A stretch of DNA of 32,559 nt from an uncultured Ruminococcus sp. (GTDB lineage: Bacteria > Bacillota > Clostridia > Monoglobales > Monoglobaceae). A program made the translations under genes and the position numbers. The stretch's first letter is position 1; every line of letters starts with the position of its first letter. This document shows, in pieces, positions 1 to 32,559 of this stretch. A model generated the notes under the pieces. That model was not told the origin of the DNA. It saw nothing but the letters and a program-made list of their open reading frames with translations, and did no database searches. The stretch is taken from the NCBI GenBank assembly GCA_902760955.1, contig CACWIG010000019.1, positions 1 through 32,559 of the forward strand, in the 5' to 3' direction.

Positions 1-227
1 AGATATATACGGAAACCAACGGTTGCCTTGAAGACATTATGCCGAAGCCGACAGGCACTAAGTTCGGTGCCCACGCATGTAACATAGCACATTTTACCGA
101 TGTATTACTAAACGACGTACAGCCTGACTTTGAACCTATTCAGGGTACCAATATGATAAAAATTCTTCAGGCTATTTATAAGTCAGCAGAAACAGGCAGA
201 GAAGTTATACTTGAACAGGAGATGTAA
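1..227 (+). CDS. Gfo/Idh/MocA-type oxidoreductase, C-terminal end (partial)
   Basis: Only the last 74 or so codons are present; the frame is open from base 3 to the stop at 225-227, so the gene starts outside the window. The visible tail carries the C-terminal signature of NAD(P)-dependent sugar or inositol dehydrogenases of the Gfo/Idh/MocA family: a G-x-H-x-x-x-I-x-x-F segment, then a proline-rich turn ([20 protein letters not shown]) ending in a helix and a short ETGREVIL strand. The NAD-binding Rossmann part is not visible. It ends 2 bases before the ThuA-like gene, whose ribosome binding site lies inside this coding region, so the two are almost certainly co-transcribed. Gfo/Idh and ThuA genes often sit together in sugar-use loci. 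The substrate cannot be told. Confidence 0.75.
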
Positions 228-229
228 TT

Positions 230-934
230 ATGAAAGTTTTAGTCTGGAATGAGAATTTCCACGAAAAAGAAAATCCATATATAACAGAGCTTTATCCCGG
301 GGGCTTGCACGAATATATCGCATCAATTTTAAAATCAGATGATGTTGAGGTAAGTACAGCCACCCTTGATGATGAGGAATGCGGACTTACAGATGATGTG
401 CTTAAGGAAACAGACGTACTCATCTGGTGGGGACATATGGCTCATAATAAAGTGTCTGATGAGATTGTAGAGAGGGTACACAATTATATTATGTCGGGTA
501 TGGGACTTATTGTTCTTCATTCGGGGCATCACTCAAAGATTTTTAAAAAGATTAACGGCACCACTTGTAATCTAAAATGGAGAGATGGTGCACGGGAACG
601 CATATGGACAATAAAACCAAACCACCCTATTGCAGAGGGAGTGGACGAAACCTTTGTGTTGGAATGTGAAGAGATGTACGGAGAGCCATTTGATATTTCA
701 GAACCTATGGAAACAGTTTTTATGGGTTGGTTTGACGGCGGAGAGGTGTTCCGCTCGGGTTGCACCTGGGTGAGAGGCAACGGCAAAATTTTCTATTTCC
801 AGCCTGGCCACGAAACAAACAAGGCATTTCATAACGAGAATGTTCAAAAGATTTTGAAAAACGCTGTTAAATGGGCTTGCCCCATAAAGAAAAATATTCC
901 TTTGGAATGTCCACATACTGAACCCTTTGAATAA
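230..934 (+). CDS. ThuA-like (trehalose utilization) domain protein
   Basis: A 234-residue single-domain protein, normal length for the ThuA family, which has a class I glutamine amidotransferase-like fold but usually lacks the catalytic Cys. Visible features are the first strand ([10 protein letters not shown]), a [12 protein letters not shown] segment near residues 62-73, [12 protein letters not shown] at 92-103, the NHPIAEGV motif at 131-138 and the C-terminal FYFQPGHE at 188-195 before a final helix. The start is set by AGGAGA at 217-222, seven bases upstream. ThuA proteins are implicated in disaccharide (keto-sugar) catabolism, and the upstream Gfo/Idh gene fits that; the actual reaction is unknown. 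A strong terminator follows directly. Confidence 0.85.
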
Positions 935-966
935 GAGTTAAATTTTAAACGACACCTATTGATAGC

Positions 967-1005
967 AACGAACCTCCAAAACGTAGATTTTGGAGGTTCG
1001 TTTTT
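967..1005 (+). terminator. Rho-independent terminator after the ThuA-like gene
   Basis: A perfect 15-bp stem (967-981 with 988-1002, core AACCTCC/GGAGGTT) with a 6-base loop is followed by TTTTTAT. The T tract is on the plus strand, so it ends the Gfo/Idh-ThuA transcript. It lies just past the stop of the convergent minus-strand gene and may also stop that transcript. Confidence 0.92.
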
Positions 1006-1009
1006 ATGA

Positions 1010-2584
1010 TTATCCGATATGCTTAATTGTTTTGTCAACCAAGGTATTTATGTCAACACAATTCATTCCTGAAATGCTTGTTTGTAACTTGCCGTTGGTA
1101 CACTTTGTCCATTTTTCTCCGATTGATGCAAAACCATTTTTCATTCCCATTATAGAGCCGACTGTAGCTCCGTTACAATCTGTATCAAATGCGGATTCAA
1201 CAGCTAAACATATTGATTTTCCGAAATCGTCTTCGCCGTATAAAAGTGCGTAAACAACAATGCATGCATTAGAAATTGTATGGATAAAATTACGTGCGTC
1301 ACGATCAGGGTATTTGGCATAAAATTTTTCAAAAGCTTCTTCCTTACCAATTCCGTTTTTATAATCTTCGACCATATTGTGTATTTCTTCATACAGCCTG
1401 GAAGTCGTTGGGATTTGAGAAATACCGCAGGTTATAATATCAACCATATCATCACTTACAGCAGCACGTGCAAGCATAGCTGCAACAAACATTTCACCAT
1501 ACATTCCGTTTCTGATATGTGATATGGAGGCATCACGAAATGCCATTTCTGCCGCAAGTTTTGGATTGCCGGGGTTTATGTAACCAAAATAATCCCCCCT
1601 GATTTGTGCGCCTATACATTCTCGATATGGATTTTTATATATTGCAGAAGCTGGCGGACAATAACCATTTACAAAATTGCGATAAGCAATACTTTCAGCA
1701 GTACAGTATGCATTTTTAGGCTGAGAGTTCATCCACACACTTGCAATATTTGCAGGAGTAAAATCTCTGCCGTATTTTTCTATCATATTTTGATACAAAA
1801 CGGTGTAATTTGTGTCATCATCTTTTGGCGCACATTCCAAGTTGTCAGGGCAAACGACGGTTTGAAATTTATATACATATTTGTCCTGAATACTTTCGGT
1901 AACATCAGTAGATAAAATATATCTGTGCATTGGATAATTATTTGTTTCCTTTAAAAATGGAATAAGCTCATCACGCCTGCATCCTTCAAGGACTTTACCA
2001 AGTAGGCAACCGCAAATTCTGCCGTACCACGCACCCTTAATCTTTTCTTCTGAAGTTGCATTTTCAATCACAGGATATTCGTCACATAACGAAAGCTTTT
2101 GAATTTCGCTAAGTGTTGAAGGCTCGTTATAAGCATAATCAACTCGTGTTTTTGCCGGAGACACTATGTGTTCATAGATAATATCCGCAAATTTTTCTTT
2201 CATAACTCCCTTTTCAAGTTTGGAGATGGAATTAAATAAATCTGAATATTTTTCGATATCAAGTCCTTCATCTATACATTCTCTATATTCAAGATAGAGT
2301 TTTTCTGAATAGACATCCCACATTTCAAGCAGTTCATAGCTAGGACGTTGTTCTCTCATATTTTCGTTTTCTTCAAGGGTTCTGACATTGCTGTCCAACA
2401 GCAAATAATCCAATGTCACATTAAAATACTTTGCAATCTTGACAATATTGTCAATGTCAGGCATACTTTCGCCTGTTTCCCATTTGCTCACAGCTTGTCG
2501 AGATACATTAAACTTTTCGGCAAACTTTTCGCTTGTCAAACCATTTTCTTTTCTTAACGCCTGAATTTTTAGGTTAAAGTCCAT
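1010..2584 (-). CDS. XRE-family HTH fused to ADP-ribosylglycohydrolase
   Basis: A 524-residue protein with two clear parts. Residues 1-62 are a Cro/C1-type helix-turn-helix (LRKENGLTSEKFAEKFNVSR, then QAVSKWETGESMPD), ending in the NVTLDYLLL tail typical of clostridial XRE regulators. Residues about 183-490 are an ADP-ribosylglycohydrolase fold: GAWYGRICGCLLGK (184-197), an acidic DDDT (255-258), NPG around 338-340 and FDTDCNGATVGSIMG (466-480). Enzymes of this fold use two Mg ions bound by the DDDT-type and DxD motifs; D467 and D469 are present, while the usual following Thr is Cys470. The linker (residues 63-180) is charged and helical-looking. AAGGAGA precedes the start by a normal distance. 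The architecture suggests a regulator that senses or hydrolyses an ADP-ribose-like or ribosyl ligand; the substrate is unknown. Confidence 0.85.
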   Translation of the reverse strand: MDFNLKIQALRKENGLTSEKFAEKFNVSRQAVSKWETGESMPDIDNIVKIAKYFNVTLDYLLLDSNVRTLEENENMREQRPSYELLEMWDVYSEKLYLEYRECIDEGLDIEKYSDLFNSISKLEKGVMKEKFADIIYEHIVSPAKTRVDYAYNEPSTLSEIQKLSLCDEYPVIENATSEEKIKGAWYGRICGCLLGKVLEGCRRDELIPFLKETNNYPMHRYILSTDVTESIQDKYVYKFQTVVCPDNLECAPKDDDTNYTVLYQNMIEKYGRDFTPANIASVWMNSQPKNAYCTAESIAYRNFVNGYCPPASAIYKNPYRECIGAQIRGDYFGYINPGNPKLAAEMAFRDASISHIRNGMYGEMFVAAMLARAAVSDDMVDIITCGISQIPTTSRLYEEIHNMVEDYKNGIGKEEAFEKFYAKYPDRDARNFIHTISNACIVVYALLYGEDDFGKSICLAVESAFDTDCNGATVGSIMGMKNGFASIGEKWTKCTNGKLQTSISGMNCVDINTLVDKTIKHIG

Positions 2585-2627
2585 TTTAATTCTCCTTTAA
2601 TGTTAAAAGTTTTATAATTTGTATGTT

Positions 2628-2655
2628 ATTATATCATAATTTACGCCCATATCAA
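2628..2655 (-). promoter_or_regulatory. Sigma-A-like promoter of the XRE-glycohydrolase gene
   Basis: On the minus strand TTGATA (2655-2650) and TATAAT (2633-2628) are separated by 16 bp, about 45 bases upstream of the start codon. The -35 box touches the inverted repeat at 2653-2691, which is a plausible autoregulatory site. Confidence 0.6.
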
Positions 2656-2691
2656 CCAATTTGTAGTTGACAATTATGCAAATGTTGGTTG
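2653..2691. promoter_or_regulatory. Imperfect inverted repeat upstream of the XRE gene (possible operator)
   Basis: CAACCAATTTG (2653-2663) and CAAATGTTGGTTG (2679-2691) are inverted copies apart from a 2-base bulge. The repeat abuts the -35 box of the XRE-fusion promoter. An autoregulatory operator is inferred from position only. Confidence 0.35.
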
Positions 2692-2706
2692 CGTAAAAAA
2701 CATATC

Positions 2707-2729
2707 AAAAAAAGACACCCTTGTGGATG
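2707..2729 (-). terminator. Weak terminator-like hairpin at the outer end of the hairpin array
   Basis: On the minus strand CATCC, loop ACAA and GGGTG form a 5-bp stem (one G-T pair), followed by TC and seven T residues. It is the last element of the minus-strand unit that starts at the tRNA-Asn remnant, so it could mark the 3' end of a transcript through the array. Confidence 0.4.
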
Positions 2730-2754
2730 ACTTTATAAAGCAACAAATTTTTAA

Positions 2755-2926
2755 ATGAAGCATTTGCCTATCGGTAAATATGAAGTGACAGCGTTGCCGT
2801 CATGAAGTAAATCCGCCAAAGCGGATTAATGAAGCGAAGCGTTCCAAATGTGCCGCAAGGCACACTTCATTAGCAAAGCGACTTCATGTGCGAAGCACAC
2901 TTCATGTTCCTTAAGGAACACTTCAT
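2755..2926. repeat. Hairpin array punctuated by ATGAAG / CTTCAT words
   Basis: Short hairpins of unrelated sequence are separated by one constant hexamer. ATGAAG occurs at 2755, 2780, 2802 and 2829; its reverse complement CTTCAT occurs at 2865, 2882, 2900 and 2921. Between them lie ATTTGCC-tatc-GGTAAAT (2762-2779), a TGAC..GTCA hairpin (2786-2802), ATCCGC-caaa-GCGGAT (about 2811-2826), TGTGCC-gcaa-GGCACA (2849-2864), a weak stem (2871-2881), TGTGC-gaa-GCACA (2887-2899) and GTTCCTTAAGGAAC (2906-2919). Because four words are followed by four complements, the whole unit can also fold as one long stem with side hairpins. No reading frame is credible here. I recall similar unannotated sequence in other gut Clostridia but cannot name a described family. 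Confidence 0.8.
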
Positions 2927-2928
2927 TG

Positions 2929-2960
2929 AAAGAACGACTTGCCGAAACAAGTCGTTCTTT
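2929..2960 (-). terminator. 13-bp perfect hairpin between the array and the tRNA remnant
   Basis: AAAGAACGACTTG (2929-2941) and CAAGTCGTTCTTT (2948-2960) pair perfectly around a 6-base loop. On the minus strand it follows the tRNA-Asn 3' remnant at the place a terminator would occupy behind a tRNA, and the descending arm ends in TTCTTT. The T tract is short, so its activity is uncertain. Confidence 0.5.
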
Positions 2961-2961
2961 C

Positions 2962-2990
2962 TGGCTCCTCCAGTTGGACTCGAACCAACG
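2962..2990 (-). repeat. 29-bp copy of the tRNA-Asn 3' end (CCA, acceptor strand, T-arm)
   Basis: Bases 2962-2990 are identical to 3193-3221, which encode the CCA end, the 3' acceptor strand and the whole T-arm of the neighbouring tRNA-Asn. The copy stops at the base of the T-arm; the anticodon and D arms are absent, so it is not a functional tRNA. The same orientation at 231 bp distance resembles the direct repeat left by integration at, or recombination with, a tRNA 3' end. Confidence 0.88.
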
Positions 2991-3150
2991 TCCGTTTGCA
3001 ACATCACCTCACCTGCACCGTCTTTGACGGTTTGCTTCGCTGTGTTGCGGCACAACCCTCCGCACTCCCTGTTTCCGCCACAGGCGGCGGTCGTTGCTCG
3101 GTTCCCTGCGTCCGCAAGCGGCTCGCAGGCTCGTTGGTTCAACTCATTTA
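2991..3150. other. GC-rich spacer between the tRNA copies, no gene seen
   Basis: Of bases 2991-3140, 94 of 150 (63%) are G or C, against clearly AT-rich surroundings. It contains short tight hairpins: CCGTC-ttt-GACGG (3018-3030), CCGCC-aca-GGCGG (3075-3087) and CCGC-aa-GCGG (3112-3121). It is bracketed by GAACCAACG (2982-2990) and its inverted copy CGTTGGTTC (3132-3140), which matches part of the tRNA T-arm. The frames open across it merely translate the tRNA 3' ends (APPVGLEPT). Confidence 0.6.
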
Positions 3151-3161
3151 AAGAATACAAC

Positions 3162-3188
3162 AAAAAAGCACCCTTTTGGGTGCCTTTT
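3162..3188 (-). terminator. Terminator of tRNA-Asn
   Basis: On the minus strand GCACCC and GGGTGC pair around a 4-base loop (3168-3183), followed by six T residues (A 3162-3167 on plus). It begins right behind the tRNA CCA end. The A/T flanks extend the stem, so it may work in both directions. Confidence 0.85.
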
Positions 3189-3192
3189 GTGT

Positions 3193-3268
3193 TGGCTCCT
3201 CCAGTTGGACTCGAACCAACGACCCTGCGGTTAACAGCCGCATGCTCTACCAACTGAGCTATAGAGGA
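3193..3268 (-). tRNA. tRNA-Asn (anticodon GTT)
   Basis: A complete 76-nt cloverleaf with an encoded CCA. The acceptor TCCTCTA pairs with TGGAGGA (one G-T); D-arm GCTC/GAGC; anticodon stem TGCGG/CCGCA around the loop CTGTTAA, giving anticodon GTT; T-arm GTTGG/CCAAC with loop TTCGAGT; discriminator G. It has its own promoter and terminator and lies directly behind pflA on the same strand, so pflA read-through could also reach it. Its last 29 bp are duplicated at 2962-2990. Confidence 0.97.
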
Positions 3269-3291
3269 ATATTTAAATTTAACACCTATAT

Positions 3292-3319
3292 ATTGTAACA
3301 GATTTTTGCATTTTGTCAA
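3292..3319 (-). promoter_or_regulatory. Promoter of tRNA-Asn, overlapping the pflA stop codon
   Basis: On the minus strand TTGACA (3319-3314) and TACAAT (3297-3292) are spaced by 16 bp, about 24 bases before the tRNA 5' end. The TGA stop of pflA is the TGA inside the -35 box. No terminator separates pflA from the tRNA. Confidence 0.75.
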
Positions 3320-4071
3320 GAGTTTTTTTTTAAAAATTCAGAAATTTCTGAATTTATTTTTATTTGCCATCTATCAATAACAGATTTATCCATAGGCAGA
3401 ATATCAGATAGCTTATATTCTATCCCTAATTCTTTATATTTATTCACGCCTAATGTATGATAGGGTAAAAGCTCAACCTTTTTTATATTGGAAAAAGTTT
3501 TGGCATATTCTGACAAAGCTCGTATATAGCTTGGATTATTGTTAATTGTAGGCACAATAACCGCCCTCAGCCAAACATCTGTATTAAACCTGCGCAGTTG
3601 GTCGGCAAATTTTCTATAATCCTCTATATCTCCGCCTGTGATTTTTTTGTATTCCAAATCATCAAGGTGCTTTACATCTAACATAACAAGGTCAGCAAGT
3701 GATAATATTTCACTATAATCAGTTATATTGCCGATACCTGCTGTATCTATTGCTGTATGAATTTCCTCTGCTTTGCAGAGTTTTAGCATAGCGGTAAGGA
3801 ATTCGGGTTGAAGCAGAGGGTCTCCCCCTGAAAAGGTTACACCGCCGCCTGATGACATAAAGTATGGCTTATAACGCTTGATTTTATCAAAAAGCTCACC
3901 TGCGGTTATTTCATTGCCGATTGTCTGACTCCAGGTATCAGGGTTGTGACAAAAGGAGCATCTGAGCTTGCACCCCTGAAAAAATACAACAAAACGAACA
4001 CCAGGCCCGTCAACAAGCCCCATGCTCTCATATGAATGTATTTTACCTTTGACTTTGCGACATTCTTCCAT
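3316..4071 (-). CDS. pflA: Pyruvate formate-lyase activating enzyme
   Basis: A 251-residue radical SAM enzyme, full length for PflA. It uses S-adenosylmethionine and a [4Fe-4S] cluster to place the glycyl radical on pyruvate formate-lyase, which splits pyruvate to acetyl-CoA and formate in anaerobes. Visible are IHSYESMGLVDGPGVRFVVF (residues 11-30), the cluster motif C34-KLR-C38-SF-C41 followed by HNPDTW, the SGGGVTFSGGDPLLQPEF stretch that contacts SAM, and DVKHLDD. The start has a GGGGAT ribosome site. It is the third gene of a minus-strand operon (transporter, DUF523, pflA) with a 17-bp gap upstream. No pflB lies in the window. It may activate another glycyl radical enzyme, but the N-terminus is very PflA-like. 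Confidence 0.92.
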   Translation of the reverse strand: MEECRKVKGKIHSYESMGLVDGPGVRFVVFFQGCKLRCSFCHNPDTWSQTIGNEITAGELFDKIKRYKPYFMSSGGGVTFSGGDPLLQPEFLTAMLKLCKAEEIHTAIDTAGIGNITDYSEILSLADLVMLDVKHLDDLEYKKITGGDIEDYRKFADQLRRFNTDVWLRAVIVPTINNNPSYIRALSEYAKTFSNIKKVELLPYHTLGVNKYKELGIEYKLSDILPMDKSVIDRWQIKINSEISEFLKKNS

Positions 4072-4088
4072 TTAATTTATCCCCTGTT

Positions 4089-4580
4089 TTATTTTTCGTT
4101 AAGAAATACCTTTGCTGATGCCATATCATCTTCTGAGAGTACAAGAACTCCGTTTTCAAGCAATATTCTCGCACAAATACCGCTACCGTTTATCTTTTTG
4201 CCTGTAAAGCTTCCGTCATAGATATGCTTGCAGCCGCAAGAAGGACTTCCGTCTTTTAACAAGGCGAAAACAACGTGATTTTCCTTTGCGATTTTAAGAA
4301 CCTCATCAGCACCTTTTTGAAATTGCTCGGTAACGTCGTCGCCATCCATATTATAAACTTTGCCATCTCTGATTTCTGACGGACTTCTGGGCGTGGTTAG
4401 TCCGCCCAATACCTCAGGGCATACGGGTATCAGCATACCTCTGTTTTTCCACTCTAAAAAAGTTTTATCCCGCAATAGCTGACTTTCGCCGTCGTATCTT
4501 GTGCAATGACCGTACAGACAAGCGGAAACAAGTATTTTTTTCTTAGGTATATTATTTGTGCTTTTGTTATTTTTCTTCAT
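4089..4580 (-). CDS. DUF523 domain protein
   Basis: A 163-residue cytoplasmic protein of the DUF523 family, at the family's usual length. The family marks are KILVSACLYGHCTRYDG near the N-terminus, PVCPEVLGGLTTPRSPSEI around residues 52-70, LKDGSPSCGCKHIYDGSFTG around 107-126, and a C-terminal GICARILLENGV. The conserved cysteines suggest metal or cluster binding, but the function is unknown. Its start overlaps the end of the upstream transporter gene by 14 bp, with GAGG seven bases before the ATG, so translation is probably coupled. pflA follows 17 bp downstream. Confidence 0.87.
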   Translation of the reverse strand: MKKNNKSTNNIPKKKILVSACLYGHCTRYDGESQLLRDKTFLEWKNRGMLIPVCPEVLGGLTTPRSPSEIRDGKVYNMDGDDVTEQFQKGADEVLKIAKENHVVFALLKDGSPSCGCKHIYDGSFTGKKINGSGICARILLENGVLVLSEDDMASAKVFLNEK

Positions 4581-5478
4581 ATTTTACCTCACGCTTAAAA
4601 AGGTTATCAGGCAGTTGTATTATAATTATTGCGGCAAACATCACAATACAACCCAAAAGCTCAAGAACTATGGGACTGTCGTGTAGAATAATTATTCCGA
4701 ATATCAGAGCAAAAACAGACTCCAAGCTCATCATAATTGATGCGGCGGTGGGCTCTGCATATCTCTGACCTATTGGTTGAAGTGTGTATCCTATTCCGCA
4801 GGCAAACAGTCCTGAGTATAGAATAGGAACAGTACATTGCTTTACTATCTCTATTGACGGGTGCTCAAATATAAACATTATGATAATATTAATTATTCCG
4901 CATACAAAGAATTGCAGACTTGCAAATTTGATGGCGTTGACATCTGAGGACAAGTTACCAACCAAGATAATATGTATTGAAAACAGTACCGCACAAATCA
5001 GAGTAAGGATATCACCGAAGTTAATCCTGCCTTGATTTCCCGTCATACACAGCATATACATTCCGCAAAGAGCGATAAATGCACACACAATTGTTCTGAC
5101 AGTTATTTTCTTGCCTAAAAAGATACTGATTATAGGAACAAATATCATATACATAGCTGTGATAAAACCCGACTTACCAGGGGTTGTAAAAGCAAGTCCC
5201 CAAGTCTGAATTGTACTTGCCGCACACAATACTATACCGCATATAATACCGCTTTTAAGTAACTCTTTATTGTTTTCGGCTTTGGGTGTCAGTTTGTTTT
5301 TAGGCTTTCTGAATGCAATGGGAAGAAGAACAAAAGAACCGATAAGCATACGTATTCCGTTAAATGTATTTGCACCGATATATTCCATCCCTGCACTTTG
5401 TGCAACAAAGCCTGAACCCCATACTATTGCTGTTAAAATAAGAATTAAACTGCCCTTTATTCTTTGCATATATGTCAT
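4567..5478 (-). CDS. EamA/DMT-superfamily transporter
   Basis: A 303-residue membrane protein with about ten hydrophobic segments in the two-repeat layout of EamA permeases. The first helix reads LILILTAIVWGSGFVAQSAG, and the signatures FNGIRMLIGSFVLLPIAF and AEPTAASIMMSLESVFALIF mark the two halves. It ends in a short basic cytosolic tail (FKREVKYEEK). The open frame extends 24 codons further upstream, but the ATG at 5478 is preferred: GGAGG lies a few bases before it, and the promoter at 5509-5537 would fall inside the longer version. The substrate of this drug/metabolite exporter family member cannot be told. It is the first gene of the operon with the DUF523 gene and pflA. Confidence 0.88.
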   Translation of the reverse strand: MTYMQRIKGSLILILTAIVWGSGFVAQSAGMEYIGANTFNGIRMLIGSFVLLPIAFRKPKNKLTPKAENNKELLKSGIICGIVLCAASTIQTWGLAFTTPGKSGFITAMYMIFVPIISIFLGKKITVRTIVCAFIALCGMYMLCMTGNQGRINFGDILTLICAVLFSIHIILVGNLSSDVNAIKFASLQFFVCGIINIIIMFIFEHPSIEIVKQCTVPILYSGLFACGIGYTLQPIGQRYAEPTAASIMMSLESVFALIFGIIILHDSPIVLELLGCIVMFAAIIIIQLPDNLFKREVKYEEK

Positions 5479-5508
5479 AATAGTCCTCCAAAAATTTAAG
5501 TCGTAAAT

Positions 5509-5537
5509 ATTATACATATAAATTATTATAAATACAA
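5509..5537 (-). promoter_or_regulatory. Promoter of the EamA-DUF523-pflA operon
   Basis: On the minus strand TTGTAT (5537-5532) and TATAAT (5514-5509) are spaced by exactly 17 bp, giving a leader of about 25 bases before the GGAGG and ATG at 5478. Confidence 0.7.
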
Positions 5538-5598
5538 GAGGCTTTGCCAAAATTATTTAAAAAAATGTTTTTTTATAGTATTATATCAAATTATTGAT

Positions 5599-5627
5599 AA
5601 TCGGCGGCATAAAATATACCGCCGATT
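5599..5627 (-). terminator. Hairpin terminator after the Cys-rich protein gene
   Basis: AATCGGCGG (5599-5607) and CCGCCGATT (5619-5627) pair perfectly just past the stop codon of the upstream minus-strand gene. The downstream T-run is broken (ATTATCAATAATTT), so termination may be partial. Confidence 0.65.
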
Positions 5628-5633
5628 AGAAGT

Positions 5634-6656
5634 TTAGTTACATCTGCAATTTCTGCCGCAGCCGTTGCATCTGTGGCACGGGCTTGAGCCTGAGTCGTCG
5701 CTTGCCTTTTGAGGTGGGAAAAATTCGTCAATAGGAAATCTGATATCGTTAAATAAACTGCACGGGTTTTCTTCCGTTGCAGACGGACATTCCTGAGTCG
5801 GAATACAAAAGTCAACAGCATCAAGAAGAAGCTGTGAATCTCTCTCAAGACGTACTATCGAGAATAATCCGAAAGATACTTCGATATGACGAATGTCGTC
5901 GCATACCAAGAGTTCACCATCAAAGCAATCGCATATATTTCTTGGGAACATTCTTGAAGAACCGCCTGAACAGTTTGATGTTGTAGCACATTCATCACAT
6001 TCACAACAATCACAGCAGTCACAATGGTGACGAGGTTCTACTATTCTTGCACTAAGTGCGACAGGTTCAACTGCCTCTACAACAACTGTCGGCAAACTTG
6101 TATTCTGCCAACAGTTTGCAAGTTCACAACTTGTGCCTAAGTTGGAATTGGACTTAAACACTTTGGAATTTCCCTCTGAGCCGAAGAGAATAACTCTCTT
6201 ATCAAACATAGAGAGTCCGTGTATAATTGTTGGGTTACATAATCCGCTGAATATCTCTAATGTGACGTTTACGTAGAACTTCATATCAACAGAGAAATAT
6301 CCGTTGTTAAAGGACAGAGGCTCAATATTGGTGTATACCCAAATGATTTCAGCTCTCTTGAGTTTTACGTTAGTTGCGGTTTCAACCAAATCCTGATCGC
6401 ATTTTGAAATGTAAACTCTTGTGTTTGACACACAATCTCTGTCACGACAGGAGTCATATATCTGTGTCGTGTCAACACATACAGGATCACTGAAATCTTC
6501 TTGTCTGCGGGCGCGTGTTTCAACAGACTCTTCTGCGGCATCTGCGGCGGCTGCAGCTATTGCGGCTGCCTCGTCTACGGCGTTGTCGCAGTCTGTTTCG
6601 CAAATAGTAATACATTTTTCGTCGTGCTTATGATTTCTTTCATATCTATCGCTCAT
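5634..6656 (-). CDS. Cys-rich conserved clostridial protein of unknown function
   Basis: A protein of 340 residues; I do not recognise a named domain. The ATG at 6656 (MSDRYERN) is chosen because AAAGG lies eight bases before it, whereas the in-frame TTG at 6665 touches that site. The N-terminus is charged with Cys, then comes an Ala-rich helix (AVDEAAAIAAAAADAAEES), then a core starting VCVDTTQIYDSCRDRDC with several beta-like segments (FSVDMKFYVNVTLEI, KRVILFGSEGN). A middle cluster of about ten Cys with His (HHCDCCDCCECDEC) and a Cys/Asn tail (CHRCNGCGRNCRC) suggest metal binding or disulfide cross-linking. There is no signal peptide. From memory, proteins with this CRDRDC / KRVILFGSEGN core occur across Clostridia without a known role. 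A spore-coat or surface-layer role is only a guess. Confidence 0.75.
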   Translation of the reverse strand: MSDRYERNHKHDEKCITICETDCDNAVDEAAAIAAAAADAAEESVETRARRQEDFSDPVCVDTTQIYDSCRDRDCVSNTRVYISKCDQDLVETATNVKLKRAEIIWVYTNIEPLSFNNGYFSVDMKFYVNVTLEIFSGLCNPTIIHGLSMFDKRVILFGSEGNSKVFKSNSNLGTSCELANCWQNTSLPTVVVEAVEPVALSARIVEPRHHCDCCDCCECDECATTSNCSGGSSRMFPRNICDCFDGELLVCDDIRHIEVSFGLFSIVRLERDSQLLLDAVDFCIPTQECPSATEENPCSLFNDIRFPIDEFFPPQKASDDSGSSPCHRCNGCGRNCRCN

Positions 6657-6699
6657 ATTACTCAACCTTTCTGTAAGCTCAATATTTTGTTCGACTGCT

Positions 6700-6845
6700 T
6701 AGGGTGAAAGTACAAATCTGAACCTGCCAAAAACAATTAATTTAGGCATCTTTCGGCTTGTCGTCTTTGATAGGCGTCAGCCTATCTGCATTCTCCGCAC
6801 CAAAATCTGCTCAAAATCTCGGTTCGGATTTGTACTTTCACCCTA
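6700..6845. mobile_element. MITE-like element with 25-bp terminal inverted repeats
   Basis: Ends 6700-6724 and 6821-6845 are inverted copies with a single mismatch (outer sequence TAGGGTGAAAGTACAAAT). The 96-bp interior has no credible gene but includes a 7-bp hairpin GATAGGC-gtca-GCCTATC (6769-6786). No clear target-site duplication is visible. It lies between two divergent genes (starts at 6656 and 7042) and could fold into a long hairpin. A non-autonomous transposable element is the best reading. Confidence 0.6.
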
Positions 6846-6977
6846 TTCTTCAGTCATTATTATCATATGGACATATCGCTTTTTTTGTTACCCATTTTAT
6901 TTATATGTTTATATTTTTGCAAAACAAAGATTGTGCAAAATAACTAAAATATTGATGCATTATTGTGAAACATTAGG

Positions 6978-7006
6978 TTGATTTATCTGAGAAATTAATG
7001 TAGAAT
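6978..7006 (+). promoter_or_regulatory. Promoter of the EF-G paralogue
   Basis: TTGATT (6978-6983) and TAGAAT (7001-7006) are spaced by 17 bp, with AAGGAGG at 7026-7032 downstream. The rest of 6846-6977 is AT-rich and shows nothing recognisable. Confidence 0.65.
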
Positions 7007-7041
7007 ATAGATATTAAAAGTTTTTAAGGAGGAATGTAATT

Positions 7042-9105
7042 TTGAAACTTTATGACACAAATAATATTAAAAATTTTTGCCTGTTAGGACACGGAAACGC
7101 CGGTAAAACATCATTGGCAGAAGCTATATTATATACCTCCGGTAACACGGACAGATTAGGCAGAACTGCTGAAGGTAACACTGTTATGGACTTTGACCCT
7201 GAAGAGATTAAACGCAAATTCTCTATTAGTACTGCTATGGCAGCTTGCGAATGGAATGGTGTCAAGTTCAATATTTTAGATACACCTGGATATTTTGACT
7301 TTGTAGGCGAAGTTCAAGAGGCTGTTCGCGTATCTGATGCGGCTGTTATTGTTTTAAGCGGTAAGTCAGGCCTGACCGTCGGTGCCGAAAAGGCGTGGAA
7401 GTATTGTGAAGAAAGAAAACTTCCAAGGCTTATATTCATCAATAAGGTTGATGACGAAAGAGTTAATTATCAGGCTGTATTGCAACAGCTTAAAGATAAA
7501 TACGGAAAGAGGATTGCTCCTTTCCAGCTACCTATCAGAGAGGGAGAAAAGATTACGGGTTTCGTTAACATTGTAGAACAAGAGGCAAGAAAGTTTGACG
7601 GAACAAGAACTGTTACGGCTGAAACCCCTGAGGAGTTAAAGGATGAACTTGCATCACTGCGTGAAATGATATGCGAGGCCGTTGCAGAAACCTCCGAGGA
7701 GCTTATGGACAAATACTTCGCAGGAGAAGAATTTACTTTGCCCGAAATGTACGAAGCCTTGAGAAGCGGTGTTGCAGAGGGTGATATTGTTCCTGTACTT
7801 TGCGGAAGTGCATATCATAAGTTGGGTATATCATCATTGATGAATGCAATTCACGCATACTTCCCTGCACCTAACAGCAGAGATGAATTTATAATTGGCA
7901 AAAAACAGGACGGAAGTGAATCAAGACTTAAAGTTGATGTAAGCGACCCAATGTCAGCACTTGTATTTAAGACTGTTGCTGACCCATATGTTGGAAAACT
8001 GTCATATTTTAAGGTTTATTCAGGCGTTATGACACCCGATACAACTGTTTACAATATGAATAAAGACATAAACGAAAAAATCGGTAAGATATATGTGGTA
8101 AACGGAAAGAAACAGACGGAGGTTGAAAGATTAAACGCCGGTGATATAGGTGCGGTTGCAAAACTTACCAAAACCGCAACAGGCGATACGCTGAGCGGAC
8201 TTAATCATCCTCTTGAACTTGATGGCATTGATTTTGTTAAACCGAATATGTCACTTGCGGTTGTACCTAAGGCAAAGGGTGACGAGGATAAAATTACTCA
8301 GGGCTTAACCAAACTTATGGAGGAGGATAAGACCTTCAAACTTGAAAATAACAAGGAAACACGTCAGCAGATACTTAAAGGTTTGGGTGACCAGCACATA
8401 GAAGTAATATGCAGTAAACTCAAGAATAAGTTTGGTGTTGATATTGCTTTTGAAGCACCGAAGGTTGCTTATCGTGAAGCTATACGCAAGAGCGTAAAAG
8501 TAGAAGGAAAGCATAAAAAGCAATCAGGCGGACACGGTCAGTACGGACACGTATGGATTGAGTTTGAACCTGCCGACAATGGTCTTGTTTTTGAAGAAAA
8601 GATTTTTGGCGGAAGTGTTCCTAAGGGTTACTTCCCTGCTGTTGAAAAGGGACTTTTAGAGTCTATGCAACAGGGTGTTCTCGCAGGATATCCTATGGTA
8701 GGACTTAAGGCTACTTTGGTTGACGGCTCCTATCACGATGTTGACTCCTCTGAAATGGCATTTAAGATTGCTGCAAATCTTGCGTACAAAGCGGGTATGG
8801 TTCAGGCTTCACCTGTTATATTAGAGCCTATCGGACACTTAGCCGTCACCGTTCCTGATAGTTACACAGGTGATATAATCGGTGATATCAACAAGCGACG
8901 CGGACAAATGCTTGGTATGACTCCTGCAGGAGATGGAATGACAACAGTAGAGGGCGAGGTTCCTGTGGCTGAAATGAACAGCTATTCTTCAGATTTACGC
9001 AGTATGACTCAGGCAAGAGGCGAATATGAGTTTGAGTTTGAGCGTTATCAGGAGGCTCCGTCAAACATTGTTGACAAAATTGTTGCATCTGCAAAAAAAG
9101 ATTAA
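7042..9105 (+). CDS. Elongation factor G-like GTPase (EF-G2 type paralogue)
   Basis: A 687-residue translational GTPase with the full EF-G layout: G domain, domain II, and domains III-V (GGHGQYGHVWIEFEP in IV, GDINKRRGQMLGM and ERYQEAP in V). G1 is GHGNAGKT (residues 16-23), G4 is NKVD (134-137). The switch II motif is DTPGYFDF (80-87), so the catalytic His of canonical EF-G (DTPGH) is Tyr84. This and the NAG P-loop mark the EF-G2-like branch rather than the housekeeping fusA product, which normally sits in the str operon with rpsL and rpsG; neither is here. The start is TTG at 7042: AAGGAGG lies nine bases before it, and the nearby ATG at 7034 is followed at once by a stop. Its role in translation or ribosome recycling is unsettled. 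Confidence 0.9.
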   Translation: MKLYDTNNIKNFCLLGHGNAGKTSLAEAILYTSGNTDRLGRTAEGNTVMDFDPEEIKRKFSISTAMAACEWNGVKFNILDTPGYFDFVGEVQEAVRVSDAAVIVLSGKSGLTVGAEKAWKYCEERKLPRLIFINKVDDERVNYQAVLQQLKDKYGKRIAPFQLPIREGEKITGFVNIVEQEARKFDGTRTVTAETPEELKDELASLREMICEAVAETSEELMDKYFAGEEFTLPEMYEALRSGVAEGDIVPVLCGSAYHKLGISSLMNAIHAYFPAPNSRDEFIIGKKQDGSESRLKVDVSDPMSALVFKTVADPYVGKLSYFKVYSGVMTPDTTVYNMNKDINEKIGKIYVVNGKKQTEVERLNAGDIGAVAKLTKTATGDTLSGLNHPLELDGIDFVKPNMSLAVVPKAKGDEDKITQGLTKLMEEDKTFKLENNKETRQQILKGLGDQHIEVICSKLKNKFGVDIAFEAPKVAYREAIRKSVKVEGKHKKQSGGHGQYGHVWIEFEPADNGLVFEEKIFGGSVPKGYFPAVEKGLLESMQQGVLAGYPMVGLKATLVDGSYHDVDSSEMAFKIAANLAYKAGMVQASPVILEPIGHLAVTVPDSYTGDIIGDINKRRGQMLGMTPAGDGMTTVEGEVPVAEMNSYSSDLRSMTQARGEYEFEFERYQEAPSNIVDKIVASAKKD

Positions 9106-9119
9106 TTCTATGATTTTAC

Positions 9120-9151
9120 ATCACCCCTAAGGTATTAACCTCAGGGGTGAT
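9120..9151 (+). terminator. Terminator after the EF-G paralogue
   Basis: ATCACCCCT (9120-9128) pairs with AGGGGTGAT (9143-9151), with further AGGT/ACCT pairing inside, followed by TTGATTT. The T tract is imperfect. Confidence 0.75.
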
Positions 9152-9201
9152 TTGATTTACATTTAACTATTTAACAAATTATTAAAATTAATGCTCGGAA
9201 C

Positions 9202-9231
9202 TTGACATATACTTATACAATAGTATATAAT
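9202..9231 (+). promoter_or_regulatory. Promoter of the clpC-type gene
   Basis: Perfect TTGACA (9202-9207) and TATAAT (9226-9231) boxes with an 18-bp spacer. No CtsR heptad repeats or CIRCE element were seen in the following leader of about 70 bases. Confidence 0.85.
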
Positions 9232-9309
9232 TAAAATTCAATATCCAATCATAAATTAGATATGGTTGGATTAGTACAGAATATAACACAAATGGTAGGA
9301 GGCGGCAAA

Positions 9310-11703
9310 ATGTTGTGTTGCAGATGTAAGAAAAATCTTGCAGTTGTGTATGTTACCAGGATGGACCCTGACGGCACTTCAAAGAATGAGGGCTACTGCC
9401 TTACTTGTGCCCAGGAGCTTAACTTAGGTCCTGTCAATGATATGATGAAAAATATGGGATTAAATGCCGAGGAAATGGACGGTCTTAACCGTGAGATGGC
9501 TGATATGCTTGAAGAAATGGGCGATGATGTCAGCTTTGAAGGCGGTATGGATATGTTTGGCGATATGGACGATAGTGATGACGAAAATATGAGCCGAAGT
9601 ATGCAAAAAAACCCCTTTGATTTTATGAATAAAATGTTCGGACAGAACAAGGACAAAGAAAAGACAGATAAACCCGATAACAAACAGAATTCAGGCAAAA
9701 AGGCGAAGAAGGATAAGAAACGCAAAAACCTTGACAACTTCGGCGTGAATTTAACAGAGAAGGCTCGCAGAGGTGAGATTGATGAGGTTATCGGCAGAGA
9801 AGTTGAGATGGCAAGAACGGCTCAAATTCTAAACCGCAGAACCAAAAATAATCCCTGTCTTATCGGTGAACCCGGTGTGGGTAAAACAGCAATAGCAGAA
9901 GGGCTTGCATTGAAAATCGTAAGAGGCGACGTTCCTGCAAAATTACTGAAGTACGAGATATATATGCTTGATATGACTGCTGTTGTTGCAGGTACGCAAT
10001 TCCGCGGTCAGTTTGAATCCCGTCTGAGAAATATAATAGAAGAAGTAAAACAAGCAGGCAATATCATACTTGTTATAGACGAAATTCACACTATTGCATC
10101 AGCAGGTGACGCTGAGGGAGGTATGAGTGCAGGAAATATTTTAAAACCTGCCCTCTCACGTGGTGACATTCAGGTTATCGGTGCGACTACATTAGAGGAA
10201 TATCGTAAGCATATCGAAAAGGATGCGGCACTTGAACGCAGATTTCAAACTGTTATGGTTGAAGAGCCAACTGTTGAGGAAACAGTTGAAATTCTGAAAG
10301 GTATCAAGGGTCATTATGAAGAATATCACAAGGTTAAAATTACTGATGATATTATAAGAACAGCGGCAGTTTTGTCCGAACGATATATAAGTGACAGATT
10401 TTTGCCTGATAAGGCAATAGATTTAGTTGACGAGGCAGCATCTAAAGCAAACCTTGAAAATACTAAACTATTGGACCTTGAAAAACTGAAAAGCGAATTG
10501 TCTGATATAGATACAGAAATCGAAGACTTAAATGCCAAACTTGACGAGGAACTTGATAAAGAAAGAGTTGCTGTTGAAAATAATAATGGTAATTATGAGC
10601 ACGAAGAAGACGAGCAAGGCTTGGGGATATATGAAAAGATTGCTGAGCTTAAAAGCCGCAAGCTGAGAGTAGAAGAAAAAATCAATGAGCTTGAAGGCGA
10701 CGGTCTGTATGTATATCTGACAACAGATGATATTGCGGCTGTTATAGAAATGTGGACTAAAATTCCCGTAAAACATATAAGTGAATTTGAAACAAACAGA
10801 CTCTCTAACTTAGAGGAGAGGTTGCATAAGCGTCTGATAGGTCAGGACGAGGCTGTATCTGCGGTTTCAAGGGCAATCAGAAGAAAACGTGCAGGTATTG
10901 CTTTGAAGAGAAGACCTGTATCCTTTATATTTGTCGGACCTACGGGCGTAGGTAAAACCGAATTGGTAAAAAGAATTTCGGAAGAGGTGTTTGACGGTCA
11001 GGATGCACTTATTCGTCTTGATATGTCTGAATATATGGAGAAACACTCTGTGTCAAAGCTTATAGGTTCTCCTCCAGGATATGTGGGATATGATGATGCA
11101 GGACAATTAACCGAGAAGATACGCAGACATCCGTATTCTGTAATTCTGCTTGACGAAATAGAAAAGGCGCACGAAGATGTCTTTAATATGTTGTTACAGA
11201 TTTTAGACGACGGAAGAATTACGGATAGCCACGGCAGAACTGTGTCCTTTGAAAATACCATAATCATTATGACATCTAATGCAGGAAGCGACCGAAAGTC
11301 GAATATTGTAGGTTTTAATGACGAAGACGAGGCAATAGGAATGAAGGCAGAGCGTGCATTAAAAGAATTGTTCAGACCTGAGTTCTTGAACAGAGTTGAC
11401 GAAGTTGTTGTTTTCAAAGAATTAAAACGTAATGAGCTTATTCAAATTGTTTCTCTGATGCTTGATGAACTTTCAAAGGGACTTGCCGAAAAGGGCATCA
11501 ACCTTTCCGTTGATGATGAAGCAAAAGAGGTTATATTAGATAAGTCCTATAAAAAGGAGTATGGTGCAAGACCTATGCGCAGATATATTGAAAGACATAT
11601 AGAGGACGCCCTTGCACAGAAGATAATTACAAATGAATTATCAAGCGGTCAGACGGCATATGTTACAAGCGAAAACGGCGAAATAAAAGTTGATGTAAAA
11701 TAA
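9310..11703 (+). CDS. clpC: ClpC-type AAA+ unfoldase with N-terminal zinc ribbon
   Basis: An HSP100/Clp ATPase of 797 residues. The ATG at 9310 is preferred over the in-frame ATG at 9262 because AGGAGG sits seven bases before it and the longer version has no ribosome site. Residues 3-33 hold a four-Cys zinc ribbon (C3/C6 and C30/C33), then an acidic, Met-rich and Lys-rich linker. AAA-1 has Walker A GEPGVGKTA (from 186) and LVIDEIHTI; a coiled-coil middle domain follows (LEKLKSELSDIDTEIEDL). AAA-2 has GPTGVGKTEL (from 543), ILLDEIEKAH and the IVGF loop (V667-G-F) expected to dock on ClpP. The usual double Clp_N repeat is missing; the zinc ribbon, reminiscent of the McsA adaptor, replaces it. 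It probably unfolds substrates for ClpP in the cytosol. It is monocistronic between its promoter and terminator. Confidence 0.9.
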   Translation: MLCCRCKKNLAVVYVTRMDPDGTSKNEGYCLTCAQELNLGPVNDMMKNMGLNAEEMDGLNREMADMLEEMGDDVSFEGGMDMFGDMDDSDDENMSRSMQKNPFDFMNKMFGQNKDKEKTDKPDNKQNSGKKAKKDKKRKNLDNFGVNLTEKARRGEIDEVIGREVEMARTAQILNRRTKNNPCLIGEPGVGKTAIAEGLALKIVRGDVPAKLLKYEIYMLDMTAVVAGTQFRGQFESRLRNIIEEVKQAGNIILVIDEIHTIASAGDAEGGMSAGNILKPALSRGDIQVIGATTLEEYRKHIEKDAALERRFQTVMVEEPTVEETVEILKGIKGHYEEYHKVKITDDIIRTAAVLSERYISDRFLPDKAIDLVDEAASKANLENTKLLDLEKLKSELSDIDTEIEDLNAKLDEELDKERVAVENNNGNYEHEEDEQGLGIYEKIAELKSRKLRVEEKINELEGDGLYVYLTTDDIAAVIEMWTKIPVKHISEFETNRLSNLEERLHKRLIGQDEAVSAVSRAIRRKRAGIALKRRPVSFIFVGPTGVGKTELVKRISEEVFDGQDALIRLDMSEYMEKHSVSKLIGSPPGYVGYDDAGQLTEKIRRHPYSVILLDEIEKAHEDVFNMLLQILDDGRITDSHGRTVSFENTIIIMTSNAGSDRKSNIVGFNDEDEAIGMKAERALKELFRPEFLNRVDEVVVFKELKRNELIQIVSLMLDELSKGLAEKGINLSVDDEAKEVILDKSYKKEYGARPMRRYIERHIEDALAQKIITNELSSGQTAYVTSENGEIKVDVK

Positions 11704-11711
11704 TGTAAATC

Positions 11712-11743
11712 AAAAAGGCAAGCCAATCGGTTTGCCTTTTTGT
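11712..11743 (+). terminator. Terminator after clpC
   Basis: AAAAAGGCAA (11712-11721) pairs with TTGCCTTTTT (11732-11741) around a short partly paired loop; the pairing arm itself supplies the T tract. Confidence 0.92.
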
Positions 11744-11886
11744 GTATTGTGATATTAAAATTGAATAAAAAATAAAATTATTATTGTCTGTCTATGGATA
11801 TATCGTTCAATTTTGCTAAAAATAAAAAAAATGCTTGCGGAAATGGGTAAAATAGGGTAAAATGATAAAGTGGTAATAAGAGTGTA

Positions 11887-11924
11887 TATAATCATATCTG
11901 TGAGTAAGTTTTTACGACTCATAG
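11887..11924 (+). promoter_or_regulatory. -10 box and 5' leader hairpin of glycogen phosphorylase
   Basis: TATAAT at 11887-11892 has no good -35 box at 16-18 bp, so it may need an activator or another sigma factor. The expected transcript would start with an 8-bp hairpin, CTGTGAGT / ACTCATAG (11898-11905 with 11917-11924). Upstream at about 11842-11862 the sequence GGGTAAAATA is tandemly repeated. Otherwise 11744-11886 is AT-rich without a gene. Confidence 0.45.
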
Positions 11925-11952
11925 AATTAAATGAAAGGAATTGATATATACA

Positions 11953-14409
11953 ATGAAAAAATCATCCATCAGTAATTCAGAATATAAGAAACGTAAAGAA
12001 TTTATTAAAAGTGAGATTGCAGGTAAAATCAGAAGATATTTTGGTAAGACTGTTGAACAGGCTAACTTAAAAGAAATATACAATGCTGTATCTTTTACAA
12101 TCAGAGATGAAATTATGGAAAAGTGGATTGCTTATAAGCAAGAAGCTGATAAAAAGTCGCAAAAGGAATTATATTATCTCTCGTTTGAGTTCCTTATGGG
12201 AAGGGCTATGGGAAATAATTTGATGAATATGCTTGAAACAGACTTGTATCGTGATGCCCTTAAGGAACTTAATGTTTCTCTTGAAGATATAGAGGAGCAG
12301 GAAAATGATGCAGGTCTTGGTAACGGCGGTCTGGGCAGACTTGCAGCTTGTTTTTTGGATTCCCTTACAAATCTTGAACTTCCTGCATATGGTTGCGGTA
12401 TCCGTTATGAATACGGACTTTTCAGACAGAAGATTGTTGACGGCTATCAGATAGAGATGCCTGACCCTTGGTTACAGGGCGGAAATGTATGGGATATTGC
12501 CCGTCCCGAAGATACAAAGGAGATACACTTCGGCGGCAGAATTGAAGAATATATGGAAGATGGAAAACTGAAATTCCGTCACGTTGATTATAATACTGTC
12601 ATTGCCGAGCCGTACGATATGCCTATTACGGGCTTTAATACAGAAACAGTTAATACCTTGAGATTGTGGAAGGCTTGCTCGCCTGAGGTTATTGATATGA
12701 GTGAATTTAACCGAGGCGACTATGCAAAGGCAAGTGAAAATAAGGAACTTGCAGAGGTTATTTCAAAGGTTTTATATCCCGAGGATAATCACTACGAGGG
12801 AAAACTTCTCAGATTGAAGCAGCAGTATTTCTTTGTATCTGCTACTATTCAATGGATAATCTCTAAGCACAAGCAGAAAAATCTGCCAATGCAAAGTATT
12901 CCTGAGTTGGTACAAATTCATATCAATGATACACATCCGACCATTGCTATTCCTGAGTTAATGAGAATATTAATGGACGAAGAAGGTCTTGGTTGGGATG
13001 AAGCGTGGAGCATTGTTGGTAAGACGTTTGCATATACCAATCACACGATTTTGTGTGAGGCTCTTGAAAAATGGCCTATGGAAATGGTTGATAAGCTGTT
13101 GCCGAGACTCGGTCAGATTATACACGAGATTGACAGACGCCAAAGAGAATATCTGTGGGAGAGATTTCCTGGGGACTACGGCAAGATTGAGTATATGGCT
13201 GTTATTTCACACGGTCAGGTAAGTATGGCTAACCTTTGCTTAACCGCTTGTCACAGTGTAAATGGTGTTGCGGCACTCCATACTGAAATTCTTAAAAAAG
13301 AAACATTTAAGGATTATTACAGCATTTATCCGTATAAGTTTAAGAATATGACAAACGGCGTTACCTTCCGCAGATGGTTGTATAAGGCTAATCCTAAACT
13401 TTCAAATCTTATTTGTGAGTCTATCGGCGATGGTTGGGTTAAGGATTATAAACAGCTTGATAAGCTGACACCTTTTGCTGATGATGCGGCTTTCCGTGAA
13501 AAGTTTGCGGATATTAAGCACGAAAATAAAGAGCGTTTGGCTAAATATATCCTTGATAATAATGGCATTGTTGTTGACCCGAACAGTATGTTTGATGTTC
13601 AGATTAAGCGTTTGCACGAATATAAGCGTCAATTATTAAAGGCTATGCACATCATATACAACTATATTAAGATTACCGAAAGCAATGGTGACTTTAACGT
13701 ACAGCCTACAACATATATTTTTGCGGCTAAGGCGGCTCCTGGATATCATATGGCTAAACTTATTATCAAGTTTATCAACGATATAGCAACTGTTGTAAAT
13801 AACGACCCGAGAACAAAAGACTTGATGAAGGTTGTATTTATCGAAAATTACAGCGTTTCAAGTGCGGAAAAGATTGTTGCTGCCGCCGATTTAAGTGAGC
13901 AGATTTCTACTGCTTCAAAAGAGGCGTCAGGCACAGGTAATATGAAACTTATGTTAAATGGTGCGCTTACCATAGGAACTATGGATGGTGCCAATGTTGA
14001 GATAAGAGAGCAGGTAGGAGATGACAATATATTTATATTCGGACTTTCATCTCAGGAGGTTTTGAATATTTATACAAGCGGTAAATCTCCAAGTTCTGAA
14101 ATTTATGCGACAAATCCTGTTATTAAGCGTGTTGTAGATACCTTGATTGACGGCACATTCAATCCTGAAACCAATCTTTTCTACGACATATACAGATCGC
14201 TTGTAATAGGCGACAACGGCTTTGCCGATAACTATTTGCTTTTGCCTGATTTTGAGTCATATCTTTCGGCAAATGCACACGTAAAAGAAAAATATCGTGA
14301 CAAAGATGCGTGGGTTCGTTCTGCTGTTATGAATACTGCAAAAGCAGGATTTTTCTCAAGTGACCGTACTATTGAGGATTATAACAGAGAAATTTGGCAC
14401 CTGAGATAA
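11953..14409 (+). CDS. glgP: Glycogen/alpha-glucan phosphorylase
   Basis: An 818-residue GT35 phosphorylase, full length for the bacterial family. It cleaves alpha-1,4-glucans with phosphate to release glucose 1-phosphate, using pyridoxal phosphate. Landmarks in order are YLSFEFLMGRAMGNNLMN, GLGNGGLGRLAACFLDSL, YGCGIRYEYGLFRQ, HINDTHPTIAIPELMRIL, MTNGVTFRRWL, VQIKRLHEYKRQLL and the PLP site EASGTGNMKLMLNGALTIGT, in which Lys665 should bind the cofactor. The ATG at 11953 is chosen; GAAAGGAA is about 13 bases upstream, rather far, and the in-frame TTG at 11941 is too close to it. It works with the malQ product encoded at 24082-25557. No terminator separates it from the ABC-transporter lipoprotein gene 63 bp downstream. 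Confidence 0.95.
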   Translation: MKKSSISNSEYKKRKEFIKSEIAGKIRRYFGKTVEQANLKEIYNAVSFTIRDEIMEKWIAYKQEADKKSQKELYYLSFEFLMGRAMGNNLMNMLETDLYRDALKELNVSLEDIEEQENDAGLGNGGLGRLAACFLDSLTNLELPAYGCGIRYEYGLFRQKIVDGYQIEMPDPWLQGGNVWDIARPEDTKEIHFGGRIEEYMEDGKLKFRHVDYNTVIAEPYDMPITGFNTETVNTLRLWKACSPEVIDMSEFNRGDYAKASENKELAEVISKVLYPEDNHYEGKLLRLKQQYFFVSATIQWIISKHKQKNLPMQSIPELVQIHINDTHPTIAIPELMRILMDEEGLGWDEAWSIVGKTFAYTNHTILCEALEKWPMEMVDKLLPRLGQIIHEIDRRQREYLWERFPGDYGKIEYMAVISHGQVSMANLCLTACHSVNGVAALHTEILKKETFKDYYSIYPYKFKNMTNGVTFRRWLYKANPKLSNLICESIGDGWVKDYKQLDKLTPFADDAAFREKFADIKHENKERLAKYILDNNGIVVDPNSMFDVQIKRLHEYKRQLLKAMHIIYNYIKITESNGDFNVQPTTYIFAAKAAPGYHMAKLIIKFINDIATVVNNDPRTKDLMKVVFIENYSVSSAEKIVAAADLSEQISTASKEASGTGNMKLMLNGALTIGTMDGANVEIREQVGDDNIFIFGLSSQEVLNIYTSGKSPSSEIYATNPVIKRVVDTLIDGTFNPETNLFYDIYRSLVIGDNGFADNYLLLPDFESYLSANAHVKEKYRDKDAWVRSAVMNTAKAGFFSSDRTIEDYNREIWHLR

Positions 14410-14472
14410 AATAATTCAGAAAAATAAAATTTATTTAATATTTTAATTTTACATTGGAAAGGGAAATGTATT

Positions 14473-15282
14473 ATGAAAAAATTATTAGCTTTATTACTTG
14501 TATGTGTAATGGCAATATCTTTTGCGGCTTGTGGCAATACTGCTCCTGCAACAGATAACAACGAAACAGCAACTGCACAGAGCGACCTTGATTACATTAA
14601 GGAAAAAGGTACTTTAGTAGTTGGTATTACTGATTTTGAGCCTATGGACTACAAAGATGACCAGGGAAATTGGATTGGCTTTGATGCTGACCTTGCAAAA
14701 GCATTTGCAGAAAGCCTTGGCGTTGAAATTGAATTTGCTGAAATCGAATGGGGTAACAAAATCTTAGAGTTAAACGGCAAATCTATTGACTGTGTTTGGA
14801 ATGGTATGACACTTACAGATGAAGTAACATCTTCTATGGATTGTTCAATTCCTTACTGCAACAATCAGCAGGTTGTTGTAGTTCCTGCTGAAAAGGCTGC
14901 TGACTATCAGACAGCGGACAGCTGTAAGGAACTTAACTTTGCAGTAGAAGAAGGTTCAGCAGGTGAAGATATGGCAAAGGAAAACGGCTTTAACTACACT
15001 GCCGTTAAGGATCAGGCTACTGCTGTTATGGAGGTTGCTTCAGGTACAAGTGATGCCGCTATTATTGACTCACTTATGGCTGCTGCTATGGTTGGCGAAG
15101 GTACAGGCTATGAGAGCTTAACTTATACTGTTGGTCTTAACAGTGAGGAATACGGCGTTGGTTTCCGTAAAGGTTCTGAGCTTAAAGCTATGCTCGATAA
15201 GTTCTTTGAAGATGCAAAGGCAAGCGGTCAGCTTAAGGAAGTTGCTGAAAAGTACGGCGTTCAGGCTGCTCTTATTAAATAA
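14473..15282 (+). CDS. Amino-acid ABC transporter substrate-binding lipoprotein
   Basis: A family 3 solute-binding protein of 269 residues. The N-terminus is a lipoprotein signal, basic MKK then a hydrophobic stretch ending in the lipobox SFAAC with Cys20 as the lipidated residue. A short Thr/Asn/Ala linker follows, then the periplasmic-binding fold: GTLVVGITDFEPMDYKD, WIGFDADLAKAFAESLGV, and the ligand-region motif WNGMTLTDE. The C-terminus has VGFRKGSELKAMLDKFFEDA and the final YGV. Family 3 proteins bind polar or charged amino acids or cystine; the exact ligand is not readable. A good ribosome site (GGAAAGGG) precedes the ATG. The permease and ATPase genes follow, with hairpins in the gap that may raise the lipoprotein's mRNA level relative to them. 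Confidence 0.93.
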   Translation: MKKLLALLLVCVMAISFAACGNTAPATDNNETATAQSDLDYIKEKGTLVVGITDFEPMDYKDDQGNWIGFDADLAKAFAESLGVEIEFAEIEWGNKILELNGKSIDCVWNGMTLTDEVTSSMDCSIPYCNNQQVVVVPAEKAADYQTADSCKELNFAVEEGSAGEDMAKENGFNYTAVKDQATAVMEVASGTSDAAIIDSLMAAAMVGEGTGYESLTYTVGLNSEEYGVGFRKGSELKAMLDKFFEDAKASGQLKEVAEKYGVQAALIK

Positions 15283-15308
15283 TATCAGATTATTAAAAGA
15301 CAATCCCT

Positions 15309-15379
15309 CGCTCCCTTTATAACAGGGAGCGATAATGGGGTTGTCGCTTTGTGATAGCTCCTCTCTATAATTTGGGAGC
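15309..15379 (+). promoter_or_regulatory. Two hairpins between binding-protein and permease genes
   Basis: Hairpin 1 pairs CGCTCCCT (15309-15316) with AGGGAGCG (15324-15331) and has no T tract, so mRNA stabilisation or partial attenuation is likelier than full termination. Hairpin 2 pairs GCTCC (15357-15361) with GGAGC (15375-15379) and would cover a GGGAG that could serve as ribosome site for an alternative GTG start at 15384. The two share GCTCC/GGGAGC arms, so alternative pairing is possible. Confidence 0.5.
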
Positions 15380-15419
15380 CTTTGTGTTGAATGTTATAAA
15401 AAGGAATGAATTTGAACAT

Positions 15420-16112
15420 ATGCAACTCATAAATAGAATTATTGAACAATTCCCCATAGTTTTTCCCGCACTTAACGTGGGCTTTTTGCAGACGCTTAAA
15501 TTGTTTGCAATTACACTTGTGGGTGCATTGCCGTTGGGACTTATAATTTCCTTTGGTTCAATGACCAAATTTAAGCCAATCAGCTTGCTGACAAAGGTTG
15601 TAGTGTGGATAGTTAGAGGTTCGCCGTTAATGTTACAGCTTATGATTATCTATTATTTACCTGGACTTGTAGGCAAGAATATTTGGGGAGGCGGAGAAAG
15701 CGGCAGATTTATCGCCGCCGCAATTGCATTTATTATGAACTATGCTTGCTACTTCTCTGAGATATACCGAGGAGGAATACAAGGTGTTCCCGTAGGTCAG
15801 CAGGAGGCAGGACAAGTTTTGGGACTTACCAAGACACAGGTGTTCTTTAAGGTAACCCTTTTGCAGATGGTTAAAAGAATTGTACCACCTATGTCAAACG
15901 AGATAATAACTCTTGTCAAAGATACTTCTCTTGCACGTATTATTGCCCTGCAGGAGATTATTTGGGCAGGCGGTGCTTTTATGAAAAGCTCCCACGGAAT
16001 ACAAGGTCAGATTTGGCCATTGTTCTTTACAGGCGTCTATTATCTGGCTTTCTGCGGTATACTGACTTTGTTGTTCGGCTACATAGAAAAGAAGCTTAGC
16101 TACTTTGAGTAA
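15420..16112 (+). CDS. Amino-acid ABC transporter permease
   Basis: A HisM/GlnP-type inner-membrane permease of 230 residues from the ATG at 15420. It has about five hydrophobic helices and the TL-KLFAIT / GALPLGLI first segment. RGSPLMLQLMIIYYLPGL is typical of this family, and the cytoplasmic EAA loop (QEAGQVLGLTKTQVFFKV..PP) contacts the ATPase. The start is uncertain: the frame is open back to GTG at 15351, GTG at 15384 has GGGAG six bases before it, and 15420 has only a distant AAAAGGA. I chose 15420 from the family's usual length. It ends 17 bp before the ATPase gene. Confidence 0.87.
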   Translation: MQLINRIIEQFPIVFPALNVGFLQTLKLFAITLVGALPLGLIISFGSMTKFKPISLLTKVVVWIVRGSPLMLQLMIIYYLPGLVGKNIWGGGESGRFIAAAIAFIMNYACYFSEIYRGGIQGVPVGQQEAGQVLGLTKTQVFFKVTLLQMVKRIVPPMSNEIITLVKDTSLARIIALQEIIWAGGAFMKSSHGIQGQIWPLFFTGVYYLAFCGILTLLFGYIEKKLSYFE

Positions 16113-16129
16113 GGGGGAGGTTTTAAATT

Positions 16130-16912
16130 ATGATACTTGAAATCAAAGACCTTTACAAAAGTTTTGGCCGTACAGATGTATTAAAAGGTGTCAACTTTTC
16201 AATGGAAGAGGGAGAAGTTCTTTCTATCCTCGGTTCATCGGGAAGCGGTAAAACTACCTTGCTTCGCTGTATTAATTTTTTGGAGAGAGCCGATAAAGGT
16301 CAAATTCTTTTAGATGGCGAATTGTTATTTGACGCCGCTGAAGAAAAGACGGCAAAGGCTAAGGAAATCAGAAAGAAACAGCTTAATTTTGGGTTGGTTT
16401 TTCAGGATTTTAATCTTTTCCCTCAGTACAGCGTAATAGAAAATGTAATGCTTGCACCTAAACTTCTTGCAAAGGAAGAACCTGATTTTAAAATAAATAA
16501 AAATCAGATTTATGAGGAAATTCGACACAACGCAGAGGAAATTCTTGACAGAGTGGGGTTGTCCGAAAAACTCGACAACTACCCTTGCGAGCTATCGGGA
16601 GGACAGAAACAGAGGGTGTCTATCGCCCGTGCGTTAGCTCTCAAACCGAGAATTTTGTTTTTTGATGAGCCTACCTCGGCACTCGACCCCGAGCTTACAG
16701 GCGAGATTTTAAAGGTTATTCGCTCACTTGCGGCACAGAATATTACAATGGTTATCGTCACTCACGAAATTGACTTTGCTTATTCTGTAAGTGATAAAAT
16801 TATATTTATGTCAGATGGTGTTGTTATAGAGTCAGGTACACCTGACCAGGTTATAAACAACGCATCAAACGAAAGAACCAAGATGTTTTTGCAAAAGTTG
16901 AGCGAAAAATAG
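16130..16912 (+). CDS. Amino-acid ABC transporter ATP-binding protein
   Basis: A GlnQ/HisP-type ATPase of 260 residues that powers the preceding permease. Walker A is GSSGSGKT (residues 35-42), the Q-loop is LVFQDFNLFPQYSVIENV, the ABC signature LSGGQKQR starts at 155, Walker B is ILFFDEP with D179/E180, the D-loop SALDPE and the switch His in VTHEIDFA. It carries a somewhat longer insert between Q-loop and signature (KEEPDFKINKNQIYEE) than minimal members. GGGGGAGG lies at good distance before the ATG. It closes the transporter operon; 16913-17074 downstream is AT-rich with no clear terminator, and a TATAAT at 16991-16996 could belong to the gap promoter, but no -35 box fits well. Confidence 0.95.
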   Translation: MILEIKDLYKSFGRTDVLKGVNFSMEEGEVLSILGSSGSGKTTLLRCINFLERADKGQILLDGELLFDAAEEKTAKAKEIRKKQLNFGLVFQDFNLFPQYSVIENVMLAPKLLAKEEPDFKINKNQIYEEIRHNAEEILDRVGLSEKLDNYPCELSGGQKQRVSIARALALKPRILFFDEPTSALDPELTGEILKVIRSLAAQNITMVIVTHEIDFAYSVSDKIIFMSDGVVIESGTPDQVINNASNERTKMFLQKLSEK

Positions 16913-17074
16913 TGATTAATAAAATATTTTTCAAAAATTTTAAAAGTTTTTTAAAAAAAGACTTGTATATTTCATCAAAATAAGGTAAAATATAATTTAG
17001 TGGAAAATTTAACAAAGTTTTTCACTTGACTTATAAAAATAATTATTATACATTTATTTCAGGAGGTTTTTACT

Positions 17075-18109
17075 ATGTCAGTAAAAGTTGCTATTAATGG
17101 TTTTGGACGTATCGGTCGTTTGGCTTTCCGTCAGATGTTCGGTGCAGAAGGTTATGATGTTGTTGCTATCAACGACTTAACAAAGCCCTCTATGCTTGCA
17201 GACTTATTAAAGTATGACACAGCACAGGGTGGTTATTGTGGAAAGATTGGCGAAAATCTTCACACAGTAGAAGCTGATGATGAAGCAGGTACAATCACAG
17301 TTGATGGTAAGACATTAAAGATTTATGCTATGGCTAATGCTGCTGAACTTCCTTGGGGCGAAATCGGTGTTGACGTTGTTCTCGAATGCACAGGTTTCTA
17401 CTGCTCAAAGGAAAAGTCACAGGCTCACATTGATGCTGGTGCTAAGAAGGTTGTTATTTCTGCTCCTGCAGGCAGTGACCTTAAGACTATCGTTTACAGC
17501 GTAAACGAAAATACATTGACAGCTGATGATACAATCATCTCAGCCGCTTCTTGTACAACAAACTGTCTTGCTCCTATGGCTAAGGCTCTTAACGAGTACG
17601 CTCCTATTCAGTCAGGTATTATGTCAACAATCCACGCTTACACAGGCGATCAGATGATTCTTGACGGTCCTCACAGAAAGGGCGATATGAGACGTGCAAG
17701 AGCAGGTGCTGCTAACATCGTTCCTAACTCAACAGGTGCTGCAAAGGCTATCGGCCTTGTTATCCCTGAACTCAACGGCAAGCTCATCGGTTCAGCTCAG
17801 CGTGTTCCTGTTCCTACAGGTTCTACTACAATCCTTACAGCTGTTGTTAAGGGTATCGACGTTACACCTGAAGCTATCAACGCTGCTATGAAGGCTGCTG
17901 CTTCTGAGTCATTCGGTTACAACGAAGATCCTATCGTTTCTTCAGATGTTATCGGTATGAAGTATGGTTCACTCTTTGATGCTACTCAGACAATGGTTTC
18001 AAAGATTTCTGATGACCTTTATGAAGTTCAGGTTGTTTCTTGGTATGACAATGAAAACAGCTACACAAGCCAGATGGTTAGAACAATCAAGTACTTCGCT
18101 GAAATCTAA
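17075..18109 (+). CDS. gap: Glyceraldehyde-3-phosphate dehydrogenase, type I
   Basis: A 344-residue phosphorylating GAPDH converting glyceraldehyde 3-phosphate, phosphate and NAD to 1,3-bisphosphoglycerate. The Rossmann start is [18 protein letters not shown], the catalytic Cys is C160 in [17 protein letters not shown], and [39 protein letters not shown] and [17 protein letters not shown] follow as expected. An ideal AGGAGG sits before the ATG. Codon use looks more biased than in neighbours (repeated gct, gtt, aag, tca/tct, few rare codons), as expected for a highly expressed glycolytic gene. It is monocistronic, closed by a strong terminator. pgk and tpi are not adjacent. Confidence 0.97.
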
Positions 18110-18130
18110 TCTAAGCATTTATACATTATT

Positions 18131-18162
18131 AAAACCTCCGACGTTGTGTCGGAGGTTTTTTT
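18131..18162 (+). terminator. Terminator after gap
   Basis: AAAACCTCCGAC (18131-18142) pairs perfectly with GTCGGAGGTTTT (18148-18159), followed by more T. A textbook Rho-independent terminator. Confidence 0.95.
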
Positions 18163-18227
18163 ATGTAAAAATCCTGCAAATCAATTTTTTATCACTGTTG
18201 TGAATATAATATGTTATCATTATAATA

Positions 18228-18375
18228 AAAAGGGCTGCTAAAAAAGTACTTTTCGGGACGTCGAGGACGCCGTCCCCTACAATTTATTTTGTATGATAAT
18301 TAGATTTCACACAAAATGTAGGTTTTGGCAGTTCTCGACAAACCTCTATGTCATACTTTTTTAACAATCCCTTTT
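18228..18375. mobile_element. MITE-like inverted-repeat element
   Basis: The ends share AAAAGGG, a short mismatch, then TAAAAAAGTA (18228-18248) and its inverted copy (18354-18375). The pairing continues inward in pieces: CGTCGAG near 18260 against CTCGACA near 18334, and CTACA..TTTTGT against ACAAAATGTAG. Inside is a GC-rich GGGACG..CGTCCC hairpin (18255-18276). The whole 148 bp can fold as one long imperfect hairpin and has no gene. I recall the GGACGTCGAGGACGCCGTCC core as a repeated motif in gut Clostridia, which cannot be checked here. No clear target-site duplication. Together with the gap terminator it fills 18110-18415. Confidence 0.55.
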
Positions 18376-18415
18376 CGTGTTACTGTAATTAAGAATTTTA
18401 ATGTAATTGCAAATA

Positions 18416-20032
18416 TTATTTTCTGTTTTTCAAAGCGTGCTTTTTAGTAAGTTTCTGCACTGCTTCCAAAAGTCCAGGAGTTTGAAGGTCTGATTCCTTC
18501 AAATATAATGAAACTTCACCAACTGTTTCCATCTCTTCGAAGAAGTCAATTGCACCTTCGTATGATTGAGTTGAGCAGGTAACGTGGTCTGAATCAATAG
18601 GCAAGCCCATACCGACTGCACGTGCAATTCTGCCTCTTATTTGCATTTCTTCAAGTCCGTGGCAAGGAAGAGCAGTAAAATCGTTGAGTCTTATAGCGGA
18701 TTGATATTTGATGAAATATGGATTTACACTCTGATTGAGTAGCATCGCATCAGGCTTAACTGCACGCATTGCCTCGGCGACCATTCTGTAACGCTCAAGA
18801 ATATAACCAACTCCGTAATGGGAACACTCAGGCTTAGTTGGGTAGAGTGCTGTAAAGTCGAATTTTATTCCGTCAGCATTATAGCATCCAGGGTCAGACG
18901 AAAGCATACGGTGTGCGTCCTCGCGAAGTCTTTCTGCCCATTCTTTTGAGTCAATTTTTTGTAATTGGTTAGAAGTCATTTCGTTTTCAGGAAGTCCGTG
19001 TCCCTCGGTGCAAACCCATAACAGAACGTAACGACCTTTAGCGTGTTGACTGTCCACAAACTCGCGTAAGTCTTGCCAACGTTCACAAGCCTTCCAAATG
19101 CCGTGCTTTTTTGAGTCACCCCAAAAATCATCAATTATAACTATGTCGTATTCAATATCATTGTTGTCAAGCATTGCAAGATTTGTGTCGTAGAGTTCAC
19201 GATCAGGTGCAGTACCTCTCTGCCAATGCCAACCACATACTGAAACACCCGAATGCCAATCGTAGATTTTTTGTGGCTTTTCAACCTTTCCGCATTCGAG
19301 CAGATGCTCTGTATGACGTTCAAATACCTCAAACTCGTCCTTCATAGCAAATCTCATAACAAGTACAGGAATTGACAGACTTTTGCAGGCAGGCATACAG
19401 CCGTTGTATATAACACGCCAGCAGAAATCGCGGCCTACGCCCGGGGCAGAACCAAAGCCTGCAAAGTTGAGTTCGTTTTCATATGGCTCAAGAGCAAAAC
19501 CCATCCATTCAGAATTGTCCTGCTGTGCCGAAAAACACCAGGGAGCAGGAGTCATCAAGCCGGGACAGAGGTCAACTGCAGTTTCGGGACGAAGATAATG
19601 ACCGACAGGGATATGAAAGTCAGGTTGTGACGGTGAGAATACCTTGTTGGTATATAACTTTGAGCCACGACCAATATAGAATGTATCAGGGGATATTTCG
19701 TCGCCGTTTCTGTCGGCTTTTACCTCAATTCTGTCTATAAAGAATGTGATAGCAAGGCGAACTCCGTCTTCACAGCTATATATAAACTCAATTTGTTCGC
19801 CCTTTCCTGCGAGCTCTTTATCGCCTGTTTCAAGGGTAAATTCACCCGGTTTTTCAGAGAAACCTGCATCAGGATAAAATATCAAATCGGGTGTTTGAGA
19901 GCCTTTTGCATAAATGTGAATAGGACCTCCGCGTTCTTTTATCAGACAGGTGTATGATGGAGAAACAAGGTCAAGTGTACCGTGTCCGCGAGAATAGTAC
20001 CATCTTAGTATTTCAGTTTCTTTGTTCTTCAT
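18416..20032 (-). CDS. Clan GH-D glycoside hydrolase, alpha-galactosidase-like
   Basis: A 538-residue protein without signal peptide. The N-terminal half looks like an all-beta domain. From about residue 258 a TIM-barrel of GH27/GH36 character begins: DWHSGVSVCGWHWQRG, then VIIDDFWGD (D301/D302, like the IDDGW substrate-binding motif), YVLLWVCTEGHG, and DGIKFDFTALYP with D392 at the nucleophile position. RLNDFTALPCHG follows, with D451 a candidate acid/base. The match to GH36 is by these motifs only, so the sugar specificity is open; an alpha-galactoside is the most common case. A GAAAGGAAA ribosome site precedes the ATG. The gene diverges from an AraC-type regulator through adjoining promoters, so regulation by that protein is likely. 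Confidence 0.72.
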   Translation of the reverse strand: MKNKETEILRWYYSRGHGTLDLVSPSYTCLIKERGGPIHIYAKGSQTPDLIFYPDAGFSEKPGEFTLETGDKELAGKGEQIEFIYSCEDGVRLAITFFIDRIEVKADRNGDEISPDTFYIGRGSKLYTNKVFSPSQPDFHIPVGHYLRPETAVDLCPGLMTPAPWCFSAQQDNSEWMGFALEPYENELNFAGFGSAPGVGRDFCWRVIYNGCMPACKSLSIPVLVMRFAMKDEFEVFERHTEHLLECGKVEKPQKIYDWHSGVSVCGWHWQRGTAPDRELYDTNLAMLDNNDIEYDIVIIDDFWGDSKKHGIWKACERWQDLREFVDSQHAKGRYVLLWVCTEGHGLPENEMTSNQLQKIDSKEWAERLREDAHRMLSSDPGCYNADGIKFDFTALYPTKPECSHYGVGYILERYRMVAEAMRAVKPDAMLLNQSVNPYFIKYQSAIRLNDFTALPCHGLEEMQIRGRIARAVGMGLPIDSDHVTCSTQSYEGAIDFFEEMETVGEVSLYLKESDLQTPGLLEAVQKLTKKHALKNRK

Positions 20033-20057
20033 TTTAAATTTCCTTTCTTTGATTTAT

Positions 20058-20073
20058 CAGACATATATGTCTG
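20058..20073. promoter_or_regulatory. Perfect 16-bp palindrome in the glycosidase leader (possible operator)
   Basis: CAGACATATATGTCTG is its own reverse complement. It lies between the predicted start site of the glycosidase transcript (about 20088) and its ribosome site, where a bound repressor would block transcription. AraC-type proteins more often bind direct repeats, so a different repressor is also possible. Confidence 0.5.
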
Positions 20074-20094
20074 TTTCCGTATTTTTATAAAAGA

Positions 20095-20123
20095 ATTATA
20101 GCATTAGGTACTTATTATGTCTA
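20095..20123 (-). promoter_or_regulatory. Promoter of the glycosidase gene
   Basis: On the minus strand TAGACA (20123-20118) and TATAAT (20100-20095) are spaced by 17 bp. Its -35 box directly abuts that of the divergent regulator promoter. Confidence 0.75.
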
Positions 20124-20153
20124 TTGACTAACTGCATATAAATATGGTATAAT
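20124..20153 (+). promoter_or_regulatory. Promoter of the AraC-type regulator
   Basis: TTGACT (20124-20129) and TATAAT (20148-20153) with an 18-bp spacer and a TG extension before the -10. Transcription would begin near 20160, leaving a leader of only about 14 bases with GAGG just inside it. Confidence 0.75.
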
Positions 20154-20173
20154 TTCACATTGAGGTGAATGTT

Positions 20174-20995
20174 ATGGAAATAGAAAAATTAAATCGAATT
20201 GCAGTTTCAAGCGGTGACACTGATTATGACTTGAGTGTTTACTCTATCGGTCTTGAACAGACAGCACCTAATAAAAAGGTAGGTCCGTGCGTTAGAAATA
20301 AATATGTAATTCATTATGTTCTCGGCGGAAGCGGAGTTTTTAACGGTAAAAATATTAGCCGCGGCAGCGGATTTTTGATTTGTCCTGACAAACAGTGCAG
20401 CTATTCATCTGATATAAACTCACCTCTAAAATATGGTTGGATTTCCTTTTTTGGCAACAAAGCCGACATTATGTTAAAAAATGCAGGGTTTACTCTGGAA
20501 AATCAGATATTTGAATGTAATTGGATTAATCAACTTGATGAGATATTTGAACAGTTATGCTCCACACGTCAATGTGTAGACACAAATGAATATTTGCGAG
20601 GATGTTTTCATATTCTTTTTTCTTTTCATATTAAGGCACATAAAGACAGAAATAAAATTGAAACTCGCCGCAATGTTCGAAAGGAGCATATAGATATTGC
20701 CATTGAGTATATTAAGAATAATTACAGCAGAAAGCTTACTGTTGCTGAGGTTGCTGAAAGACTTTATATCTCACCTCACTATCTTTCCAATCTTTTTCAC
20801 GAGGAATTAAAAATTTCGCCACAGCAGTATATTATAAATATACGTATGAAACGTGCGGTTGAACTTCTCGGTATCAAGAAGTTAATGATTACTGATGTTG
20901 CACACTCGGTAGGCTACAGCGATTCACTCAATTTCTCTAAGGCGTTCAAGAAATTCTATGGTGTTTCTCCACGGCGGTATCGCGATATGCTCTAA
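20174..20995 (+). CDS. AraC-family transcriptional regulator
   Basis: A 273-residue regulator from the ATG at 20174, with GAGG eight bases before it; a GTG three codons upstream overlaps that site. Residues 1-150 form a cupin-like sugar-sensing domain (NKYVIHYVLGGSGVFNGKNI, SGFLICPDKQCSYSSD). The C-terminal 100 residues carry two helix-turn-helix units: HIDIAIEYIKNNYSRKLTV with VAERLYISPHYLSNLFHEEL, and MITDVAHSVGYSDSLNFSKA with the FKKFYGVSPRRYR tail that defines the family. It diverges from the glycosidase gene and probably activates it on sensing the matching oligosaccharide. The next gene starts 85 bp further on, behind a long AT hairpin. Confidence 0.93.
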   Translation: MEIEKLNRIAVSSGDTDYDLSVYSIGLEQTAPNKKVGPCVRNKYVIHYVLGGSGVFNGKNISRGSGFLICPDKQCSYSSDINSPLKYGWISFFGNKADIMLKNAGFTLENQIFECNWINQLDEIFEQLCSTRQCVDTNEYLRGCFHILFSFHIKAHKDRNKIETRRNVRKEHIDIAIEYIKNNYSRKLTVAEVAERLYISPHYLSNLFHEELKISPQQYIINIRMKRAVELLGIKKLMITDVAHSVGYSDSLNFSKAFKKFYGVSPRRYRDML

Positions 20996-21004
20996 TATTG
21001 CTCA

Positions 21005-21061
21005 AATTATAATTTTGATATTTATATTATTTTTGTAAATAATATAAAGAAAATTATAATT
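21005..21061 (+). promoter_or_regulatory. Long A/T-only nested hairpin before tepA
   Basis: Outer arms AATTATAATTTT (21005-21016) and AAAATTATAATT (21050-21061) and inner arms TTTATATTATTT (21021-21032) and AAATAATATAAA (21037-21048) are all perfect, giving 24 base pairs around a TTGT loop. The stem ends a few bases before the GGAAGGA ribosome site of tepA. It may serve as a weak terminator, RNA stabiliser or thermosensitive structure. Confidence 0.6.
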
Positions 21062-21079
21062 ACGGAAGGATTGACTATT

Positions 21080-21754
21080 TTGAGCGAAAACAAAAACAAT
21101 GATAAAAATCGGGATATGATTAAGGATATGGCAAGTGTTGAGGTAAGTTGCAGAGCAGGCAGGATATACTGCCTTACAATAGTTGGCGAAATTGAGGGAC
21201 ATATAACAGCACCAAATAATTGCAAAGCAACAAAATATGAGCATATCATTCCTGAGCTTGTCAGGATAGAAGAGGACAAAGAAGTGGACGGACTTCTCAT
21301 AATGCTAAATACTGTCGGCGGTGACGTTGAAGCAGGGCTTGCTATGGCAGAGCTTATCGCAAGTATGAAAAAGCCAACGGTTTCAATCGTGTTGGGCGGC
21401 GGACACAGTATAGGAGTTCCCCTTGCTGTTTCTGCGAAAAGGTCGTTAATTGTACCTTCTGCAACAATGACTGTGCATCCCATAAGGACAAACGGCGTTG
21501 TTATAACCGCACCGCAGACATTTGAGCAAATGACTAAACTTCAAGAAAGATTGATTAACTTTGTTGCAATACATTCAAATATAAAAGAAGATAAGTTCAG
21601 GGATATGATGCTGAACTGCGAAAATATTTCAAATGATATTGGAACTGTTCTATATGGTGAGGAAGCAGTAAAGTGCGGCTTGATTGATTGTGTAGGCGGA
21701 ATTGCTCAGGCAGTTGATGCTATCGGCGAAATGGTAAACAACAAAAAAATTTAA
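21080..21754 (+). CDS. tepA: ClpP-like serine protease, TepA family
   Basis: A 224-residue cytosolic protein of the ClpP/crotonase fold, similar to Bacillus translocation-enhancing protein TepA. Visible are GEIEGHITAPNNCKATKYEHI, LLIMLNTVGGDVEAGLAMAELI, Ser110 in GGGHSIGVP as the nucleophile, His133 in TMTVHPIR, and D186 in NDIGTVLYGEEAVKCGLID, which together match the ClpP triad order and spacing. TTG at 21080 is the preferred start, nine bases after GGAAGGA; the TTG at 21071 touches that site. In Bacillus, TepA has been linked to protein export and signal peptide degradation. The next gene has its own promoter. Confidence 0.87.
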   Translation: MSENKNNDKNRDMIKDMASVEVSCRAGRIYCLTIVGEIEGHITAPNNCKATKYEHIIPELVRIEEDKEVDGLLIMLNTVGGDVEAGLAMAELIASMKKPTVSIVLGGGHSIGVPLAVSAKRSLIVPSATMTVHPIRTNGVVITAPQTFEQMTKLQERLINFVAIHSNIKEDKFRDMMLNCENISNDIGTVLYGEEAVKCGLIDCVGGIAQAVDAIGEMVNNKKI

Positions 21755-21771
21755 ATTTTTTCAAAATATGC

Positions 21772-21800
21772 TTGACATTGCTGTGAATAATAAGTATAAT
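21772..21800 (+). promoter_or_regulatory. Consensus promoter of rpsU
   Basis: Perfect TTGACA (21772-21777) and TATAAT (21795-21800) at the optimal 17-bp spacing, suiting a highly expressed ribosomal gene. A leader of about 60 bases follows before GGGGAGG. Confidence 0.92.
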
Positions 21801-21867
21801 TGAATGGTAGAATTTTTTTCACCTTGACATCTTAGTGTTGACCATACTTGGAGGGGAGGTAGTACCA

Positions 21868-22044
21868 TTGGCTGAAATCAGAGTAAAAGATAACGAATCA
21901 TTAGATAGTGCACTCAGACGTTTTAAGCGTTCTTGTGCTAAGGCAGGTGTGTTATCCGAAGTTAGAAAGAGAGAACACTACGAAAAGCCCAGCGTAAGAC
22001 GTAAGAAAAAGTCCGAGGCTGCAAGAAAGCGTAAATTCAGATAG
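21868..22044 (+). CDS. rpsU: 30S ribosomal protein S21
   Basis: A 58-residue basic protein matching bS21: [20 protein letters not shown], then [20 protein letters not shown] and an Arg/Lys-rich tail [18 protein letters not shown] at 21868 is the start: GGGGAGG (21853-21859) lies eight bases upstream and the family begins at this residue. The frame is open 11 codons further but without a ribosome site. Its own consensus promoter and terminator make it monocistronic, with probable read-through into the endonuclease gene behind. Confidence 0.96.
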
Positions 22045-22053
22045 TATTCTATC

Positions 22054-22081
22054 GGCGAGGGACTAAACCCTCGCCTTTTTT
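22054..22081 (+). terminator. Terminator after rpsU
   Basis: GGCGAGGG (22054-22061) pairs perfectly with CCCTCGCC (22068-22075), followed by TTTTTT. No separate promoter is visible before the next gene, so some read-through probably feeds it. Confidence 0.95.
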
Positions 22082-22106
22082 CATACATTAAAGAGGGTAT
22101 AAGATT

Positions 22107-22964
22107 ATGAATGTTAAATTCGGACCTGCAGGCTGTTGTGATGCGTTTTTTGAGGCAGGCAATAAATCTGCTTTGGAAATGCCTATGTGGCTTAAGGAAA
22201 ATGAATTGGATTGTTTTGAATATCAGTGCGGACACGGAGTCAGGATTTCGGAGGATGCCGCACAAATTTTAGGTGAAAGAGCAAAACAGAATAACATTGC
22301 TTTATCTGTTCACGCACCTTATTATATCAGCCTTTCGTCTGTTGAAGAGGAAAAGAGAACTAAAAGCATAGACTATATATTGCAAACACTCAATGCGGCA
22401 AAGCATATGGGTGCTGACAGGATTGTTGTTCATTCAGGCTCTTGTGGCAGTATAACGAGGCGTGAGGCATTAAATCTTGCGACAGATACTCTTGCACGTG
22501 CGGTTGTTGCTGCTGATGAGAATGGTTTTGGGAATATACACATATGCCCCGAAACAATGGGGAAAGTAAAACAACTTGGGAATATAGATGAAGTAATCAA
22601 GCTTTGTCAGGTTGATGAAAGATTTATTCCCACAATAGATTTTGGACACGTTAATGCTATGACTTTGGGGAGTTTAAAAACGGCTGACGATTTCAAGGCA
22701 ATATTTGATAAATTTGCAAATAAACTCGGGGTGGAGCGTGCAAGCAATATGCACGCACATTTTTCGAGAATAGAATATACAAATGCTGGAGAGAAAAAGC
22801 ACAGAACATTAGAAGAAACCGAATATGAACCGAATTTTGAACCTCTTGCAGAGGTTTTGGCAGATAATAAATATTCGATAAGAATAATATGCGAGTCCGC
22901 AGGTACTCAGACAAAAGATGCGGCAGAGATGAAAAGAATTATGAAAGAAATGTCAGACAGGTAA
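22107..22964 (+). CDS. nfo: Endonuclease IV-like AP endonuclease (TIM barrel)
   Basis: A 285-residue protein of the AP endonuclease 2 family, which cuts DNA 5' of abasic sites using a trinuclear zinc centre. Most zinc ligands of endonuclease IV are recognisable: H69 (SVHAPYY), H109 (VVHSGS), E149 (CPET), D178 and H181 (TIDFGHVNA), H216 (MHAHFS), H232 and E263 (ICESAG). The D-R-H pair of the E. coli enzyme reads K-K-H here (residues 230-232), so one ligand is replaced and this belongs to a divergent branch. Activity as AP endonuclease is therefore likely but not certain. It begins a run of six closely spaced genes with two other DNA repair genes downstream (recD2 and recR). Confidence 0.83.
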   Translation: MNVKFGPAGCCDAFFEAGNKSALEMPMWLKENELDCFEYQCGHGVRISEDAAQILGERAKQNNIALSVHAPYYISLSSVEEEKRTKSIDYILQTLNAAKHMGADRIVVHSGSCGSITRREALNLATDTLARAVVAADENGFGNIHICPETMGKVKQLGNIDEVIKLCQVDERFIPTIDFGHVNAMTLGSLKTADDFKAIFDKFANKLGVERASNMHAHFSRIEYTNAGEKKHRTLEETEYEPNFEPLAEVLADNKYSIRIICESAGTQTKDAAEMKRIMKEMSDR

Positions 22965-22987
22965 TAGCAAATAGGGAATGATATATT

Positions 22988-24040
22988 ATGAAGATAGATG
23001 TATTGTTTGAAAATTGTGATGCAGTATTGATTACATCACCCCAAAATTTACAATATTTTAGCGGCTTTGCAGGCGGTGAAGGATTTTGCCTGTTGAGCCA
23101 TAGCAGTAAGACGATTTTTGTAGATTCACGTTATACAGTTGAGGCTGTGAGCGAATGTAAGGGCTTTGAGGTTGTTGAGTTCAGCGGCGGAAACTTGTTT
23201 GAACTGATAACAGCACAACTTAATAAAATTAGTGCAAAGGTGATAGCCTATGAGGATTTATGCCTGACAGTTGCGACCTTTAACCAAATGAAAGATAAAC
23301 TTGATGGAATATCATTTGTTCCCTTAGGCGATAAAGCTGATATTATACGCTCAATAAAAACAGATGAGGAAATCGCATTATTGCGTAAGGCGGAAAGAAT
23401 AGGTGATATGGCATTTAAGCAAGTTTTGCCTATGATTAAACTTGGAATGACAGAAAATGATTTAGCCGCAGAGCTTGAGTATCAGATGCGTAAATCAGGT
23501 GCATCGGGAACTTCTTTTGATACAATAGCGGTATCGGGTAAAAAAACAGCTATGCCTCACGGCAGACCTGACGAAAAAAAGCTTGAATATGGTGATTTTG
23601 TAACAATGGACTTTGGTTGCATATACAAGGGATATTGTTCGGATATGACAAGAACTGTCGTTATGGGAGAGGCATCTTCCAAACAGATTGAGGTTTATAA
23701 TACAGTTCTTGCGGCACAGCTTGAGGGATTGAAGACCATCAAAGCAGGTGTTGTTGCCAAGGATGCAGACTATGCCGCACGCAGAATAATAGAGGATGCA
23801 GGCTACGGAAGTTATTTTGGACATTCTTTGGGTCACGGAGTAGGATTGATGATACACGAACAGCCAAACCTTTCTCCGCGTTCGGAAACAGTTTTAGTGC
23901 CTAATATGATTGTGACCTGTGAGCCGGGGATATACATTCAGGATTTCGGAGGAGTCAGAATAGAGGATATGGTTGCAGTAAAGGAAAACGGTTGTGAGAA
24001 TTTAACGTCTTCAACAAAGGAACTGATTATTTGCGGTTAG
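22988..24040 (+). CDS. Xaa-Pro aminopeptidase (M24 family)
   Basis: A 350-residue two-domain metallopeptidase, at the usual length for PepP/PepQ-like enzymes of Firmicutes. The N-terminal creatinase-like domain contains YFSGFAGGEGFCLLS and IFVDSRYT. The C-terminal pita-bread domain has all five metal ligands: D208 (MDFGC), D219 (SDMTRT), H283 (GHSLGHGVG), E312 (CEPGIY) and E326 (VRIEDM), plus MPHGRPDEKKL. It removes N-terminal residues before proline or cleaves X-Pro dipeptides in the cytosol. It lies 23 bp behind the endonuclease gene and 41 bp before malQ, without terminators. Confidence 0.93.
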   Translation: MKIDVLFENCDAVLITSPQNLQYFSGFAGGEGFCLLSHSSKTIFVDSRYTVEAVSECKGFEVVEFSGGNLFELITAQLNKISAKVIAYEDLCLTVATFNQMKDKLDGISFVPLGDKADIIRSIKTDEEIALLRKAERIGDMAFKQVLPMIKLGMTENDLAAELEYQMRKSGASGTSFDTIAVSGKKTAMPHGRPDEKKLEYGDFVTMDFGCIYKGYCSDMTRTVVMGEASSKQIEVYNTVLAAQLEGLKTIKAGVVAKDADYAARRIIEDAGYGSYFGHSLGHGVGLMIHEQPNLSPRSETVLVPNMIVTCEPGIYIQDFGGVRIEDMVAVKENGCENLTSSTKELIICG

Positions 24041-24081
24041 TTTACTTGTAATTAATATATTTTTGAAAGAGAGTGGTAACA

Positions 24082-25557
24082 TTGAAAAGGGGAAGCGGAG
24101 TTTTGTTGCATATTTCTTCATTGCCTTCTGCGTGCGGAATAGGTACGCTTGGCAGAGCGGCATACGAATTTGTAGATTTTTTAAAGAGAGCAGGTCAGAC
24201 CTATTGGCAGGTATTGCCTATTTCTCCCACAGGTTTTGGCGACTCACCCTATCAATCATATTCGACCTTTGCAGGAAACCCGTATTTCATTGACTTTGAT
24301 ATGCTGAGTGAGGACGGAAATTTAGAGCCCTCAGTTTATAAAGACATTAAATGGGGTGACAATCCCGAATTTGTTGATTACGGAACTATTTTTGAAAATA
24401 GATTTAAGGTTCTAAAGGCGGCATATTTAGCCGACAGAGAAGAACTTAAAGACGAGATTTATAAGTTCAGAACGGACAAGTCTTATTGGATAGAGAATTA
24501 CGCTATGTTTATGGCGGTTAAATATGAAAATGATTTAAAGCCATATTGGGATTGGGACGAAGATATAAAACTTCGCAAGCCACAGGCTATGACAGATGCG
24601 TATTCAAGATTAAATGATGAGATAGAATTTTGGGTATATGTTCAGTACAGATTTTTTGAGCAATGGACGAGGCTTAAGGAATACGCAAACAAGCAAGGCA
24701 TAAAGATAATAGGTGATATACCCATTTACGTTGCCGAGGATAGTGCAGATGCCTGGGCTCATAATGAGGTTTTACAGCTCAACAGCAAGCACAAGCCGAT
24801 TAAGGTTGCAGGCTGTCCGCCCGATTACTTCTCGCCAAAAGGACAATTATGGGGCAATCCGTTGTACGATTGGGATTACCTTAAAAAGACAGGCTATGAA
24901 TGGTGGATAGAGAGAATTAAGGGTGTCAGTGATTTGTTTGACGTGGTAAGAATAGACCATTTCAGAGCCTTTTCGGAATATTACGCAATTCCATTCGGTG
25001 ATGAAGATGCCACAAAGGGAAAGTGGGAAAAAGGTCCTGGTCGTGACTTTTTTGACGCATTGGGTGATGATTTGTCTATTATTGCTGAGGACTTGGGAAT
25101 GATAGACGATAAGGTGAGAAAGTTGCTGAAATATACAAAGTTCCCCGGAATGAAGGTTTTGCAGTTCGCTTTTGACCCCGAAAGCGACAGCGAATACTTA
25201 CCCCACAAATACAATAAGAACTGCGTAGCTTATATAGGAACACACGATAATGACACATTGATTGGCTGGCTTGATAACGCTGATAAAGCTGAGGCGGAGT
25301 ATGCAAAAGAGTATATGCGTCTGAATGACAGAGAAGGTGTGCATATAGGTGCAATTAAAACCCTTATGGCTTCTCCTGCTGATGTAGCGATTATTACAAT
25401 GCAGGATATTCTCGGCCTTGACACAAAGGCAAGAATGAATGTTCCGTCAGAGGCAAGCGGTAATTGGCAGTGGAGATTGACGCTAAATTGGGTTTTCTTT
25501 GACGATACTGCAGAATGGATTAAAAAGATAACTAAGACATACGGAAGATGTGAGTAA
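24082..25557 (+). CDS. malQ: 4-alpha-glucanotransferase (amylomaltase)
   Basis: A GH77 enzyme of 491 residues that transfers alpha-1,4-glucan segments between maltodextrins. Motifs are RGSGVLLHISSLPSACGIGTLG, YWQVLPISPTGFGDSPYQSY, GDIPIYVAEDSADAW, the nucleophile D292 in VVRIDHFRAF, the acid/base E336 in IIAEDLG and the transition-state residue in GTHDNDT. TTG at 24082 is taken as start because the family begins MKRGSG and AGAGAG lies about eight bases before; a GTG at 24073 in the same frame is the alternative. It complements the glycogen phosphorylase encoded at 11953-14409 by reshaping short glucans. Located mid-operon between a peptidase and recD2, 24 bp before the latter. Confidence 0.94.
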   Translation: MKRGSGVLLHISSLPSACGIGTLGRAAYEFVDFLKRAGQTYWQVLPISPTGFGDSPYQSYSTFAGNPYFIDFDMLSEDGNLEPSVYKDIKWGDNPEFVDYGTIFENRFKVLKAAYLADREELKDEIYKFRTDKSYWIENYAMFMAVKYENDLKPYWDWDEDIKLRKPQAMTDAYSRLNDEIEFWVYVQYRFFEQWTRLKEYANKQGIKIIGDIPIYVAEDSADAWAHNEVLQLNSKHKPIKVAGCPPDYFSPKGQLWGNPLYDWDYLKKTGYEWWIERIKGVSDLFDVVRIDHFRAFSEYYAIPFGDEDATKGKWEKGPGRDFFDALGDDLSIIAEDLGMIDDKVRKLLKYTKFPGMKVLQFAFDPESDSEYLPHKYNKNCVAYIGTHDNDTLIGWLDNADKAEAEYAKEYMRLNDREGVHIGAIKTLMASPADVAIITMQDILGLDTKARMNVPSEASGNWQWRLTLNWVFFDDTAEWIKKITKTYGRCE

Positions 25558-25581
25558 TATACAGAAGGAGGCGGTATAATT

Positions 25582-27780
25582 ATGATTATGATTGAGGGAA
25601 CAGTCGAAAATATAATATATGAAAACCCCGAAAATGGTTATACCGTTTGCGATATTGCAAGTGCAGGACAGTTGATTACTCTCACAGGTTATATGCCTAA
25701 CTTGACGGAAGGTGAGAGAATAGAAGCACACGGTGATTGGGTTAAGCATATAGAATACGGAGACCAATTTAAAGTTGAGTATTATGAAAGACATTTGCCG
25801 TCGAACGAAGCGGAGATTGAGAAGTTTTTGGCTTCGGGTATTTTGCCTGGCATAGGCAAGGCAACAGCGAAGAAGATTGTTCAAAAATTTGGTGCAGACG
25901 CGCTTGATATAATCGAAAACGAACCCGACAGACTTCTTGCCATATCGGGACTTACCAAAAAGAAAACAGACGAGATATACAAAAAATATACCGAGATAAT
26001 AGGTGTAAGAGATGTTATAATGTTCTTTCAGCAGTTCAAAATTTCGCCTTCTTCTGCGGTAAGAGCATATAATACTTTCGGACCGCAGACGGTGAGTGTT
26101 GTAAAAGAAAATCCTTATCGTTTGGCTGATTGCATAGATGGGATAACCTTTGCAACAGCTGATGGAATTGCTTTGGAACTTGGATTTGAAAAGAATTCAT
26201 TTGAGAGGATTTCCTGCGGTATCAAGGCTTTGATGCGTCAGATAGGTTATTTAAACGGGCATACATTTTTGCCAAGAGCTTCAATTTGCGGCTATGCGGC
26301 ACAGAACTTGGATGTAGAACTCGGAAACGTAGAAAATACCATATCAGACCTGGTTGCATCTGAGGAACTTAAACAGATAAATATGGGCGATTATGATGCT
26401 ATATATTTAAAAGAGTATTACAATGCAGAGAAAAGAGTTGCACAAAAACTCCTTGAAATGTCTGAAGTATGTTATGATTCTGATAAATCCTATTTAGAAA
26501 CTATGATAGCCGAGATTGAAGAGAAAAACGGAATTATGCTTGCGGAATTACAACTTAAAGCGGTATGTTCGGCTTTTGAAAATTCCGCACTTGTAATAAC
26601 GGGCGGCCCGGGAACAGGTAAGACAACAATAGTAAAAACTATTATTGAACTTATGAGTAAAAATCACAAGCAGGTAATGCTTGCCGCTCCCACAGGCAGA
26701 GCCGCAAAGCGTATGACCGAGGTTTGCGGCAAGGAGGCAAAAACCATTCATCGTCTTTTGGAGATTACACCAGGAGAGAATGAAGTCGGAAACAGATTTG
26801 CGAGAAATGAGAGCAACAAGCTTGATTGTGACGTCTTGATTGTGGATGAGATGTCAATGGTTGATATAATGCTGATGGACAGTTTGCTTGCCGCGTTGCC
26901 GAGGGGAGCAAGACTAATTATGGTAGGTGATGCCGACCAGCTTCCGTCTGTTGGGGCAGGCAATGTTTTAAAAGATATAATCGAAAGCGGAAGTATTACT
27001 TGTATCAAACTGACAGAGATATTCAGACAGGCACGTGAAAGTATGATTGTAGTCAATGCCCACAGAATAAATCACGGCGAGATGCCAATGGTAAATGATG
27101 CGGAAAATGACTTCTTTCTTGTAAGCCGTGATGACCCAATGTCAATACCTGAAACCATTGCAGACCTGTGTGCAAGACGATTGCCTAAAAAGTACGGCTT
27201 TAACGGTATAACTCAAATACAGGTTTTAACACCTGCAAGGAAGTCGCTTATAGGTGTGACCAATCTAAACGCCGTATTACAGGACAAGCTTAATCCTTCT
27301 TCGCCCGATAAGCCTGAGTATGTCACAAACAGATGTGTTTTCAGGCTTGGGGATAAGGTAATGCAGATAAAAAATAACTATCATACAGAGTGGAAACGCC
27401 TTGACAACTCAGAGCAAGGACAAGGTGTTTTTAATGGTGATGTGGGCTTTATATCGGGCATAAACAAATCTGCCCAAAAACTGCAAGTTGTTTTTGATGA
27501 CAGAGTTGTAGACTATGATTTTATGCTGCTTGACGAGTTGGAACTTGCCTATGCGGCAACTGTTCACAAAAGTCAGGGTAGTGAGTTTGAAGTAATTGTT
27601 ATGCCAATGTGCGAAACACACCGATTGTTGATGACAAGAAACTTGTTATACACAGCCATTACACGTGCAAAAAAACTTGTTGTACTTGTAGGGCAAGAAG
27701 ACATAATTAAGTTGTATGTAAACAACGATAATATCCAAAAGCGATTTTCAGGATTAAAAAACAGAATGTCCATATTCTGA
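25582..27780 (+). CDS. recD2: RecD2-type SF1B DNA helicase
   Basis: A 732-residue ATP-dependent 5'-3' helicase of the RecD/TraA family without RecB and RecC partners, full length for RecD2. The N-terminal OB-like part (IEGTVENIIYENPENGYTV) and helix-hairpin-helix region (LPGIGKATAKKIVQKFG) are diagnostic of RecD2. The helicase core has Walker A GGPGTGKT (from 341), LAAPTGRAAKRM, Walker B DVLIVDEMSMVD, VGDADQLPSVGAGNVL, LTEIFRQA, and the late motifs NGDVGFI and AYAATVHKSQGSEF with LLYTAITRAK. The start ATG has AAGGAGG ten bases upstream. Placement before recR supports a DNA repair role. Confidence 0.95.
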   Translation: MIMIEGTVENIIYENPENGYTVCDIASAGQLITLTGYMPNLTEGERIEAHGDWVKHIEYGDQFKVEYYERHLPSNEAEIEKFLASGILPGIGKATAKKIVQKFGADALDIIENEPDRLLAISGLTKKKTDEIYKKYTEIIGVRDVIMFFQQFKISPSSAVRAYNTFGPQTVSVVKENPYRLADCIDGITFATADGIALELGFEKNSFERISCGIKALMRQIGYLNGHTFLPRASICGYAAQNLDVELGNVENTISDLVASEELKQINMGDYDAIYLKEYYNAEKRVAQKLLEMSEVCYDSDKSYLETMIAEIEEKNGIMLAELQLKAVCSAFENSALVITGGPGTGKTTIVKTIIELMSKNHKQVMLAAPTGRAAKRMTEVCGKEAKTIHRLLEITPGENEVGNRFARNESNKLDCDVLIVDEMSMVDIMLMDSLLAALPRGARLIMVGDADQLPSVGAGNVLKDIIESGSITCIKLTEIFRQARESMIVVNAHRINHGEMPMVNDAENDFFLVSRDDPMSIPETIADLCARRLPKKYGFNGITQIQVLTPARKSLIGVTNLNAVLQDKLNPSSPDKPEYVTNRCVFRLGDKVMQIKNNYHTEWKRLDNSEQGQGVFNGDVGFISGINKSAQKLQVVFDDRVVDYDFMLLDELELAYAATVHKSQGSEFEVIVMPMCETHRLLMTRNLLYTAITRAKKLVVLVGQEDIIKLYVNNDNIQKRFSGLKNRMSIF

Positions 27781-27813
27781 TTACTATTTATAAAAATTTA
27801 AGGAGAGGTAATA

Positions 27814-28413
27814 ATGCAGTATTTTGCCGCACCGCTACAAAATTTAATTGAAGAATTTGAGAAGCTTCCTGGAATAGGAAGTAAGACAGCACAAAGACTT
27901 GCCTTTTTTGTATTAAATCAGCCAATGGAAAAGGCACAAAAATTTGCCGATGCGATTATTTCAGCAAAAAAGAATTTGTGCTATTGCAGAGATTGCAGAA
28001 ATTTATCAGATAAAGAGGTATGCTCTATCTGTGACAACCCCACAAGAGACCACAGTATTATTTGTGTTGTTGAAAATCCGAGAGATGTAATTCAGATAGA
28101 GAGAACCAATGAATTTAAGGGTGTTTATCACGTTTTGCACGGAGCGATTTCGCCTATGGATAATGTGGGACCTGATGATATTACCATAAAGGAACTTATG
28201 ACAAGAATTGCAGGCGGTGAGGTCAATGAGGTTATTATGGCGACCAACCCTAACTTAGAGGGCGAAACAACTGCTATGTATATATCCAAGTTAGTAAAAC
28301 CATTTGGCGTTAATGTTACAAGAATTGCTCACGGAGTTCCTGTGGGTGGTGAACTTGAATTTGCTGACGAAGTAACACTGTCAAAGGCACTTAAAGGAAG
28401 AGTTGAAATTTAG
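27814..28413 (+). CDS. recR: Recombination mediator protein RecR
   Basis: A 199-residue RecR, exactly the family length. It has the N-terminal helix-hairpin-helix ([20 protein letters not shown]), a four-Cys zinc finger ([18 protein letters not shown]), the Toprim domain ([11 protein letters not shown] to [17 protein letters not shown]) and the conserved C-terminal [18 protein letters not shown] with KALKGR. With RecO and RecF it loads RecA on gapped DNA. In many Firmicutes recR follows dnaX and an ybaB gene; here it sits instead between recD2 and the methyltransferase gene. GGAGAGG precedes the ATG. The next start codon lies one base after its stop. Confidence 0.97.
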
Positions 28414-28414
28414 T

Positions 28415-29743
28415 ATGAATAAAAACGATATAACAGAGATAGAGATTACGGGAATGACAGACGACGGCAGCGGAGTAGGTCACGCTGACGGCATTGCTGT
28501 ATTTGTTCCGTATACCATTGTGGGTGAAACAGTACGAACATTAATCATAAAAGTGAATAAAACTTACGCTATCGGCAAGCTGTTGGAAGTGATTGTGCCG
28601 TCACAGCACAGGATAAAGACAGAGTGTCCGTATTTCTATAAGTGCGGAGGCTGTCAGCTTATGCATATGGATTATGCTGCAGAGCTTGCTTATAAACGCC
28701 AAAAGGTTTCAGATTGCATAAAGAGAATAGGCGGTATTGATACCGAGGTAGGAGAGGTCATTCCTGCTGTTGAAAGATTTAGATACAGGAACAAGGTTCA
28801 GATGCCTGTAACTGTTGATGGTATAGGCTTTTACAGAAGAAACAGCCACAATGTAATTGATATGGAAGATTGTATGCTTCAAAGTGAGCATACAAAGGAA
28901 ATTACGTCGACAATTCGCAAATGGATGGCGAAATATGGGATTGCTCCGTATAACGAGGCAGATAATAGCGGTATTATAAGACATATATATACCCGTGAGA
29001 GTGATAATGGTATATGCCTTGTTATTGTTTCTACAAAAGATGAACTGCCCTATTCCAATGAACTTGTTGAGTGTATTCTTGAACTTAATATACCGATTAG
29101 CGGCATTTTGCTGAATATAAATAACAAAAAGACAAATATGATACTCGGCAAAGAGTATAAAACCATATGGGGCGAAAATGTAATAAAAGATAAGATTGGC
29201 GGTGCGGAGTTTGAGATTTCCCCTGCGTCATTCTATCAAATTAACAGACAGCAGACGCAAAATCTTTATTCGGTTGCCGAGAAAATGGCAATGCTTTCAG
29301 GCGAGGAAATCGTATATGATATATACTGTGGAATAGGGACAATAGGGCTGTTTATGGCAAAGCGTATAAAAAAGATTGTGGGGATAGAAATTGTACCTCA
29401 GGCGGTTGAAAATGCCAAGAAGAACGCGGAACTGAACGGAATAGACAATGCGGTTTACTATTGCGGAGCGGCTGAAAAACTGACAAAGTCATTGATAAAA
29501 AAAGAGGGCAGACCTGATGTGATAATTTTAGACCCGCCAAGAAAAGGCTGTGACGAGGCTCTGCTCACAACAGTTTCGGAGGCAGAACCTGATAGAATTG
29601 TATATATATCCTGCAAGCCATCAACCCTTGCAAGAGATTTGAAATTTCTCGCAACTAAAGGCTATTACGCTCAAAAAATTACTCCTGTAGATATGTTCCC
29701 CTGCACAGAACATGTGGAAACTGTTTGCCTGATATCAAGATAA
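28415..29743 (+). CDS. rlmD: RNA (uracil-5-)-methyltransferase, RlmD/TrmA family
   Basis: A 442-residue SAM-dependent enzyme that methylates uracil at C5, in 23S rRNA by analogy with RlmD or RlmCD. Domains in order: TRAM (residues 1-60), a [4Fe-4S] site C71-X5-C77-X2-C80 (CPYFYKCGGCQ) with the fourth Cys probably in MEDCML, a central insert (FEISPASFYQINRQQ), the SAM-binding VYDIYCGIGTIGLFMA, then LDPPRKGC and the nucleophile Cys in YISCKPSTLARDL, ending KITPVDMFPCTEHVETV. ATG at 28415 begins one base after the recR stop; AAAGGAAGAG upstream lies in recR. The exact target uridine cannot be told. It ends the six-gene run; no clear terminator is visible in 29744-29812. Confidence 0.93.
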   Translation: MNKNDITEIEITGMTDDGSGVGHADGIAVFVPYTIVGETVRTLIIKVNKTYAIGKLLEVIVPSQHRIKTECPYFYKCGGCQLMHMDYAAELAYKRQKVSDCIKRIGGIDTEVGEVIPAVERFRYRNKVQMPVTVDGIGFYRRNSHNVIDMEDCMLQSEHTKEITSTIRKWMAKYGIAPYNEADNSGIIRHIYTRESDNGICLVIVSTKDELPYSNELVECILELNIPISGILLNINNKKTNMILGKEYKTIWGENVIKDKIGGAEFEISPASFYQINRQQTQNLYSVAEKMAMLSGEEIVYDIYCGIGTIGLFMAKRIKKIVGIEIVPQAVENAKKNAELNGIDNAVYYCGAAEKLTKSLIKKEGRPDVIILDPPRKGCDEALLTTVSEAEPDRIVYISCKPSTLARDLKFLATKGYYAQKITPVDMFPCTEHVETVCLISR

Positions 29744-29812
29744 GATAGATAATGCCCGAGTTGTTGATAGGCTCAATGCAAGGTGAGCAGGTAAGAAAAA
29801 TAAAAAAATGTA

Positions 29813-29843
29813 TTGACTCTCCTCTTAGGGGATGCTCTATAAT
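29813..29843 (+). promoter_or_regulatory. MerR-type promoter with 19-bp spacer and dyad operator
   Basis: TTGACT (29813-29818) and TATAAT (29838-29843) are 19 bp apart, the over-long spacing that MerR-family activators correct by twisting DNA. The spacer holds the imperfect dyad CTCCTC-tta-GGGGAT, close to what is known of BmrR-type operators. It lies directly before the merR-type gene and so suggests autoregulation. Confidence 0.85.
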
Positions 29844-29871
29844 ATGAAATATGGAAAGGAGGTAACATCAT

Positions 29872-30663
29872 ATGCTTAAAATAGGAGAATTTTCAAAGCT
29901 GTCCCATCTTACCATAAAAGCACTTAGGTTTTATGAAAAAGAAGGCCTTCTTATCCCTGCATCTATTGATAAATGGACGGGATACCGATTATATGAAACC
30001 TATCAGCTTGAAGATGCTGCAAAAATCAAATCGTACAGACAGCTTGATTTATCTATTGATGAGATTAAAGCCATTCTTTCGGGTAAAGATGCTAAAGATG
30101 TGCTTTCTAAAAAAGCGATTGTCCTGAAACAAGAAAAAGAGAAAATTGATGTCCGACTCTCCATAATAAATCATATTTTGGAGGATGAAGAGATGAAATA
30201 CCAAGTAACAGTAAAAGAAATACCTGAGGCTATTGTTTATTATTCAGAGGTCAGACTGCCCAAATACTCAGATATGATGCAGTACATCCCAAAAGTAGGA
30301 CAAGAGTGTATGAAACTCAATCCTAATCTTAAATGTGCAGAGCCGCCCTACGAGTTTTGTGAATATCTTGACCAGGAACATAAAGACACGGATGTTTTAA
30401 TAAGGCATAATGAGGCGGTTACTGAGTACGGAAAGGAAAACGATAATATTAAATTCAGAAAAATTCCGAGGGCAAAGGTGTTGAGTATATTCCATAAAGG
30501 AGCCTATGACAAAATCGGTGAGGCGTATGCTTTTATTATGAAATATGCAGAAGATAATGGCTATAAGGTAAAAGGACTTTCAAGAGAATGTTATATTGAC
30601 GGCATTTGGAATAAAGACTCTCAAGATGAGTGGCTTACTGAAATTCAACTTCCGATAGAGTAG
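29872..30663 (+). CDS. MerR-family regulator with GyrI-like effector domain (BmrR type)
   Basis: A 263-residue regulator. Residues 1-70 are a MerR winged helix (LKIGEFSKLSHLTIKALRFY, then EKEGLLIPASIDKWTGYRLY), followed by a dimerisation helix (KKAIVLKQEKEKIDVRLSII). From about residue 105 comes a GyrI/BmrR-like ligand domain (YQVTVKEIPEAIVYYSEVRL to WLTEIQLPIE). Such proteins activate multidrug efflux or detoxification genes when they bind cationic hydrophobic compounds. AAAGGAGG lies nine bases before the ATG. The gene directly downstream is a decayed GyrI-like fragment, so the original target may be lost. Confidence 0.93.
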   Translation: MLKIGEFSKLSHLTIKALRFYEKEGLLIPASIDKWTGYRLYETYQLEDAAKIKSYRQLDLSIDEIKAILSGKDAKDVLSKKAIVLKQEKEKIDVRLSIINHILEDEEMKYQVTVKEIPEAIVYYSEVRLPKYSDMMQYIPKVGQECMKLNPNLKCAEPPYEFCEYLDQEHKDTDVLIRHNEAVTEYGKENDNIKFRKIPRAKVLSIFHKGAYDKIGEAYAFIMKYAEDNGYKVKGLSRECYIDGIWNKDSQDEWLTEIQLPIE

Positions 30664-30666
30664 GCG

Positions 30667-30836
30667 GTGGACAAATTGGCATTTGATTTTAAGAAAGAAT
30701 ATAAAAAAATTTATTCGGCGAAAATAAACCTGAAATAGTAGACATTCCAAAAATTAATTACATAGCCGTAAGAGGTAGTGGAAATCCCAATATTGAGGGC
30801 GGAGCAGACTGCAGAGCGTATGGACGTTCCCCTTAA
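30667..30836 (+). pseudogene. GyrI-like domain protein, frameshifted and truncated
   Basis: The reading starts at GTG 30667 or TTG 30676 (LAFDFKKEYKKIYSAK), hits a stop at 30736, and the homology continues in another frame from about 30723 as NKPEIVDIPKINYIAVRGSG and NPNIEGG before breaking off. The FDFKKEYK..KPEIV..P..NYIAVRGSGNPN..GG pattern matches the start of stand-alone GyrI-like small-molecule-binding proteins of about 200 residues; the remaining three quarters are missing. It follows the MerR/GyrI gene by only a few bases. Confidence 0.65.
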
Positions 30837-31340
30837 ATTTGTGAAAGGCTATATTAAATGAAGTATTTACCGAATTTTATTACCCTTTACGAGAGGCGGA
30901 AAAGTTGTGAGAAAAACATATATCGACTCTCCTAATCCCAAGGAATTACCCGTTGTCAAGAAAAATCCTTTTCACTACCTTTTAAGAGCGGGGAAATATG
31001 GTTTGAGCATCTTGACGGAATGTATCAATATACGGAATTGGTTTTGGAAAAGCTGAAAAATGACAGCCATACATTTATCTTGCCGTCAAAACCGTCATAT
31101 ATCGCATTTGTTTTGGATGAAACAATGATTACGGCAGATTTGATTGACGAAATAGTACATCTTTTATGTAGTGAGAAAAAGCAATTTAGGCGTGTTTGTT
31201 TTATAGGCATTGATAGAAAAAGTAAAAGACTGCTTAAATATGCACTTTGTAACAAAGGCATTTTTGCGGTTGCCTTTATAAATGATACGGAAAAAGCAAA
31301 GGAATGGCTGATAAATTCTTTCGGATTGGAGGCTATATGA
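30820..31340 (+). pseudogene. Frame-broken gene with C-terminal STAS-like segment
   Basis: Three consecutive frames read as protein: MDVPLKFVKGYIK from 30820, NEVFTEFYYPLREAEKVV and RKTYIDSPNPKELPVV from about 30857, and FKSGEIWFEHLDGMYQYTEL onward, open to the stop at 31340. The last part alone gives 106 residues from the ATG at 31020. Its alternating strands and helices (SYIAFVLDETMITADLIDEI, FRRVCFIGID, KGIFAVAFINDTEKAKEWLI) resemble a STAS or SpoIIAA-like fold, weakly. Whether the 31020-31340 piece is still translated is unknown; no good ribosome site precedes it. The first two segments are not recognised. Its stop overlaps the next start by ATGA. Confidence 0.5.
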
Positions 31341-31501
31341 ACAAAGATATGAAAAAAATCGGACTTGTGGGTGGACTCGGTCCTGCCTCCACAGTATATT
31401 ATTATCTCGGTCTTATTAAACTATGTCAAAGTCAATACGGCGAAAATGCATATCCCAAAATCATTATTGATAGTGCAAAAAAGGTGATATGTATTTTATG
31501 A
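31337..31501 (+). pseudogene. Aspartate/glutamate racemase fragment (N-terminus only)
   Basis: Fifty-four codons begin MNKDMKKIGLVGGLGPAST, then VYYYLGLIKLCQSQYGENAY and PKIIIDS, the typical start of Asp/Glu/hydantoin racemases, whose full length is around 230 residues. After that the sequence turns into AKKVICIL and stops, so both catalytic Cys regions are lost. It overlaps the preceding frame by ATGA. The acyltransferase gene begins 21 bp later, consistent with a deletion that removed most of the racemase. Confidence 0.75.
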
Positions 31502-31522
31502 ATACAGAAGGAGAAATATAAA

Positions 31523-32559
31523 ATGCGAAAAACTTATATTGATAATATACGCTGGGCAACCGTTTTGCTTGTTATGATTTATCATATTTGCTATATGTTT
31601 AACGGTGTGGGTGTTTTTGGCGGTATTCCAAATGCTAAAAATGTTCCTACTTTTGATGCGATAGCATATATTGTGTATCCCTGGTTTATGGTGCTTTTGT
31701 TTGTTGTTTCGGGAATGAGTGCAAGGTATTCCCTTCAAAAACGAACCGTAAAGCAGTTCTTGAAAGAACGAACTGTGAAACTGCTTGTTCCGTCAACCTT
31801 AGGCTTATTTGTAATTCACTGGATTACAGGATATTTGAATATAAAAATAGGCGGAGGCCTTCCATATATACCTAAAGCTTTGATTTATCCGATTTCAGCC
31901 GTAAGCGGAACAGGACCGCTATGGTTTATACAAATGCTGTTTATATTCTCATATGTGCTTGTAATATTAAAAAAGATAGACATAAATGATAAAGTATGGC
32001 AGTTGTGTAAAAAGGCTAATTTGCCGATTATTTTATCGCTTTTTGTGGTGATATTCGGAGCGGCACAGATTTTAAATATGCCTGTTTTAACAACATATCG
32101 TTTTGGAATTTATTTTGCGGCATTTTTAATCGGCTACTATATTTTCTCTCATAATGAAGTGCAGGAAAAGATAGAAAGCGTTTGTATTCCCATGTTATGC
32201 CTTGCCGTAATAGGCACCGTATGCTATACTGCTTATTATTTTGGAAGCAATTACACATCCCCGGAGTGCCTGCAAAGTTTTATAACCAATCTGTATTTAT
32301 GGATTGTTGTACTTGCTGTCATCGGATGCGCAAAAAAATATTGCGGCGGAGAAACGAATTTTACACGGTATATGGCAAAATCAAGCTTCGGATTTTATAT
32401 CTTGCATTATCCGGTATTAACTGTCGTTTGTTACTTATTGCATTACCGGTTTGATTTTCCTGCAATATGTAATTATACGATAGCTCTTGTTGCCGAATTG
32501 CTTATAACCTTCTTGCTGTACGAAGTGCTGAAAAAAGTACCGATTGTGCGCTATTTGAT
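31523..32559 (+). CDS. Acyltransferase 3 family membrane protein (3' end outside window)
   Basis: The frame is open from ATG 31523 to the window end (345 codons visible). AGAAGGAG lies ten bases before the start. The protein begins MRKTYIDNIRWATVLLVMIY followed by HICYMFN, the R-x-x-x-x-D-x-x-R...H pattern of acyltransferase-3 (OafA/NodX-like) enzymes, with His21 or so as the expected catalytic His. Ten or so hydrophobic helices follow, including YPWFMVLLFVVSGMSARYSL, GTGPLWFIQMLFIFSYVLVI and SSFGFYILHYPVLTVVCYLL. Members transfer acyl groups onto cell-surface sugars or other acceptors from the cytosolic side. The acceptor is unknown. It is separate from the decayed genes upstream, though probably transcribed through them. 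Confidence 0.87.
   Translation, partial: MRKTYIDNIRWATVLLVMIYHICYMFNGVGVFGGIPNAKNVPTFDAIAYIVYPWFMVLLFVVSGMSARYSLQKRTVKQFLKERTVKLLVPSTLGLFVIHWITGYLNIKIGGGLPYIPKALIYPISAVSGTGPLWFIQMLFIFSYVLVILKKIDINDKVWQLCKKANLPIILSLFVVIFGAAQILNMPVLTTYRFGIYFAAFLIGYYIFSHNEVQEKIESVCIPMLCLAVIGTVCYTAYYFGSNYTSPECLQSFITNLYLWIVVLAVIGCAKKYCGGETNFTRYMAKSSFGFYILHYPVLTVVCYLLHYRFDFPAICNYTIALVAELLITFLLYEVLKKVPIVRYL

Follow-up and report, generated by a model that had tools for sequence, protein, structure and literature searches.

A two-half hairpin array behind a tRNA-Asn fragment, and an apparently undescribed family of hairpin-array elements in Clostridia

The window (the whole stretch of DNA that was analysed, 32,559 nucleotides) contains an array of small hairpins separated by a fixed seven-letter word, which is probably a protein-less, non-autonomous member of a selfish family that combines a four-helix protein with an array of its cognate heptamer word. 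This family of selfish hairpin-array elements is apparently undescribed so far, and no matching description was found in the open-access literature. The array itself, the covariation of its stems, the wider family, the adjacency to tRNA genes, orthologous sites with and without an array, the associated protein and the match between word and protein clade were all computed. The genomes analysed were mostly drafts, and the counts of genomes, copies and loci given throughout are lower bounds, to be read as "at least".

The array in the window

Four copies of ATGAAG are followed by four of CTTCAT with hairpins in between, as the original prediction had stated, and both the positions and a shuffle test agree with it. 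The two-word pattern had six matches in the window against 0.30 expected, a number that none of the shuffles reached, and both strands folded much more stably than shuffles did (z values of -7.6 and -7.3). The spacer had been described as a constant hexamer; the word is indeed fixed but has seven letters (ATGAAGT/C). All seven small hairpins are present, one of them (2871-2881) weak. The T-tract hairpin reported at one end corresponds to a terminator-like site on the minus strand (2729-2716), and the perfect hairpin at the other end is 14 pairs long rather than 13. The parts are the following.

2716-2729, minus strand: terminator-like hairpin, then a T tract to 2707; far end of the element
2755-2926: whole array, made of two inverted halves with eight words in all and their hairpins
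2755-2760, plus strand: word 1, ATGAAG
2762-2779: hairpin 1, ATTTGCC / GGTAAAT; 94% of cells paired in 12 relatives
2780-2785, plus strand: word 2, ATGAAG
2787-2801: hairpin 2, GACAGC / GCCGTC (GACGGC or AGTGGC elsewhere, with both arms altered); three pairs with both-side changes
2802-2807, plus strand: word 3, ATGAAG
2809-2828: hairpin 3, AAATCCGC / GCGGATTA; 95% of cells paired, two pairs with both-side changes
2829-2834, plus strand: word 4, ATGAAG
2835-2864: core, CGAAGCGTTCCAAA and then hairpin TGTGCC / GGCACA
2865-2870, minus strand: word 5 (CTTCAT on the plus strand)
2871-2881: weak hairpin 5, TAGCAAAGCGA; 2-3 pairs
2882-2887, minus strand: word 6 (CTTCAT on the plus strand)
2888-2899: hairpin 6, GTGC GAA GCAC(A), with the DNA mini-hairpin loop C-GAA-G on the plus strand
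2900-2905, minus strand: word 7 (CTTCAT on the plus strand; CTTAAT in 8 of 11 relatives)
2906-2920: hairpin 7, GTTCC / GGAAC; 96% of cells paired
2921-2926, minus strand: word 8 (CTTCAT on the plus strand)
2928-2961, minus strand: end hairpin belonging to the element, with 2928-2941 perfectly paired to 2948-2961 (14 pairs)
2962-2993, minus strand: 3'-end fragment of tRNA-Asn, its CCA directly abutting the element

The tRNA fragment noticed beside the array is 32 bases long and reproduces the 3' end of the tRNA-Asn gene (3193-3268) with 97% identity; in other copies, relatives of the end hairpin separate the array from the tRNA end. With hairpins split by one 7-nt word in two inverted halves, placed directly behind the tRNA-Asn fragment and the end hairpin, the window array has both the plan and the site of the proposed element. 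No PF05635 gene lies directly downstream of it, and for this reason the copy is filed as a protein-less derivative. Its site is not inside a 23S rRNA gene, as it would be for a 23S rRNA intervening sequence, and an Rfam scan of the window gave tRNA only. A CRISPR array was rejected, in agreement with the original reading, since the repeat flips in the middle of the array and the spacers are hairpins.

A second structured repeat was seen at 2994-3145, in the interval that separates the tRNA-Asn gene from the 3' fragment. It begins with an inverted copy of the T arm and finishes with a tRNA 3' end, and relatives of it were found in two congeners (G001 and G004), at four further loci (L035, L412, L443 and L448) and in Monoglobus pectinilyticus records.

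Relatives, Gut-1 and tRNA flanks

The pattern of three RCTTCAT words was found in at least 5 of the 51 genomes from the order and, within the class, in additional families; its reversed-control version had zero matches in the same 51 genomes. These zero control matches, together with the shuffles, rule out chance or a coding repeat as the origin of the array. The stems, thought at first to be unrelated to one another, turned out to be a fixed series, repeated in other genomes without change of order, e.g. ATTTGCC, then GACGGC or AGTGGC, then AAATCYGC. Across 12 aligned elements the local hairpins had 35 cells changed on both sides against 13.7 +/- 3.0 in shuffles, and none of 500 shuffles was as high. 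The view of a non-autonomous element with its fold under selection was supported, and so were compensatory changes in the stems. Similar sequence had been expected in other gut Clostridia, and copies beside tRNA fragments had been proposed as a check; both were found, and neither of the two outcomes named beforehand against the prediction (no further copies, or no compensatory changes in the stems) occurred. Taken as a whole that reading stood in part, having missed the relation to Gut-1, the PF05635 partner, the habit of sitting at tRNA flanks and the seven-letter rule.

Genome G297 contains a terminator, an array and a gene start in three tandem copies of 373 bp each (L316, contig C53, 3400-4300). 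In this triplicate one hairpin has been swapped whole, from GACGGGC to AGTGGC, in copies that are otherwise near-identical. A one-directional array with eleven GTGATA/G hairpin units in a row was seen at L429 (G239:C86). A scan of viral contigs with the three-word pattern picked up coding repeats; none of the matches inspected was a real array. A search of phages and plasmids with the window DNA returned only tRNA and neighbouring DNA.

The closest relative with a name is the Gut-1 RNA (RF01706; Weinberg 2010, PMC2864571). The full model matched the right half of the window array (2876-2963, minus strand) with 24.3 bits (E 0.011), below the gathering cut-off of 50 bits, and a related element, L133, with 45.4 bits (E 6e-6). 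The RF01706 entry consists of three hairpins split by RUGAAAU, and the window differs from it in its word, ATGAAGT/C, the plan being otherwise alike. Both have hairpins split by a fixed short word and come from the same gut hosts, and the window's right half matches the entire model. The Rfam entry, however, covers only the three hairpins of one half, is called an sRNA gene and is described from the human gut only, whereas the full element is a dispersed one with two halves. Matches to RF01706 were found in at least 71 of 391 genomes of the class, at least 39 of them above the cut-off, often with about 10 or more copies per matching genome. The window's own genome has two elements above the cut-off (G000:C27, 9764-9838, and G000:C3, 38991-39061). 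Reading of the loci showed that Gut-1 corresponds to the left half of a fuller element of the same plan with the word RTGAAAT, made of a terminator hairpin, 3-4 hairpin units, a core and 3-4 inverted units. In G297 six near-identical copies of the Gut-1 type lie at six unrelated sites, the best-preserved of them with inverted terminal repeats at their outer ends (ATTGGAGTTTA / TAAACTCCAAT). From this full layout and the multiple copies it follows that Gut-1 is a dispersed repeat.

Many RF01706 matches were located close to a contig end, at a distance of a few hundred bases at most; repeats of the Gut-1 type therefore probably break assemblies. Another observation was a conserved tail, approximately GCATCTAAACCATTCGGCTCTTCCA, about 12 bases after many RTGAAAT arrays (L404, L369, L366 and L449). 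Like a tRNA, this tail has CCA at its end, and where copies are in tandem the next element adjoins it directly.

A tRNA gene 3' end adjoined 24 of the 41 non-redundant full RTGAAAT elements and nine more came after a CCA followed by an A-run; a tRNA pointing away from the element was found in none of the 41. The tRNAs were of many kinds, and the distance from the tRNA 3' end to the first word (32-42 nt in 20 measured elements) is taken up by the terminator hairpin only. Other array copies were found behind ordinary terminators, near a tmRNA gene and between genes of operons, for example two that we take from their sequence to be dnaK and dnaJ. In the genus of G012 the occupants of a single orthologous tRNA-Glu locus vary: two species have RTGAAAT arrays, two GCGATAT arrays, two other repeats and two a plain terminator. 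This variety is best interpreted as elements having reached the locus independently. Four congeners were examined for an empty counterpart of the window copy. In G001 and G004 the tRNA-Asn fragment is likewise present, together with a plain terminator, and the array is absent, but the gene beyond differs from that of the window. Because the flanks differ, this empty site is not a clean one and is suggestive only.

Protein partner, hairpin loops and alternative readings

Many arrays are found approximately 75-90 bp upstream of a gene of the PF05635 family (23S_rRNA_IVP, S23p), which codes for a four-helix bundle and which we take to be related to Avd. The family is present in all 20 array-bearing genomes tested, and in the window's own genome a sister array (G000:C36) has a PF05635 remnant alongside. 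The closest solved structure to one array-linked protein was 2rld (E 1e-32). At least two hairpin units, counted by an exact repeated word within 330 bases of the gene, stood upstream of 32 of 54 full-length PF05635 genes, against 0 of 325 shuffles. Furthermore, the word labels placed on the PF05635 protein tree (ATGAAGT, RTGAAAT, GCTAAAT, TCGATAT, GCGATAT, ATGAATT, ATGATGT, ATGATAT, GTGATAT and none) required nine changes, the minimum for ten labels, against a mean of 37.1 in shuffles. The word list had been compiled by eye ahead of the automatic counting; with labels assigned by counting only, 42 genes required eight changes, the minimum for nine states, and shuffles at least 23. About one quarter of the PF05635 genes received no automatic label, most of them having plain heptamer tandems. 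Arrays with RTGAAG, the type of the window, pair with the clade of L460, L461 and L485. The word groups span several bacterial families, and therefore the word follows the protein and not the host.

The loops of the hairpins follow a rule of their own. In a census of 561 hairpins with five word types, three-base loops read on the word strand were TNC in 254 of 350 cases and GNA in 4, and four-base loops were TNNC in 106 of 175 and GNNA in none, usually closed by C-G. The opposite strand has therefore C-GNA-G and C-GNNA-G loops, and in both halves this is the strand whose 3' end points outward from the element. Loops of the GNA and GNNA types form extraordinarily stable DNA mini-hairpins that shield 3' ends from nucleases (PMC4686876), which favours single-stranded DNA as the putative working form.

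Putting these data together, a full copy would consist of a terminator-like hairpin, two inverted half-arrays with one seven-letter word and a PF05635 gene downstream. It would settle immediately after the CCA of a tRNA gene or tRNA remnant, with other terminators and the gaps between operon genes as further sites. One word goes with each protein clade, ATGAAGT here, RTGAAAT in Gut-1 and GCTAAAT, TCGATAT, GCGATAT or GTGATAT elsewhere. Since the loops obey the DNA rule on strands with outward 3' ends, the PF05635 protein may recognise its own word, with the hairpin, on single-stranded DNA, and arrays with no protein, that of the window included, would be served in trans by the protein of another copy. 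Elements of this kind would be mobile, with a host enzyme assumed to cut, copy or join the strands because PF05635 proteins are not known as enzymes; we know of no enzymatic role for this family.

Rfam files Gut-1 as a structured non-coding RNA, and if this applied to the whole family the hairpins would work as a transcript. The match of RF01706 to part of the array, the covarying stems and the mRNA-leader position of the TCGATAT and GCTAAAT arrays would all suit such an RNA, but we consider it unlikely given the many dispersed copies per genome and the terminator that separates the array from the upstream tRNA in most copies of the Gut-1 type. In RNA, GNRA loops prefer a purine at the third place. 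The array loops have no such bias (purine to pyrimidine 53:53) and obey instead the GNA/GNNA rule of DNA, and since the rule goes with the word strand, the two halves would have to be transcribed in opposite senses. The original prediction also allowed for a single branched cruciform in which words 1-4 pair with 8-5. It is true that the words of the two halves are exact reverse complements and that they are used in the minimum-energy fold, yet covariation between partner words in the aligned elements equalled that of shuffles, the words being conserved as sequence, and the CTTAAT of word 7 in 8 of 11 relatives leaves its partner unaltered and is thus uncompensated. Sister elements (RTGAAAT) had no consistent pairing of partner-word letters and half-arrays exist (L010 and L011), so that we consider this fold extremely improbable.

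Two other kinds of dispersed DNA were compared with the arrays. REP and BIME sequences (PMC2817692), which a Y1 (RAYT) transposase mobilises by acting on hairpins in single-stranded DNA that bear a short foot word, resemble them in being dispersed, paired and inverted palindromes with such a word and, next to some of the copies, the gene of a cognate protein; 16 of the 20 array-bearing genomes have PF01797. A REP-like origin is nevertheless very unlikely. PF01797 is missing from four array-bearing genomes (G135, which is 98% complete, G393, G260 and G100), the linked gene codes for PF05635 and not for a Y1 transposase, and the word tracks PF05635 clades. In addition, the word is here the fixed part and the stems vary, each half of the roughly 170-bp element having four words. 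A requirement for a reverse transcriptase was ruled out, PF00078 being found in only 4 of the 20 array-bearing genomes; with Y1 missing from four, neither enzyme is required. The inverted ends, found in the G297 copies only and with no target duplication established, would fit classic MITEs of an ordinary DDE insertion sequence, with the PF05635 genes as passengers. This is highly improbable, since no such ends were seen in the tRNA-linked copies, the PF05635 linkage and the word co-evolution hold across host families, and PF05635 genes of other phyla have plain tandem seven-letter words on their flanks and no transposase within the element.

PF05635 genes and plain heptamer tandems

Where PF05635 genes have no hairpin array, plain tandem words of period 7 were found upstream in 11 of 12 cases. 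At 18 annotated loci (Nostoc, Planktothrix, Bernardetia, Treponema, Monoglobus and others), with a period threshold of 19/28 or more, the best period was 7 in 31 of 36 PF05635 flanks against 4 of 72 distal pieces from the same loci, and the words upstream and downstream were inverted with respect to each other in 11 loci and direct in seven. A fresh search of viral contigs gave seven PF05635 loci (five distinct by sequence), all seven with a best period of 7 upstream. Heptameric repeats have been described as over-represented and little studied (PMC4692102). Those of Nostoc, Calothrix and Xanthomonas (GGGAATC-type) are likewise intergenic tandems of seven-letter words, and tandem words of seven letters flank PF05635 genes in Nostoc and other plasmids; unlike the arrays, those heptameric repeats have no hairpins between their words.

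The 23S rRNA intervening sequences, such as that of Coxiella, have been described as selfish and carry the same four-helix protein family, with in vivo synthesis of the protein doubted for the Coxiella copy (PMC4990558). The arrays described here differ in lying behind tRNA genes or at other intergenic sites and not inside 23S rRNA, in having word arrays and, for the window copy, in having no gene.

A wider reading can be offered tentatively, as a possibility that we rate a little under even odds. PF05635 proteins could be devoted to a kind of mobile DNA that is widespread, has gone unrecognised and has no known recombinase, each clade reading its own seven-letter word, and the arrays (with mini-hairpins between the words in Clostridia, as plain tandems in cyanobacteria and others) could be both landing pads and ends. 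If true, it would explain together three things that are unexplained: the orphan Rfam motif Gut-1, the S23p/IVP protein family found in selfish rRNA inserts and the over-represented seven-letter repeats of many bacteria. It would also mean that the tRNA flanks of Clostridia have been shaped by elements that annotation overlooks or calls RNA genes. As the word type matches the protein clade, recognition of the word by the protein is directly testable with a few proteins and short DNAs.

PF05635 genes were also seen inside defence-like operons (L544, L550, L558, L559, L560 and L561). Across these loci they lie between hsdS and hsdR, between the DISARM gene drmD and the BREX gene pglX, beside DUF1156 and Swt1-like genes, and beside cas1/cas2.
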